DNA of 64,000 nucleotides, from assembly GCF_020194955.2 (NCBI RefSeq), contig NZ_JAFCIY020000028.1, forward strand, positions 1 to 64,000, written 5' to 3'. Below, piece after piece: positions 1-64,000 of the stretch. The DNA is from Desulfuromonas sp. CSMB_57 (GTDB taxonomy: Bacteria > Desulfobacterota > Desulfuromonadia > Desulfuromonadales > Syntrophotaleaceae). Each line of letters starts with the position of its first letter. The stretch's first letter is position 1. The translations under genes and the position numbers were made by a program. The notes below the pieces were generated by a model. The model was not told where the DNA came from. It made no database searches and saw nothing but the letters and a program-made list of their open reading frames with translations.

Positions 1-401
1 CCGCCAAAACCGGCAGCAACTGCCTGCCCATCGTCGATTGCAGTCTGAGATTTCAGAACCAGTGGGAGGACGAAGAGAGCGGGCTTTACTACAACCTGCA
101 CCGGTACTATGATCCGGACAGCGGGCAGTATCTGAGCCCGGACCCCATCGGCCTGGAAGGCGGATTGCGGACCCACGGCTATGTGCATGATCCCATGCAG
201 TGGGTGGATCCGCTGGGGTTGGCGGGGTGTCCAAGCCCGGTAGCTAGAGGGGAGTATTTTTATAATAAATTCGGACGGACTGGCAATTTGAACCACGACA
301 TCACTGCGCGCGGATACAAGAAGAAAGATGATGCTCTCTATTCGTGCCGGAACAGTCGCGGCAAAGCCCAGAAAATGATCCTGAAGATCGCCGCCATCTA
401 G
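1..401 (+). CDS. Rhs repeat-associated core protein, C-terminal fragment (5' end outside window)
   Basis: The frame is open from base 3 and closes with TAG at 399-401. It encodes the end of an Rhs/YD-repeat protein: the conserved core signature (GLYYNLHRYYDPDSGQYLS, then PDPIGLEGG) is followed by the PLGLAG pre-tip motif, after which Rhs proteins normally carry a variable toxin domain. Here only about 57 residues follow PLGLAG (from CPSPVARGEYF), and I do not recognise a toxin fold in them, so the tip looks short or truncated. Rhs proteins are large polymorphic-toxin carriers. No immunity gene follows: the next gene is a protease on the other strand whose stop codon overlaps this one. The family call is secure. 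Whether the tip is functional is unknown. Confidence 0.85.
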   Translation, partial: AKTGSNCLPIVDCSLRFQNQWEDEESGLYYNLHRYYDPDSGQYLSPDPIGLEGGLRTHGYVHDPMQWVDPLGLAGCPSPVARGEYFYNKFGRTGNLNHDITARGYKKKDDALYSCRNSRGKAQKMILKIAAI

Positions 402-2254
402 GGATTTTCCTGGGTCACTTGGTTGGCGCGCATGAACTGATGGCGCTGCCAGTAGCGGTTGATTTCCTCCTTCAGTCGGTTTTGCTGTTTTTTGATCCCC
501 GCAAGTTTGATTTTGCTGGTTTTGGCCAGCAGTCGGCCTTTCTTCGGGTGCGTCACGACCAGAGAATGGCCGAGCCAGCTTTCCTGAAAGGTCACGGCTT
601 CGACGGCATCCCAGTCTATCAGGCGTTGATCGGCGGAGGTTTTGATGCCGAGGTGGCTGATCTCGATGGTTCTGTTCCGTTTCAGGGCAATCTCCACCGG
701 TGGGAAATATTTCAGGACGATGGCCAGTTCCTCGTCGTTGGCCGGCTCGTAGCGACAGGCCAGTTCCGCTTCGTGGTCGGCCGCGAATTTGCTCTCGTAG
801 TCGGCCCACAGGCGTCCTTCGATGGCGTCGGCGGTAAGGATCTCCTCGACCCAGGTGCGGCCCGGGGGACGGGTCACTAAGGCACCGAAGCTGTGGGCGG
901 GTAGCTGTGCGCCGACGTTGGCCAGCCTTTCGGCCAAGGGTGGATGGGAATCGAAGGGATGGGGCACGCTGGCGTTTGCCATGGCCTGGTCGAACTTTTC
1001 CGTTTGCACGAAGGACGCCAATCCGTCGGCGATGAAGCGGGCGATGCCCAAGTTGTCGTCGAGGCGCTGATCACGGTGGAACAGTTCGGTCTCCACCTGC
1101 TCCCGGTACTGGGCGTAGGCTGAAATTTTGATCAGGGTCTGGGCCATGGCCGCCGGCGCGACCAGGTCGGCGGCGCAGCGGTCGGCCCTGAATTCACGCT
1201 GTCGGCTGTGGCGGCTCAGAGCCACCTCGAAGATGACCCGATACCAAAGCAGCAGGGGGGCCAGCAGCATGGTCAGCCCCCCTTCCAGGATGGCCTCGGT
1301 ATAGTGATCGAATTGCACGAGCTTTGGCCCCAGCAGCGCACTGCTGCGGGTGTCGCCGCCGCTGAGATGGGCCAGTTCGTGGGCGAATACCGCATCTGCC
1401 TCGTTCTGATCCAGAATTCGCAGCAGGGGGATGCTGATGAACAACGTGCGTCCGTTCAGGGGTGTGTCGGCGACGGTCAGGCGGGCTTCGGTAACGAAGA
1501 AATTACTGTCGATGCCGGCGACGATCTGTTGCGGCGGAGCCGTGTCGAGGCGCTGGGCCAAGGCCCGGATACGCTGCCAGAGGCGGGGAGCATCGGCTTC
1601 CTTGAGGAGCTCGCCGTCCACGGCGTTGGGGTTCCGGACCCGCGTGAAGATGCCCTTGATGGCGACAAAAACCCCGAGGACGGCAAAAATACCGGCTACC
1701 CCTATGAGCTGCAGGGAATACAGTTGAAAGAAGTGGGCAGTCACCCAGAAGGACAGCCATACCGCCATGACGCCCTGGACCATCACCATGCCGGCAATGA
1801 CCCAGGTGGAGAGGCGCCAACCGGTCACGAAGCTGGCGTAGCGCAGGGAATCGTTGACGAAGGCCAGCAGGCCCAGCAGCATCAGGACCGCCAGGAAGCT
1901 TCCGCCGGCCAGCATGGTCCACAGGGCGATTCGTCGTGCCAAGGCGAATTGCCAGACGGCCGAGCTGGGTTCGCAGACCGCGTTCCGGTAATCCTGGAGT
2001 TCGGGGTCCGAGAGCCGGCAGGCCACCGAGGGCGGATGCGCGCCATAAAATGTTCTGGCCGCTTCCCGATCTTCGGCGGAAAGCTCGCGGTCCGTCTCGA
2101 TGTGCTGCATGACGGCTTCGAGAAATTCCTGGTCGTGGGCGCGCTGTACCCGGCCGGCAAACAAATAGGTCGTGGCCGGCAGAAGGCAAAGCAGCAGCAG
2201 CGAAAGCAGTAGGCCCTTGAGCAGTTTGGGTTTCCGGGGATACGGGCAGGACAT
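398..2254 (-). CDS. M48 family membrane metalloprotease
   Basis: A 618-residue integral membrane zinc protease of the HtpX/Ste24-like M48 family, expected to act in membrane protein quality control. It has the HELAH zinc motif (about residue 291) and a downstream EFRAD segment giving the third zinc ligand. Hydrophobic segments lie near residues 12-34, 110-134, 150-172 and 180-200, and the catalytic region follows. An AAGGAG ribosome site sits about 10 bases upstream of the ATG, and a near-consensus sigma-70 promoter lies further up. The gene stands alone, converging on the Rhs fragment with overlapping stops. Its precise substrate cannot be told from sequence. The C-terminal ~170 residues beyond the peptidase domain are not assigned. 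Confidence 0.88.
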
Positions 2255-2304
2255 GGCGGGAGGCTCCTTGGGACAAATGTGTCGGAAATAATGATCGGGT
2301 GCAT

Positions 2305-2332
2305 ATTATATGCGTCCGGCTCCCGCCGTCAA
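2305..2332 (-). promoter_or_regulatory. sigma-70 promoter for the M48 protease gene
   Basis: On the minus strand TTGACG (2327-2332) and a perfect TATAAT (2305-2310) are separated by 16 bases, about 50 bases upstream of the M48 start codon. The match to consensus is strong. Activity is inferred. Confidence 0.65.
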
Positions 2333-2536
2333 CTGTTCCCTCGGGCGCAGGCGGGTCCTGACCTCGCGTCGCGGCTTACCGCTGATCGTTTTACGTCAAA
2401 ACCGCCAGATATTCGCGAAACGCAAATTGCCAGGGCTATCCTCGAACAGCGGATGCTGCACGGGAGGCAGATTTACTGTCTTGTCGGCGGGCTCCGAGGG
2501 AGGGCGCCGGGAGTGTCGCGGCAGCTGGGAAAGCGG

Positions 2537-2565
2537 TTGTATTTGCGGCGGGCAAGGGCTAATCT
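2537..2565 (+). promoter_or_regulatory. candidate sigma-70 promoter for aroF
   Basis: TTGTAT (2537-2542) and TAATCT (2560-2565) with a 17-base spacer lie about 70 bases upstream of the aroF start. The rest of the 381-base divergent gap (2255-2635) shows no gene or other clear element. Confidence 0.4.
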
Positions 2566-2635
2566 AGGACGCGTGTTTTGCCGCCCGTCCAGCGGGCGAT
2601 CATCCGGAACCGAATCATCCAAGGAGTGCAAGTCC

Positions 2636-3649
2636 ATGTTGATTGTCATGCATCATCACGCGACGGCCGAACAGATTCAGACCGTGGAGCAGGCCGTGGC
2701 CGCCTTGGGATTGCAGGCGGTGCCCATCCCCGGCCAGGAGCGTACGGCTATCGGAGTGCTCGGCAACCAGGGCTATGTCGATGATGCCACGATTCGCGAT
2801 TTGCCCGGGGTGCTGGAGGTCATCCATGTCAGCAAGCCCTACAAACTGGTGTCGCGGGATTTCCATCCGGCCGCGACGGTGGTGCAGGTGGGGGCGGTGG
2901 CCATCGGCAACGGGCATCCCGCCGTGGTCATGGCCGGGCCCTGCTCCATCGAAAGCCGCGAGCAGATGCTGGCCGCCGCGCAGCAGGTCAAGGCCGGCGG
3001 CGCCCATATGTTGCGCGGCGGGGCTTTCAAGCCGCGCACCGGACCCCACTCCTTCCAGGGGCTCGGGGTCGAAGGCCTGCAGTATCTGCGCGAGGCCGGC
3101 GACGCGGTCGGCCTGCCGGTGGTCACCGAGGTGATGCGCATCGAACAGCTGGATATTGTTTGCCGCTACGCCCACATGCTGCAGATCGGCGCCCGCAACA
3201 TGCAGAATTTCGATTTGCTCAAGGAGGTCGGCCGGTGCCGTTGGCCGGTGCTGCTGAAACGCGGCCTGAGCGCCACCATCGAGGAATTTCTGGCCGCCGC
3301 CGAGTATATCCTGGCGGAAGGCAACAGCCAGGTGATCCTCTGCGAGCGCGGGATCCGCACCTTTGAGCGGGCGACCCGCAACACCCTCGATCTCTCGGTC
3401 ATTCCCCTGGTTCGCGAGTTGAGCCACCTGCCGATCATCGTCGATCCGAGCCACGCCACCGGCAAACGCAGTCTGGTGCCGGTGATGGCCAAGGCGGCGC
3501 TGGTCGCCGGCGCCCATGGACTGATGATCGAGGTGCATCCGGAACCGGACCGGGCGCTGTGTGATGGCGCCCAGAGCCTGACCGGCGCCGGTTTTGCCGA
3601 GTTGATGGGTCAGTTGCGGCATCTGCAGCAGGCCTTGGCGGGCTGCTGA
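2636..3649 (+). CDS. aroF: 3-deoxy-7-phosphoheptulonate synthase (DAHP synthase)
   Basis: Condenses phosphoenolpyruvate with erythrose 4-phosphate, the first step of the shikimate pathway to aromatic amino acids. The 337-residue product has a short N-terminal ferredoxin-like regulatory region (about residues 1-70) followed by the KDO8P/DAHP-synthase barrel. Barrel motifs are [48 protein letters not shown] and [10 protein letters not shown]. This layout is the type I-beta form found in Thermotoga and Bacillus. The frame stays open some 350 bases upstream, but I chose the ATG at 2636 because AAGGAG lies 9 bases before it and the family begins here (MLIVM). It is monocistronic and converges on the phosphoesterase gene. 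Confidence 0.95.
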
Positions 3650-3662
3650 AGGCCGCGGCCCG

Positions 3663-4487
3663 TCAGGTCGGCTCCGGCCCCCTCAATTCCACCAGGGTAA
3701 TTTCCGGCGGGCACATGAAGCGGATCGGCAGGGTGCTGGTGCCTAGGCCGCGGGATACGTAGAGGGGCAGTCCGGTGGTTTCCGTATGATAGAGGCCGGA
3801 CACGAAAGGGCCGGAAAAGCGCGGCAGGTACAGGGGCGGCAGGAAGGGCAGCCGGACCTGGCCGCCGTGGGTGTGGCCGCACAGGATCAGGGCGATGCCG
3901 TCACCGAGGAGATCGTGGGCGAAGGCCGGGACATGGGACAGCAGGATGTTGATTCGTTTCCGGTTCGCGATGCGGCGCATGTGGGCCACCTGGTCACCGG
4001 ATGCCGGATAATCCACCCCCAGGATGGAAAGAGGGGCCCCCGACAGGGTGAGGTCGTGGCGCTGGTTGATGAGCAACCGCACGCCGACCCGGTCGAAACG
4101 TCGACGCAGGCGATCCCCTTCGATGCGGGCCCAGTATTCCCAGTTGCCCTGTACCGCCACGATGCCGTGGGCCGCCCGCAGTTGCCCCAGAAATTCGAGC
4201 ACACCGTCAAGATTGCGGTTGCGGTCGACATAGTCGCCGGTCAACAGGATCAGGTCCGGCTGCAGCCGATTGACCTGGGCCGCAATCCCCTGGAAATAAT
4301 CATTACATTCGCGCAGATGCAAATCGCTGAGTTGTACCAGTCGCAGGCTGCGACCCGCGGGCATGCGCGCCAATCTGAGGCTCAGGCGGTCCACCCGTAC
4401 CGCCTGAGGTTCCAGCCAGGCGGCATCCGCGACCAGCAGGCCGGTGGCCAGGGTAGCACCCCCCAACAGGAAGCGGCGACGGGACAT
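3663..4487 (-). CDS. Metallophosphoesterase, probable Tat-exported (YkuE/YaeI type)
   Basis: A 274-residue calcineurin-like phosphoesterase. The dinuclear metal-site motifs appear in order: QLSDLHL, LTGDYVDRN, GNWEYW (replacing the usual GNHD, as in YaeI-type proteins), LLSHVP and CGHTHGGQV. The N-terminus MSRRRFLLGGATLATGLL resembles a twin-arginine signal or membrane anchor, so the protein probably works at the outer face of the cytoplasmic membrane. Family members hydrolyse phosphodiesters, including the lipid-A precursor UDP-2,3-diacylglucosamine in related groups, but the substrate here is unknown. The frame extends to a TTG at 4562. I prefer the ATG at 4487 because it places the RR motif at the start; neither start has a good ribosome site. 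Confidence 0.85.
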   Translation of the reverse strand: MSRRRFLLGGATLATGLLVADAAWLEPQAVRVDRLSLRLARMPAGRSLRLVQLSDLHLRECNDYFQGIAAQVNRLQPDLILLTGDYVDRNRNLDGVLEFLGQLRAAHGIVAVQGNWEYWARIEGDRLRRRFDRVGVRLLINQRHDLTLSGAPLSILGVDYPASGDQVAHMRRIANRKRINILLSHVPAFAHDLLGDGIALILCGHTHGGQVRLPFLPPLYLPRFSGPFVSGLYHTETTGLPLYVSRGLGTSTLPIRFMCPPEITLVELRGPEPT

Positions 4488-4666
4488 GGTTGCTGCGGGG
4501 GGCTGTTCGGTGCGGGGAGCGCTCACGGTGGGCCTTGTACGTTGAAAACCGATCAGAGACAACAGGATATGGTGGGTACTATAGCATGTTCGCCGTCGTT
4601 GACCAACGGGATGCTAACAATCCGGCCGGGTCCGCGGGGCGCCGATCTGGAATCGGGAGGCCGGGA

Positions 4667-6865
4667 ATGAAACAGCAGATAGCCGTGGTGGCGGTGGCCG
4701 CACCGCTGGACAAGGCTTTGTCCTACCGAGTGCCCGAAGCTCTGCGCGGAACCCTGGCGGTGGGCATGCGGTTGCGGGTACCCCTCGGCCGCCGTACCGC
4801 CGTCGGCTATCTGCTGCAGATCGTGGAGGGGGAGGCCGACGACCTCAAGGACGTCTTCGAGGGACTCGATGCCGAGCCCCTGTTTTCCGCCGCCATGGTG
4901 GCCCTGTTCCGGCGGGCCGCCGATTATTACCGTCATCCCCTGGGCGAGGTGATTCGTACCGCTTTGCCGGCCGGCCTATCCGGCGGGCAGGGCCGGCTCG
5001 CCCCCCTGCGGGAAAGCGTCTATCGGCGAGCACCCGACAGCCCTGCGGTGCGCGGCGCGCGGCAACTCGAGCTGCTGGCCTTCCTGGATGCCTGCGGTCA
5101 GGCGAGTCGCAGTGAGCTGCTGGCGCGTTTTCCCGGTTGCCAGGGCAGCCTGCGAAGTCTGCTGAAGCACGGCCTGGTGCTGGAGGACAGCCAGGAACGG
5201 CTGCGCGATCCGTTCGTCGGGCAAGTCATTCCGGCGGATACGGTCGTGGCGCCGACGGAGCATCAACAGCAGGCCCTGACCATCATCGATTCCGCTCTCG
5301 AGGGGGGCGGTTTTCAATCCATCCTGCTGCACGGCGTCACCGGCAGCGGCAAGACCGAAGTCTATCTGCGGGCCATCGAAAAGGTTCTGGCGGCCGGCCG
5401 CCAGGCCCTGGTGCTGGTCCCCGAGATCGCCCTGACGCCGCAATTGGTCGGACGTTTCCAGGCGCGCTTCGCGCCGCGTCGGACGCGCCTGGCGGCGCTC
5501 CATTCGGGTTTGTCCGCCGGCGAACGCTATGATGCCTGGCGGCGCATTGCCCGTGGTGAAGTGGATATCGTCATCGGCGCGCGCAGTGCCGTGTTCGCGC
5601 CCCTGGAGCGGCTCGGCATGCTCATTGTGGATGAAGAACATGAGTCGAGCTACAAGCAGAGCGAAGGATTTCGCTATCATGCCCGGGATCTGGCCCTGTT
5701 GCGCGGCCAGATGGAAGGGGCGGTGGTGCTCCTCGGCAGCGCCACGCCGGCCCTGACCACCTGGCAGCGGGCCCGCTCCGGTCTGTCACTCTATGTGTCC
5801 CTGCCGCAGCGGGTGCTGGAGCGGCCCCTGCCGGAAGTGATTCTGGTGGATCTGACCGTCGAGCGCCCCGATGGGTTGCTGGCGCGTCCCCTGCAGGAAG
5901 CCCTGGCCGCCAACCTGGAGCGCGGTGAACAATCGCTGCTGCTGCTCAACCGGCGCGGCTTTGCTCCCTACCTGTTGTGCGCCGACTGCGGGACAACGCC
6001 GCGCTGCCCCCATTGCGACATCACCCTGACCTACTACCTGGCGCGTCGCGAACTGCGCTGCCATTACTGCGACTATCGCTGCGTGCCGCCCGAACAGTGT
6101 CCGACCTGCTTCGGCACGGAATTGCTGCCGGAGGGCGCCGGCACCGAACGCCTCGAACAGGAGCTGCAGAATCTGTTTCCCGCCGCCCGCATCGCCCGCA
6201 TGGACCGCGACACCACCGGCCGCAAGGGTGCGCACCAGGACCTGGTCGAAGGGATGCTGGCGCGACGCCTGGACATTCTGCTCGGGACCCAGATGGTGGC
6301 CAAGGGGCACGATTTTCCCGGCGTCACCCTGGTGGGCGTACTGCAAACCGACAATCTGCTCAATCTGCCCGATTTCCGTGCCGCCGAGCGGGCCTTCACC
6401 CTCCTCACCCAGGTTGCCGGTCGCGCCGGGCGCGGCTCCCAGCCCGGCCGGGTCTATATTCAAAGCTATGCGGCGGGACATTACGCTCTGGAATGCTGCG
6501 TGCGCCATGACTTCGAGGGATTCTGTCGGCAGGAGCTGGCCCTGCGGGAGGAACTCGGCTATCCGCCCTTCGGCTATCTGGTCAACTGCGTGCTGACCGC
6601 CGCCGATGCCGCCCTGGTCGGCCGCACCGCCGAGCAGATCGCCGCCGGCCTGCGGGAGCCGGCCGGCCGCCTGGGTGTCGAGGTGCTCGGGCCGGCGCCC
6701 TGTCCCCTGGCCCGCCTGCGGGGCAAATCCCGTTTTCAGGTCCTTCTGAAAAGCCCCCAACGGCCTGCCCTGCGTCACCTGCTGGGACGGCTTGAAAGTC
6801 TGCGGCGCCGTCTGCCCTCCGGAGTCGCCCTGGCGGTGGATGTCGATCCCCTGGACATGATTTGA
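4667..6865 (+). CDS. priA: Primosomal protein N' (replication restart helicase PriA)
   Basis: A 732-residue 3'-5' DNA helicase that recognises abandoned replication forks and reloads the replisome. The N-terminal 3'-end-binding domain (about residues 1-110) is followed by a winged-helix region, then the helicase core with Walker A GVTGSGKTEVY (about 222) and DEEH (about 320). A zinc-binding insert of eight cysteines in CxxC pairs follows (about 438-482: CADC, CPHC, CHYC, CPTC). QMVAKGHDFPGV and QVAGRAGRG are helicase motifs V and VI. The frame is open upstream, but the ATG at 4667 has GGGAGG 6 bases before it and matches the family N-terminus. It is divergent from the phosphoesterase. Confidence 0.96.
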   Translation: MKQQIAVVAVAAPLDKALSYRVPEALRGTLAVGMRLRVPLGRRTAVGYLLQIVEGEADDLKDVFEGLDAEPLFSAAMVALFRRAADYYRHPLGEVIRTALPAGLSGGQGRLAPLRESVYRRAPDSPAVRGARQLELLAFLDACGQASRSELLARFPGCQGSLRSLLKHGLVLEDSQERLRDPFVGQVIPADTVVAPTEHQQQALTIIDSALEGGGFQSILLHGVTGSGKTEVYLRAIEKVLAAGRQALVLVPEIALTPQLVGRFQARFAPRRTRLAALHSGLSAGERYDAWRRIARGEVDIVIGARSAVFAPLERLGMLIVDEEHESSYKQSEGFRYHARDLALLRGQMEGAVVLLGSATPALTTWQRARSGLSLYVSLPQRVLERPLPEVILVDLTVERPDGLLARPLQEALAANLERGEQSLLLLNRRGFAPYLLCADCGTTPRCPHCDITLTYYLARRELRCHYCDYRCVPPEQCPTCFGTELLPEGAGTERLEQELQNLFPAARIARMDRDTTGRKGAHQDLVEGMLARRLDILLGTQMVAKGHDFPGVTLVGVLQTDNLLNLPDFRAAERAFTLLTQVAGRAGRGSQPGRVYIQSYAAGHYALECCVRHDFEGFCRQELALREELGYPPFGYLVNCVLTAADAALVGRTAEQIAAGLREPAGRLGVEVLGPAPCPLARLRGKSRFQVLLKSPQRPALRHLLGRLESLRRRLPSGVALAVDVDPLDMI

Positions 6866-7039
6866 TCTCGCCTTCCGAGTTTCGTGTATTTATCTGTGTA
6901 TGAAAACAACTCAAAATTGGCTTCCGGAAGGCCCGGTGCTTTCGTCCTCTTTCCTTTCCCGCCCCTCAATTGCTATTGTGATTAATATGTTAGCAGTTTG
7001 TGGTGAAGATTTGGGCAAACTGGTATGCGGTTTGAATAA

Positions 7040-8485
<1,446 letters not shown>

Positions 8486-8511
8486 TTCGACAGGTATTGC
8501 AGTTCTGTCCC

Positions 8512-8549
8512 AACACAAAGAGCCCGGCTGAAGCCGGGCTCTTTGTGTT
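8512..8549 (+). terminator. Intrinsic terminator after gdhA (bidirectional)
   Basis: A perfect 17-bp stem (8512-8528 with 8533-8549) with a TGAA loop and an A/T-rich base. It is symmetrical enough to serve both gdhA and the opposing PEP-binding gene that ends at 8579. Confidence 0.85.
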
Positions 8550-8578
8550 TCAGGCGGGAAAGGACGGAGTCCTCCCCC

Positions 8579-11158
8579 TCAGCGAAAACAGACCACCTTC
8601 TGGGCGACCACGTCCGACATGAGTTGCATCTCCTGGTCCAGACGAATTACCTTGACGATTTTCCTGAAGCGGCTGCTGGCCGGCATCAGTCCTTCCAGGA
8701 GATTGCCCTGCCCGTTGAGGAAATCGTGGTTGATGCAGCAGTAACGGCTTTCCGGGAACAGGGCCAGGTAGAAGATCTCCGTTTCCACCAAGTCCTGGAA
8801 AAAGTGGGTGCCGAAGGACAGTTCGGGCATCAGCCCCCCACTGGAAAAAGCCACCTCGGCCAAAGCCGCCACATTGTTGATTTCGGAAAAGCTGACCGGT
8901 ACGCCGAGGGACGGCGTGGAGGTCCCCCAACGTCCCGGCCCCATGAGCAGGGTCGGATTGTTCTCCTTGTCGCACAGACGCTTGTTGAGGCGGCCCACCA
9001 GGCGGGCGACCTCATATTTGTCGGAGAGGGGCAGATTGCTGTATTCCTGGGGGTCGATCCAGATCAGGCAGCGAATCGGCTGGATGACGTTGCCGCCCAT
9101 GAAGTGACCCTCGGAAGTGAAAAAGATGCGCTCCGCGTCGAGATTCTCCGGCAACTGCACGGCCCGGTCCTGGCCGCGGGTCTGCAGCGGACGGCATTGC
9201 AGCAGGTTGATCTTGGGCGTCTCGCCGTTGGCGAAGTTGACCGTGAATTCGATGTCCACCGGGTAGCGGTAGGTGTCCTCCAGGCTTTTCAGCATGCGCT
9301 GCATCAGTTCGGTGAAGCGGGTTTGGGCGAAGAGTTTCTCGAAGGTCAGCAGCCAGGCTTCCTGGCTTTTTTCGCTACGCTCTTCCAGCCGCCGGCTCAG
9401 GTCGTGGTTGCGGATCGCGTAACGTTCCAAGTCGAGATCCCGGCAATGGCCGGTCAGGTTCAGCAGCGGCATGGTCTTCAGGGAGTTCTGGTTGACGTCC
9501 AGCAGATCCACGTCCCTTTGGGAGAAGCGCCGCAGATCGTCGGAGCCATGATGGGGTTGCTTCAGCGGGTTGTCCAGGGCGACGATGCGCGGGTAGTCCC
9601 CCTCGACGCGGTCCACCGCCCGGGTGCCGAGGCCGAACACCAAACGCAGCATGCCGGCCTTGGGATCCATGTCCCGGTCCCAGACAAAGGTGTTGTAGGA
9701 GGCGCCGACCCCGGCCAGTTCCGGAAAATAGTAGTGATCGTGATAGGCTCCGGAGACCCGCTGGACCAACAGGGCCATCTGTTCCTGGTGCTGATCCAGG
9801 CCCCGTTGGCGGCGGTAGGCCAACGCATCCTCGCTCATGGTGCTGGCGAAGATCTGACGGACGGCATTCTCGAACTGTTCGTAGCGCTCTTCCGGGGTTC
9901 CCTGGTTGACGCAGAAGTAGCTGTCGTATTTGCCGGCAAAGGCGTTGCCGAAACTGTCCTCGAGCAGGCTGCTGGAGCGCACGATGATCGGGTATTGACC
10001 GAAATGTTCGAGCATTTCCTGGAATTTGGCCCGTACCTCCGGCGGGAAGACGCCGTGGCGCAATTTCTCCTGCAGATCCCCGGCCATGGCAAAATAGCCA
10101 TCGGGGGTTTTTTGCCGCATCAGCAGTTTCCACCAGCCATTGTGAACGATATAGGAAAAGTAAATGTCCGAGGCGATGTGAAAGGAGTCGTGGGGTTCGA
10201 AGTAATGCTGCCAATCGAACTCGAAATCGCGCAGCAGGATGTTGCGCGCCAGCAGCATGCCGACCGCCTTGCCGCCGATATAGCCGGTGCCGATGGTGCG
10301 GGACTTGATGTCCAGCAGGTCCTCGAGGCTGAAAAATTGCCGGGCCAGATCCAGCATGCGATCGTCGTGGCCGATCATGATCCGGCACAGCTGGTCGATC
10401 ATGCGTTGCTGGACTTCCTGGGGTGACGGGGTGTTGACCAGTTCCTCGGCTTCCAGGAACAGCCGGTCCCAGTAGTCCAGCTGCCGGCGGGCATTGTCCG
10501 CGAAACCCTGGTAGATGTTGGTCAGATTGGTGGCGTCATAGCTGTTGGCGATGGGCACGAAATTGTGGTCCTGTTCCAGGTGGGGCAGGAACATGGTCGG
10601 GGAATGGCGTTGCCAGACCTTCATGGGGTGAACATAGTTCTGGCCGTTGCAGGTGTAGATGTCCAGCAGCAACTGCGTGGTCTGCCGGATCTGGGCGATG
10701 GTGTTAAAAGAGTGGCCGCTGCGGATCAGGGCGAAATAGGCAATGGTATCGAGTTCGAACAGGTAGGGGCAGGTTACCTGGAAGAAATTGCCGATCATGG
10801 CATCCGTGGCCCAGGCCAGCAGCAGGTCGGACAGGCAGTCGAACACGTAAAAGGCACCGGGACCGGTTTCCGTAATGATATTGTGAACCCGGGTGGCAAA
10901 AGGCTCGAAGCCCCGATAGGCATCCAATTGATGAACGATGACCGAAGCTGTTTCGTCGACCAGGGGTTTGTGTTGCCCGAAGCGCATGTATACCACTTGG
11001 CGGCCGTCGGCCAAGGCCTGATTCACGAAGGGAGTCACGAAATACTGATAGTCGCTGACACTGTCGGTGCGCCAGACGACGTTATCGCCCATGCGCAAGC
11101 TGTCGAGTATTGTGTCCAGTCCGGGAAAACCCGTCGTTGCCCTTTGTTCAAGGCTCAT
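8579..11158 (-). CDS. PEP/pyruvate-binding ATP-grasp protein with KaiC-like N-terminus
   Basis: About 859 residues. The N-terminal ~200 residues open with a KaiC/RecA-like pattern (TTGFPGLDTILDSLRMGDNV), but the P-loop GxxxxGKT is absent. From about residue 290 comes a PPDK/PEP-synthase-type ATP-grasp domain: GTGYIGGKAVGMLLA, PIIVRSSSLLEDSFG and AFAGKYDSYF. A further conserved-looking region includes LLMGPGRWGTSTPSLG near the C-terminus. I see no phosphohistidine swivel motif and no C-terminal PEP-binding barrel, so it is unlikely to be a complete PEP synthase. I chose the ATG at 11158 (AAAGG 8 bases upstream); the frame remains open to 11221. Its role is unknown. It is transcribed alone toward gdhA. 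Confidence 0.75.
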   Translation of the reverse strand: MSLEQRATTGFPGLDTILDSLRMGDNVVWRTDSVSDYQYFVTPFVNQALADGRQVVYMRFGQHKPLVDETASVIVHQLDAYRGFEPFATRVHNIITETGPGAFYVFDCLSDLLLAWATDAMIGNFFQVTCPYLFELDTIAYFALIRSGHSFNTIAQIRQTTQLLLDIYTCNGQNYVHPMKVWQRHSPTMFLPHLEQDHNFVPIANSYDATNLTNIYQGFADNARRQLDYWDRLFLEAEELVNTPSPQEVQQRMIDQLCRIMIGHDDRMLDLARQFFSLEDLLDIKSRTIGTGYIGGKAVGMLLARNILLRDFEFDWQHYFEPHDSFHIASDIYFSYIVHNGWWKLLMRQKTPDGYFAMAGDLQEKLRHGVFPPEVRAKFQEMLEHFGQYPIIVRSSSLLEDSFGNAFAGKYDSYFCVNQGTPEERYEQFENAVRQIFASTMSEDALAYRRQRGLDQHQEQMALLVQRVSGAYHDHYYFPELAGVGASYNTFVWDRDMDPKAGMLRLVFGLGTRAVDRVEGDYPRIVALDNPLKQPHHGSDDLRRFSQRDVDLLDVNQNSLKTMPLLNLTGHCRDLDLERYAIRNHDLSRRLEERSEKSQEAWLLTFEKLFAQTRFTELMQRMLKSLEDTYRYPVDIEFTVNFANGETPKINLLQCRPLQTRGQDRAVQLPENLDAERIFFTSEGHFMGGNVIQPIRCLIWIDPQEYSNLPLSDKYEVARLVGRLNKRLCDKENNPTLLMGPGRWGTSTPSLGVPVSFSEINNVAALAEVAFSSGGLMPELSFGTHFFQDLVETEIFYLALFPESRYCCINHDFLNGQGNLLEGLMPASSRFRKIVKVIRLDQEMQLMSDVVAQKVVCFR

Positions 11159-11304
11159 GCCGGCGCCTTTCTTCTTGGTGAGAGTCATATGGGGTCGGAA
11201 TCGCGCATGCCGGGACAGCATGTCGTGCGGTCGCTGGTTATGATTCCTTTGCGGATGAAACAGCGTGCTGAATCGATGAGCACTGTCGTTGTGGATGGTG
11301 CTGA

Positions 11305-11333
11305 ATTATATAGCATCCTGCCGGGCCTGCCAA
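11305..11333 (-). promoter_or_regulatory. sigma-70 promoter for the PEP-binding protein gene
   Basis: On the minus strand TTGGCA (11328-11333) and a perfect TATAAT (11305-11310) are 17 bases apart. The predicted leader to the ATG at 11158 is about 140 bases. Confidence 0.65.
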
Positions 11334-11356
11334 TGCAAAACGGAAAAATACATTGT

Positions 11357-11385
11357 TTGATTGCATCTTCTGCAATTTTTAGTAA
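11357..11385 (+). promoter_or_regulatory. candidate promoter for the PAS histidine kinase
   Basis: TTGATT (11357-11362) and TAGTAA (11380-11385) with a 17-base spacer, about 85 bases before the kinase start. It is back-to-back with the stronger minus-strand promoter in the same 311-base divergent gap. Confidence 0.3.
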
Positions 11386-11469
11386 AGTGAATTGTTTGCT
11401 GTAAACGGATGGCGGGGGCGGACCCGGCCGGGGGGATCGGCTTGGTCAGGTGCTTCGGAGTTGCAGAGC

Positions 11470-12996
11470 ATGGCGGCAGAGAAGAAGGACCAGGTATGGA
11501 CCAAGAGGCTGTCGGAGCAGGACGCTGCCGGCGGTTTGCGGGATGGCGATGTGACGGCCCCCGACCAACGCTTTCGTTCCATCTTTGAAAGTGCCAACGC
11601 CGGCATGAACACCGTGGATGGCGAGGGGCGTTTTTTGGAGGTCAATCCGGCCTTTTGCCGCTTTGTCGGCTATTCCAGCGAGGAACTGAGCGCCTGCACC
11701 GTGTTCGATTTGACCCATCCGGACGATCTGCCGGAAACCCGACGACGGTTCGGGGAAATTCATTCCGGGCTGCGGCGCGCCTTCAACTATGAAAAACGCT
11801 TTGTTCGCAGTGACGGGTTGGCGGTCTGGGGGCATGTGACCAGCGCCTGGCTGTTTGACAGCCATGAACGACCTCTGTACGGCGTCGGTTTGGTCCAGGA
11901 TATTACCGCCCGCAAGCGAGCCGAAGAACGCCTTTGCCGGGCACTGGTCGCCACCCGCCAGGCGCGGGACCGGATCGGCGCCATCCTGGAAGCGGTCGGC
12001 CAGGGGCTGATCGTGACGGACCAGCGGGGCCGCGTCATGCATCTCAGCCCCTCTGCCGAACGCTTGCTGGGAGTGCGGCAGAGTTCTGCCGTGCCGCAGT
12101 ATCTTCCCGAACTGTTCTCGGATGGCCGGGTTGCGCAGCGGGTGGCGGCGGTCATGCACAATCCCGAGGAGCAGAACTCCTTCGAATTTGATCTCGCGGG
12201 CAACCACGGCAACCCTCCGCGCACCATCCAGGCGCGGGTTTCGGTGATGCGCGATGCCGCCATGGTCTTGCAGGGTTTCATCCTGGTGTTGCACGATGTC
12301 ACCCGGGAGCGTGAAGTGGATCGGATGAAGACCGAATTCATTTCCACCGCCGCCCACGAACTGCGCACCCCGTTGACCTCCATTCAGGGCTTTTCGGAAA
12401 TTCTCCTGAGCCGGGAAGGTTGGCGGGCCGAAGAACGGCGCGACATGCTGCAGGCCATCCATGCGCAGGCTCAGATTCTGTCCATGGTTGTCACCGATCT
12501 GCTGGACGTCGCTCGTATCGAGTCCGGGGCGGGATTCGTTCTGAACCGGCGCGACTGCCGGCTGACCGATTTGGTGCAGCAGGCCATTTTCCACGTACCC
12601 CATCGTTCGGGCCGGCACCGGTTCGAAATCGACATTGCCGGCGACGCCGAAACGGTCCATTGCGATATGGTCAAGATGCGTCAGATACTGGAAAACCTGC
12701 TGAGCAATGCCATCAAATATTCGCCCGCCGGCGGTTCGGTTAAAATCGCTGCGCGACGCGATGGCGAGGAAATCCTGCTCAGCGTGCAGGACCAAGGCAT
12801 CGGCATGGCGCCGGAGCAGGTGCAGCGGGTGTTTGACAAGTTCTACCGGGCGGATGTTTCCAATTCGGCCATCGAAGGGGTTGGGTTGGGAATGAGTATT
12901 GTCAGGGAGATCGTCCATGCCCACGGCTGGCGCATCTGGATCGAGAGTATGCCGGGTCGCGGCACGACCGTATTTCTGTCTCTGTGCGGCAGTTGA
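11470..12996 (+). CDS. Soluble PAS-domain sensor histidine kinase
   Basis: A 508-residue hybrid-free histidine kinase without evident membrane segments, so it probably senses a cytoplasmic signal. A first PAS domain with PAC tail (about residues 30-150, NPAFCRFVGYSSEELS) is followed by a second PAS (about 165-275, ILEAVGQGLIVTDQRG). HisKA comes next, with the phospho-acceptor in STAAHELRTPLTSIQ (about H296), then HATPase_c with N box NLLSNAIKYSPAGG, G1 DQGIGM, F box FDKFYRAD and G2 GVGLGMSIV. The start at 11470 has CGGAG upstream and trims an unlikely 26-residue extension. The downstream receiver-only protein is the likely phosphorylation partner. Confidence 0.9.
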   Translation: MAAEKKDQVWTKRLSEQDAAGGLRDGDVTAPDQRFRSIFESANAGMNTVDGEGRFLEVNPAFCRFVGYSSEELSACTVFDLTHPDDLPETRRRFGEIHSGLRRAFNYEKRFVRSDGLAVWGHVTSAWLFDSHERPLYGVGLVQDITARKRAEERLCRALVATRQARDRIGAILEAVGQGLIVTDQRGRVMHLSPSAERLLGVRQSSAVPQYLPELFSDGRVAQRVAAVMHNPEEQNSFEFDLAGNHGNPPRTIQARVSVMRDAAMVLQGFILVLHDVTREREVDRMKTEFISTAAHELRTPLTSIQGFSEILLSREGWRAEERRDMLQAIHAQAQILSMVVTDLLDVARIESGAGFVLNRRDCRLTDLVQQAIFHVPHRSGRHRFEIDIAGDAETVHCDMVKMRQILENLLSNAIKYSPAGGSVKIAARRDGEEILLSVQDQGIGMAPEQVQRVFDKFYRADVSNSAIEGVGLGMSIVREIVHAHGWRIWIESMPGRGTTVFLSLCGS

Positions 12997-13116
12997 AGGG
13001 CGCTTTGCGGGCCGGTCGGACACTTGAAAAAAGCTGCAACAGGGCCTGCCGGCCGTTCCCGGCGGAAGCCGTGCCCGTTTTGGGCTGATCATTGTTGCAC
13101 AGAAGGATGTTTGAAT

Positions 13117-13503
13117 GTGAAACGGATACTGGTGGTGGATGATCAGGCCATGATTCGGCAATTGCTCGAAATCAGCCTGCGCGCCGCCGACCGGCAGATC
13201 GTGCTGGCCGAAAGCGGCGAACAGGCCCTGGCCCTGGTTGAGGAACAACCGTTCCATCTGGTCATCATGGATATCATGATGCCCGGCGGCATGGACGGGT
13301 TTGAAACCGTTGCGTGCATGCGCGGCGCACCGCGGCTTTGTCGTTGCCCGGTGTTGATCCTGACCGCCAAGGATCAGAGGGCGGAGCGGGATCGCGCCGA
13401 TGCCCTGGGTGTGGAAGGGTACCTCGTGAAACCTTTCCGCCTGCAGGATCTGCAGGCGCAGGTGGAAAAGCTGATGGACATGCCGACGGCCCTGCCGTTC
13501 TGA
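13117..13503 (+). CDS. Single-domain response regulator (CheY-like)
   Basis: A 128-residue stand-alone receiver: acidic pair VVDDQ at the N-terminus, phospho-acceptor aspartate in IMDIMMPGG, the switch threonine in LTAKD and lysine in VKPF. There is no output domain, so it acts by protein contact or as a phosphorelay step. It lies 120 bases after the PAS kinase and is probably its partner. I chose the GTG at 13117 because AAGGA sits 9 bases before it and the receiver fold begins immediately (KRILVVDD). The longer upstream frame adds 31 residues unlike the family. Confidence 0.88.
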   Translation: MKRILVVDDQAMIRQLLEISLRAADRQIVLAESGEQALALVEEQPFHLVIMDIMMPGGMDGFETVACMRGAPRLCRCPVLILTAKDQRAERDRADALGVEGYLVKPFRLQDLQAQVEKLMDMPTALPF

Positions 13504-13544
13504 GACCGAAATTCTTGCCGATTGGCCCTCCAGGCCCCTGGCTG

Positions 13545-14936
13545 TCAGCCGGGATCCCGGCCGCCGACCCGAGGCGCACCGACGGTCGTCACCCCTTGGC
13601 TGCCAAAATAGCGTTCCATGGCCATGCGGGCATACTGCCCGGCGCGGGTTCCTATGTAATCCTCATGGGCCACCATGACCGCGATGATCATTTGGCGGGT
13701 ACCCTCACGCTCGCGGGCGAAACCGACAAACCAGTCGAAACGCGCCTCCCGATCGCGGCTGCTGATGGAGCCGGTCTTGCCGCCGATCTCCAGTCGGGAC
13801 AGCACACGATCCTCCTGGTAACCGCGGAACGCCTTGCGGCTGGTCCCGCTCTCGATGGTGGCGTGCATTAACTGCTGCAGTACTCGCGCCGCTTCGGGGG
13901 ACATGGCCCGCTGTTGCCAGGCCGCTTGGCCGCGGTACAGAATCTTGCCGCGGGCGTCGGCGACCTGATCGACCAGGGACGGGGCGATCATGCGTCCGTC
14001 GTTGAGGACGGCGGAAACCATGACCGCACCGTGCAGGGGCGAAATGGTGGTGTCCCGGTTGAAACCGCTGGCCAGTTCCGCCCAGTAGTAGGGGTCGTCA
14101 CTGGTCTGGAAATGGCTCGGCGGCAGGGCCAGATCAAAGGTCAGGGGCTGATTGAAGCCGAAAGCGCGGGCAACTTGTTCCAGGTGTTCCTTGCCCATGT
14201 GCTGTTGTCCGATTTTCCCGAATACCGGATTGATGGACTGGGCAAAGGCGTCGCGGAACGAGATGGCGTTGCTGTTTTTGTTGACCGGGGCAGTCAGTTG
14301 CTGCTTGTACAGGGTGTGTTTGGCGCCGTTGAAAAACAGCGGCGAATCGGCGGTATACCCCAGGCGGTCCACGGCGGATGCCGCCGTGACGATCTTGAAC
14401 AGGCTGGCGGCCGGATAGATACTGTCCAGGCACGGGTTGGCCACCGGATCGCGCCGGTCGTAGCTGGCCATGGCCAGAATGCGGCCGTTGCCGGGTTCCA
14501 TGGCAACGATGCCGATATGGCGCGAATTCTCGCGATCGAGGTTTTCGAGGAGAAAGTTCTGCAGATCTTCATCAAGGCTGGTCTTGATGTGCAGCATCTG
14601 CCGGTTGAACGGGATATCCAGTTCACTGCTGGTCAGATTGGTAAAGGTGGGGATGTCCAGCACCTGCCAGAGATCCTGCTTCCTTTCCAACTTGACGGGG
14701 GCGGCCAGGCGCATGGCCGCCTCGGTTTTGGGAGTTCTTGACGGGCTCGACTCGGTGCGGACCATGGCATAAAACGCGCAAACCGCTGTCAGGGTCAGCA
14801 GGCCGACGATTCCGGCCCGCAGTCCGGAGCGCCGCCAGTCGGGCCCGCTTGGGGCCTGTCGCCGCAACTCGGTCTGGAATCTTCGCCAATTGGCGGAACG
14901 GGAGCGGTTGCCGTAAATCCTGGGTGATTTTCTCAT
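13545..14936 (-). CDS. Penicillin-binding protein, D,D-transpeptidase domain only
   Basis: A 463-residue membrane-anchored transpeptidase expected to cross-link peptidoglycan in the periplasm. It has a basic cytoplasmic tail, one transmembrane segment (about residues 40-60), then the transpeptidase domain with SLFK (S178-K181), SIN (234-236) and GGKTG (KTG 387-389). No N-terminal dimerisation domain like that of PBP2/PBP3 and no glycosyltransferase domain is apparent. I use the ATG at 14936 (MRKSPRIYG); the frame extends to 15131, but that extension runs through the intergenic region. It lies 109 bases downstream of a two-component pair on the same strand, which suggests envelope-responsive expression. 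Confidence 0.85.
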   Translation of the reverse strand: MRKSPRIYGNRSRSANWRRFQTELRRQAPSGPDWRRSGLRAGIVGLLTLTAVCAFYAMVRTESSPSRTPKTEAAMRLAAPVKLERKQDLWQVLDIPTFTNLTSSELDIPFNRQMLHIKTSLDEDLQNFLLENLDRENSRHIGIVAMEPGNGRILAMASYDRRDPVANPCLDSIYPAASLFKIVTAASAVDRLGYTADSPLFFNGAKHTLYKQQLTAPVNKNSNAISFRDAFAQSINPVFGKIGQQHMGKEHLEQVARAFGFNQPLTFDLALPPSHFQTSDDPYYWAELASGFNRDTTISPLHGAVMVSAVLNDGRMIAPSLVDQVADARGKILYRGQAAWQQRAMSPEAARVLQQLMHATIESGTSRKAFRGYQEDRVLSRLEIGGKTGSISSRDREARFDWFVGFAREREGTRQMIIAVMVAHEDYIGTRAGQYARMAMERYFGSQGVTTVGAPRVGGRDPG

Positions 14937-15045
14937 AGCGCAGATCGCAGGAGTTGGGGTTGAAGATCTGGCCGGCCCGGCCCGCCGGATCGGGCCGGAG
15001 CAGACGCAGGGGGCCGCAGGCTGTTCATAATATAAACCATTATTC

Positions 15046-15756
15046 CTATTTTTTTCGTCCCTGACGGCTGAAACGATAGCCACGGCCGCGAACGGTGAGA
15101 AAGTGTTCCGGCCGGTTAGGTGTCGTTTCAAAGTATTTGCGCATCCGGACGATGAAATTGTCCAGGGTCCGCGTTTCGGTTTCCGGGTTGAGGCCCCACA
15201 CGGCCGTCAGCAATTCCTCCCTGGTCAACAGGCGGTCCTCGTTCTGGAAGAAAAAGCGCAGCATGCGGACCTCCAGTTCGGTCAGCACAATGTCGCCGCG
15301 CGGGGTTCGGGCACGGCCCTCGTTCAAGTCGATCTCGTTGCCGCCGAAGCGGATGCCGATATCGGCCTGTCCAGGCAGCCGATACCAACTGGACCGGCGT
15401 AGAATGCCCTGTACCCGCAGCAAAAATTCCGCCAGGCTGAAGGGCTTGGCCAGGTAGTCGTCAGCCCCTGCCTGCAGGCCGGCGACGCGATCCGGTTCCT
15501 TGTTCATGGCGGTCAGCATCAATACCGGCAGCCGCGCATCCAGGTCCCGCAACCGGCGGCAGACCTGGAGGCCATCGATGCCCGGCAGCATCAGATCCAG
15601 CACCACCAGTTGGCAGCCGGCCCAGGGAACCAGTTCCAGGGCCTCCTCCCCGCTGGCGACGTGGCGCACGGTGAAGCCTTCCTGTTCCAGGTTGTAAATC
15701 AGGGCGGTGGCGATGTGCGGCTCATCTTCGACCAGCAGGATGTAGGGCTGGCTCAT
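15046..15756 (-). CDS. OmpR/PhoB-family response regulator
   Basis: 236 residues: a receiver (LLVEDEPHI, phospho-acceptor in VVLDLMLPGIDG, LTA, AKPF) followed by a C-terminal winged helix (about residues 135-232) with ELEVRMLRFFFQ and TVRGRGYRF typical of the OmpR class. Its ATG overlaps the kinase stop by 4 bases (ATGA, 15753-15756), so the two are translationally coupled and form a cognate pair. A direct-repeat site of OmpR type lies in front of the kinase gene, consistent with autoregulation. Whether it is PhoB, CpxR or another subtype cannot be settled by eye. Confidence 0.92.
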   Translation of the reverse strand: MSQPYILLVEDEPHIATALIYNLEQEGFTVRHVASGEEALELVPWAGCQLVVLDLMLPGIDGLQVCRRLRDLDARLPVLMLTAMNKEPDRVAGLQAGADDYLAKPFSLAEFLLRVQGILRRSSWYRLPGQADIGIRFGGNEIDLNEGRARTPRGDIVLTELEVRMLRFFFQNEDRLLTREELLTAVWGLNPETETRTLDNFIVRMRKYFETTPNRPEHFLTVRGRGYRFSRQGRKK

Positions 15757-16715
15757 GGGGATACTTCCTGTTTCGGGGCGGTCAGGCGGGGCAGGCGGAT
15801 GTGCACCGCGGTGCCGCGGCCGGGTCCTTCGCTCTTCAGCCAGATCTGACCCTTGTGCCGCCAGACAATGGCCCTGACGATGAACAGGCCGAGGCCGGAA
15901 CCGGGCAGCGATTCCCCATTGCGGCGGCCTCGGTAGAACATGCGGAAGACCTTTTTCTGCTCCTTGGGGTCGATGCCCCGCCCCTGATCCCGGACCACCA
16001 GGTGGCAGTGCTCCCGATCGCCGTGCAGATCGACCTGGATCCGGGCCGGGCCGTCGGAATAGAGTACGGCATTTTCCAGCAGGTTGCGCAAAGCCGTTTC
16101 CAGGGCGGCCGGTTCAAAGTTGGCCCAAAGGTCCGGTGTGATGTCGACCTCCAGGTCCGTATCGGGCGGCAGACCCGGCCACTGTTGCTGCAGGAACCGT
16201 GCGACCCGTTGCGACAGGTCGCCGGGACGCAAATCCAGGCCCGGCCAGCGCTGCTCGAGGCGATTGGCGGCCAGCAGGTTGTCGACCAGGTTGCGCAGAC
16301 GTCCCGTGTCCTGCAGCATGGTGTCCAGAAAGCCGGCCAGGCGATCCGGATCCGGTTGTCGCAGACGGATGGTTTCCAGGTGCAGTTGCAGGGACGCCAG
16401 GGGCGACTTGAGTTCGTGGCTGACCTGAGAAAGAAAATTCCGGTGGGCCAGATAGAGATTGGCCTGGCGGCGCCAGTAAACGAAGATGACATAGACCCCC
16501 GCCAGGATCACCCCCAGCAGAATCAGCCCTTCCACCAGCAGCAGCCAGTCCAGCCTGCTCTGCAGCAGTTCCGGATGATAGCGCTCGGCCAGCACCAGCA
16601 GCTTGCGGTGGCTTTTAAGAAACCAGGCCACCCAACAGACCACCACCAGCACCCAGGCCAACTGGATGACGATAAAAGCGATGACGGGATTGACGAAGCG
16701 GCGCAAGGATTTCAT
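15753..16715 (-). CDS. Membrane sensor histidine kinase of the PBP operon
   Basis: 320 residues with two transmembrane segments (about 10-33 and 62-85) bracketing only a small periplasmic loop of about 30 residues. HisKA follows with the phospho-acceptor in SQVSHELKSPLAS (about H107), then HATPase_c with NLLENAVLYSDG, DQGRGI and GSGLGLFIV. There is no HAMP or PAS domain, so sensing probably occurs within the membrane or through a partner. It is the first gene of a kinase-regulator-PBP unit. The signal is unknown. Confidence 0.9.
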   Translation of the reverse strand: MKSLRRFVNPVIAFIVIQLAWVLVVVCWVAWFLKSHRKLLVLAERYHPELLQSRLDWLLLVEGLILLGVILAGVYVIFVYWRRQANLYLAHRNFLSQVSHELKSPLASLQLHLETIRLRQPDPDRLAGFLDTMLQDTGRLRNLVDNLLAANRLEQRWPGLDLRPGDLSQRVARFLQQQWPGLPPDTDLEVDITPDLWANFEPAALETALRNLLENAVLYSDGPARIQVDLHGDREHCHLVVRDQGRGIDPKEQKKVFRMFYRGRRNGESLPGSGLGLFIVRAIVWRHKGQIWLKSEGPGRGTAVHIRLPRLTAPKQEVSP

Positions 16716-16778
16716 CGCCCCTGTTTATCATCCGTCCGCGCCCCGTACAAGGGAAAAAATTCATCGCCTGCCAAGGCT

Positions 16779-16796
16779 TTTACAGAATTATTACAA
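16779..16796 (-). promoter_or_regulatory. candidate OmpR/PhoB-type operator (TGTAA direct repeat)
   Basis: On the minus strand the 18-mer TTGTAATAATTCTGTAAA holds two TGTAA half-sites 11 bases apart, one helical turn. It matches about 13 of 18 positions of the enterobacterial Pho box and also resembles a CpxR box. It lies 64 bases upstream of the kinase ATG and could also act on the divergent flavoprotein gene. Confidence 0.45.
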
Positions 16797-16864
16797 TCTC
16801 CCCAAGGCGCTTTTGCTAGGATAGCGGTGGATGTTTACGTACAGCAATTGCTGGGAGGCTTTTT

Positions 16865-17980
16865 GTGAACAGAACACTCAGAAACGGTTTGACCATTGGA
16901 CAGCATCGCGCCGCGTTCCCGCTATTCCAGGGGGGCATGGGGGTGCGCATTTCAGCGGGCAGCCTGGCTGGTCATGTGGCGCGTTGCGGTGGTTTCGGAA
17001 CCGTGGCGGCGGCCGGTATCGGCGCCAACAGTCCGCATTTTGACGGTCGCAATTTCTTTGCCGCGGATCGGGCGGCTTTTCAGGACGAGATTCGCAAGGC
17101 GCTGGCCATTGCCCGCGGGGGCGTGGTGGGTGTCAACTGCATGGTGGCGGTCACCAATTACGAGGATATGGTACTGGCGGCCTGCGAGGCGGGCGCTCAT
17201 TTTGTCGTCAGCGGTGCGGGACTGCCCCTTAACCTGCCGGAACTGACTGCGGAACGCTTCCCCCAGGTGGCCCTGATTCCCATTGTTTCCTCTCTGCGCG
17301 CCGCTCAAATCATCGCCCGCAAGTGGTACAAGGGGTACGGCCGGTTGCCGGACGCGGTCATCGTCGAGGATCCGGATACGGCGGGCGGCCACTTGGGCGA
17401 AAAACTGGAGAACATCGGTTCCGGCGAGTATGATCAGTATGCCACCGTCCGGGCCATCAAGGACTTCTTTCTCACCGAATATCAGCGTCGGGTGCCCATT
17501 GTCGCCGCCGGCGGCATCTGGAATCGAGCCGATGTGTCGCGGGCCCTGGGCCAAGGCGCCGACGGGGTGCAAATGGCGAGCCGGTTCGTGTGCACCGTCG
17601 AATGCGACGCGGCCGATGCCTTCAAACAGGCTTATATCGCGGCGCGCCGCGAAGACATCGGTCTGGTCATGAGCCCCGCCGGCCTGCCGGGGCGCGCCCT
17701 GGTCGGCAACATCGAGCGGATCCGCCAGCATGACCTGGACGCCGGCGAAGGCTGTCAGTATGCCTGCCTGAAGCGCTGCGCCTTCAAGGAAAGCGGTGAG
17801 CGGTTCTGCATTGTCGGTGCCCTGGATCGAGCTCAGCGGGGCGATGTGGAAACCGGCCTCATATTCTGCGGCAGCAATGCCTGGAGAGCCAAACGCATCG
17901 AGACGGTGCAGGAAGTTTTTGACGAACTGTTCGCCCTGAACAAACCCACGGCGGCGGAAACCATGGTGGTCAACGGCTGA
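16865..17980 (+). CDS. Nitronate monooxygenase-like FMN oxidoreductase
   Basis: A 371-residue flavin-dependent barrel of the 2-nitropropane dioxygenase/FabK family. Visible motifs are the N-terminal FQGGMGVRIS, GGFGTVAAAG, the VSGAGLPLNLPE loop, EDPDTAGGHLGE (phosphate/FMN region) and IVAAGGIWNRADV with GADGVQMASRF. Family members oxidise nitronates or reduce enoyl-ACP or quinones; the substrate here is not predictable. The start is a GTG at 16865 with GGGAGG 6 bases upstream. It includes a C-terminal cysteine pair (CQYACLKRC). It is monocistronic, closed by a clear terminator and divergent from the kinase operon. Confidence 0.85.
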   Translation: MNRTLRNGLTIGQHRAAFPLFQGGMGVRISAGSLAGHVARCGGFGTVAAAGIGANSPHFDGRNFFAADRAAFQDEIRKALAIARGGVVGVNCMVAVTNYEDMVLAACEAGAHFVVSGAGLPLNLPELTAERFPQVALIPIVSSLRAAQIIARKWYKGYGRLPDAVIVEDPDTAGGHLGEKLENIGSGEYDQYATVRAIKDFFLTEYQRRVPIVAAGGIWNRADVSRALGQGADGVQMASRFVCTVECDAADAFKQAYIAARREDIGLVMSPAGLPGRALVGNIERIRQHDLDAGEGCQYACLKRCAFKESGERFCIVGALDRAQRGDVETGLIFCGSNAWRAKRIETVQEVFDELFALNKPTAAETMVVNG

Positions 17981-18008
17981 GCCGGCGCAACTTCGGCGTA
18001 ACAAACCA

Positions 18009-18041
18009 GGCGGTCTCGAGGAATCGGGGCCGCCTTTTTTT
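18009..18041 (+). terminator. Intrinsic terminator after the flavoprotein gene
   Basis: A 9-bp stem with two G-T pairs (18009-18017 with 18026-18034), an 8-base loop and a run of seven T. Confidence 0.85.
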
Positions 18042-18111
18042 CAGCCGGCGAGGATTGCCGGGGCGAGCGCGGTGTTGCCGGCGGTAGTTTCGGTGGTATA
18101 AGACAGGCGGC

Positions 18112-18141
18112 TTGCCAGTCATGACGCGGCTGGGGTATTAT
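18112..18141 (+). promoter_or_regulatory. candidate promoter of the radical SAM-hemE-hemH operon
   Basis: TTGCCA (18112-18117) and TATTAT (18136-18141) with an 18-base spacer, leaving a short leader of about 20 bases before the first gene. Confidence 0.5.
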
Positions 18142-18167
18142 CGCCACACCTGCAACGGGAGTGCGCA

Positions 18168-19286
18168 TTGGAATCCATGACGACCGAAAACCCCAAATAT
18201 GTACCCAAGTGGATTGCCTGGGAGAGTACCCGTCGCTGCAATTTGCGCTGTATCCATTGTCGCTGTGCCTCTGATGAACAGGCACCCGAAGGCGATTTCA
18301 CCACAGCCGAAGCTCGGCAACTCATCGACGACATCTGCCAGGTGTCGCGTCCGGTCATGGTGCTTTCCGGCGGCGAGCCCCTGCTGCGTCCCGACATTTT
18401 CGATATTGCCCGTTATGGCACGGAGCAGGGACTGCGCATGTGTCTGGCGACCAACGGCACCCTGATCACCGATGAGGTCTGTCACCGTCTGCGCGAGGTC
18501 GGCATCCGCATGGTGTCCCTGTCCCTGGATGGTCCGCGGGCCGCGGTGCATGATGATTTCCGCCAGTGCCCCGGAGCATTTGCCGCCACCGTGCGTGCCG
18601 CCGGAATCCTGCGCCGCAACGGGCTGCCCTTTCTGATCAATTCGTCCTTTACGCGCCGCAACCAGGGCGAGATTGCGGCCACCTTCCGCCTCGCCAAACG
18701 CCTGGGTGCGGTGGCCTGGTATCTGTTTATGATCGTTCCCACCGGTCGGGGCGAAGACATCCTGTCCGAACTTATCGGCGCCGAGGACTATGAAGCGATC
18801 CTGACCTGGCATTATCGGCAGGAACAGGAGGAGGATGCCATCCTCATGCGGCCGACCTGCGCCCCCCACTATTATCGCATCGCGCCGCAACTGGCCCGGG
18901 CCGAAGGACGGCCTCTGCAGCGTCGCAGCCTGAGCTTTTCCACCGGCGGCGGCAAAGGCTGTCTGGCCGGACAGAGCATCGCCTTCATCGACGCTTTCGG
19001 CAACCTCAAACCCTGTTCCTACTTTCCGGGCAGTGTCGGCAACGTCAAGCAGACGTCCTTCGCCCGACTCTGGGAAGAGGCGCCCGTATTGCAGCAGTTG
19101 CGGGACTTCACCCAGTATCGGGGCAAATGCGGCCAGTGCGAATACCTGAAGGTCTGCGGCGGTTGTCGGGCGCGGGCGGAGGCGGTGCATGGTGATTACC
19201 TGGCCGAAGAGCCCTATTGCAGTTATCTCCCGCCCGGCTTCCGTCAGGAGCCTGGCCCAACCGACCGGGAGCCGTGCCCATCATGA
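18168..19286 (+). CDS. Radical SAM/SPASM protein of the heme operon (NirJ/AhbD-like)
   Basis: A 372-residue radical S-adenosylmethionine enzyme. The 4Fe-4S site CNLRCIHC (C24, C28, C31) lies near the N-terminus. A SPASM-type C-terminal region with further cysteines ([25 protein letters not shown]) binds auxiliary clusters. Similar proteins of the NirJ/AhbC/AhbD group alter propionate side chains of heme precursors, and the ATGA overlap with hemE (19283-19286) supports a tetrapyrrole role. The exact reaction is not proven. The start is TTG at 18168, 6 bases after GGGAG; an ATG at 18177 is the alternative but has poorer spacing. Confidence 0.85.
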
Positions 19287-20320
19287 ATGAATCCAGCGAC
19301 TTTCTTCGCGCCTGCCGTGGGTTGCCGGTGCGGCGCACGCCGGTCTGGTTGATGCGCCAGGCCGGGCGCTATCTGCCGGAATATCGTCAGGTCCGCTCCC
19401 GCTACGGTTTTCTTGAGGTGTGCAAGACTCCGGAACTGGCCGTGGAAGTCACCCTCCAGCCGGTGGATTTGTTGGGCGTCGATGCCGCCATCCTCTTTTC
19501 GGACATTCTGGTTCCCGTCGAGGCCATGGGCCTGCCGCTTGCTTTCACTCCGGCGCCGGTGCTGGCGCAACCGGTTCGCACGGCAGCGGCGGTTGCCGCC
19601 CTGCAGGTCACGGACCCGGAGGAGACCACTCCCTTTGTACTGGAGGCCATTCGTCTGCTGCGCCGGGCCCTGAACGGCCGAGTGCCCCTGATCGGCTTTG
19701 GTGGCGCACCCTTCACCCTGGCCTGTTACATGATCGAGGGGCAGGGCAGCCGGCAGTTTCTGACCGTCAAACGCATGATGTACCAGGAGCCCGACCTGTT
19801 TCGACAACTGCTGGACAAGGTCACGGAGGCTTCCATTCGCTACCTCAAGGCCCAGGCGGCGGCCGGCGCCGAAGCCATCCAGATTTTCGATACCTGGGGC
19901 GGGATTCTGTCGCCGGCGGATTACCAGCGGTTTGTGCTGCCTTTCAGTCGGCGGCTGTTCGATGCTCTGGCGGACACCGGGGTTCCCCTGATTCACTTCG
20001 TAAAGGGCGCCGGCACCATGCTCGACCTGGTGCGGCAGGCAGGTGGCACCGTCATCGGTCTGGACTGGATGATCGGCTTGGATCGAGCCCGGGACCTGCT
20101 CGGACCGGAGGTGGCGGTGCAGGGCAATCTCGATCCCACGGTGCTGCTCGGCAGCCGCGACGGCATCGCCCGGGAGGTGCAGCGCATCCTGACGGAAAAT
20201 GCCGGCCGCCCGGGGCATATCTTCAATCTCGGGCACGGCATCCTGCCCGAGGTGCCGGTGGAAAACGCCAGGTTTCTGGTCGATTGCGTACACCGCTGGT
20301 CCGAAAACCGGGTGGATTGA
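19283..20320 (+). CDS. hemE: Uroporphyrinogen III decarboxylase
   Basis: Removes four carboxyl groups from uroporphyrinogen III to give coproporphyrinogen III. The 345-residue product carries the family hallmark near the N-terminus ([17 protein letters not shown]), the second signature region [16 protein letters not shown] and the [11 protein letters not shown] motif. Its ATG overlaps the radical SAM stop by 4 bases, and hemH starts 11 bases after its stop, so the three form one operon. Confidence 0.96.
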
Positions 20321-20330
20321 AAGGATTTGC

Positions 20331-21380
20331 ATGACGGGGCAGCGCGCGATCTGGCAGACCTCGGCTCCGGTAACGGAACCCGTCGCCCTGGTGGTGCTGA
20401 ACATGGGCGGGCCGGATTCCCTGGAGGCGGTTGAACCGTTTCTGGTCAACCTGTTTTCCGACCGGGAGCTGATCCGTCTGCCTGGCGGCGCATGGCTGCA
20501 GAAACCCCTGGCCAGGCTGCTGGCCCGGCGGCGCGCCGCCAAGGTGCGGGAGCATTATCGGGCCATGGGCGGTGCTTCGCCGCTGGGACATTGGACGGAC
20601 TGTCAGGGCCGTGCCATCGCCCGGCAACTGGGCCTGGGTTGGCGGCCGCAGGTGGTCATGCGCTATTGGCGGCCTCGGGCCGCCCAGGCCCTGGCCCGGC
20701 TGCAGGCGGAGGGCGTGCGCCGCGCCATGGTGCTGCCCCTCTATCCCCACTATTCGGCCGCCACCACCGGCAGCAGCATCCGGGATTTTGCCCGCGCCGC
20801 GGCCGAACACTACCCGGAACTGGAATACCGGATTATTGCCGAATGGCACGCCTGGGCGCCCTTTCTCGACACCTTGGCCGACCGGGTTCGAGAGGGCCTG
20901 CGACGTTTTCCCGCCGCCGTGCGTGAGGAAGTGGCCCTGGTCTTTTCCGCCCATGCCCTGCCGCAGCGCATGGTGGAACGCGGCGATCCCTATCTGCGGC
21001 AGGTGCAGACCACGGTTCGCGGGGTTCTGGAGCGGCTTGAAGGACGCGGCGGCGAGCTGGCCTTTCAGAGCCGCAGCGGTCCGGTGCGCTGGGTCGGTCC
21101 CGGCATCATCGAAACCCTCAACCGTTTAAACCGGGAGGGATTTCGTGCGGTGTTGATGGTGCCCGTGTCCTTCGTTTCGGACCACATCGAGACGCTGCAT
21201 GAAATCGACCACGGATACCGGAATTACGCCCTTGGTCACGGCTGGCGTTATTTCGAGCGCACGGCCATGTTCAACGATCACGAGGCCTTTGCCCGCGCCA
21301 TGGCGGCCCTGGTGGCCGAGCGCCTGCCGGATGAGTGGCGGTCCGGGACCCAGGGCCTGAAAGGGGTCAATCCGGGTTGA
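20331..21380 (+). CDS. hemH: Ferrochelatase
   Basis: Inserts ferrous iron into a porphyrin. The 349-residue product shows the N-terminal VVLNMGGPDSLE, the catalytic histidine in FSAHALP and the conserved PVSFVSDHIETLHEID with the metal-site glutamate. The start is ATG at 20331 with AAAGGA just upstream; the frame is open further but overlaps hemE. Whether the substrate is protoporphyrin IX or coproporphyrin III cannot be told by eye. It is tail-to-tail with the DnaJ-like gene, with a 23-base gap and no obvious terminator. Confidence 0.95.
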   Translation: MTGQRAIWQTSAPVTEPVALVVLNMGGPDSLEAVEPFLVNLFSDRELIRLPGGAWLQKPLARLLARRRAAKVREHYRAMGGASPLGHWTDCQGRAIARQLGLGWRPQVVMRYWRPRAAQALARLQAEGVRRAMVLPLYPHYSAATTGSSIRDFARAAAEHYPELEYRIIAEWHAWAPFLDTLADRVREGLRRFPAAVREEVALVFSAHALPQRMVERGDPYLRQVQTTVRGVLERLEGRGGELAFQSRSGPVRWVGPGIIETLNRLNREGFRAVLMVPVSFVSDHIETLHEIDHGYRNYALGHGWRYFERTAMFNDHEAFARAMAALVAERLPDEWRSGTQGLKGVNPG

Positions 21381-21403
21381 CCCGGCAGCAGGCGGCGGGC
21401 GGC

Positions 21404-22297
21404 TCAGAGGCCTGCGGCCTGCAGCTGTTCCAGGAGGACGCGCTGTTCTTCCGTAAGCTTTTTCGGCACGGCAATCTCGATGATTGCGTAGAGATCGCCG
21501 GCGTTTTTTTTGCCATGACCCGGCACGCCGTAGCCCTTGAGGCGCAACTTGCCGCCGCCGGCCATGCCGTGAGGGACCTTGACACGCTTGCTGCCGGTCA
21601 GGGTCGGCACCTCGACGGAGGTGCCCAGGCAGGCGCCGCTGAAGGGGACCGTGACGGTTACCAGCAGATCGTGTCCCTGGCGGCTGAAAAGGGCATCCGG
21701 CTCTACTTCGATATCCAGGAACAGGTCGCCGCGGGCACCCCCGACTGGGCTGGTGCCGCCCTTGCCGGCAATGCGCAGTCGTTGACCGTGGTCCACTCCG
21801 GGGGGGATATTGACCTCGATGTGCTCGGCACCGGTGTCGCTCTTGAAGTTGAGGCTCTGGCGACCGCCGAGCACCGCCTGACGAAAGGGCAGCTTCAGGT
21901 GCATGACATAATCCTGGCCCTTGGCGGCCCGCCGACCGCCTGCGCCGGTGAAAGTGGTGCGCCCGCGTCCGCCCCCGAACAGTCGGCTGAAAATGTCGTC
22001 CGTGCCGAAACCGAACTCGCGGAAAATATCGCCGACATCGAAATCCCGGTAGATGTCTTCCTGGCTGAAGCGTTGGTGGAAACCCGCCTCGCCGAACTGG
22101 TCATATTGCCGCCGTTTATCGGTATCGGACAGGACCGCATAGGCTTCGGTGATTTCCTTGAATTTTTCTTCGGCCTGCTTGTCGCCGGGGTTTTTGTCCG
22201 GGTGGTATTTCAGTGCCAGTTTGCGGTAGGCTTTCTTTATGGCATCGGCCTCGGCGTTTTTGGCGACACCGAGTACGGCATAGTAATCCTTGGCCAT
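21404..22297 (-). CDS. DnaJ-class co-chaperone without zinc finger (CbpA-like)
   Basis: A 297-residue Hsp70 co-chaperone. The J domain (about residues 3-68) contains the HPD tripeptide ([10 protein letters not shown]), followed by a Gly/Phe-rich linker and the DnaJ C-terminal substrate-binding domains (about 120-290, ending in [11 protein letters not shown]). The CxxCxGxG zinc finger of true DnaJ is missing, which defines the CbpA class. I chose the ATG at 22297 (AGGAG 6 bases upstream, standard [11 protein letters not shown] start) over an extension to 22360. It sits between hemH and hemG on the opposite strand. Confidence 0.93.
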
Positions 22298-22331
22298 AGA
22301 TTCTCCTGTCGAAATGCGATATTGCTTTGAC

Positions 22332-22360
22332 AATATAGGTAGGCGGGCCGGCAACGTCAA
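22332..22360 (-). promoter_or_regulatory. sigma-70 promoter for the DnaJ-like gene
   Basis: On the minus strand TTGACG (22355-22360) and TATATT (22332-22337) with an ideal 17-base spacer, about 35 bases before the start codon. Confidence 0.65.
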
Positions 22361-22401
22361 GGTCTGAGCACGGCGTTGCGATCGTCCTGAAGGGAGGCAT
22401 C

Positions 22402-23808
22402 ATGCGGATTGCGGTTATCGGCGCCGGTATTTCCGGGTTGGCCACCGCTTTTTTTCTTGATCGGCAATGCCGCTCCTGCGGTCTGACCGACGCAATCGTC
22501 GTGCTCGAGAAAGAGATGCGGGTCGGCGGCAAGATTCGCTCTGACTGCGACCAGGGTTACCTGGTTGAGTGGGGCCCCAACGGTTTTCTCGACAGCAAGC
22601 CTGCAACCCTTGAATTATGTGGGCAGTTGGGGTTGTCGGAGGATTTGCTGCGCTCCGATGACAATGCCCGCAAGCGTTTCATCTTTGCCGATGGCCGCTT
22701 GCAGCGGGTGCCTGAAACCGCTGCCGGCTTCCTGCGCTCAACCCTGATTTCCTGGCCGGGCAAGCTGCGGCTCGGGGCGGAGTTGCTGGTGCCCCGCGGC
22801 CATCATGAGGACGAATCCCTGGCGGACTTCGTCCGGCGGCGCCTGGGCCCGGAAGTCCTGGAAAAACTCATCGGGCCCATGGTCTCGGGGATTTTCGCCG
22901 GCGATCCGGAAAGTATGAGCCTGCGCAGCTGTTTTCCACGTATTCACGAACTGGAACAGCAGTATGGCGGCCTGATCCGGGCCATGCTGCGCTTGGCCGG
23001 ACAGAAACGCCGCGAACGACGCGCCGGCAAGGTGGTCGCCGGCGCCGCGGGCCCCGGCGGGATTCTCACCTCCTTTGAGGCGGGACTGCAGACCCTGCCC
23101 GACGCCCTGGCCGCCAGTCTGGGCGACTCGATTCGGAGCGGGGTGGCGGCGGCCACTCTGAAGCCCAAGGGGGACGGTTTTGAAATCGTCCTCGCGGATG
23201 GGCGCAGCCTGATGGCCGAGGTGGTGATCTGTGCCCTGCCGGCACCGCAATTGGCAGGCCTTCTGGAGATTTCGCGGCCGGCCATGAGCACCCTGTTGCG
23301 CCAGATCCCCTATGCGCCTTTGCAGGTTGCCTGTTTCGGCTATCGGAGCGAGGATGTGCCCGATGAATTGAATGGTTTCGGCTACCTGACTACGCGCTCC
23401 GCAGGTTTGCACAGCCTCGGTACCCTGTGGGATTCGAGCATCTTCCCGCAGCGGGCTCCGGCCGGCCGGCGGCTGCTGCGAACCATGCTGGGGGGGGCGA
23501 CCCGGCCTGGGGCCGGCACCCTGAGCGCCGAACAGGTGCGTGGCGAGGTCATGGAGGATTTACGCACCACTCTCGGGGTTGAGGCGGCTCCCGAATGGGT
23601 GCGCATCATTTCCCATGCCGCGGCCATCCCCCAGTATCCGCCCGGTCACGGACGGCGCTTGGCGGCTCTGGAGGAACTGGCCGCCGGCACCCCCGGCTTG
23701 TTTCTGGTCGGCAATGCTTTTTATGGCGTCGGGCTCAACGATTGTGTTGCCGCCGCCGGGCGGGTCGCCGATCGGGTCCTGGCCCTGCTGCGGCAGCGCC
23801 GGGGCTGA
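22402..23808 (+). CDS. hemG: Protoporphyrinogen oxidase (FAD-dependent, HemY type)
   Basis: A 468-residue FAD-dependent oxidase of porphyrinogens. It has the N-terminal dinucleotide-binding motif IGAGISGLATAF and the FAD-contact region KEMRVGGKIRS. The C-terminal FAD motif is LVGNAFYGVGLNDCVAAA. In this family the substrate may be protoporphyrinogen IX or, in coproporphyrin-dependent pathways, coproporphyrinogen III. It completes the local heme set with hemE and hemH but has its own start (GGGAGG upstream of ATG) on the far side of the DnaJ gene. Confidence 0.92.
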   Translation: MRIAVIGAGISGLATAFFLDRQCRSCGLTDAIVVLEKEMRVGGKIRSDCDQGYLVEWGPNGFLDSKPATLELCGQLGLSEDLLRSDDNARKRFIFADGRLQRVPETAAGFLRSTLISWPGKLRLGAELLVPRGHHEDESLADFVRRRLGPEVLEKLIGPMVSGIFAGDPESMSLRSCFPRIHELEQQYGGLIRAMLRLAGQKRRERRAGKVVAGAAGPGGILTSFEAGLQTLPDALAASLGDSIRSGVAAATLKPKGDGFEIVLADGRSLMAEVVICALPAPQLAGLLEISRPAMSTLLRQIPYAPLQVACFGYRSEDVPDELNGFGYLTTRSAGLHSLGTLWDSSIFPQRAPAGRRLLRTMLGGATRPGAGTLSAEQVRGEVMEDLRTTLGVEAAPEWVRIISHAAAIPQYPPGHGRRLAALEELAAGTPGLFLVGNAFYGVGLNDCVAAAGRVADRVLALLRQRRG

Positions 23809-23857
23809 AGAGAAACACGGCTTCATTCTTCTTCTTTTTGCCTATATTGGATACTCT

Positions 23858-24739
23858 ATGACGATCAATTGGTTTCCCGGGCACATGCACAAATCCCGGA
23901 AACAGATAGCCGAGCTTATGCCCCGGGTGGATGTGGTGGTGGAGGTGTTGGACGCCCGGCTGCCGGACGCCAGCAGCAATCCCCTGCTGACCGAATTGCG
24001 CCGGGGCAGACCCTGCCTGAAGATATTGAACAAATGCGATCTGGCCGATCCCCGGGTCACGGACGATTGGATCAAGGCCTTCGAGGCACGTTCCCGGCAG
24101 ATTCGGGCTCTGGCCGTGTCGGCGGTGCGTCCCCGCGACCTGATGCGCCTGTCGCGCTTGTGCCGCAGCCTGGCGCCGTCCCGCGGGGTGCCCGGAAAGC
24201 CGCTGCGCATTCTGGTGGTCGGGATTCCCAATGTGGGCAAATCGACCCTGATCAACTCCCTCGCCGGTCGGCGGATTGCCAAGGTCGGCGACAAGCCGGC
24301 CATCACCAAGGCGCCGCAGCAGGTCGATCTGCGCAACGGCCTGTTGCTGGTGGATACGCCGGGTGTGTTGGCGCCCAACCTCGCCGACCAGCAGGCGGCC
24401 CTGCGCCTGGCGGCGAGTGGTGCCATCGGCGACAATGCCATGGATTACCAGCTGGTGGCACAGTTTCTGGTCGAATTTCTGCGGCAACACTATCCCTCTC
24501 TGCTCCAGGAGCGTTTCGGATTGGGGGAATTGCCTGAAGAGAGCGAAGTTTTGCTGGAGGCCATCGGCCGGCAGCGTGGCTGCCTGGCCGCCGGGGGGGT
24601 CGTGGACCGGCAGCGCGCCGCCGAAACCCTGCTGCGGGATCTGCAAAGCGGCCGCCTGGGACGTATCACCCTTGAATTTCCCGAGGCTGTCGCCAAGGTA
24701 TCCGCTAACGTGGCAAAGTCGGGTGCGAAACAACCATGA
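23858..24739 (+). CDS. ylqF: Ribosome biogenesis GTPase YlqF/RbgA
   Basis: A 293-residue circularly permuted GTPase that assists late 50S subunit assembly. The G motifs appear in permuted order: G4 NKCDLAD (about residue 58), G1 GIPNVGKSTLINS (about 125) and G3 DTPGVL (about 168). The N-terminal WFPGHMHKSRKQI is diagnostic for the YlqF family. The start is ATG at 23858, 49 bases after hemG, with only a weak ribosome site; the frame runs open through the hemG 3' end. Confidence 0.93.
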   Translation: MTINWFPGHMHKSRKQIAELMPRVDVVVEVLDARLPDASSNPLLTELRRGRPCLKILNKCDLADPRVTDDWIKAFEARSRQIRALAVSAVRPRDLMRLSRLCRSLAPSRGVPGKPLRILVVGIPNVGKSTLINSLAGRRIAKVGDKPAITKAPQQVDLRNGLLLVDTPGVLAPNLADQQAALRLAASGAIGDNAMDYQLVAQFLVEFLRQHYPSLLQERFGLGELPEESEVLLEAIGRQRGCLAAGGVVDRQRAAETLLRDLQSGRLGRITLEFPEAVAKVSANVAKSGAKQP

Positions 24740-24898
24740 CGGCTCGGCCGGTCGAAAAGAGCTATTGACAGCGGCTGGCGGTGGCGTTACGGTGGAGCGC
24801 CCTCGGTCGGTTTTTGCCAAATGCGGCCGCATGGATTGCGTACAGCCTTCACAGCTCAGGCTGTCTAAATTACCACCCACTTTTGGAGGATTCAACGG

Positions 24899-25600
24899 AT
24901 GAAAAGGTATTTTGGGGTAGTGCCGGGTGTCTTGGCCCTGGTCATCGGAGTCGGCGGCTGCACGGGCAATGCCAAGCCGACCGAACCTAAGGACCTCAAG
25001 GACCGGGTCAGCTACAGCATCGGACTGAAAATCGGCAAGGATTTCAAAGCCCAGGAAGTGGAACTCAACCCTGAAATGTTGCTGGCCGGGGTGCGCCACG
25101 GATTGGCGGATGCCAAGCCGCTGCTGACCGACGAGCAGATTCAGCAGACCATGGAAGAGTTTCAGAAGGAGATGATCGCCCGCCAGCAGAGCCGCCAGGA
25201 AAAACTGGCGACGGACAATCTCGCGGGCGGCAAGAAATTCCTGGAGGAAAACAGCAAAAAACCGGGCGTGGTCACCCTGCCCAGCGGCCTGCAGTACAAG
25301 ATTGTGGAGGAAGGCAGCGGCAAGCAGCCGAGCGCCGAGGATACGGTGAAGGTCCACTACCGCGGCACCCTCGTCGACGGCACCGAATTCGACAGTTCCT
25401 ATGCCCGCAATACGCCCGCCACCTTCCAGGTTTCCCAAGTGATTCCGGGTTGGACCGAAGCGCTGCAGCTCATGAAAGCGGGATCCAAATGGCAGATTGT
25501 GCTGCCGCCGGAACTGGCTTATGGGGAACAGGGCGCCGGTCCGGCCATCGGCCCCAATGCGGTGCTGGTTTTCGATGTGGAATTGCTCGAGGTTCAGTAA
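24899..25600 (+). CDS. FKBP-type peptidyl-prolyl isomerase lipoprotein (FkpA/Mip-like)
   Basis: A 233-residue proline isomerase and folding factor for the cell envelope. The N-terminal signal peptide ends in a lipobox with Cys21 (VGGC), so it should be lipid-anchored. A helical FKBP_N dimerisation region (about residues 30-125, KDRVSYSIGLKIGKDFK) is followed by the FKBP catalytic domain (about 130-233, VKVHYRGTLVDGTEFDSS, PPELAYGEQGAG). GGAGGA lies 8 bases before the ATG. A palindromic terminator follows. The 158-base gap before it holds nothing else clear. Confidence 0.93.
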   Translation: MKRYFGVVPGVLALVIGVGGCTGNAKPTEPKDLKDRVSYSIGLKIGKDFKAQEVELNPEMLLAGVRHGLADAKPLLTDEQIQQTMEEFQKEMIARQQSRQEKLATDNLAGGKKFLEENSKKPGVVTLPSGLQYKIVEEGSGKQPSAEDTVKVHYRGTLVDGTEFDSSYARNTPATFQVSQVIPGWTEALQLMKAGSKWQIVLPPELAYGEQGAGPAIGPNAVLVFDVELLEVQ

Positions 25601-25631
25601 TTCGCTTCGAATTTCCTTATGATAGACCCAG

Positions 25632-25666
25632 GCCCGGTGGCATGCCACCGGGCTGTTTTATTTTTT
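25632..25666 (+). terminator. Intrinsic terminator after the FKBP gene
   Basis: A perfect 22-base palindrome (25632-25653) followed by TGTTTTATTTTTT. The T-run overlaps the stop codon of the convergent ntrX gene at 25658. Confidence 0.85.
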
Positions 25667-27025
25667 CAGTTCGATGCCGTAGGACTTGATCTTGCGGTGC
25701 AGGTTGGAGCGCTCCAGATCGATGGCTTCCGCGGTGCGCGAGACGTTGCCGTCGAATTCCTCCAGTTTCTGCTGGATGAACTCCCGTTCGAATTCATCCC
25801 GGGCCTGTTTGAAGGTCATGTCGTCAAAGGCGGGCAGTGGCAGGCCGGTTTTCATGCCGGCCCCGGAGCCCTGGATGCCCTCCGGCAGATCCTCGGCCAG
25901 GATGGTTTCGTGGGCCACCATGATGACCAGGCGTTCCACCACGTTTTTCAATTCCCGCACATTCCCCGGCCAGGCATAAGCCCGCAGGGCTTCCGCGGCT
26001 TCCGGGCTGAACCGTTTGCTGTCACGGCTTTCCTGCCGACAGAAATGGGCCAGAAAATGCTCGGCGAGGAGCATGATGTCCCCCCGGCGGTGGCGCAGGG
26101 GCGGCACATGGAAGGGCAGGACATTGAGACGGTAATAGAGGTCCTGGCGGAAACGGCCCTGCCGGATCTCTTCTTCAAGATCCTTGTTGGTGGCGGCGAT
26201 GACGCGTACATCGACTTCTATGGTGCGGCTTCCTCCGACCCGTTCGAACTTCCTTTCCTGCAGGATACGCAGAATCTTGGCCTGGGTTTTCAGGCTCATA
26301 TCCCCGATTTCATCCAGAAACAGTGTCCCTTGGTGGGCCAAATCGAACTTTCCCTTGCGTTGGGCCGTGGCGCCGGTGAAGGCCCCCTTTTCATGCCCGA
26401 ACAGTTCCGACTCGATGAGTTCCTCGGGAATGGCGGCGCAGTTGACCTCGACGAAAGGTTTGTCGCCGCGTTTCGACAGATTATGGATGGCCCGTGCCAC
26501 CAGTTCCTTGCCGGTCCCGTTTTCCCCGGTGATAAGCACCCATCCCGAGGTGGGCGCGGCGATGGCGATCTGTTCCTTGAGATGGCAGATGGCCGGGCTG
26601 TTGCCGAGCATCTCACAGTCCTTGGCCATGGATGCCTTCAGGGAACGATTTTCCTCCACCAGGCGGCCGAGCTTGAGGGCGTTATCGATGGACAGCAGGA
26701 CCTTTTCCAGGGACAGGGGCTTTTCGATGAAATCGAGGGCGCCCAGTTTGGTGGCCTTGACCGCCGTCTCGATGGTGCCGTGGCCGCTCATCATGATGAC
26801 CAGTTGTTCGGGATTGCTTTCCCGCAGCCGGCTCAGGGTTTCCAGGCCGTCCATGCCCGGCAGCCAGACATCCAACAGGACCAGATCGGGGCATTCCTCC
26901 CGCGCCAGAGCCAGACCGGATTCACCGGTTTCGGCCAGCAGGGTGCGATAGCCTTCATCCTCCAGGATGCCCTCCAGGCTTTCCCGGATGCTTGGTTCAT
27001 CGTCAATAATCAAAATGGTTTGCAT
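25658..27025 (-). CDS. ntrX: Sigma-54-dependent response regulator (NtrX-like)
   Basis: A 455-residue bacterial enhancer-binding protein. The receiver (about 1-120; IIDDEPS, phospho-acceptor in LLDVWLPGMDG, SGHG, EKPL) is followed by the AAA+ sigma-54 activation domain. That domain carries Walker A GENGTGKELVA (about 170), the sigma-54 contact loop GAFTGA and a Walker B region FLDEIGDM. A Fis-type helix-turn-helix ends the protein (NVSRTAEAIDLERSNLHRKI). It activates sigma-54 promoters when phosphorylated. It lies 41 bases after the NtrY-like kinase. NtrX is preferred over NtrC because of the partner kinase architecture. Confidence 0.92.
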   Translation of the reverse strand: MQTILIIDDEPSIRESLEGILEDEGYRTLLAETGESGLALAREECPDLVLLDVWLPGMDGLETLSRLRESNPEQLVIMMSGHGTIETAVKATKLGALDFIEKPLSLEKVLLSIDNALKLGRLVEENRSLKASMAKDCEMLGNSPAICHLKEQIAIAAPTSGWVLITGENGTGKELVARAIHNLSKRGDKPFVEVNCAAIPEELIESELFGHEKGAFTGATAQRKGKFDLAHQGTLFLDEIGDMSLKTQAKILRILQERKFERVGGSRTIEVDVRVIAATNKDLEEEIRQGRFRQDLYYRLNVLPFHVPPLRHRRGDIMLLAEHFLAHFCRQESRDSKRFSPEAAEALRAYAWPGNVRELKNVVERLVIMVAHETILAEDLPEGIQGSGAGMKTGLPLPAFDDMTFKQARDEFEREFIQQKLEEFDGNVSRTAEAIDLERSNLHRKIKSYGIELKK

Positions 27026-27066
27026 GGTTCGTCCTCATCATGCCGAATTGTTCCCGGCTGTTTCGC

Positions 27067-29313
27067 TCAAACTGCCAAACCGGTCTCGGCAACCGGCAAT
27101 TCGACAATGAACTTGGTGCCTTTGGGCGGGTTGTCCTTGACCCGGATATAACCGTGGTGATCGGCGATGATGGTGGCGACAATGGCCAGTCCCAGGCCGG
27201 TGCCCGACTTCTTGGTGGAAAAGTAGGGTTCGAACAGCCGGGGCTTGTCTTCGGCCGGAATGCCGCAGCCGTCATCGGCAATGACCAGGCTGACCATCTG
27301 CAACTCCTGGCTGTAGTGGGTTTCAAGCCGAATCCGGCCGGTCCCGTCGATAGCAGCGACGGCATTGTCGAGCATGTTGATGACGGCGCGCTTGATCTGG
27401 TCCCGGTCCAGGGAGAATACCGGCAGGTCCGGATCGGTCACCAGTTCGAAATGAATGCGCCGATGGGCCTCCTGGTACAGCACCAGAGCTTCACTGATCA
27501 CCTCGTTGAGATTGTTGGGTGTCGGGTTGACCGCCGGCATCTTGGCGAAGTTGGAAAATTCATCGACCAGCACCTTCAATTCGTCAACCTGTTTGATGAT
27601 CATGCTGGTACAGTCGTCGAAGACCCCGTCATCCTCGTCGAAACGGTCCAGATAGCGACGCCGCAGACGTTGCGCCGATAGGCGGATGGGCGTCAGGGGA
27701 TTCTTGATTTCGTGGGCGATGCGGCGTGCCACCTCACGCCAGGCAGCCATGCGCTGGGCCTTGACGATGTGGGTCAGGTCGTCGAACACCACCACGGTAC
27801 CCATGAATACGCCGGTTTCGTCGCGCAGGGTGGTGATGTGCAGTTGCAGGGTCAGCTTATGATCGTCAAAGGGGACCGTCAACTGTTGGGAAATGGAATC
27901 CTTGCCCGATTGACCCAGGCTCTTGAGCAGATCGTCGATGATGGTCAGATGCTCGGCGGCCAACACCTCGCGGAAATGCCGACCGAGGACCTTGCTGGTC
28001 TTGATGCGCAGCAATTTTTCGGCGGATTTGTTGATGGTGGTCAGCTTGCCATGGCGATCGACGGAGATGACCCCGGCGGTGACGTTGCGCAGGACGATTT
28101 CCATGTAACGCCGCCGCTGGTCCAATTCCAGGTTGGACGAACGCAGGTCCCGGTTGGCCTGATCGATGTCGTCCCGGCTGTGGCGCAGGTCCCGGGTCAT
28201 GCGGTTGAAGGCGTCCACCAGCATGGCGATTTCGTCATCGCTCTGGGGTTCGAGCTGGACTTCCAGATCGCCTTCGGCGATGCGCCGGGTGGCCAGCAGC
28301 AGTTCCTGGATGGGGACCGTGATGGTTCGGGCCAGGTGAAAGCCGAACCAGGTCGCCAGAAAGAGGATGGCCAGGGAGATGATGAGGAGAATCTGGATGT
28401 AGCCTTTCTGGATGCGGTCCTGTAGCAGTTGGGTGCTTTTGTACTGTTCGTAGGAGGCCGAGATCTCCTGCATTTTGCTGACCAGGGAGTAGGGCACGTA
28501 ATAATTGACCACCACCACCCCGACCACGTCATCGGGATTCCAGGTGGAGAAGACCGGCACGATGCCGCGAATCAGGTCCGCCTTGCCGATGGGGGTGATG
28601 CGGGTAAAGCGGTTGCCCTGGAGGGCTTCCCGAATCGCCTCGCTGCCGGGATCGGTGAAGTCGGCGATGGGCACCTGGGGGTTGGCGGCCCGGACCAGTT
28701 CCTCATAGGTGGCGGAAAACACCTCCACCACCCCCAGGTTGTACTCCTGCTGTTTTTCCGTGATGACGCGCCGCAACTCCGGCAGGTTGGCTTCATTGAG
28801 CAGTCGCTGTTCCCGGATGATGCGGGCCAGTTGGTCGCCGTAGTAGAGAGCATTGGCCGCGGAATTCTTGTAATAGGTCTGGGCGACCTCCAGAGACTCC
28901 TCCAGGGAGGTTTCGATCTGGTCGCTGAACCAGCTTTCGATGGATTTGGAGATAAAGCCGGCCGCGACCAAAAACAGCAGGGCCGTCGGTACCAGAGACA
29001 GGGTGATGAAAATCACCACCAGTCGGGTGCGCAGTCGGTTGCCGGGCACCTCGCGGCGACGCTCCACCAGCAATTTGAACAGGTTGCGAAAGACCAGGAA
29101 CAGGGTCAGAAGAATGAGCAGGATGTTGAGATTGATGAGCAGCAGCACCAGCACGTTCTTGGTGAGGGGAACGCGATTGGCAAATTCGAAAACGCGGTTT
29201 TCGAAGAGCGACAGTAAAGTCACAACGCCGGCAAGCAGACCGATCAGCACCCATTCCCGGCGCCGTTTGCGGGTTTCACGGAGTTTGTGTTGTTCTGTGG
29301 ATGGTTGCTTCAT
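27067..29313 (-). CDS. ntrY: NtrY-like membrane sensor histidine kinase
   Basis: 748 residues. Three N-terminal transmembrane segments (about 20-43, 50-75 and 95-120) and one more near residue 315 enclose a periplasmic sensor region. HAMP (about 330-385), PAS (about 405-510), HisKA with the phospho-acceptor in RRIAHEIKNPLTPIR (about H527) and HATPase_c (NMLDNAVAAIDG, DDGCGI, GTGLGLAIV) follow. This multi-span-HAMP-PAS layout is characteristic of NtrY, the partner of NtrX, often tied to nitrogen, redox or envelope control. It is the first gene of the ntrYX pair. The physiological signal is not visible. Confidence 0.9.
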   Translation of the reverse strand: MKQPSTEQHKLRETRKRRREWVLIGLLAGVVTLLSLFENRVFEFANRVPLTKNVLVLLLINLNILLILLTLFLVFRNLFKLLVERRREVPGNRLRTRLVVIFITLSLVPTALLFLVAAGFISKSIESWFSDQIETSLEESLEVAQTYYKNSAANALYYGDQLARIIREQRLLNEANLPELRRVITEKQQEYNLGVVEVFSATYEELVRAANPQVPIADFTDPGSEAIREALQGNRFTRITPIGKADLIRGIVPVFSTWNPDDVVGVVVVNYYVPYSLVSKMQEISASYEQYKSTQLLQDRIQKGYIQILLIISLAILFLATWFGFHLARTITVPIQELLLATRRIAEGDLEVQLEPQSDDEIAMLVDAFNRMTRDLRHSRDDIDQANRDLRSSNLELDQRRRYMEIVLRNVTAGVISVDRHGKLTTINKSAEKLLRIKTSKVLGRHFREVLAAEHLTIIDDLLKSLGQSGKDSISQQLTVPFDDHKLTLQLHITTLRDETGVFMGTVVVFDDLTHIVKAQRMAAWREVARRIAHEIKNPLTPIRLSAQRLRRRYLDRFDEDDGVFDDCTSMIIKQVDELKVLVDEFSNFAKMPAVNPTPNNLNEVISEALVLYQEAHRRIHFELVTDPDLPVFSLDRDQIKRAVINMLDNAVAAIDGTGRIRLETHYSQELQMVSLVIADDGCGIPAEDKPRLFEPYFSTKKSGTGLGLAIVATIIADHHGYIRVKDNPPKGTKFIVELPVAETGLAV

Positions 29314-29396
29314 TGCGGGCGTTCTCCTGGTAACAGCTTGGCCTGTAATTCTAGGCCGAGCCGAGAAAAAAATGCAACTGCGCGCCCTTGGTGTGC

Positions 29397-29432
29397 AACA
29401 AAAAAAGCAGCCCTTCGGCTGCTTTTTTTGTT
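29397..29432 (-). terminator. Intrinsic terminator downstream of lpxC
   Basis: A perfect 16-bp stem (29397-29412 with 29417-29432) with a CTTC loop. The A/T run at its base provides a U-tract in the minus-strand transcript. It separates lpxC from ntrY. Confidence 0.85.
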
Positions 29433-29463
29433 ATGACTGACGAAATGAAATGCTGGCGGAAGT

Positions 29464-30393
29464 TCAGGCTTCCGACAGGGCCAGGGCCGCAATCGGCGCC
29501 CGATGTCCGATGCCGATGGCCGGCAGAGCCTCTTCTTCGGCGGCTTCCACCAATTGCCAGCAATCGGGGCTGGCCAGAAGTTTTTCCACCAGTTTGTGAT
29601 TGAGGTCGTGGCCGGATTTCACGGCTTTGACGTGGCCCAGGATCGGATAGCCGGCCAGGCTGAAATCGCCAACGGCGTCCAGGATTTTGTGGCGTACGAA
29701 TTCGTCGCTGAAGCGCAACCCTTCGGGGTTGAGAATGCCCTCGTCACCGATGACCACGGCGTTTTCCAGGGAACCGCCGCGGGCCAGGCCATTGGCTTTA
29801 AGATATTCGACTTCCCGGTAGAAGCCGAAGGTCCGCGCGGAGGCAATCTCGGTGCGGAAGGAGGCTTCGGATACCTTGATGGTCCGGTGCTGTTGCCCGA
29901 TGCTGGCGTGGGCGAAATCGATGTCGAAGGTCACCCGGAAGAACCGCGAAGGAATGATGCTGACTCGCTTGTCGCCTTCGACCAGGGTAACGGGCTTGCG
30001 CACCGCCAGATATTTGCGGCGCCGCTCCAGTTGCCGGATACCGGCCTGCTGCAGTTGGGCGACGAAGGTGGCGGCGCTGCCGTCCATGACCGGAACTTCC
30101 GGGCCATCGATGTCGATGTGCAGATTGTCGATGCCGCAGGCGGACAGGGCCGCCATGAGATGTTCGATGGTGGAAACGCTCACCCCGTCCCGGCCGATGA
30201 CGGTGGCCATGCGGGTATCGACCACGTTGGCGGACACGGCTTCGATGGAGACGGGCAGCGGGCCGTCGATGCGGTGAAAGACGATGCCGGTGCCGCTGGT
30301 TGCCGGACGCAGTTTCATGGTGATCGGGCAACCCGTGTGCAGGCCGATGCCGGCAATCTCGACGGAGCGCTTCAAAGTGGTCTGAAAAATCAT
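29464..30393 (-). CDS. lpxC: UDP-3-O-acyl-N-acetylglucosamine deacetylase
   Basis: The zinc deacetylase that commits precursors to lipid A synthesis; its presence shows an LPS-bearing outer membrane. 309 residues. Zinc ligands lie in EHLMAALSACGIDN and KSGHDLNHK, and the substrate and catalytic region includes FVRHKILDAVGDF. The start is ATG at 30393 (MIFQTTLKRSVEI), the family N-terminus, with AAAGG upstream; an extension to 30444 would run through its own promoter region. It is followed by a terminator and preceded by a candidate promoter. Confidence 0.96.
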   Translation of the reverse strand: MIFQTTLKRSVEIAGIGLHTGCPITMKLRPATSGTGIVFHRIDGPLPVSIEAVSANVVDTRMATVIGRDGVSVSTIEHLMAALSACGIDNLHIDIDGPEVPVMDGSAATFVAQLQQAGIRQLERRRKYLAVRKPVTLVEGDKRVSIIPSRFFRVTFDIDFAHASIGQQHRTIKVSEASFRTEIASARTFGFYREVEYLKANGLARGGSLENAVVIGDEGILNPEGLRFSDEFVRHKILDAVGDFSLAGYPILGHVKAVKSGHDLNHKLVEKLLASPDCWQLVEAAEEEALPAIGIGHRAPIAALALSEA

Positions 30394-30431
30394 GGTGAGC
30401 CTTTCTGCTGAGGTTCTGTGGAGCTGGTGAT

Positions 30432-30460
30432 ATTTTACAAGCAAGGCTCATGCCAAACAA
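30432..30460 (-). promoter_or_regulatory. candidate sigma-70 promoter for lpxC
   Basis: On the minus strand TTGTTT (30455-30460) and TAAAAT (30432-30437) with a 17-base spacer, about 40 bases before the lpxC start. Confidence 0.5.
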
Positions 30461-30527
30461 GGAAATTGTTTAAATTATTGAAATTATACATTTATTTTCT
30501 TGGGAAGGGGTTGAGGTCACGGTTTTC

Positions 30528-30567
30528 AGTGTGGCATGGATGGCAAGTGTGGCATTTGCGCCACACT
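30528..30567. repeat. Repeated and inverted AGTGTGGCAT motif upstream of lpxC
   Basis: AGTGTGGCAT occurs at 30528-30537 and 30546-30555 (18 bases apart). An inverted copy (CCACACT, 30561-30567) makes a 7-bp hairpin with the second. It lies between the end of ubiB and the lpxC promoter. It has no T-tract, so a protein-binding site is more likely than a terminator. Confidence 0.45.
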
Positions 30568-30661
30568 GTCATGCACGGCGGTGACCTGGTACGGGAGGCA
30601 CGCCGGCAGGCCGTTGCAAAGTAATCCGCCGGAAGCGGGGATGGGGTTCGGCATCCCTCCC

Positions 30662-32353
30662 CTAAAGGCGGCCGGAGCGAAGAATGGCGATGGCCAGCCA
30701 GAGTCCGAGCAGTCCGGCGACGGAATAGCCGATCAGTCCCATGACCGGAAAACCGAACAGCAGGGGCCCTTTGTCCGTCAGCATGACCAGAGAGGAGCCG
30801 ATGATCAAGGCACTGATCAACATGCTGAAGGACAGGCGGTTACTGGATTTGTCCAGATCGGTGATGAGATGGTCCAGTCCCCGGTGCTCAAGTTCGATCT
30901 TGATTTTGTTGTGCCGTAACCGATTGAGCAGTTCGCGCAGTTCCTGGGGCAGACTGCGCAGCAGGCCGCCGTATCCTTGCAGGACCCGCAGCAATTCCCT
31001 GCCCAGGTTGCCCGGCGCCAGGCGTTCCCGTGCCAGGCGTTCAAGGAAGGGCTTGAGATGCTGAACCATGTTGAACTGCGGGTCCAGTTGGCGGCCGATC
31101 CCTTCCATGGTGATCAGGGCCCGGGCCAGGAGCAGCAGATCGGGCGGAAATTTGATGCGGAACTGGGCCAGCAGGTCGATGAAGTCGGCCAGCAACTGCC
31201 CGGTATGGATTTCCTGCAGGGGCAGTTCGTAATAATCATCGATGAAGTCGTGCACCGCTTTTTTCAGCTCGGTCAGAACCAGTTCGTCCTCGAGTTCGCC
31301 GGAATACAGCAGCAGTTGGGTGACTTTCTCCACGTCGCGTTGCAGGATGCCGCTCAGGAGATCGACCAGTTGGTACATCATGTCCCGGTCCAGGCGCCCG
31401 ACCATGCCGTAATCCAGGAAGCAGATGACGTTGTCGGGCAGGATGTACAGGTTGCCGGGATGCGGGTCGCCATGGAACAGGCCATGAACCAGCACCTGCG
31501 TGAGCAGGGCGTCGGCGCCGTGGCGGGCGATGGCTTGCAGGTCGTGGCCGGCGATGCGCAGGCGGTCGAATTCGTTGACCTTGATGCCGTCGATATACTC
31601 CATGGTCAGGACCGTTTCGCCGCACAGGTCCCGATACAGGAGCGGAACATGGACCGTGGAATCATCTCGGAAATTGGCGGCAAAACGCTCGATGGTGTGG
31701 CCCTCTCGGGAAAAATCCATTTCCCGGTTGAGGGTGCGGCGGAAGGCTTTCACCAGTCCGACGGGATCGAAGGGATGCCAGGAGGGCAGGTGCCGTTCGG
31801 CCAGCACCGCCAGGCCCATGAGGATGTCGAGATCGGTGGCGATGACCTGCTCGATGCCGGGCCGCCGGACCTTGACCACCACTTCCGCCCCGCTTTTCAG
31901 TACGGCTCGGTGGACCTGGGCCATGGAGGCGGCTGCCAGGGGGGCGGCGTCGAAATGCAGGAACAGCGCCCCGACCGGGGAGCCGAGTTGGCGTTCGATC
32001 TGCAGTTCCACCTCCGACAGGGGGAAGGGCGGAACGCGATCCTGCAACTTGCTGAACTCCGCCACATACTCCTGGGGGATGAGATCCGGACGGGTGGAGA
32101 GCAATTGACCGAGTTTGACGAAGGTCGGTCCCAATTCCTCCATGGCCATCCGCAGACGCACCGCCGGGGTCAGTTGCTCCAGGGTGCGCCGGGAAGGCCG
32201 CCGGGACAACAGCTGCCGGCCGCGCTCAAGCAGATGCCCCAGGGGCAGCTGATCGAGAATCTGGCCGAAACCGTATTTGACCAGAACCCCGAGAACCTGC
32301 CGGTAGCGACGCAGGGAGCGGATGTTGCGATGCAACCGGGTCAGGCTCAACAT
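30662..32353 (-). CDS. ubiB: UbiB/ABC1 family atypical kinase
   Basis: A 563-residue ABC1/ADCK/UbiB-type protein-kinase-like ATPase needed for ubiquinone or related lipid homeostasis in other bacteria. The diagnostic N-terminal KxGQ motif is present (PTFVKLGQLLSTRPDLIP), as are the nucleotide-site lysine region (VVVKVRRPG), the HGD/NxxD-like loop GLFHGDPHPGNL and FLDYGMVGR. Two transmembrane helices at the C-terminus (about 505-560) anchor it. It starts 2 bases after the stop of a small phasin-like gene and is clearly co-transcribed with it. As this organism may use menaquinone, the quinone link is only inferred. Confidence 0.9.
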   Translation of the reverse strand: MLSLTRLHRNIRSLRRYRQVLGVLVKYGFGQILDQLPLGHLLERGRQLLSRRPSRRTLEQLTPAVRLRMAMEELGPTFVKLGQLLSTRPDLIPQEYVAEFSKLQDRVPPFPLSEVELQIERQLGSPVGALFLHFDAAPLAAASMAQVHRAVLKSGAEVVVKVRRPGIEQVIATDLDILMGLAVLAERHLPSWHPFDPVGLVKAFRRTLNREMDFSREGHTIERFAANFRDDSTVHVPLLYRDLCGETVLTMEYIDGIKVNEFDRLRIAGHDLQAIARHGADALLTQVLVHGLFHGDPHPGNLYILPDNVICFLDYGMVGRLDRDMMYQLVDLLSGILQRDVEKVTQLLLYSGELEDELVLTELKKAVHDFIDDYYELPLQEIHTGQLLADFIDLLAQFRIKFPPDLLLLARALITMEGIGRQLDPQFNMVQHLKPFLERLARERLAPGNLGRELLRVLQGYGGLLRSLPQELRELLNRLRHNKIKIELEHRGLDHLITDLDKSSNRLSFSMLISALIIGSSLVMLTDKGPLLFGFPVMGLIGYSVAGLLGLWLAIAILRSGRL

Positions 32354-32355
32354 GG

Positions 32356-32661
32356 TCAGGGCTGGTCCGTTTCCAGCTGTTTTTCCAGGGCCAGCACCCT
32401 CTGTTCGAGTTTTTCAAAGGCTTCCTGCGTGATCAGGCCGCATTCGCTGCAGGCCTTGCGGACCTCTTCGCGGGCCAGGTCCTCCAGTTGTTGCTGGTTG
32501 TGGCGCACCGTTTCGCGCAGGGAGGCCAGCATTTCCCGGGCTTTTTCATCACCGAGACTGAATTGCTTTTGCAACTCGGAAATCAGTTCCTCGGCCTTTT
32601 TCTGGCTCAGGGCCAGGGCGCCGATGCCGGCCAGCAGGGTTTTCTGCAACAGATCGAGCAT
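32356..32661 (-). CDS. Small phasin-like coiled-coil protein
   Basis: 101 residues, strongly helical, with a short hydrophobic N-terminus (LLQKTLLAGIGALALS) followed by heptad-rich charged helices (KKAEELISELQKQF, FEKLEQRVLALEKQL). This resembles phasin/poly-granule-associated small proteins. It carries two cysteines in ACSECG. AGGAGG precedes the ATG, and ubiB follows after 2 bases, suggesting it works with UbiB, perhaps at a membrane surface. No enzymatic motif is visible. Confidence 0.75.
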   Translation of the reverse strand: MLDLLQKTLLAGIGALALSQKKAEELISELQKQFSLGDEKAREMLASLRETVRHNQQQLEDLAREEVRKACSECGLITQEAFEKLEQRVLALEKQLETDQP

Positions 32662-32774
32662 GGTTCCCTCCTAGGTGTAACAGGTTGAAATCAATTCGGG
32701 ATGGAGGTTAAAGCATAGCACAGGGCGAGGGGCGTGTCATCGACCCGGCAGGGTCCCGGAACGGTCTCTGCGGA

Positions 32775-35141
32775 TCAAAGCGGGGAGAGCGTATCCTGGA
32801 CCAGGGACCAGGGCGGCAGGCCGCGTTCCATCCAGATTTGGTCGGCCAGGGTCTCCGTCGTGTCGGTATCCGGAAATTGCTGGCGGAGAGCCTGCAGCAG
32901 GTCGCGGCGCAGGCGCTGCAGATCCGTGAGATAACGGTCGAGAATGGCGGCGACCAGCCTGGGATCCGTCGGCAATTGCACCGGCGCGGGCCGGCAGGCG
33001 GCAATCAGGAGCAGGGCGCGCGCCGTGTCGCGGCCCTGGACCCGGAAAATCCGACCGCCAGTGTCCTGCAACTCGATGCAGCCGAAAAATTCCGCTCCGG
33101 CCCGCAGCGCGCCACGGTATTCGTAGTGTTGCAGATCCGGGCGGTAGTAATCGTACAGGTATTGTTCGGGAAAGCGCGGTACGCCGTCCAGGAACACCCG
33201 CTGAGCCACCATGGCCAATTGATCGTCGTCGATGGGGGCACGATCTTGCGCCCAGGTGGCGCACGGGGGCGGCTCCGACATCGGCGGCGGGATGCAGTCC
33301 GGCAGCCAGACGGCCAACTCGCTTTCAAAACGGGCGGGGTCCGGGCCGTCTTGGCCCTGTTCGTCACACCATCGCTGCAGGCCTTTCAGGGTTGGCAGTT
33401 GGGGTAGCGGCAGGCCGGTGGTTTTCGCCTGTTTTTCGAGCAGTCCGCGGCGGGGCAGGGCGCGGCCGCCGCCGACCTGTTGCCAAAGGTAACGGCCTAG
33501 TTTCGAGCGCAAGAAAAGGTGGAGGATATCCAGATGACCGACCGGCCATTGCGTCGGTTCGGGAATGACCAAGCGGCCCTCGCGCAGCGCCAGGTAAAGG
33601 GGGTCTGGAAGTTCCAGGTAGAGCGCCGTCAAGACCGGCGGGCCCGCCAGCAGAGTCGCCCAGGGGACGCTGCGGGCGTGACCTGCCTGTTCCAGGACCG
33701 TGGCGCCATCCCACTGCCGTTGCTTGATCAGGTCGAGTTGCAGGCAGCGACCAGGTTCACGGCGCAAGCCCATGATGCTGGCCGTCTCCTGAATCCATTG
33801 CAACAGCAGGCGGCCGAAGTCGCTGGACAGCCAGCCGTCCGGGGTGACCAGGGTCAGGCGGGCATGGGGAGCGGCCAGGCCCAGCACATGGAGCAGTTGC
33901 CAGGCCCAGCGCGGGGTCGCCGGCGGCAGGCGAAAACGTCGGGCCGGCCAGGAGATGCGCAACTGCGTGGTCATCACCCGGCGTTGTTCCGGCAGGGGCG
34001 TTCGGCCGTCATCCAGGGTGCCGCAGATGGTGGAAGGAGCAGGCTTTGCGGGCAGGCACAGGGGATCGTCAACCTGGCAGCGGGGCTGCGGCAGGCCGCG
34101 CAGCTGCCGCAGCAGGGCCAGCAGACCGCTCAGAGCCGGCGTGGCTGCTTCGCCGAAGGCGCAGTGGGTTGCGGGTGGGGCGTCGGGAAACAGGAACAGG
34201 CTGGGCCCGGTCGCGTCGCCGCCGGCCGGCAGGGGACGGCCGCCGAGGGCTTCCGCCTGGTGCTGCAGCAGGATCTCCAGAGCGGCGGCGGCCCGGGCCC
34301 GGTCCCGACTCAGATCCAACTGCCGGAGGCGATGCAGCAGCAGATGAAAACGCACCAGGCAGGGTTCGGGCAGGACCGGTTCCTGACTTCGCCGCCGCAG
34401 GGCACTTTGCAGTGGCTCGTCCAGGGTCGGCAGGGCCGCAACCAGGACCCTTTCCAGGTCGCCGGCGGCAATCACCGTCGGTAGTTGGTTGGCTTGCAAC
34501 AGGGCCAGCAGGCGGCCAAGGGTGAGTCCCGCCTGGTCGCGGGCTGACGGTATCTCCTGGCCGGCGGCGTACTCCGCCAGGCCATGCCGGTGTCGGTCCG
34601 CGGTGAGCATGGGGATTACGCCCCCCAAGGTTGCTTGATACATATTGGCCAGGTAGCACGGGGGCATTTGGCCGACCGGCAGGGCGCCCAGCACGCTATA
34701 GGCCTTGAGATCCTCCATGAGTCGCAGCAGGGCATCATGGAAATCCGCCGTACTGGTTTTGCTGGTGCGTTTCAGAGGCCAACTGCGGAGAGGTGTGGCA
34801 CTCTGGTCCCGGAACTGCCAATAGGTGATTTCCCGGGCGCCCCAGGTGGTGAAAATGCTCAAACCCAGGGCTGCGGCGCAGGCCGCGGCCTGCTCGAGGG
34901 ACTCCGGAGTTGTTTCAACGGGAAAGAAAATCACCCCGCCGGCCATGTAGCTGTCGCGGTTGATCCAGAGCACCAGGGGAGGAGCCATGGTGCCAACGGC
35001 GGTGCACAGGCGCGGAAAGACTTCGGCTCGCCGGAAGGGAGTGCGGCCGCGTTCAATAACGTCCGTGGCCCAGCGTGCCAATTGTTGCGCCAGTTGCCGG
35101 ACTGTCTGCGGATCCATGCCGCCGGGGTTGCGATGGCTCAT
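32775..35141 (-). CDS. Large uncharacterised protein in the ruv operon
   Basis: 788 residues, cytoplasmic by appearance (no signal peptide or long hydrophobic segment). I do not recognise the family. The N-terminal ~120 residues (APPLVLWINRDSYMAGG ... SLEQAAACAAALGL ... TWGAREITYWQF) are arranged like restriction-endonuclease-type N-domains but lack an ExK pair. A region near residue 435 (ARLTLVTPDGWLSSDFGR) recalls the late beta-strand of N6-adenine methylases, but no NPPY or GxGxG motif is seen. A DYYRPDLQHYEYRG segment lies near the C-terminus. The middle is very rich in Leu, Arg and Gln. The ATG at 35141 lies 4 bases after the ruvB stop, indicating coupling to recombination genes. An ATG at 35117 is possible. 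Confidence 0.7.
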   Translation of the reverse strand: MSHRNPGGMDPQTVRQLAQQLARWATDVIERGRTPFRRAEVFPRLCTAVGTMAPPLVLWINRDSYMAGGVIFFPVETTPESLEQAAACAAALGLSIFTTWGAREITYWQFRDQSATPLRSWPLKRTSKTSTADFHDALLRLMEDLKAYSVLGALPVGQMPPCYLANMYQATLGGVIPMLTADRHRHGLAEYAAGQEIPSARDQAGLTLGRLLALLQANQLPTVIAAGDLERVLVAALPTLDEPLQSALRRRSQEPVLPEPCLVRFHLLLHRLRQLDLSRDRARAAAALEILLQHQAEALGGRPLPAGGDATGPSLFLFPDAPPATHCAFGEAATPALSGLLALLRQLRGLPQPRCQVDDPLCLPAKPAPSTICGTLDDGRTPLPEQRRVMTTQLRISWPARRFRLPPATPRWAWQLLHVLGLAAPHARLTLVTPDGWLSSDFGRLLLQWIQETASIMGLRREPGRCLQLDLIKQRQWDGATVLEQAGHARSVPWATLLAGPPVLTALYLELPDPLYLALREGRLVIPEPTQWPVGHLDILHLFLRSKLGRYLWQQVGGGRALPRRGLLEKQAKTTGLPLPQLPTLKGLQRWCDEQGQDGPDPARFESELAVWLPDCIPPPMSEPPPCATWAQDRAPIDDDQLAMVAQRVFLDGVPRFPEQYLYDYYRPDLQHYEYRGALRAGAEFFGCIELQDTGGRIFRVQGRDTARALLLIAACRPAPVQLPTDPRLVAAILDRYLTDLQRLRRDLLQALRQQFPDTDTTETLADQIWMERGLPPWSLVQDTLSPL

Positions 35142-35145
35142 GGCA

Positions 35146-36174
<1,029 letters not shown>

Positions 36175-36280
36175 GAGATCCTGCCGGGCTGGAGCTGGAG
36201 AATAACGGAATCAAGGATACAGGGAAAGCGCCGGGCGGAAAAGGGAAAATACCCGTCCCGGGGCCGTCGGTGGCCATGCT

Positions 36281-36880
36281 TCAGCGCATGAGAATCTTCA
36301 GCGCCTGCTTCAGGATCTCCTCCAGGCCAACCCCGGGTTGCGGCGCCAGGCTCTCGAGGGCTTTGCGGGAAAGATTTTCCTTGTATCCCAGATTGACCAG
36401 GGCCGACAGGGCATCGTCACGCATATCACTGGTTGTCTGCCGGTCGGCGACAGACAGTCCGGGGCCTTCGCTGTGGCCAACGGGACCGATCTTTTCCCGC
36501 AGTTCAAGAATCAGGCGCTCGGCGGTTTTTTTGCCGATGCCGGGCACCGTCGCCAGGCGCTGGGCGTCGCCCCGCGCCAGGGCGCCGCGTAGTTCCTCGG
36601 CGGGCAACTGGGAAAGGATGTTGAGAGCAACCTTGGGGCCGATGCCGGAGACGGACAGCAGCAGGATGAAGAGTTCCTTTTCGACCGGGGTCAAAAAGCC
36701 GAACAGGAGGATGGCGTCCTCTCGCACATGGGTGTGCACATGAACCCGCACCGGCCCTTCATCCGGCAAGGCATAAAAGGTGGACAGAGGGATCATGAGG
36801 CGGTAGCCGACGCCGCCGACATCGACGATGATCTGGCTGACCTGCTTGCTGACCAGTTGTCCGCTGAGCAAAGCGATCAA
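36281..36880 (-). CDS. ruvA: Holliday junction-binding protein RuvA
   Basis: 199 residues. The N-terminal OB fold starts MIALLSGQLVSK. Helix-hairpin-helix DNA-binding motifs follow (LSVSGIGPKVALNIL, LATVPGIGKKTAERL), and a C-terminal domain binds RuvB (DDALSALVNLGY). It tetramerises on four-way junctions. It starts 21 bases after ruvC. Confidence 0.97.
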   Translation of the reverse strand: MIALLSGQLVSKQVSQIIVDVGGVGYRLMIPLSTFYALPDEGPVRVHVHTHVREDAILLFGFLTPVEKELFILLLSVSGIGPKVALNILSQLPAEELRGALARGDAQRLATVPGIGKKTAERLILELREKIGPVGHSEGPGLSVADRQTTSDMRDDALSALVNLGYKENLSRKALESLAPQPGVGLEEILKQALKILMR

Positions 36881-36901
36881 GGGCCTCTCCTGATAAGGTG
36901 T

Positions 36902-37405
36902 TCAGGACCGCAGGGCAGCGCTGTCCAGCCTGCAGGCCAACTCATGGCAGTGAGCATGGCAGATGGCGACGGCCAAGGCATCCGAGGCGTCTTCCTGGGC
37001 GATCTCGGGCAGTGCCAACAGTACCCGGACCATGTGCTGAACCTGGGTTTTGGCTGCCCTGCCATAGCCGACCACGGCGTTTTTGACCTCCACGGCGCTG
37101 TATTCCGCCACCGGCAGGCCGGCGTTGACTCCGGCCAGCATGGCCACCCCGCGGGCGTGTCCGAGCTTCAGGGCCGACAGGGCGTTCTTGGCGACAAAGA
37201 TGCGTTCGACGGCCACCGCCTGGGGGGCATACTCGTCGATGATCCGGTTGAGTTGCCGGTAGATGATCTGCAGGCGCTCCGGCATGGGCGCCTTGCTGTT
37301 GGTGATGATGGCGCCGTTGTCCATATGTCGCAGGCGGTTGCCGATCTTTTCCACCAGTCCATAGCCGGTGATGCGGCTGCCGGGGTCGATGCCTAGGATG
37401 CGCAT
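36902..37405 (-). CDS. ruvC: Crossover junction endonuclease RuvC
   Basis: A 167-residue resolvase with an RNase-H fold. The first catalytic aspartate is in [14 protein letters not shown]. Further acidic residues lie in VAVERIF and in the C-terminal [12 protein letters not shown]. It cleaves Holliday junctions processed by RuvAB and is first in the ruvCAB order common in deltaproteobacteria, after yebC. Confidence 0.97.
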
Positions 37406-37418
37406 GCAGACCTTTCGG

Positions 37419-37470
37419 AAAAGGCGCCGGCCGCCACCCTCCGCCCGATGTCGGGACGGGCTGCGGCGCC
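37419..37470 (-). terminator. Candidate terminator or hairpin between yebC and ruvC
   Basis: Outer arms 37423-37429 and 37464-37470 pair perfectly (7 bp), an inner 5-bp hairpin lies at 37444-37455, and the minus strand continues into TTTT. This could attenuate yebC read-through into ruvC. Confidence 0.4.
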
Positions 37471-37477
37471 GAGGGCT

Positions 37478-38224
37478 TCAGCCCATGATGCGGGCAATTT
37501 CTTCCTCGCTGATGTCGAAGTTGGCGTAGACGTTCTGGACATCATCGTTGTCCTCCAGCTTGTCCATCATCTTCAGCATCTGTTCCGCCTGCTTGCCTTC
37601 CAGTTGAACCATGGTTTGTGGAATCATGGTGACCTCGGCATTGTCCCATTTCAGTCCCAGTTCGGCGATGGCATCCCGGACCGCCATGAAGTTGTTCGGA
37701 TCGGTGATGATCTCGTAGGCATCCCCTTCGTCCTTGACATCTTCGGCACCGGCTTCGAGAGCGGCTTCGAACAGGGCGTCAAAGTCCATGTCGGTGGGAA
37801 AGGAGATGAGGCCCTTGCGATCGAACAGGAAAGCGACGGAACCGTTGACCCCGAGGCTGCCGTTGTGTTTGCTGAAGATGTGCCGGACATCGGCCACCGT
37901 GCGGGTCCGGTTGTCGGTCATGAATTCGACGATGACCGCCACCCCGCCCGGACCGTAACCCTCGAAAGTGCCTTCCTCGTAGGACACGCCATCCAGATCG
38001 CCGCTGCCCTTTTTGATGGCGCGCTCGATGGAATCCTTGGCCATGTTGCCGCTTTTGGCCTTGTCGATGGCGGTGCGCAGACGCGGGTTGGCAGCGGGAT
38101 CCGCCCCGCCGATCTTGGTGGCGATAGTGATTTCCTTGATCAGTTTGGTGAAGACTTTACCCCGCTTGGCGTCCTGGGCGCCTTTGCGGTGTTTAATGTT
38201 GGCCCATTTACTGTGTCCTGCCAT
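37478..38224 (-). CDS. yebC: YebC/PmpR family regulator
   Basis: 248 residues, a full-length YebC-family protein starting [18 protein letters not shown] with the conserved [18 protein letters not shown]. Members have been described as DNA-binding regulators and, for some, as translation factors relieving ribosome stalling. Position upstream of ruvCAB is common in proteobacteria. AAGGAG lies upstream of the ATG. Confidence 0.95.
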
Positions 38225-38361
38225 GCTGCACGTTCTCCTTGCGGCTTTGTGATCTCAATTGAATCTTTCAAATGGGAAAAGGGCACCTACCTTAGCATAC
38301 TCGGGAGGCTCGGACAAGAACCTCGGAGCATGCGTGGTGGGGTACCTGGTGGGCTCGAGCT

Positions 38362-39321
38362 TCAGTAAACCGGTTTGAAGTCGAACTGGTGCCGGGCGTT
38401 GATGAAGCGCACCGTGCGGCTCTTGGAGCGCATGACCACGGAGTGGGTTTCCGCGCCGCCGGACATGTAGCGCACGCCGGTCAGCAGTTCGCCGTTGGTG
38501 ACGCCGGTTGCGGCAAAGACCACGTCGCCGGAGGCCATCTCTTCGGCGGTGTAGATTTTGTCGAAATCGTCGATGCCCATGGTGCGCGCCCGGGCCTTTT
38601 CTTCCTTGTTCAGAAACACCAGGCGGCCGCGCATGTCGCCGCCCATGCATTTCAGGGCCGCCGCGGCCAGAACGCCTTCCGGGGCGCCGCCGATCCCCAT
38701 CATCATGTCCACGCCGCTGCCTTCCACGGTGGCGGCGATGGCCGGCGCGACATCGCCGTCGGAGATGAGATGGATGCGGGCGCCGGCCTTGCGGACATCC
38801 TGGATGATTTTCTCATGGCGCGGACGGTCCAGAATGACCACCGTCAGATCTTGGACATAGCAGCTTTTGGCCTCGGCCACCCGCCGCAGGTTTTCTTCCG
38901 GAGTCAGGGTCAAGTCGATGAGGCCGTGGGCCGCGGGGCCGACGGCGATCTTTTCCATGTACATGTCGGGAGCATGCAGAAAACCGCCGCGCGGGGCCAG
39001 GGCGATGGTGGTGATGGCGCCGGTTTTGCCTTTGGCGCAGATGTTGGTGCCTTCCAAAGGATCGACGGCGATGTCGATCTCCGGACCCTTGCAGCCTGCG
39101 TTGCCGACCTTCTCGCCGATGTAGAGCATGGGCGCCTCGTCCATCTCGCCCTCGCCGATCACGACCGTGCCGCAGATGTCGATGGAGTCCAGGGTGCGCC
39201 GCATGGCTTCCGTGGCGGCCAGATCCGCCGCGTTTTTATCGCCCTTGCCAACCCAACGGCCGCATGCCAGGGCGGCGGCCTCCGTCACCCGAACCAGTTC
39301 CAAAGCCAAGTTGCGATCCAT
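38362..39321 (-). CDS. glpX: Class II fructose-1,6-bisphosphatase
   Basis: A 319-residue metal-dependent phosphatase of gluconeogenesis. Typical motifs are VVIGEGEMDEAPMLY, IDIAVDPLEGTNICA, GDVAPAIAATVEGSGVD and MMGIGGAPEGVLAA. The ATG at 39321 (MDRNLALELVRVTEAAA) was chosen because GGGGAGG lies just upstream and the family starts there; a longer frame to 39498 exists. No FBPase class I gene is in the window. Confidence 0.95.
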   Translation of the reverse strand: MDRNLALELVRVTEAAALACGRWVGKGDKNAADLAATEAMRRTLDSIDICGTVVIGEGEMDEAPMLYIGEKVGNAGCKGPEIDIAVDPLEGTNICAKGKTGAITTIALAPRGGFLHAPDMYMEKIAVGPAAHGLIDLTLTPEENLRRVAEAKSCYVQDLTVVILDRPRHEKIIQDVRKAGARIHLISDGDVAPAIAATVEGSGVDMMMGIGGAPEGVLAAAALKCMGGDMRGRLVFLNKEEKARARTMGIDDFDKIYTAEEMASGDVVFAATGVTNGELLTGVRYMSGGAETHSVVMRSKSRTVRFINARHQFDFKPVY

Positions 39322-39525
39322 GAAATTAATGATCCTCCCCGCGGGAAAATGATTTTCTGCTGAAGCGGCGCTATCATGGCATGATTTTGCAGGGAAAACA
39401 AGAACTGCGTCCCGTCGTCGGGCCATACATTTTTGCTGGCATGTGAACCACGGGTGATTATAATGGCGCGAGAACTGTCGGTGACAATATTTCGACATTC
39501 GAGGTTTGTGACAAGAGGGGAAGCC

Positions 39526-40248
39526 GTGGCGGAATTTTTTCTATGGGCGCATCGCGGCGCCTCGGCCGTGGCGCCGGAAAACACCATGGCGGCCTTTCGG
39601 GCTGCCGAGGAAGCGGGTGCCGATGGCATTGAGCTGGATGTGCATCTGAGCTCTGACGGCGTGCCGGTGGTGCTGCACGACGCCACCCTGGAGCGGACCA
39701 GCAACGGTCGCGGACCGGTCGGTAGCCGCTCCTGGGCGGAATTGTCGGTTCTGGATGCCGGGTCCTGGTTTGGCCCGGCGTTTGCCGGCGAAGGGCTGCC
39801 CCGCCTGGACGAGGTTCTGGCTTGGGCCGGGGATCGCCTGGCCCTCAATCTCGAGATCAAGGAGTCCGCGGCCGCAGCGGCGGTGCTGGCCTTGGCGCAG
39901 CGCTTTCCACTCGCCCGCTTGCTGGTTTCGTCCTTCGATCATGCCCTGCTGATAAAACTGCGCGGATCGGCACCGCAACTGCTGCTGGGTTTTCTGACGG
40001 AGCGGGGCGGTTGGCGGCCGGCCTTGGCTGCGGCTGCGGGGCACGCTCCCGCCTGCCTGCATCCGCGCCAGGAGCGGGTGACGGCCGATCTGGTCCGGGC
40101 CGCGCATGCCGTCGGGGTGCGCGTCTATCCCTGGGTGGTGGATGACCCGCAGCGGCTCGGGGTGTTGCGCCACATGGGTGTCGACGGGGTCTTCACCAAC
40201 CATCCCGGCCTGCTGCGCCCGTGCCTCCATGGCGCCGGGAATCGGTAG
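39526..40248 (+). CDS. Glycerophosphodiester phosphodiesterase
   Basis: 240 residues. Hydrolyses glycerophosphodiesters to glycerol 3-phosphate and an alcohol. Family motifs are WAHRGASAVAPENT (catalytic histidine and metal-binding glutamate), GIELDVHLSSDGVPVVLHD, LNLEIK and a C-terminal GVDGVFTNHPGL. There is no signal peptide, so it should act in the cytoplasm. I chose the GTG at 39526 with AGAGGGG 5 bases upstream; a GTG at 39508 and an upstream frame from 39433 are alternatives. Confidence 0.9.
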   Translation: MAEFFLWAHRGASAVAPENTMAAFRAAEEAGADGIELDVHLSSDGVPVVLHDATLERTSNGRGPVGSRSWAELSVLDAGSWFGPAFAGEGLPRLDEVLAWAGDRLALNLEIKESAAAAAVLALAQRFPLARLLVSSFDHALLIKLRGSAPQLLLGFLTERGGWRPALAAAAGHAPACLHPRQERVTADLVRAAHAVGVRVYPWVVDDPQRLGVLRHMGVDGVFTNHPGLLRPCLHGAGNR

Positions 40249-40449
40249 GATGCGGTCGAAAAAAACATCCCGGGAAGGCTGTTCGGCGACCTGGATTCCA
40301 TGTTACTATTTATTCAAATGATTGCATGCATGGTGTTCCGTTGGTTGCATCGCCGGCGGAGGAACGTCGCGGCGGTTTTCCCCACGGACATCACGCTGAC
40401 CGGCCTGCTTGCCGGACAGCAACCAAACCAGAGACAGAGTGAGGCGAGC

Positions 40450-40674
40450 ATGAAAGAACAAGTGATTGCCGTACTGGAGAAAGTTCGACCTTCCCTGCAA
40501 GCCGACGGCGGTGATGTGGAACTGGTTGAGGTCACCGAGGAAGGTATCGTGGCCGTGCGTCTGAAGGGCGCCTGCGGTTCCTGTCCCATGTCGACCATGA
40601 CCCTGAAGATGGGAATCGAGCGTGCCTTGAAAGAACAGGTCCCCGGCGTGAAAGAGGTCATCCGGGTGGATTAG
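40450..40674 (+). CDS. NifU-like C-terminal domain protein (Fe-S scaffold)
   Basis: 74 residues comprising only the Nfu domain. It has [13 protein letters not shown] and the cluster-binding CxxC in [18 protein letters not shown]. Such proteins carry 4Fe-4S clusters to client enzymes. The short start at 40450 (MKEQV) has GAGG upstream; the open frame from 40300 is not supported. The 200 bases before it hold nothing else clear. Confidence 0.92.
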
Positions 40675-40705
40675 CTTCACCCGCTTTGCTAATGGAACCG
40701 TGTCC

Positions 40706-40743
40706 AGGCGCGCAACCGTACAGCAGGCGTCGGTTGCGCGCCT
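40706..40743. repeat. 13-bp inverted repeat between nfu-like gene and bcp
   Basis: Perfect arms 40706-40718 and 40731-40743 around a 12-base spacer, very GC-rich, with no T-tract on the plus strand. It may act as an mRNA stabiliser, a REP-like element or a protein site in the bcp leader. Confidence 0.55.
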
Positions 40744-40773
40744 CGAATCAAACGGATCAACAAGGAGGAAGGT

Positions 40774-41241
40774 ATGGCATTGCAGGAAGGCGGCAAGGCG
40801 CCGGACTTTGATCTGGAAGGCAGCGATGGACAACGCCATCGCCTGGCTGATTATGCCGGACGGGTGCTGGTGCTGTATTTCTATCCCAAGGACAATACCC
40901 CCGGGTGCAGCAAGGAAGCCTGCTCCTTCCGGGAACTGTTTGCCGAATTGCAGCAGCGGGGCGTGACTCTGCTCGGAGTCAGCAAGGACAGCCTGGCTTC
41001 CCATGATCGCTTCATCGAGAAGTTCGGTTTGCCCTTCGTGCTGCTGTCGGATCCGGATTGCGTCGTGCAGACCGCCTACGGTGCTTACGGGGAGAAGGTC
41101 ATGTACGGCAAGAAAACCATGGGTACCCTCCGATCGACGGTCGTCATCGGACCGGACGGCAGCGTGCTCAAACACTGGCCGCAGGTGCGCAAGGCCGAAG
41201 AGCACCCGGCGGAAGTGGTCGCTTATCTGCGTTCGCTGTAA
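40774..41241 (+). CDS. bcp: Thioredoxin-dependent peroxiredoxin (Bcp/PrxQ)
   Basis: A 155-residue thiol peroxidase of the PrxQ class. The active-site region YFYPKDNTPGCSKEACSF contains the peroxidatic cysteine (C46) and the resolving cysteine five residues on (C51). The C-terminal LRSTVVIGPDG is typical. It reduces hydroperoxides using thioredoxin. AAGGAGGA lies upstream of the ATG. A hairpin separates it from the NifU-like gene. Confidence 0.95.
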   Translation: MALQEGGKAPDFDLEGSDGQRHRLADYAGRVLVLYFYPKDNTPGCSKEACSFRELFAELQQRGVTLLGVSKDSLASHDRFIEKFGLPFVLLSDPDCVVQTAYGAYGEKVMYGKKTMGTLRSTVVIGPDGSVLKHWPQVRKAEEHPAEVVAYLRSL

Positions 41242-41277
41242 CGCCGCGAAGGTGCCCGCGGCTGGGCGGGCGGCGCC

Positions 41278-42504
41278 TTAGAATTGATAGCTGGCGCTCA
41301 GTCCGACCAGATGCAACTGGTTTTCATAGCGGCCGTTGGCGATATCGCCATACAGGTTGGTGGTTTTTCTGCGGTCTTCCTGGTACTGAAAGCCATAGGC
41401 GAGAGCCACCTTGGTGGCTCCGGTGCGCCATTCGGCGCCGAGGCAGAACAGATGGGTGTCCGAGTCCGGCACCGCCGGCTCGAAGGTGCGGTCAGGCACC
41501 GGATTCTCACCGTAGAGATATCCGCCCATCAGGGCCAGGCGGTCGCTCCACTGGTAGCGGGCGCCGACATTGAAGGCCAGGGTGTCGCGCCATTGTCGCG
41601 GTGCGATGAGTTGGCTGTTGTCGTCAAGATCGATTTTCAGCTGTTTAAAGGAAGACCAGCCCTCCCAGCGCAGGCCGGCCTCCGCCGTCCAGCGTTCATT
41701 GAAACGGTAGGCGAGACCGGCGGTGACCTGCTGCGGCAGGGTCAGGGAGGTCTGGCCGTTGACACGCAATGGAGGAAGGCCGAGAGGCAAATCGAGTTTG
41801 GCCTGGCCGTCGACATCGACCTTGATTTCGCTGCGGTAGGTCGCGCCGAGGGACAGACGATCGGTTATCTTTAGCAACAGGCCGGTGTTGAAGCCGACGC
41901 CCTCGCCATCGCCGGTGAACTGTTGTTTGATATCCGGCAGATCCGGGAGGAAGGGGCGTCGCTGTTGCAGCTTGGCATCCAGCAGCAGGATGTCCAGGCC
42001 GGCCGCCAGGGAAAGACGCGGCGTGACCCGCCAGGAAAGCGCCGGATTGATGTTGAAGGTGGTGATGCGCGACTTGGTGGCCAGGTAGCGGCCCTCCCAA
42101 TCGCCGTCCCAGATGGTGCCGAGGCCGAAGGGGTTGAAAACGCCCAAGCCGGCACTGAACTGTTCGCTGAAGGTATGGGTCAGGTAGAAAGAGCTGGGGA
42201 AATAGGGCGGATCCTCGTTATGCGCGGTGCCGCCGGTCTGGCTGCTTTTGAATTTACGTTGGGAAACGATGACCGTCGTGCCCAGTTCGACCTGGGTGCC
42301 CGGTAGATCGTTGAGCAGGGCGGGATTGAAATACACCGCTGCAGGGCCGTCAAGACTGGCAACCACCGCATTGGCCCGGGCGGTGGCCGAAGCTCCCTGG
42401 GTGAAGATGCCGAATCCGGAAGCCAGCACGGCGGCGGTCCAACCAAAAAGAAGCGTGCCGATGAGCAGGATGCCGGCGGAAAGCCGGTGCAGAGTTACGT
42501 TCAT
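41278..42504 (-). CDS. FadL/OmpP1-family outer-membrane transporter
   Basis: A 408-residue beta-barrel protein after a signal peptide (residues 1-29, ending AVLASG). The mature N-terminus GFGIFTQGASATARANA and the NPALLNDLPGTQVELG segment are typical of the FadL plug. The C-terminus ends in aromatic F (GLSASYQF), as outer-membrane proteins do. Relatives import long-chain fatty acids or aromatic hydrocarbons; the substrate is unknown. The ATG at 42504 has AAGGTG upstream. It converges on bcp and is divergent from the methyltransferase. Confidence 0.9.
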   Translation of the reverse strand: MNVTLHRLSAGILLIGTLLFGWTAAVLASGFGIFTQGASATARANAVVASLDGPAAVYFNPALLNDLPGTQVELGTTVIVSQRKFKSSQTGGTAHNEDPPYFPSSFYLTHTFSEQFSAGLGVFNPFGLGTIWDGDWEGRYLATKSRITTFNINPALSWRVTPRLSLAAGLDILLLDAKLQQRRPFLPDLPDIKQQFTGDGEGVGFNTGLLLKITDRLSLGATYRSEIKVDVDGQAKLDLPLGLPPLRVNGQTSLTLPQQVTAGLAYRFNERWTAEAGLRWEGWSSFKQLKIDLDDNSQLIAPRQWRDTLAFNVGARYQWSDRLALMGGYLYGENPVPDRTFEPAVPDSDTHLFCLGAEWRTGATKVALAYGFQYQEDRRKTTNLYGDIANGRYENQLHLVGLSASYQF

Positions 42505-42634
42505 AATGATCACCTTGAGTTCATCGAATCGGAACAGCGTCCTGGCGGCAGCCACTGTTTCTGGTCCCTGAAATTTTGATTTTAATTAAACATGGCCGGC
42601 GGGACATGTCAACGATAACTTATTGGAGACGGGG

Positions 42635-43441
42635 ATGCACAACGAGTACCTGATGGAAAGCGAAGAAGAGGCGGTTCGGCTGGACCTGAAAACGGATCGG
42701 GCCTCGGTTCACAAACAGGCCCTGTGGGCGGGAATCAAGCCCGGTTTCCGAGTGGCGGACATCGGTTGCGGCAGCGGCAAGACCACTGCGTTTCTCCAGG
42801 AACTGGTGGCCCCCGGCGGCGGCATGGCATTGGGACTGGATGGGTCGGCGGAGCGCATAGAACATGCCCGGCGCACCTACTCCGGCAGCGGCCTGTGCTT
42901 CTGTTGTCGGGATTTTTATCAGCCTCTGGATGATTTGGGGCCTTTTGATTTCATCTGGGTGCGTTTCGTGCTTGAATATCATCGAACCCATGCCCGGGAA
43001 ATCGTCGAGCGCCTGACCCGGATCCTGGCACCGGGTGGCATCCTGTGCCTCATCGATCTGGATCATAACTGCCTGAACCATTTCGGCGCGCCGCCCAGAC
43101 TGACCGACGCCATCTGCCGCATCATGCAGATACTGGAAGAGACGGCCGACTTCGATCCCTTTGCCGGTCGCAAGTTGTATTCCTACCTGTTCGATCAAGG
43201 CTACCAGTCCATCGATGTATGCATGGCGGCCCACCACCTCATCTTTGGTCAGCTGAACCAGGTTGACGGCTTCAACTGGCGCAAAAAAGTGGAGGTTGCG
43301 GTGCGCCATTCCGGCTTCGACTTCGCCGGCTATGAAGGGGGGTATGCGGAATTTTTTGAAGAATTTCAGAGCTACTTTCAGGATCCGAGGCGGTTTGTCT
43401 ATACCCCGTTGATTGCCTGTCGCGGTGTCAAGCCCGGTTAG
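42635..43441 (+). CDS. Class I SAM-dependent methyltransferase
   Basis: 268 residues. The SAM-binding motif I is RVADIGCGSGKTTAFL (about residue 40), followed by LGLDGSAERIEHAR, DFIWVRFVLEYH (motif post II) and LAPGGILCLIDLD. The substrate is not predictable. The N-terminus (MHNEYLMESEEEAVRLDLKT) precedes the Rossmann fold. GGAG lies 6 bases before the ATG; an in-frame TTG at 42623 overlaps this site and is unlikely. It converges on the HD-GYP gene. Confidence 0.85.
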   Translation: MHNEYLMESEEEAVRLDLKTDRASVHKQALWAGIKPGFRVADIGCGSGKTTAFLQELVAPGGGMALGLDGSAERIEHARRTYSGSGLCFCCRDFYQPLDDLGPFDFIWVRFVLEYHRTHAREIVERLTRILAPGGILCLIDLDHNCLNHFGAPPRLTDAICRIMQILEETADFDPFAGRKLYSYLFDQGYQSIDVCMAAHHLIFGQLNQVDGFNWRKKVEVAVRHSGFDFAGYEGGYAEFFEEFQSYFQDPRRFVYTPLIACRGVKPG

Positions 43442-43465
43442 CGCGGACCGTACTCCCCGTGGCCA

Positions 43466-45829
43466 TCAAAAAGCGACGCTTTGCTGATATTGGGGATCTT
43501 CCAGGCAATTTTTGACAAAGTTGAACACCGCCTCAGTAAAAATGTGGGGCGGATCGAGGAATTCGACGCCGAAGCCGATGGGCAGCGCGGCCTTGCGCCG
43601 CAAGGTGGGCCGGTTGGTCCAGGCCACCCGCCCTTTGAGGCTCACGGTCTGATGGGGTTGGGCCGGTGACACGAAGGCGATCTGAACCGCGGATCCCTCG
43701 GGAAATTCGTTTTCGGTGGCGATATAGATGCCGCCCTTGCTGATGTTGGCGCTGGTCGCCGTTGTCTTTCGTCCTTCCTGCAGAAGAATGACTTCCGTGT
43801 GGTAAGGCACCCGGGCCGCATCGCGTTCCAGGGTCACCGAGCGGGCCGGCAGGTTGTCCGGCTGAATGCCGTATTGCTGCTTCATATAAGCAAAAAATGC
43901 TTCAATGACGCGGCCATCGAAACTCTGATCCTGGTGTTGCAGCAGTTGGTGACAGGCGATGTCCAAGGGCATGGGATCGCGGTAGTGGCGCTGTGAGGTA
44001 ATGGCTTCAAAAAAGTCGGCCACTGCGATGATGCGGGCGCCCAGAGGTATTTCCTCCCCCGTCATTCCTTCCGGATAACCGCTGCCGTCCATCTTTTCGT
44101 GGTGGGCGCCGGCGATCCTCGGAACATCCCGGTAGATGCCTTCGAAATTGATCTGCTCCAGAATCTCCCGGCTTTTCGCCGCATGGGTTTTGACCAATTC
44201 GTATTCGTAATCCGTCAGCCTGCCGGGTTTTTTCAAGACGCTGTCGGGTACCGCGATTTTGCCGTAATCGTGCAGCAGGGCCGCAACCCGGACCATTTCC
44301 GTGAAGCCGGCGTCCATGCCCAACTCCCGGCAGATACCCAGGGAATATTCGGTGACCTTTTCGGAGTGGCCGGCGGTCAGGGGGTCCCGGGCATCGATGG
44401 TGGCAGCCAATACATGCAGGATGGAGTCGAACTGTCGTTTCTGGGCTTTTAGCAGTTGTGTGTTGCGAATGCTGACCCCGATGACCGGCGCGATGCCCAT
44501 CAAAAGCGACATGTCGCTCTGAATCAGGGGCCGCTTGGTATGGATATTGTCGACGGCCAGCAGGCCGATGGACTCGCCATCATAGATGATCGGGCAGCAG
44601 ATGAACGATTTGACTCCCAGTTCCCTGGCGAACCGAAAGCTGCGCAGGGACAAATCTTCCTGGATGTCGTCGATATCATTGATCAAAAACGGCTTCTGCA
44701 GTTTGAAGGAGATGACAAAAATACCACGAGAGTTGGGCTTGTCCAGATGAAAGGCCGTGCGCTGCAGTTTCTGGCGCAGTTCCGTGGAATACCCATATCC
44801 GGCTTTGTAGGTCAGCCGAGAGCGGTCGTCGGAGGCCAGGAGAATCAGCCCCCGATCGAAATCCAGCCGGTTCTGCAGGGTGGCCACGACCCGATTCAGA
44901 AGCAGATCCACCTCGTTGTTGTTTTGATCGGGCGGCTTGATTTTGCTCAGATCCGTGTGCCGGCTGATGGCCCGGCCGATTTCATTGGCCAGCAGGGCGT
45001 TGTTGTAGCTGGTCTTGATCTGGTTGATGGTCTGGTCCGAAGAATCGTGGATGTTTTTCAAGCTGTTGAAAACATCCCTTTTTTCATGTCGCTCAATCAA
45101 CAGGGACAGGAATAGAAAAAGTAGCGCCACCAAGGGGATGGCGGGCGTCAGAAGGTTTCCCCGGCCCGTGAACCAGAGTATGGCGGCCGACGGACCCAGG
45201 AACAGCAGGAACAATTTTCGCAGGTTCCTCAATTGCTGGGCCCGTGATTTGGCCCAACTGATGCGGTAGACACAGGAATTGCCGCCTTTGAACACGCATT
45301 CTGTGTGCGTGATGGTCGGCGGCATCTTGTTGAACATCATGACGATGGCTTCAAAAAAGCCCATGCGGTTTTCGCACTGAAAGGGCTTTTCCTCCACCCC
45401 GTCCCGTGGTGTCACGGTCAGTTGGACTTCGTTGGGGCCGATGGCCTCCGATTCGTAGATGGCGGATTTGACCAGGTTGGAGGTCGCCTGGCGGATCAGT
45501 TTGAAGGCATTGGCCGGACCCATCAGACCGAGGGCATATTGGCGCATGATGCCCAAGGCATCCGGCGAGGCCGCATACCGCCCGGCCTCCCTGGCGATGT
45601 GCGGATTGCCTGTGGCCTGGACCAGTTTTTCATAAAACCGGTCCACCTGATCCTGCGTCAGCCAATGCCCCTGATCGGCAACTTCATAGGGCTTGATGTT
45701 GGCGTAGCTTAATATGTCGTTGGCGTTAATCTGGGGATATTTTTTTTTGAGCAGCTTAAGATATACGTCTATCAGGCGACTGTTGTAGAGTTGGCTTTTC
45801 CCCAAAGAATTCGTCGCCATAGCCGCCAT
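43466..45829 (-). CDS. HD-GYP phosphodiesterase with V4R-like sensor, GAF and PilZ domains (paralog 1)
   Basis: About 787 residues. An N-terminal sensor-like region (about 10-205) ends in a CxxxGxxxCxY motif (ECVFKGGNSCVYRISW) resembling V4R-type domains. Two transmembrane helices (about 220-270) and a GAF domain (about 320-475) follow. The HD-GYP domain (about 485-655) carries HD in LLHDYGKIAVPD and a near-canonical HHEKMDGSGYP. A C-terminal PilZ domain (about 685-785) has RDAAR and NISKGG. It should hydrolyse c-di-GMP (or cGAMP in some relatives), with PilZ giving feedback. The start is uncertain (TTG 45841, ATG 45829 or ATG 45820). It follows the PilZ/GNAT gene after 27 bases. Confidence 0.88.
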   Translation of the reverse strand: MAAMATNSLGKSQLYNSRLIDVYLKLLKKKYPQINANDILSYANIKPYEVADQGHWLTQDQVDRFYEKLVQATGNPHIAREAGRYAASPDALGIMRQYALGLMGPANAFKLIRQATSNLVKSAIYESEAIGPNEVQLTVTPRDGVEEKPFQCENRMGFFEAIVMMFNKMPPTITHTECVFKGGNSCVYRISWAKSRAQQLRNLRKLFLLFLGPSAAILWFTGRGNLLTPAIPLVALLFLFLSLLIERHEKRDVFNSLKNIHDSSDQTINQIKTSYNNALLANEIGRAISRHTDLSKIKPPDQNNNEVDLLLNRVVATLQNRLDFDRGLILLASDDRSRLTYKAGYGYSTELRQKLQRTAFHLDKPNSRGIFVISFKLQKPFLINDIDDIQEDLSLRSFRFARELGVKSFICCPIIYDGESIGLLAVDNIHTKRPLIQSDMSLLMGIAPVIGVSIRNTQLLKAQKRQFDSILHVLAATIDARDPLTAGHSEKVTEYSLGICRELGMDAGFTEMVRVAALLHDYGKIAVPDSVLKKPGRLTDYEYELVKTHAAKSREILEQINFEGIYRDVPRIAGAHHEKMDGSGYPEGMTGEEIPLGARIIAVADFFEAITSQRHYRDPMPLDIACHQLLQHQDQSFDGRVIEAFFAYMKQQYGIQPDNLPARSVTLERDAARVPYHTEVILLQEGRKTTATSANISKGGIYIATENEFPEGSAVQIAFVSPAQPHQTVSLKGRVAWTNRPTLRRKAALPIGFGVEFLDPPHIFTEAVFNFVKNCLEDPQYQQSVAF

Positions 45830-45856
45830 TAACGGTTGCAAAAAGAAAAGGACATT

Positions 45857-47899
45857 TTACATCTCACCTATCAACATATTACAGAACTCGAAATATTTAT
45901 CAAGATACTGTAAATTTAAAATCCATAAATTATAAAATTTTTCAATGTCAATATCCAACTGCTGTGCAATGTGGGAAGGGTAGAGAAGAACAGGCATTTC
46001 GCCGCGACCATACTTTATGCAGAGAGTGGATAACGTAAATTTCAGGATTGCAGGAGACAGATGGTCCGCCTCGAGCACAAATACTTTAAAGCAGTTGGTT
46101 AAGTCGGACATATTCAGGCCAAAATCGGCCACGGTAACCACAATAACACAGATGACCCGACCATTCTTTCTTAAAGAAAAAATATGGCGTTCTCGTTTCA
46201 GGCCGATTTTTTGGTATTCTTCGGATAATTCAATATCACCATTATTATTTATTTCGAGATCGAGAGCGTGGACGATAAGGCCTTTTGAGTAATGTCCGAT
46301 AAAGAGTTTCAGTTCTTCCAGATCGTAATTGCTTGCACGGGAAAACTCCAAGTTTTCTGTGTTGGGTATTTGGTTAATATAATCGTTTTTAAAGTGAAAA
46401 TAGGCAAATTTATCGATGGAGCAGCCATTATTGTCATTGATAAAATTGCAAACTCCGCCAAAGACCTTGTTGGGAAACCTGTTTTCAGGACGAAAATAGC
46501 AAAAAACAAAATTGAGGTGCGCCGAAAAAAGGTGGTGTACTTCATTCACATAGCGACTGATTTGTTGAAGAACGATTATGCCGCCCTTTTTTGCTGCGCG
46601 TTTTTGGGAAGCATGATGATGGATCATCCATGAATTCTTGTAAAACCGAATCATGGCCATGTGGGCCAGGATGTTGCCGTTCTTCTGGTAAATGAAGTGT
46701 CGGGAAATGCTCGGCGTGCTGTTGTAGATCTTGCGATAGGTTTCCTTCAGAGTGTCCTTGTTTTCCTGGATGAAATGGTATTTCTGCGGGTAGACGAATC
46801 CGGTCTCGAAGAAGAACAGCCATAATTTGTCGAGGTTGACCCGATTGCAGACAAAAGAGTTGTTGTCGTTGGCTTGCTGGAGCATGGAAAGCAGGGAAAT
46901 TTGATCGTCCATGCTCATGTCCAGGATTGCCAGGCCCGATCGCGCCAACAGATGGTCGTTGCTGGTGTGACTGTCCAGGTAGATGACCTGTGCCTTGCAC
47001 TTCAGGACCACGTTGGTGACGAAACTGATTTCCGCCAACGGAATGATCATGCCAGGCAACAGGCAGGCATTGGCCATTTCTTCGTGGACGGAGAATCCGG
47101 AACCCGAAATATCCTGAACTTGTAAAAAGATCGCTTCATTCGTCAACGGATGGGTGAAGGAAAACGTGGGTGACGGCGATAGGTGCTGCCTTTTGCTGCG
47201 GAACGTCTTTGGCTTGTAGCGTTGAATGTTATTTCGGACCGGTGCCAGAATAAAACTGCGTTCATTCAGGTCCTGGGAATGTTTAACAATTTGGCAATCC
47301 CCTGAAAATATGATTTCACAGCCCTTTTTTAACACAATGGTTACAGGGCATTGCGCATTGATCCAGTGAAGCGGTTCGTTGCCTGATTTATCAATCATTA
47401 TGTGCAAGGCGATGGAGGAGAAATCCATCAGATCACCATGAAAAATGACTCCATTCTGAATCAATTTGACGTTAATCAAATTGCTTTTATGTCGCTGAAA
47501 CTTTCTTGAACTATGCTGAAAGCAGTGGGCCGGCACGGCAAAACGAACAAATTCATTATTCAGATCTAAAATATCCGGTGTGGCGTAATAGGTATTGGTC
47601 CCGTCCGGAATGATTATTTCCTTGAATCGGTAGGATCGAATTTTTTCCAGGATATTCTCGATGCCTTGCCAGTGACAGGTCAGGGAGTTGTCAGTGCAGG
47701 GTTGTGGGCGCAGTGAAAAGAATATTTCCTTGGGATAGCGAAGGTGCTCGAAACAGGCAATAGCAGTTCGATCCTGAAAGTTCAGATAGTTAATCTTGTT
47801 GATAAAAAATTTCTTGTCGAAAACCATGGCGGGCCGATGCCTATCCGTAGGATCTTCGGTGCTGGCAACGCGTTGATCGGCAGCCTGAGGGTGCTCCAT
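45857..47899 (-). CDS. Protein with two PilZ-like regions and a GNAT-like C-terminal half
   Basis: 680 residues. I see a first PilZ-like segment (R132KFQR136 with DFSSIA at 159-164) and a second one (DISGSG at 263-268, with no clean RxxxR). Next comes a region reading like a GNAT acyltransferase (about 355-560; FIYQKNGNILAHMAMIRF, KNSWMIHHHAS) and a further helical C-terminus. It is probably a c-di-GMP-responsive regulator or acyltransferase; the substrate is unknown. The 3' half is strikingly AT-rich (sampled lines 20-48% GC against clearly over 55% around it), suggesting recent transfer. I chose the ATG at 47899 because GGAGAAG lies just upstream; a start at 47935 is possible. Confidence 0.7.
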   Translation of the reverse strand: MEHPQAADQRVASTEDPTDRHRPAMVFDKKFFINKINYLNFQDRTAIACFEHLRYPKEIFFSLRPQPCTDNSLTCHWQGIENILEKIRSYRFKEIIIPDGTNTYYATPDILDLNNEFVRFAVPAHCFQHSSRKFQRHKSNLINVKLIQNGVIFHGDLMDFSSIALHIMIDKSGNEPLHWINAQCPVTIVLKKGCEIIFSGDCQIVKHSQDLNERSFILAPVRNNIQRYKPKTFRSKRQHLSPSPTFSFTHPLTNEAIFLQVQDISGSGFSVHEEMANACLLPGMIIPLAEISFVTNVVLKCKAQVIYLDSHTSNDHLLARSGLAILDMSMDDQISLLSMLQQANDNNSFVCNRVNLDKLWLFFFETGFVYPQKYHFIQENKDTLKETYRKIYNSTPSISRHFIYQKNGNILAHMAMIRFYKNSWMIHHHASQKRAAKKGGIIVLQQISRYVNEVHHLFSAHLNFVFCYFRPENRFPNKVFGGVCNFINDNNGCSIDKFAYFHFKNDYINQIPNTENLEFSRASNYDLEELKLFIGHYSKGLIVHALDLEINNNGDIELSEEYQKIGLKRERHIFSLRKNGRVICVIVVTVADFGLNMSDLTNCFKVFVLEADHLSPAILKFTLSTLCIKYGRGEMPVLLYPSHIAQQLDIDIEKFYNLWILNLQYLDKYFEFCNMLIGEM

Positions 47900-48029
47900 T
47901 GCTTCTCCATCAAAACAACCGCAAAAACAGTTCACGTCAATGGGAGGGGCGCTGCTCCCGTTGCCGGTCTGGTTCCGGTCTTCGGCAGGGTTCGTTTCAA
48001 GGGAGCATGCCGCAAAAATAGTCGACCAT

Positions 48030-48063
48030 CAACCCGGATCTGTCAAGGCCTTTTGACGGGTTG
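48030..48063 (-). terminator. Candidate terminator after HD-GYP paralog 2
   Basis: Nested arms: 48030-48036 pairs with 48057-48063 (7 bp), with an inner TCAA/TTGA pairing. The minus strand then reads a weak ATTTTTG tract about 10 bases on. It may attenuate rather than stop transcription into the PilZ/GNAT gene. Confidence 0.35.
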
Positions 48064-48089
48064 TTGAAAAACCAGAGCCTTCCACCCGG

Positions 48090-50372
48090 TCAGTGGTGGG
48101 TCAATGGGGCGCAGCTTTGGGTGAATTGGGCGAGATGCTGCAGGACCCGTCGCGGCAGGTTGGTGAACTCCACGCCAAATCCGACCGGAAAGGAAATTTT
48201 GCGGGGCGTCCGGCCCTGATTCAGCCAGACCACTCGCCCGCCGGTTTCGAGAATATGGGTTGGTTTGTCGGGAAGAAAAAAGGCCAGTTTGAGTTCCAGT
48301 CCCTGTCGGACCTGAGCTTGACTGGCCACGAAGATGCCTCGCAGGCTGACATCGGAACTGGTTCCGATGAGGGTGTTGCCGTTGATTTCACAGACTACCG
48401 GGGTGCGGCAGGGGATCCGGATACTTGCACGCTCGGGTTGGGCGTCGCCCAAGGTCATGGCACGAAACTGGTCGGGAAAGGCCTTTTGGTAATAATCCAG
48501 GAAGGCTTCGACGACACGCGGATCGAGGCGGCAGAGACTTTCCTCCTGCAGAGCCTTATAAGCAATGGCCGGCGGCATGGGCCCCCGGTAATGACGCTGG
48601 GCGGTGACGGCTTCAAAAAAATCCGCTACGGCGATGATTTTTGCGCCGATGGGAATGTCGCCGTGATGCAGACCCCGCGGGTAGCCGCTGCCGTCCATTT
48701 TCTCATGGTGGGCTCCGGCCAGCGCCGGTACGCCGCGATAGATGCCGTCAAAACCGATTTCTTGCAGAATCTGCTCGCTGTGCAGGGCATGAGTCCGGAC
48801 AATCTCCCGTTCTTCCGGGGTCAGGGTTCCGGCTTTTTTGAGAATGGCGTCGGGCACCGCAATCTTGCCATAGTCGTGCAACAGGGCCGCGACCCGCACC
48901 ATTTCCGTGTATTCGGTGGAAAGACCCAATTCCCGGCAGATGCCTTGGGAGTAGGCCGTGACCCGGGTGGAGTGGCCGCTGGTCATGGGATCGCGGGCAT
49001 CGATGGTGGCTGCCAGGACCTGCAGCATGGAATCGAATTGCCGACTGCATGAGGTCAATAGCTGGGCATTGTTGAGGCTGGCGCCGATGACATTGGCCAG
49101 TCCCTCCGTCAGGCGCAGATCGCCCTGGGTCAGGCGGCGACCGGAACGCAGGCTGTCCACGACGAGCAGGCCGTTGGCCCGGCCATCGCAGGTTATGGGG
49201 CAGCAGAGCAGGGATTGGCTGCCGGTGCGAACAAAGAATTGCAAACTGGCGGGAGGCAGGCCCGGCGGCGGGTTGTCGACGTCCGCCACCAGAATGCCCC
49301 GCCGGGAAGTGAAGGTCTGCCGCAGAAGGTCTGGTTCCGGTTGTTCATCCAGCAATACCGTGGTGCCCTGCAGCAGGGCCTTGATGGTCGGGTCGTATCC
49401 GAATCCGGCCCGAAAAAGCAATATCCTGCGTGCCGGATCGACCAGCAGAATCATGCCGCGGTCAAAAGCCAGGCGTTTGTTCAGGGTTTGGGCAACACTG
49501 TCGAGCAGGTCTTCAAGGCAGGTTTTGTTGCTGGTCGTTTCGGCGATTTCATTGAGGAGCAGGGCATTGTTGTAGTTATGATTGATCTGCTCGACCAAGG
49601 CTTCGCTGGTGGAACGCAGGTGGTCGATACTGCGAACCAGGCGTTTTTTGTTGAGATGGGAGGCTACGAGATCCAGGAGCAGGGTGCTTCCGACGGTAAG
49701 GGGGAGGACATGAAACAGAGCCCATTGCGGGTCCATGGTGGCTGCGGCTCCCGGCAGCAGCACTGCCAGGGGCACCACCCGGGCTTTTAGTTTCTGGAGC
49801 TTTTCTGCCAGGGAGGGCTGCCAGCGAACCAGATAGCGGCATTGCTGTCGCCCATGGTGGAGGCAGTCCGGATGCTCGACCTGGGCCAGATCCAGGTTGA
49901 AAAGGAAGGTCAGCGCCTCCAGCAGGCCGAGCCGAAACTGACAGTCGTAGGGTGCTTCCGCCGCATGGGCTTCGTGCACCGTGGTAATTTCAACCAGATT
50001 CGGAGCCAGTTGCCGGGCCTTGAGCCGCACCCCGCGGGTCAGGCCGGCGGCAATTCTGGGGAGGGCTTTAAGGGCGCTCAGCGGAGAAGTGCTGCTGTCG
50101 ATGAGGTGGTGGGAGACCCGAAACACTTCTTCGGAAGCGGCGAAACTTCCAGCCTCTTTGGCCAATTGCGCCAGGCCGCTGGCGTGTTGCAGGGCCTGGT
50201 AGAATACTTCGAATTGGCAGCGAGTGAACCAGTGACGGCGATCCGCGACCTGAGTCGCGCTGATCCCCGCTACGTCGAGCAGGTCTTGAAGATTTATGGC
50301 GGGAAATTTGTGCTGGAAGAAGCGAATGTAGTGGGCAACGATACGACTGTTGTAGAGCTTCTCATGGCTCAT
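48090..50372 (-). CDS. HD-GYP phosphodiesterase with V4R-like sensor, GAF and PilZ domains (paralog 2)
   Basis: 760 residues with the same architecture as the paralog at 43.5 kb. The sensor-like N-terminus opens with KLYNSRIVAHYIRFF and ends in DCLHHGRQQCRYLVRW. A membrane segment (about 200-240), GAF (about 290-450), HD-GYP (about 460-630; LLHDYGKIAVPD, HHEKMDGSGYPRG) and PilZ (about 660-755; RASIR, DVSLRG) follow. The family hydrolyses c-di-GMP to pGpG/GMP. It is the first gene of the minus-strand cluster, about 190 bases ahead of the PilZ/GNAT gene. A perfect palindrome lies in its upstream region. Confidence 0.9.
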   Translation of the reverse strand: MSHEKLYNSRIVAHYIRFFQHKFPAINLQDLLDVAGISATQVADRRHWFTRCQFEVFYQALQHASGLAQLAKEAGSFAASEEVFRVSHHLIDSSTSPLSALKALPRIAAGLTRGVRLKARQLAPNLVEITTVHEAHAAEAPYDCQFRLGLLEALTFLFNLDLAQVEHPDCLHHGRQQCRYLVRWQPSLAEKLQKLKARVVPLAVLLPGAAATMDPQWALFHVLPLTVGSTLLLDLVASHLNKKRLVRSIDHLRSTSEALVEQINHNYNNALLLNEIAETTSNKTCLEDLLDSVAQTLNKRLAFDRGMILLVDPARRILLFRAGFGYDPTIKALLQGTTVLLDEQPEPDLLRQTFTSRRGILVADVDNPPPGLPPASLQFFVRTGSQSLLCCPITCDGRANGLLVVDSLRSGRRLTQGDLRLTEGLANVIGASLNNAQLLTSCSRQFDSMLQVLAATIDARDPMTSGHSTRVTAYSQGICRELGLSTEYTEMVRVAALLHDYGKIAVPDAILKKAGTLTPEEREIVRTHALHSEQILQEIGFDGIYRGVPALAGAHHEKMDGSGYPRGLHHGDIPIGAKIIAVADFFEAVTAQRHYRGPMPPAIAYKALQEESLCRLDPRVVEAFLDYYQKAFPDQFRAMTLGDAQPERASIRIPCRTPVVCEINGNTLIGTSSDVSLRGIFVASQAQVRQGLELKLAFFLPDKPTHILETGGRVVWLNQGRTPRKISFPVGFGVEFTNLPRRVLQHLAQFTQSCAPLTHH

Positions 50373-50502
50373 CGCGGTTCGCTTCCGGAAGATTGGATGG
50401 CAAAGCTCTGCCGTCGACCTTTACTGCCCTGCACCGGCATGTTTTGTCGTTTTTTCAATGTCCGACGTCGGGACGGAGTGGATGCTAATCAAGCTTGACG
50501 TC

Positions 50503-50519
50503 GAAATTGTGACAATTTC
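50503..50519. promoter_or_regulatory. 17-base perfect palindrome upstream of HD-GYP paralog 2
   Basis: GAAATTGTGACAATTTC: two 8-base arms around a single G, about 130 bases before the ATG. It overlaps a candidate minus-strand promoter (TTGACC, 17-base spacer, CACAAT). The symmetry suggests a dimeric repressor or activator site. Confidence 0.5.
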
Positions 50520-50603
50520 CAGCCTGTTGGTCAAGAACAAAAATTAGAATACCGATCAGATGATCGTAAAAGGGTGGGATTTCAGGTGGCCATAGCCGTC
50601 GGG

Positions 50604-50669
50604 CCCGGCTAGTGCAGGGGGCCGTCCAGGTCACAAAGCCGTGAACCTGGGTGGCTGCCAATAGCCGGG
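50604..50669 (-). other. Long imperfect hairpin immediately after rarA
   Basis: Outer arms 50604-50611 and 50662-50669 (8 bp) and an inner stem 50626-50634 with 50641-50650 (one bulge, loop AAAGCC), with partial pairing between them. It begins 1 base after the rarA stop. There is no U-tract on the minus strand; on the plus strand TTTATTT follows. The rest of the 298-base gap between HD-GYP paralog 2 and rarA holds only the palindrome. Confidence 0.45.
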
Positions 50670-50670
50670 T

Positions 50671-52017
50671 TTATTTGCCGGTTTCCGAATCGTCCCCTTG
50701 GGCAGAGGTGGCAGGGCGGGAGGAAGCCTGCTGCCGATTCAGGAATTCGCCCATGCGTTGTTCGTAGCCTCGCTGGTTGAGGGCCACGAAGCGGCGGCCC
50801 CGCAGAGCATCGGGCAGATAGTGCTGGGCGACCAGGGCGTCCGGATGGTCGTGGGGATATTGGTAGCCGTCGCCGTATCCCAGTTCTTTCATCAGCCCGG
50901 TGGGCGCATTGCGCAGGTGCAGCGGCACGGGCAGGGCGCCGCTGCGACGAACTTCGGCCAAAGCACGGTCGATGGCCAGGTAGGCAGCGTTGCTTTTGGG
51001 AGCGCAGGCCAGATAGACGGCAGCCTGGGCAAGGGGGATGCGGCCCTCCGGCATGCCGATGAAGTGCAGCGCCTGTTGGGTGGCGACGGCCAGTTGCAGG
51101 CCGCGTGGATCGGCGTTCCCGACATCTTCGGCGGCAAAGATGATCATCCTGCGGATGATGAACAGGGGATCCTCGCCGGCTTCGATCATGCGTGCCAGCC
51201 AATAGATGGCCGCATCCGGATCGGATCCGCGCAGGCTTTTGATGAAGGCCGAGATGACGTTGTAATGCTCCTCGGCGCCTTTGTCGTAGAGCAGCCCGCG
51301 TTTTTGCAGGGCTTCCCGGACCGCCCCGATGCGGATGGCATCCTGGCCGGTGCTGAGGGTGGCGGCGATTTCCAGGGTGTTGAGGGCCACCCGGGCATCT
51401 CCATGGGCCTGGCCGGCCAGGAACTCCAAGGCGTCGTCCTCCGTGGCAGGGAAGCGTCCGGCAAGCCCGCGGGGGTCCGCCAGGGCTCTCTGCAGCAGCA
51501 ACTTGATGTCTTCCGCAGCCAGAGGCTGCAACACGAAAACCCGGGAGCGGGACAGCAGGGCCGCGTTGACTTCGAAGGACGGGTTTTCGGTCGTTGCCCC
51601 GATGAGAATGATATCGCCCCGTTCCACATAGGGGAGAAAGGCATCCTGCTGGGCCTTGTTGAAGCGGTGGATTTCATCGACGAACAGCAGGGTCTTGCGA
51701 TTGTGATAGGCCCGCTCTTCGCGGGCCTGGCGGACGATGTCCCGGATTTCCTTGATGCCTTGCAGCACGGCGGAAAAGAACACGAAGCGGCTGTTGGTGG
51801 AGCCGGCGATGACCTGGCCCAGGGTGGTTTTGCCGGTTCCCGGGGGGCCCCAGAAGATCACCGAGGCGACCTGATCGGCTTCGATCAGGGTGCGCAGAAT
51901 TTTCCCCGGCCCCAGCAGGTGCTGCTGGCCAACCATCTCTTCGAGGGTGCGTGGCCGCAACCGCTCCGCCAAGGGGGCATGGCCTGATCCCTTTGTTGCT
52001 GCATCGAAAAGATCCAC
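50671..52017 (-). CDS. rarA: Replication-associated recombination protein A (RarA/MgsA)
   Basis: A 448-residue clamp-loader-like AAA+ ATPase acting at stalled forks. Motifs are [16 protein letters not shown], Walker [12 protein letters not shown], Walker [12 protein letters not shown] and [12 protein letters not shown]. The C-terminal tetramerisation domain includes [20 protein letters not shown]. The start is GTG at 52017 with GGGGAG 5 bases upstream and the family N-terminus (DLFDAA); the frame extends to 52080. It is divergent from nadK. Confidence 0.95.
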
Positions 52018-52179
52018 GTCGCTCCCCGTTGTAGACACCGAAATCCGCTGCTCCGAATGTAGCACAGGTGCCCCGTGCACTCAACTGTTTATCCCGCTAA
52101 GTTCTTGAAAGTGATGGACTTTGCCGGTTCGGTGTGATAGGTTTTCGCCAGATTGAAGCGGCTTTTCGGAGAGAATGTC

Positions 52180-53037
52180 ATGAAACGCATCGGAATCTAT
52201 GCAAAGTGCAACCACCCGGATGCGGTCAAGGTGGCCCGGGAACTGAAGCTTTGGCTGTTGGGCCGGGGCATTGAGGTTTTCCTGGAAAAAAATCTGGCCC
52301 GCAACTTGGGCGACGAGGATGCGGGTTGCGAACGGTCGGCGATTCCGGCCCTGGTCGATTTGATTGTCGTGCTGGGCGGCGACGGTACCCTGATTTCCGT
52401 GGCGCGGGAGGTTTGCGATCCCCGAATTCCCATCCTGGGGGTCAATCTGGGCAGTCTCGGTTTCCTTACGGAAATCACTCGCGGCGAACTTTTTCTGTCC
52501 TTGGAAAAGGTCCTGGCGGGGGACTATCAGGTTACCGAACGCATGATGCTCGAAGCGGTCGTGCGTCGCAACGGCGACGAGGCCGGCCGTTTCTGCGTGC
52601 TCAACGATGTGGTGATCAACAAGGGTGCCATCGCCCGCATCATCGATATGGAAGTCTGGGTCGACGATGCCTACCTGACCACCTTCAAAGCCGACGGCTT
52701 GATAATTGCAACACCAACGGGCTCGACAGCCTACAATCTGTCCGCCGGCGGTCCGATTATTTCGCCCGGACTGCACTGTTTCGTGATTTCGCCCATCTGT
52801 CCGCACATGCTGGCCAATCGGCCGTTGATTGTGGCCGACACGGTGAGCATTCGTATCGAGGTCAAATTTCGCGACCAGGATGTGGTGTTGACCGCCGACG
52901 GCCAAGTGGGAATGGAACTGCAAGCCGGCGATGTTGTGGAGATACGCAAGTCACGCCGCAATACCCAGTTGATCAAGAGTCCCTCCAAGGATTATTTCGA
53001 GGTATTGCGTACCAAGCTGGGCTGGGGCGAGCGCTAA
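52180..53037 (+). CDS. nadK: NAD kinase
   Basis: A 285-residue kinase that phosphorylates NAD to NADP. The GGDGT signature is in VLGGDGTLISVARE, with NLGSLGFLTEI, NDVVINKG and the long GLIIATPTGSTAYNLSAGG motif. GGAGA lies 7 bases before the ATG at 52180; an in-frame TTG at 52153 is disfavoured. RecN follows 72 bases on, a neighbourhood common in bacteria. Confidence 0.96.
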   Translation: MKRIGIYAKCNHPDAVKVARELKLWLLGRGIEVFLEKNLARNLGDEDAGCERSAIPALVDLIVVLGGDGTLISVAREVCDPRIPILGVNLGSLGFLTEITRGELFLSLEKVLAGDYQVTERMMLEAVVRRNGDEAGRFCVLNDVVINKGAIARIIDMEVWVDDAYLTTFKADGLIIATPTGSTAYNLSAGGPIISPGLHCFVISPICPHMLANRPLIVADTVSIRIEVKFRDQDVVLTADGQVGMELQAGDVVEIRKSRRNTQLIKSPSKDYFEVLRTKLGWGER

Positions 53038-53109
53038 CGGGGCCGCTGCGCGAGTCGCACGCAACGGCTCTGATCCAGACCCGCTTCGTTTCACGACGGG
53101 GAGAAAGCC

Positions 53110-54783
53110 ATGCTGACCGACCTTCACATTCGCAATCTGGCCATCATCGACCGCCTGCACATTGCTTTCCGGCCCGGTTTCAACGTTCTGACCGGAGAGA
53201 CCGGCGCCGGCAAGTCGATCATCATCGATGCCGTGGCCCTGGTACTCGGCGGCCGGGCCAAACCGGAATTGGTCCGAACCGGCGAGGACGAGGCGGTGGT
53301 GGAGGCGGTTTTCGATCTGGCGGCCCATGAAGATCTGCGCCATAGCGTGGCGGAGGCCGGCTTCGGAGACGAGCCGGAACTGCTCATCAAACGCGTGGTC
53401 AATGCGGCCGGACGTAACCGGATCTTCGTCAACGGATCCTTGGCCAAGCTCTCCCAGTTGCAGCCTCTCACCACCCGCTTGATGAACATCTACGGGCAGC
53501 ATGAGCATCAGAGCCTGCAGCGCACCGAAACCCATCTGGCGTTACTGGATCGTTTCGCCGGCCTGGAATCGGACCTGACGAATTATCGCCGGTTGTTTGA
53601 CGAGGTGCGCGCGCTGCGGCTGGAGTTGGAACGGTTGGCGGTCTCCGAAGTCGAGCGCCGGCAAAAACTGGATCTGCTTACCCATCAATTGCGCGAAATC
53701 ACGGCGGCGGCGCCCAAAATTGGCGAGGATGAAGAATTGGCGGGTGAGCGCCTGCTGCTGCAGAATGGCGAACGCTTGACCCGGGCGGCCAATAACGGCT
53801 ATGAAGCCTTCTATGGTGGCGCGGGGGCGGTCAGCGAACGCCTGGATGCCGTCGCGGCCGAACTGGAAAAACTGCAAAACATCGATCCGATGCTGGGACA
53901 GTTGGCTGAAGAGGTTCGCGGTGCCCTGTATACTGTTGAAGATGTGGCTTTCAAGCTGCGGGAATACGCCGGGCGCGTGGCGTTTGACCCGGATCGCCAA
54001 CAGGAACTGGAAAAACGTCTGGATGTGCTGGCCGGGCTGAAACGCAAGTTCGGCGGCTCCATCCAGGCGGTGCTCGAATTTCAGGCCGAGGCGGCCAAGA
54101 ACATGGAAGAATTGGAAACCAGCGAAGGCCTCCGCTCCGATTTGACCAGCCGCCTGGAAGACCTGCGTCAGCAGTTGTTGGAGCAGGGCCAGAAAATTTC
54201 CGCCGTCCGCCGGGAGGCGGCCGTCCGCCTGAAGGAGGCCATCGAGGGCGAACTGAAGGATCTGGTCATGGAAAAGGCCCGCTTCGAGATGCAGTTTTTT
54301 GCCCTTGACGAACCGGGCTCCAACGGTTTGGAGCGGGGGGAGTTCTACCTCGCGCCCAACCCCGGCGAAGAACCGAAACCCCTGGCCTGGATCGCTTCCG
54401 GCGGCGAACTGTCGCGTATCATGCTGGCTTTGCGCTGTGCCGCGCCGGCCGGCGACGAGGTCCGGACCCTGATTTTTGACGAAATCGATGCGGGCATCGG
54501 TGGCGTTGCCGCCAGCGCCGTGGCCGGCAAACTCAAGGAGATCTCCCGCGAGTTGCAGGTGCTCTGCATCACCCATCTGCCCCAGGTGGCCGGTTTTGCC
54601 GATTATCATTACCGGGTGGTCAAGGAGGAGGTTGCCGGCCGAACAGTGGCGGAGGTCATCGATCTGGACGGTGAAGCACGGGTTGCCGAAATGGCCCGGA
54701 TGCTCGGCGGGGCTCAGATTACCGACCGTACCCTGGAGCACGCTCGGGAGATCATCGTCCAGTCCGGCGGCCACCAGTCATGA
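53110..54783 (+). CDS. recN: DNA repair protein RecN
   Basis: A 557-residue SMC-like ATPase acting in double-strand break repair. The N-terminal LTDLHIRNLAIIDRL and Walker A VLTGETGAGKSIIIDAV are followed by coiled-coil arms (about 160-360). The C-terminal ABC half carries WIASGGELSRIMLAL and the Walker B region TLIFDEIDAGIGG. GGGGAGA precedes the ATG. Confidence 0.96.
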   Translation: MLTDLHIRNLAIIDRLHIAFRPGFNVLTGETGAGKSIIIDAVALVLGGRAKPELVRTGEDEAVVEAVFDLAAHEDLRHSVAEAGFGDEPELLIKRVVNAAGRNRIFVNGSLAKLSQLQPLTTRLMNIYGQHEHQSLQRTETHLALLDRFAGLESDLTNYRRLFDEVRALRLELERLAVSEVERRQKLDLLTHQLREITAAAPKIGEDEELAGERLLLQNGERLTRAANNGYEAFYGGAGAVSERLDAVAAELEKLQNIDPMLGQLAEEVRGALYTVEDVAFKLREYAGRVAFDPDRQQELEKRLDVLAGLKRKFGGSIQAVLEFQAEAAKNMEELETSEGLRSDLTSRLEDLRQQLLEQGQKISAVRREAAVRLKEAIEGELKDLVMEKARFEMQFFALDEPGSNGLERGEFYLAPNPGEEPKPLAWIASGGELSRIMLALRCAAPAGDEVRTLIFDEIDAGIGGVAASAVAGKLKEISRELQVLCITHLPQVAGFADYHYRVVKEEVAGRTVAEVIDLDGEARVAEMARMLGGAQITDRTLEHAREIIVQSGGHQS

Positions 54784-54911
54784 GGGCCGGGGAGCCGTTT
54801 GGAGGCTCCGCAGGTTGCTGAACCCGTTGCGACCTCCATGCCGCAGATGAACCTTCAAGGGGTCCGCCAGGGCCAGGACCGCATTCAGATTTTTCCGCTG
54901 GAGAGAAATGC

Positions 54912-55361
54912 ATGATACGTAAAGCGCGCATTCCGGACGTCAAGGTTATCCACAAGCTGCTGCTCATCTATGCCCAGCAGGGGCTGATGCTGTCCCGATC
55001 CCTCTCGGATATTTATGAGGCCCTGCGCGATTTCTATGTCATCGAGGAGGAGGGGCGGGTGATTGGGACGGTTTCCCTGCATATCTGCTGGGAGGATCTG
55101 GCGGAGGTGCGCTCCCTGGCGGTGTCGCCGGATTACATGCGACGGGGAGTCGGCCGTCTGCTGGTGCAGTCCTGTATCGACGAAGCACGCCAGTTGGGTC
55201 TCAAAAAGCTGTTTGCTCTGACCTATCAGCCCGGGTTTTTCAGCAAAATGGGCTTCCATCTCATCGAAAAGTCGGAACTGCCCCAAAAAATCTGGGGTGA
55301 TTGCATCAAGTGTCCGAAATTCCCGGATTGCGATGAGACTGCCATGAGCCTGGAGTTGTGA
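54912..55361 (+). CDS. argA: N-acetyltransferase, probable short-form N-acetylglutamate synthase
   Basis: A 149-residue GNAT protein. The acetyl-CoA loop is YMRRGVGRLLVQ, preceded by LAEVRSLAVSP. The C-terminus carries cysteines (GDCIKCPKFPDC) and FFSKMGFHLIEKSELP, features of the single-domain ArgA-like acetyltransferases that start arginine synthesis where no kinase-fused ArgA exists. ArgJ, 3 kb downstream, uses or recycles the same acetylated intermediates. The role is inferred from family resemblance. GGAGAG lies before the ATG. Confidence 0.82.
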   Translation: MIRKARIPDVKVIHKLLLIYAQQGLMLSRSLSDIYEALRDFYVIEEEGRVIGTVSLHICWEDLAEVRSLAVSPDYMRRGVGRLLVQSCIDEARQLGLKKLFALTYQPGFFSKMGFHLIEKSELPQKIWGDCIKCPKFPDCDETAMSLEL

Positions 55362-55484
55362 AAGCACGGCGCCCTCCGACCATGGATGGCGCCGCCGTCA
55401 GGTCCAACACTCCCGTCTTTTTCCCGTTGCCCTTCTCTTCAGGTCCCTGCCGTTTCGCCGGCGGTTCCCCGTGCGGCATCTTTC

Positions 55485-55514
55485 TTGCTGAATGCCCGGA
55501 TTTCATGCTAAACT
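55485..55514 (+). promoter_or_regulatory. candidate sigma-70 promoter for secA
   Basis: TTGCTG (55485-55490) and TAAACT (55509-55514) with an 18-base spacer, about 140 bases before the secA start. The 295-base gap also has a 7-bp GC-rich hairpin just after argA (about 55370-55397) without a T-run. Confidence 0.35.
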
Positions 55515-55656
55515 TCCGTGTTTTTTTCAACCGGAATGCGTGCGGCGCTGCGCCTGCAATGCAGATTCGTCGGCTCGGTCAAGGTTGCAGTTTTGCCTGA
55601 AAACGAACTTTTCATTCGCATCGTCCCTGTTGATGGATGATGGACAGGAGTATTAA

Positions 55657-58344
<2,688 letters not shown>

Positions 58345-58379
58345 AAAGGCCGGCCACCTTCGAATAGAGAGGGATTGAT

Positions 58380-59576
58380 ATGGAATGTGTCGATAAAATT
58401 GTTCAGGGTTTCTCTTTTGCCGCGCGGGCCGCGGGCATTCGCCGCTCCGGCCGGCTCGATTTGGGGTTGATCTATTCGCAGCAGCCGGCGCGGGCTGCCG
58501 GGGTGTTCACGACCAACAAGGTCCAGGCGGCTCCCTTGCAGGTGACCCGCGACTGCGTTCGGGCCGGCTTGTGCCAGGCCGTGGTGGTCAACAGCGGCAT
58601 CGCCAACGCCTGCACCGGCGATGCGGGTCTGCAGGCAGCCCGGCGCAGTGCCGCCGTGGCTGCCGACCGCCTCGGCATTGGCGAGGCCCTGGTGGCGGTT
58701 TCGTCCACCGGGGTCATTGGCCAGCAGCTGCCCCTGCCCCTGTTGGAGCAGGAGATCCCCGCCCTGGCGGATGATTTGCGGGCGGACGGCATCGATGCGG
58801 TGGCCCAGGCCATCATGACCACCGATTCCTATCCCAAGTTGTCCAGCCGCCGCGGCCAGGTCGACGGTCGGGAATACACCCTGCTCGGCGTGGCCAAGGG
58901 GGCGGGCATGATTCATCCCAACATGGCGACCATGCTGGCATTCGTCATGACCGATGCCCAGGTTGCCGAAACCTTCATGCCGCAGGCTTTGGCCCAGGCG
59001 GTGGCCGGTTCCTTCAACATCATTACCGTTGATGGCGATACCTCCACCAACGATATGGTTCTGCTGCTGGCCAACGGTGCGGCGCAGACGGCGGAGATCA
59101 CGGCCGATATGGAAGCCGGTCGCCAGTTTGCCCAATTGTTGCGGGAGGTGCTGCTGGATCTGGCCAAAATGATCGTTCGCGACGGCGAGGGGGCCACCAA
59201 GCTGGTGCATGTTGAGGTGGTCGGCGCGGCGGACAGCGAGGACGCGCGCCGGGTGGCCCACAGCATCGCCACCTCCAACCTGGTCAAGACCGCCTTCTTC
59301 GGGGAAGATGCCAACTGGGGGCGGATCATCGCCGCCGTGGGCTATTCGGGCGCGGCCGTCGAGCCCGAGCGCATCGCCATCCGCTTTGACGACATCGCCG
59401 TTGTTCACCAGGGGCTCGGCACCGGGCCGGAGTTGGAGCAACAGGCCACGGCGGTGCTGAAGCGCCCCGAGTTTACCGTGACCGTGGATCTTGGCCTCGG
59501 TGCCGGGAGGGCGGAATACTACACGTCGGATCTGACCTACGAGTACGTCAAGATCAATGCCGCGTACCGCACTTGA
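58380..59576 (+). CDS. argJ: Glutamate N-acetyltransferase / amino-acid acetyltransferase ArgJ
   Basis: 398 residues. Transfers acetyl from N-acetylornithine to glutamate, recycling the acetyl group in arginine synthesis. Autocleavage motif KGAGMIHPNMATMLAF contains the nucleophilic threonine (about T183). FGEDANWGRIIAAVGYSG and the C-terminal YVKINAAYRT are family marks. Presence of a separate ArgA-like gene suggests the monofunctional role, but bifunctional ArgJ cannot be excluded. Confidence 0.96.
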   Translation: MECVDKIVQGFSFAARAAGIRRSGRLDLGLIYSQQPARAAGVFTTNKVQAAPLQVTRDCVRAGLCQAVVVNSGIANACTGDAGLQAARRSAAVAADRLGIGEALVAVSSTGVIGQQLPLPLLEQEIPALADDLRADGIDAVAQAIMTTDSYPKLSSRRGQVDGREYTLLGVAKGAGMIHPNMATMLAFVMTDAQVAETFMPQALAQAVAGSFNIITVDGDTSTNDMVLLLANGAAQTAEITADMEAGRQFAQLLREVLLDLAKMIVRDGEGATKLVHVEVVGAADSEDARRVAHSIATSNLVKTAFFGEDANWGRIIAAVGYSGAAVEPERIAIRFDDIAVVHQGLGTGPELEQQATAVLKRPEFTVTVDLGLGAGRAEYYTSDLTYEYVKINAAYRT

Positions 59577-59611
59577 AAGGCGCCGGAAGGATTCGTCCGG
59601 CGGCGCAGGAC

Positions 59612-60286
59612 ATGAACAGCATCGCCTCGGCCATTGACCATACCCTGCTGCGGCCGACGGCCACGGCGGCGGATATCGAGCAACTTTGCCGTGAAGCCCG
59701 GCACTGGAACTTCGCATCCGTGTGCCTGGCGCCGGTGCATGTTGCGCTGGCCGCCGGCCTGCTGCAGGACAGCAGGGTGGCGGTGGGTACGGTAGTCGGT
59801 TTTCCCTGCGGCTATGACCTGCCGGAGACAAAAGCCTTTGCCGCCCGTTCGGCCTTGGCCGCCGGTGCCACCGAGATCGACATGGTCATTCATTTGGGGG
59901 CGGCCCTGGAGGGCCGCCTGGCAAGCATTCACGCCGATATCACGGCAGTAGTGGCCGCTGTTCCGGGCGCCCTGGTCAAGGTCATCATCGAATGCTGCTA
60001 TCTCACGGATGAACAGAAAACGGTCCTGACCGAGACGGTGGTGGCTGCCGGCGCCGCCTATGTCAAGACCTCGACGGGCTTCGCCCCCGGTGGAGCGACC
60101 CCGGCCGATGTCGCCCTTCTGCATCGGGTGGCGGCAGGGCGTATCTCCGTCAAGGCGGCCGGGGGCATTCGGGATCTGGCCGCCGCTCGCGCCATGCTGG
60201 CGGCCGGGGCGAGCCGCCTCGGCACCAGCAGCGGCGTGGCCATCGTGCAGGCCGAGAGTCGGCTCCGCAAGGGAACGCCGGCATGA
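59612..60286 (+). CDS. deoC: Deoxyribose-phosphate aldolase
   Basis: A 224-residue class I aldolase splitting 2-deoxyribose 5-phosphate into glyceraldehyde 3-phosphate and acetaldehyde. It shows IDHTLLRPTAT, the Schiff-base lysine in AYVKTSTGF and the second conserved lysine in SVKAAGGIR. I chose the ATG at 59612; a TTG at 59573 overlapping the argJ stop is possible, and neither has an ideal ribosome site. It overlaps deoB by ATGA (60283-60286). Confidence 0.95.
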   Translation: MNSIASAIDHTLLRPTATAADIEQLCREARHWNFASVCLAPVHVALAAGLLQDSRVAVGTVVGFPCGYDLPETKAFAARSALAAGATEIDMVIHLGAALEGRLASIHADITAVVAAVPGALVKVIIECCYLTDEQKTVLTETVVAAGAAYVKTSTGFAPGGATPADVALLHRVAAGRISVKAAGGIRDLAAARAMLAAGASRLGTSSGVAIVQAESRLRKGTPA

Positions 60287-61464
60287 TTTGGCAGCGCGTC
60301 ATCCTTATCGTGCTGGATGGTGTCGGTGTGGGCGCCCAGCCGGATGCGGCCGCCTACGGCGATGCCGATGCCAACACCCTGCTGCACGTTGCCGAGCGCT
60401 GCGGCGGGCTGCGCCTGCCGACCCTGGAGCGCCTCGGCCTGGGAAACATCTGCCCGATACCCGGCGTGGCACCGGTGGCTCTTCCAGAGGCGGCCCGGGG
60501 TCGAATGCTGGAGGTATCCGCCGGCAAGGATACCACCACCGGACACTGGGAGTTGGCCGGCCTGATACAGGACCATCCCTTCGCCACCTTTCCCCAAGGC
60601 TTCCCCGACCACATCATCGCCGACTTTGAAAAACAGGCCGAGGTCCGGGTGATGGGCAATATTGCCGCCAGCGGCACCGAGATCCTGCGGCAGCTGGGGG
60701 ATGAACATCGCCGCAGCGGCCGGCCCATCGTCTATACCAGTGTCGATTCCGTGTTCCAGATCGCCGCCCATGAGGACGTGATGGAGGTGGAGCGGCTTTA
60801 CGAGCTTTGCCGCATCGCCCGGCGCCTGTTGGACCCGTGGCGTATCGGGCGGGTGATTGCCCGGCCCTTTACCGGCGATGGCCCGGACAATTATGTGCGC
60901 ACCCCGCGCCGCCGTGATTTTGCCATGCCGCCGGGTGCTCCGACACTCCTGGATCGTCTCAAGGAGTCCGGCCGGAGTGTCTATGGTGTCGGCAAGATTC
61001 ACGATATCTTTGCCGGCCAGGGTCTGACCGGTTGGGTGAAAACCGCGCATAACCGCGAAGGCATGCAACGAACCCTGGAGGCGCTGGAACAGATTCCCGA
61101 TGGGTTGATTTTCACCAACCTGGTGGATTTCGACATGCTCTATGGGCATCGTCTCGATGCGGGCGGGTTCGGACGGGCACTGGAGGAGTTCGATGTCTGG
61201 CTGGCAGGTTTTCTGACTGCGATGCAGCCGGCCGACCTGTTGCTGATTACCGCCGACCACGGTTGCGATCCCACCACTCCCGGTACCGATCACAGCCGGG
61301 AAATTGTGCCCTTGCTGGCTTGGGGGGAAGGCCTTGCACCGGGCGTGGACCTGGGGATAAGGGAAAGTTTTGCCGATGTGGCGGCCACCCTGGCGGAACT
61401 GTTCCGGGTGGCACAGCCTTGCGGTCGCAGCTTCCTGGAGCGGATCAGGCCGACGAGGGCCTGA
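60283..61464 (+). CDS. deoB: Phosphopentomutase
   Basis: A 393-residue alkaline-phosphatase-superfamily enzyme interconverting (deoxy)ribose 1- and 5-phosphates, feeding DeoC in nucleoside breakdown. Metal ligands lie in IVLDGVGVGAQPDA, GKDTTTGHWEL and ITADHGCDPTTPGTDHSRE. Translationally coupled to deoC. Its last 20 bases overlap the end of the opposing PilZ gene. Confidence 0.96.
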   Translation: MIWQRVILIVLDGVGVGAQPDAAAYGDADANTLLHVAERCGGLRLPTLERLGLGNICPIPGVAPVALPEAARGRMLEVSAGKDTTTGHWELAGLIQDHPFATFPQGFPDHIIADFEKQAEVRVMGNIAASGTEILRQLGDEHRRSGRPIVYTSVDSVFQIAAHEDVMEVERLYELCRIARRLLDPWRIGRVIARPFTGDGPDNYVRTPRRRDFAMPPGAPTLLDRLKESGRSVYGVGKIHDIFAGQGLTGWVKTAHNREGMQRTLEALEQIPDGLIFTNLVDFDMLYGHRLDAGGFGRALEEFDVWLAGFLTAMQPADLLLITADHGCDPTTPGTDHSREIVPLLAWGEGLAPGVDLGIRESFADVAATLAELFRVAQPCGRSFLERIRPTRA

Positions 61465-62212
61465 GGTTTTCGGAGGGGTTGGCGGCCAACAATCGCAGCA
61501 AGGGGCTTTCCGGTTCCTGGCCGCGATGGCTCAGGTCCCTGCCGCTGTCGACCAGTTCATCCAGAAAAAGATGCTCCAGATAATGTTCCAGACAGTGCCG
61601 GTGGTCCGGTTCGAGGTTGGTGAATTCGACCCCGGCACCCTGCTGGTAATTGTTTTTGGGATCGGGGGCAACGCAATACAATACCCGGCCCGACAATTCC
61701 AGTTCCTGCTGCATGCCCAGCAGGGGCAGGACGATGCTGAAGCATTCCCCTTCCTGAAAGCGGAACCCGCTTTTGATGAACACCCCCTGACTGCTCAGGC
61801 TCAACACCTCCCCCAGATGACAGCTCTCCGCACGACACAGCATGGCCGGCAATTGGATGGCCAGGCGCATGTTCTGTCTGGGATGTTGCTCGAGATGTTT
61901 TTGCACGGTGGCGAACAGGGAGAAAATATCCAGGGGTACATCCAAACGGTCATGTCCGGGAGGCGCAGGGACGGTGCTGCCTGTTTCGCCGAGCAGGATC
62001 AGGCCGGTCTGTCTCCCGAGTCGGTCGGCCAATGTGGTATCGGCCAGCCAGGCCTCATGAAGCAGAATCAGATCCGGTGCGGTTTCCTCCATCAATGTCG
62101 ACATCTTCTCCGGACGGGCCACGGGCAGTACGCGATAGCCCCAATGCTGCAGGATCATTTCCAGCATGGTGACCAGTTTTTTTCGGGGATCGCCGAGTAT
62201 TAGACGTTTCAT
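61445..62212 (-). CDS. Degenerate receiver fused to PilZ domain
   Basis: 255 residues. The N-terminal ~115 residues follow a response-regulator fold (MKRLILGDPRKKLVTMLEM ... PDLILLHEAW), but the phospho-acceptor position holds His instead of Asp and the switch lysine is lost (VPLD), so phosphorylation is unlikely. The C-terminal PilZ domain (about 117-220) has RQNMR and SLSSQG, the latter with Ser replacing the usual Asp/Asn, and GAGVEFTNL. It is probably a cyclic-di-GMP effector. It overlaps deoB by 20 bases tail-to-tail. The ribosome site is weak. Confidence 0.8.
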   Translation of the reverse strand: MKRLILGDPRKKLVTMLEMILQHWGYRVLPVARPEKMSTLMEETAPDLILLHEAWLADTTLADRLGRQTGLILLGETGSTVPAPPGHDRLDVPLDIFSLFATVQKHLEQHPRQNMRLAIQLPAMLCRAESCHLGEVLSLSSQGVFIKSGFRFQEGECFSIVLPLLGMQQELELSGRVLYCVAPDPKNNYQQGAGVEFTNLEPDHRHCLEHYLEHLFLDELVDSGRDLSHRGQEPESPLLRLLAANPSENLRPSSA

Positions 62213-62359
62213 TGATTCGCGTCCGGAAGTGAGTGCCTGGAGGTGGAAAGTCTCGGAACGTACTTTTCCTCATGCCCGACCATAGCATGTCAGGTTCGGA
62301 AAGTGTCCGGCCCGCCGCTGCTTTTGGCAGAGCGGGCCGGAACCTGTTGGTTCATGCGC

Positions 62360-62794
62360 TTATTTGTTTTTGGCGCGGGCCGCGCGGGCTTTGGCAAGGT
62401 TGTCGCCAAGACCGCGATCGATGGCCATCTGACGGCGGCTTTCGGAATAGGCGCGGGCTGCCAGCGGCTGGGTACGGGGGATGTCGAACTGCTTGCGGTA
62501 TTGAGCAGGGGTCATGCCATGATTGGTCTTGAGGTGGCGCGCCAGGGTTTTCATGGTTTTGCCGCAAATCATGCAGGTAACCTTGTCTTTACCAAAGGCT
62601 TTTTTGCGGGAGATGACAGGAGCTTGAGCCGCTTCTTCTTCCACCGTTTCCTCGACAACCGCCTCTCCTTTATCAATGGCGGAAAGAGCTTTGTGCAACT
62701 CGCTGAGTTCCGCAATCAGTTCTTCTTTGGTCATGGGGGTGGTGGATGCGTGCGCGGCAACGATTTCGGCAGCCATTTCAAGCAATGTGGCCAT
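62360..62794 (-). CDS. mucR: MucR/Ros family zinc-finger regulator
   Basis: A 144-residue transcriptional regulator. An N-terminal helical oligomerisation region (about 1-60) is followed by a Ros/MucR zinc finger, CMICGKTMKTLARHLKTNH (two Cys, two His), then MTPAQYRKQFDIP and a basic tail. Relatives control exopolysaccharide, motility and cell-cycle genes by binding AT-rich DNA. AAGGAGG lies about 10 bases before the ATG. The AT-rich region upstream could host its own binding sites. Confidence 0.93.
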   Translation of the reverse strand: MATLLEMAAEIVAAHASTTPMTKEELIAELSELHKALSAIDKGEAVVEETVEEEAAQAPVISRKKAFGKDKVTCMICGKTMKTLARHLKTNHGMTPAQYRKQFDIPRTQPLAARAYSESRRQMAIDRGLGDNLAKARAARAKNK

Positions 62795-62852
62795 AGGATA
62801 ATGCCTCCTTGAGTAAGAAAAGTGAGTTATTGATTGCTGAGTTACTCCATAC

Positions 62853-62880
62853 TTAATACAAGAAATGAAATTAAAATCAA
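62853..62880 (-). promoter_or_regulatory. candidate sigma-70 promoter for mucR
   Basis: On the minus strand TTGATT (62875-62880) and TATTAA (62853-62858) with a 16-base spacer, in AT-rich DNA about 60 bases before the start. Confidence 0.45.
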
Positions 62881-63173
62881 GGGAAAATTATCTTTTTTCG
62901 TTGTTTGAATAGCTCTCCGGCAATTATTTTCCGGAAGTTGCTGAATGATCGCCGAACCTCCATTTTCCGATTAGCGCCGGTACCTCGATTGCCATATTTC
63001 ATTTTACCGGCCTTGACATCGTTATCCGGTCAAACTCTATGTTGCCGTGGCTGTTTTTTTTCGTCCGATTTATTCGGCAGCCATTTACCTGTGGGCTTTG
63101 TTGTTTCTTATTTTTCTTGCAGAAATTTCCATGAAAGTATGGCAAATTTCGGAAAATCCGACGCCCAATTTTA
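62881..63173. other. AT-rich non-coding stretch between mucR and the cheW promoter
   Basis: No convincing gene. A good -35 element TTGACA at 63013-63018 has only a weak partner (TCTATG, 17-base spacing). The lower GC content fits a regulatory region. Confidence 0.5.
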
Positions 63174-63201
63174 TTGACATCTCGCCGGGATTTCCTAAGA
63201 T
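63174..63201 (+). promoter_or_regulatory. sigma-70 promoter of the riboswitch-cheW transcript
   Basis: Consensus TTGACA (63174-63179), a 16-base spacer and TAAGAT (63196-63201). The predicted start near 63208 lies about 45 bases before the aptamer. Confidence 0.7.
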
Positions 63202-63251
63202 AGGCCCTGGTTTTTCTCACAGCCTCAGAATGGGGCCTGCCAATAATCCGT

Positions 63252-63320
63252 CAAAGGCAAAACCGGGGTAACCCGGTGACGCAAAGCCACGGGTCCTGCA
63301 TCGGGACAGCCGGGTTGCCA
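63252..63320 (+). ncRNA. GEMM-I cyclic dinucleotide riboswitch aptamer
   Basis: All hallmarks of the GEMM-I (c-di-GMP-I) class are visible. Closing stem P1 has GGCAA (63256-63260) pairing with TTGCC (63315-63319). Stem P2 is a 6-bp hairpin (62-67 with 72-77 of 63200) capped by the GNRA loop GTAA. The invariant GACGCAAAGCC joins P2 to P3 (63278-63288), and P3 contains GTCC/GGAC arms. It senses c-di-GMP or, in Geobacter-type GEMM-Ib variants, 3',3'-cGAMP; ligand choice depends on one junction nucleotide. It sits between a promoter and a terminator in front of cheW. Confidence 0.93.
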
Positions 63321-63360
63321 AAATATGAAACCACAGCGCAACCATCTTCTCGCCATGGCC

Positions 63361-63405
63361 GGCACCCGTTATCCGTGAGGAAAACAGGGTGCCTTTTTAT
63401 TTTTT
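63361..63405 (+). terminator. Riboswitch expression-platform terminator
   Basis: A 7-bp stem GGCACCC (63361-63367) with GGGTGCC (63387-63393) followed by TTTTTATTTTTT, 41 bases after the aptamer and 96 bases before the cheW start. GGTTGC in the aptamer (63313-63318) can also pair with GCAACC (63338-63343), a possible switching helix. Confidence 0.8.
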
Positions 63406-63501
63406 CGGCACACTGAATGCAGCAACTGTATCTCCGGGTGCCAGGATCCCTGGAGTCTTAACCGTAAAGCGCCCTTCAATGATGCAAAAGGAGACTTGCT
63501 G

Positions 63502-63978
63502 ATGAGCGAGCAATTGATGACCAAAGTCGTTGCCATCGAAACGGAAAATGAAGATACCCAAAAGGACAAGTACCTGACATTTTCCGTGGCTCAGGAGGAT
63601 TACGGTATCGAAATCCGCCATGTCATCGAAATTATCGGCATTCAGAAAATCACCAAGGTTCCCGATTTGCCTAATTATATCAAGGGGGTTATCAACCTTC
63701 GCGGGAAGATTATCCCGGTCATGGAGATCCGGGCCCGATTCGGCCTGCCGGCCCGGGAGTACGACGAACGCACCTGCGTCATCGTCGTGGACGTCGAGGG
63801 CCGAACCATGGGGGTGGTGGTCGATCATGTCAATGAGGTGGTAAATATCCCGCCCGAGGATGTGGAACCGGCACCGGCCGCGACCAGTCAAAAATCCGGC
63901 CGTTTCGTTTGTGGAATTGGCAAGATTCGCAATGATGTCAAAATCCTGCTGGACCTGCAGGCCATTGTTGTCCAGTAG
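63502..63978 (+). CDS. cheW: Chemotaxis adaptor protein CheW
   Basis: 158 residues. The CheW fold has YLTFSVAQEDYGIEIRHV, the conserved VINLRGKIIPVMEIRARF and a C-terminal CGIGKIRNDVKILLDLQ. It couples chemoreceptors to the kinase CheA. AAGGAG lies 8 bases before the ATG at 63502. The gene is downstream of the cyclic dinucleotide riboswitch and terminator, so its level should vary with the second messenger. No other chemotaxis gene is in view before the window ends. Confidence 0.94.
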   Translation: MSEQLMTKVVAIETENEDTQKDKYLTFSVAQEDYGIEIRHVIEIIGIQKITKVPDLPNYIKGVINLRGKIIPVMEIRARFGLPAREYDERTCVIVVDVEGRTMGVVVDHVNEVVNIPPEDVEPAPAATSQKSGRFVCGIGKIRNDVKILLDLQAIVVQ

Positions 63979-64000
63979 CCGGGGAATCCATCGTCACAGT

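Follow-up and report, generated by a model that had tools for sequence, protein, structure and literature searches.

The cheW leader and its genes

At the 3' end of the window, as we call the whole 64-kb stretch of DNA that was analysed, a putative promoter, a GEMM-I aptamer, an intrinsic terminator and cheW follow one another on the same strand (Table 1). The cheW product matches Pfam PF01584 with an E-value of 2e-39, which bears out an earlier note on this DNA that had called cheW at the end of the stretch, and its likely start, as read from the sequence, is the ATG at 63502 that follows a GGAG at 63490-63493. A gap of 38 bases separates the cheW stop from a gene for a methyl-accepting chemotaxis protein (MCP) with a 4-helix-bundle/TarH sensor, a HAMP domain and an MCP signalling domain. 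Past this gene, the next long ORF taken for a gene is on the opposite strand. The controlled unit is most simply a two-gene cheW-mcp operon, the two genes presumably being co-transcribed. The earlier description of control over a chemotaxis adaptor holds in that cheW belongs to the unit, although cheW by itself is less simply the whole of it. Just upstream of the riboswitch, on the opposite strand, are a Ros/MucR regulator gene (62360-62794) and a PilZ-domain gene (61445-62212), the latter another possible c-di-GMP effector as a neighbour.

The two promoter hexamers together have 10 of the 12 consensus letters. The hexamer pair that had been described as a consensus promoter is thus present, but the pattern is no rarer than chance, since two promoter-type matches were found in 62800-64000 on both strands against a mean of 1.4 in shuffles. 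It is the position of the pair that leads us to call it a putative promoter, and transcription would then start at about 63208.

Table 1. Features of the cheW leader, its downstream genes and the Hypr-type gene of the same genome
Feature	Position	Strand	Basis or remark
Putative sigma-70 promoter (TTGACA, 16 nt, TAAGAT)	63174-63201	+	pattern match
Candidate antiterminator, 5' leader strand	63210-63242	+	pairs 63210-63220/63375-63385 and 63229-63242/63356-63370
GEMM-I (c-di-GMP-I) aptamer	63247-63323	+	cmscan, covariance models
GGTTGC, 5' arm of the earlier note's alternative helix	63313-63318	+	folds, shuffles
GCAACC, 3' arm of the earlier note's alternative helix	63338-63343	+	folds, shuffles
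Candidate antiterminator, 3' strand; overlaps terminator 5' arm and loop	63356-63385	+	shuffles, folds
Intrinsic terminator	63361-63405	+	stem 63361-63393, U tract 63394-63405
cheW, 158 aa	63502-63978	+	PF01584
MCP gene	contig C1 64017-65828		beyond the 64-kb window, 3' of cheW
Hypr-type gene, Rec-GGDEF	L215 1453-2835; genome C18 197528-198907	-	GHLAGS and GGDEF

The aptamer

When the whole window was compared with Rfam 15 by cmscan, the aptamer was the sole RNA match over its gathering score, under the c-di-GMP-I-GGC family RF03167 (69.8 bits, gathering 59, E 1.8e-14). The GEMM-I model that the earlier note had proposed running, RF01051, gives the same aptamer 72.5 bits against a gathering score of 35, the bits of the two models not being strictly comparable, so that the claim of a full GEMM-I aptamer is upheld by both. 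The choice of RF03167 by cmscan was apparently made by E-value, which in the genome searches was 2.1e-16 for RF03167 and 3.2e-14 for RF01051. Our own covariance model, made from 20 family aptamers with that of the window among them, scores the window aptamer at 86.5 bits. The aptamer structure covaries in this set of 20. Nine pairs show double changes, a figure reached in 3 of 500 shuffles, and no shuffle out of 500 attained the covariation score of 0.353; the count of additional pair types is unremarkable (92/500 shuffles).

The aptamer has the P1-P2-P3 fold with all P2 and P3 pairs standard and GUAA at 63268-63271 as its GNRA tetraloop. P1 is weak, with a mismatch of C63249 and A63320 where 17 of the 20 aligned aptamers have C-G, and the affinity of the window aptamer may therefore be reduced. 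Vc2 and Cd1 serve as types of the c-di-GMP-I (GEMM-I) riboswitch (RF01051), and in Vc2 numbering G20, A47 and C92 form the c-di-GMP pocket. The corresponding letters in the window are G63256, just before the first P2 pair, A63283, right after it, and C63318, between P3 and P1; the G21-C46 pair is also present. The window thus shares with c-di-GMP-I its three-helix aptamer, GNRA tetraloop and pocket letters, and differs in its weak P1 and in standing before a cheW-mcp pair.

The terminator and the candidate switch helices

The terminator consists of a stem (63361-63367/63387-63393) with an inner hairpin, followed by T63394-63398, A63399 and T63400-63405. With a predicted energy of -19.8 kcal/mol for the stem alone and -21.2 kcal/mol for 63355-63405, it agrees with the earlier call of a strong intrinsic terminator between aptamer and cheW. 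It was absent from the listing of a pattern scan in which the loop limit was 8.

The 5' leader of the transcript can form a helix of 24 pairs (-33.9 kcal/mol) around the aptamer. It starts two bases past the inferred start site and takes up the 5' arm and loop of the terminator. In folding, this helix is incompatible with the terminator and compatible with the aptamer. It was matched by 1 of 2000 shuffles of its first strand and by none of 2000 of its second, the true chance being somewhat higher since the helix had been noticed in folds before the shuffle test. We regard it as a candidate antiterminator, supplied by the 5' leader and not, as in c-di-GMP-I (RF01051), by the aptamer 3' strand. 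A transcription-terminating riboswitch should have an intrinsic terminator ahead of the ORF and a structure that excludes it, and the leader appears to have both, the second as a prediction. Leader pairing was also put to a narrower test on 53 family leaders, with the outer helix omitted and the 60 bases upstream of each aptamer taken as the leader; the window was equalled by 20 of 200 shuffles, and only three of the 52 others stood at five or fewer (0, 4 and 5 of 200). This test speaks against leader-terminator pairing as a family-wide design. In the family set, the window's genome is the sole member of its genus.

The alternative GGTTGC/GCAACC helix described earlier is predicted to form with a probability of 0.54-0.85 in ligand-free folds, opening the base of P3. 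It is therefore present, but not beyond chance, as 927/2000 shuffles of the first strand and 241/2000 of the second pair as well, and GGUUGC/GCAACC was set aside as the main switch helix.

Other GEMM-I aptamers and a Hypr-type enzyme in the genome

Five GEMM-I aptamers are present in the genome to which the window belongs (completeness 100, contamination 1.52), the same five whether RF03167 or RF01051 is used. The genes behind them, cheW-mcp, a dCache MCP gene, two genes for Calx-beta proteins and one for a PAS-GGDEF-EAL protein, form a coherent set concerned with motility, surface and signal. The three aptamers before cheW-mcp and the two Calx-beta genes have G20, and the two before the dCache MCP and PAS-GGDEF-EAL genes, C93 51005-51081 (-) and C57 188069-188146 (-), have A20 and are predicted to be cGAMP sensors. 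Both riboswitch-linked MCPs (L038 2017-3828 and that behind C93 51005-51081) share a C-terminal tail, IALDD..FG.Y, perhaps a tether for adaptation enzymes.

There are 31 GGDEF matches in this genome, 30 of them with their loci scanned, and 28 of the 30 show the motif. Among these 28 readable matches, one gene only combines Ser for Asp (GHLAGS) with GGDEF (Table 1). This Asp-to-Ser change is described as the Hypr signature of GacA (PMC6456294). The Hypr-type protein has one strong match in each of the 14 family genomes, all with Ser. It is likely that the gene, which adjoins an ORF resembling hisS by eye, encodes the GacA counterpart, and both c-di-GMP and cGAMP are probably made in this organism. 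With a Hypr enzyme and two A20 aptamers in the genome, the choice between c-di-GMP and cGAMP is a real one for the window aptamer.

GEMM-I aptamers and cheW in the family and the order

Matches to RF03167 were found at 74 places in all 14 family genomes. As read by script, position 20 is G in 38 and A in 21 aptamers of the G21-C46 class, although one of these 21 (k=54) has G46 and by eye belongs to the other pairing class, for which the script counted 10 with G20 and three with A20; two low-scoring aptamers have T. In a second GEMM-I class with G46 (L014, L016, L026, L031, L155, L156, L176), a stretch able to form 7-18 pairs with the aptamer 3' strand lies at most 30 bases downstream and continues as a T tract, a layout like that of the ON switch pilM.

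Downstream genes were judged from ORFs of at least 60 aa starting within 700 bases downstream of the aptamer; at two of the 74 places the DNA covered contains none. A match to the window CheW lies downstream at five places, in one of them within a gene that a run of N breaks up, and a match to the signalling part of the window MCP at five further places. Approached from the other side, the 14 genomes contain 37 cheW matches, of which four (the window, G004, G007 and G008) have an RF03167 match about 180-250 bases upstream; the fifth cheW-linked place, in G005, came to light in the search that set out from the riboswitches. No GEMM-I was found upstream of the remaining 33, of which 29 were checked both by coordinates and with our own model and four by coordinates only. 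Among 82 loci, model R2 picked out the same five cheW-linked aptamers alone at an E-value limit of 0.1; the four relatives had been put among these loci in the knowledge that they have one, and several of the 28 titled contigs are probably duplicates.

By stricter filters and among the matches listed, GEMM-I occurs in at least 120 of the 136 genomes of the order. The stretches upstream of 60 further cheW matches of the order held no credible GEMM-I, our own model giving only two 14-bit matches (E about 0.03); this survey covered the matches listed less 32 lower-ranked rows outside the family. Most of the cheW relatives covered lack a riboswitch, which counts against the reading of the leader as a switch for cheW. 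A regular-expression scan that picked the window's own locus (L072) also picked seven others (L053, L064, L077, L080, L090, L093 and L135), which were rejected since cmscan gave no GEMM-I match over gathering in any of them. A wide linkage of GEMM-I and cheW was accordingly set aside for the part of the order that was covered.

The cheW-leader aptamers of the four relatives (L152, L153, L154 and L178, from one related genus) are alike, with A20 in three and G20 in one, which implies that the specificity letter changed within this set. A tree of 33 CheW proteins groups the three readable CheWs of these relatives in a single clade (100/100), away from that of the window. Forcing the CheWs of the three relatives and of the window together was rejected (p-AU 0.0051), so that the window's CheW stands apart. 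The latter sits on a long branch and its placement is unsure; a clade of the window's CheW with the nearest CheW rows (L073-L076), in which a model search found no riboswitch, is absent from the best tree but not rejected (p-AU 0.159). Judging from the tree, the window and the relatives have different cheW paralogues behind their riboswitches. The linkage therefore probably has more than one origin, with at least two separate placements of GEMM-I upstream of cheW.

The ligand and the direction of the switch

The earlier note had left the ligand as c-di-GMP or cGAMP. The G20/A47/C92 pocket, with G and not A at position 20, narrows this to c-di-GMP, and we read the window aptamer as an ordinary c-di-GMP sensor whose binding is predicted from the pocket letters. 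A response to cGAMP instead of c-di-GMP would find support in the surroundings of the aptamer, since the genome has a gene for a Hypr-type Rec-GGDEF protein, with a match bearing that Ser in each family genome, and since A20 is found in two of its five aptamers and in three of the four related cheW leaders. The cGAMP riboswitches (GEMM-Ib, Geobacter pilM/Gm0970) also share the GEMM-I fold. The aptamer itself, however, has G63256 beside its G21-C46 pair, and it is an A at position 20 that is linked to cGAMP preference (PMC9481103), although the position is also termed a selectivity factor and not a hard filter (PMC9262584). Unlike pilM/Gm0970, the window's terminator makes no use of the aptamer 3' strand. 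On position 20, cGAMP was dropped as an improbable ligand. It is highly improbable that the aptamer truly belongs to the c-di-GMP-I-GGC variants and responds to a different ligand. The score over gathering, the retention of RF03167 by cmscan and its better E-value would favour such a variant, but the conserved G that RF03167 has after the first P2 pair (model position 37, equivalent to position 47) is A63283 in the window, where the match line is blank, and in bits it is RF01051 that scores higher. Of the 74 family aptamers, 72 have A at position 47 (one is unread, and the one G is a misread by eye). The class was rejected on this letter; GGC in the family name presumably stands for letters 20/47/92.

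The order of aptamer, terminator and cheW had been taken to imply transcription-level control, and this anatomy gives good support to the view that a GEMM-I riboswitch controls the chemotaxis adaptor in that way. We hold with good confidence that a c-di-GMP class I (GEMM-I) riboswitch occupies the leader of the cheW-mcp operon. In the mechanism that we infer, its start site, co-transcription, ligand binding and control of termination included, RNA polymerase would start near 63208 and transcribe the aptamer and then the terminator. c-di-GMP, held by the three pocket letters, would set whether the terminator forms before the polymerase clears the U tract, and this outcome would set the amount of CheW and of its partner chemoreceptor that is made. 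Without ligand, UGCC at 63238-63241 would be tied to the pocket strand GGCA at 63256-63259, a pairing with predicted probabilities of 0.84-0.89 in ligand-free transcripts ending at 63345-63362, 0.69 at 63325 and 0.26 at 63300. Ligand would release the UGCC strand, which could then take part in the antiterminator around the aptamer, and a 5'-strand antiterminator would for this reason favour an ON switch. We lean slightly to ON, giving it about an even chance, and see OFF as a credible though less probable direction. The earlier note had held that the direction is not visible from the sequence, and equilibrium folding, too, does not separate ON from OFF. Sequestration of the terminator arm is equal with and without the aptamer (0.86, ensemble folding), and equilibrium energies favour the terminator over the antiterminator by 3.2 kcal/mol without the aptamer and by 3.8 with it formed. 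This small predicted gain of 0.6 kcal/mol over the leader antiterminator when the aptamer is held would point, if anything, slightly towards OFF.

An OFF switch of the Cd1 kind, which we consider possible without thinking it probable, would have the ligand-free aptamer 3' strand CGGGUUGCC (63311-63319) pair with the terminator 5' arm GGCACCCG (63361-63368), and c-di-GMP would lock 63311-63319 in the aptamer so that the terminator forms. That pairing exists (-14.6 kcal/mol), but it is equalled by 548/2000 shuffles and was not seen in minimum-energy folds; it was set aside on the shuffles as the main antiterminator and remains as a rival. Among 39 related aptamers whose P1 3' strand ends in NCCGAAG, 22 meet CTTCGGN within 110 nt, and in 16 of these 22 the two N pair (G-U allowed), which would favour OFF. 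The window, however, lacks this pair, and CTTCGG is also common as a terminator loop. The layout speaks for OFF in another way. Cd1 is an OFF switch and pilM an ON switch with a terminator that uses an aptamer strand (PMC9262584); as in Cd1, and unlike pilM, the window's terminator lies downstream of the aptamer without overlap and both can form together, so that the arrangement resembles Cd1 more closely than pilM.

Significance

The kind of riboswitch is already known, and the one described here adds to it a good, if rather ordinary, new case. The original GEMM papers reportedly named motility among the targets. A literature search found, by the titles and abstract starts of the papers listed, no report of a GEMM-I or c-di-GMP riboswitch paired with cheW or a chemotaxis protein, and the available part of a 2008 paper on Geobacter chemotaxis genes contains neither "riboswitch" nor "GEMM" (PMC2577667). 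The case also serves as a caution that the GGC label of cmscan can land on aptamers with an ordinary c-di-GMP pocket.

On the preferred reading of a c-di-GMP sensor with a leader antiterminator, a wider proposal may be made, which as a whole we think rather unlikely. The transcript's own 5' end would be an antiterminator that wraps the aptamer with its 24 pairs, and c-di-GMP would free or gather this strand to turn cheW-mcp ON; with the dCache MCP behind an A20 aptamer and a Hypr cyclase in the genome, c-di-GMP and cGAMP would each set different chemotaxis proteins. Three G20 and two A20 aptamers beside a Hypr gene offer a clean test of messenger specificity in one genome. If a second messenger controls how much chemotaxis coupling protein is made, the decision to attach or swim would be tied to the make-up of the receptor array at the level of RNA.
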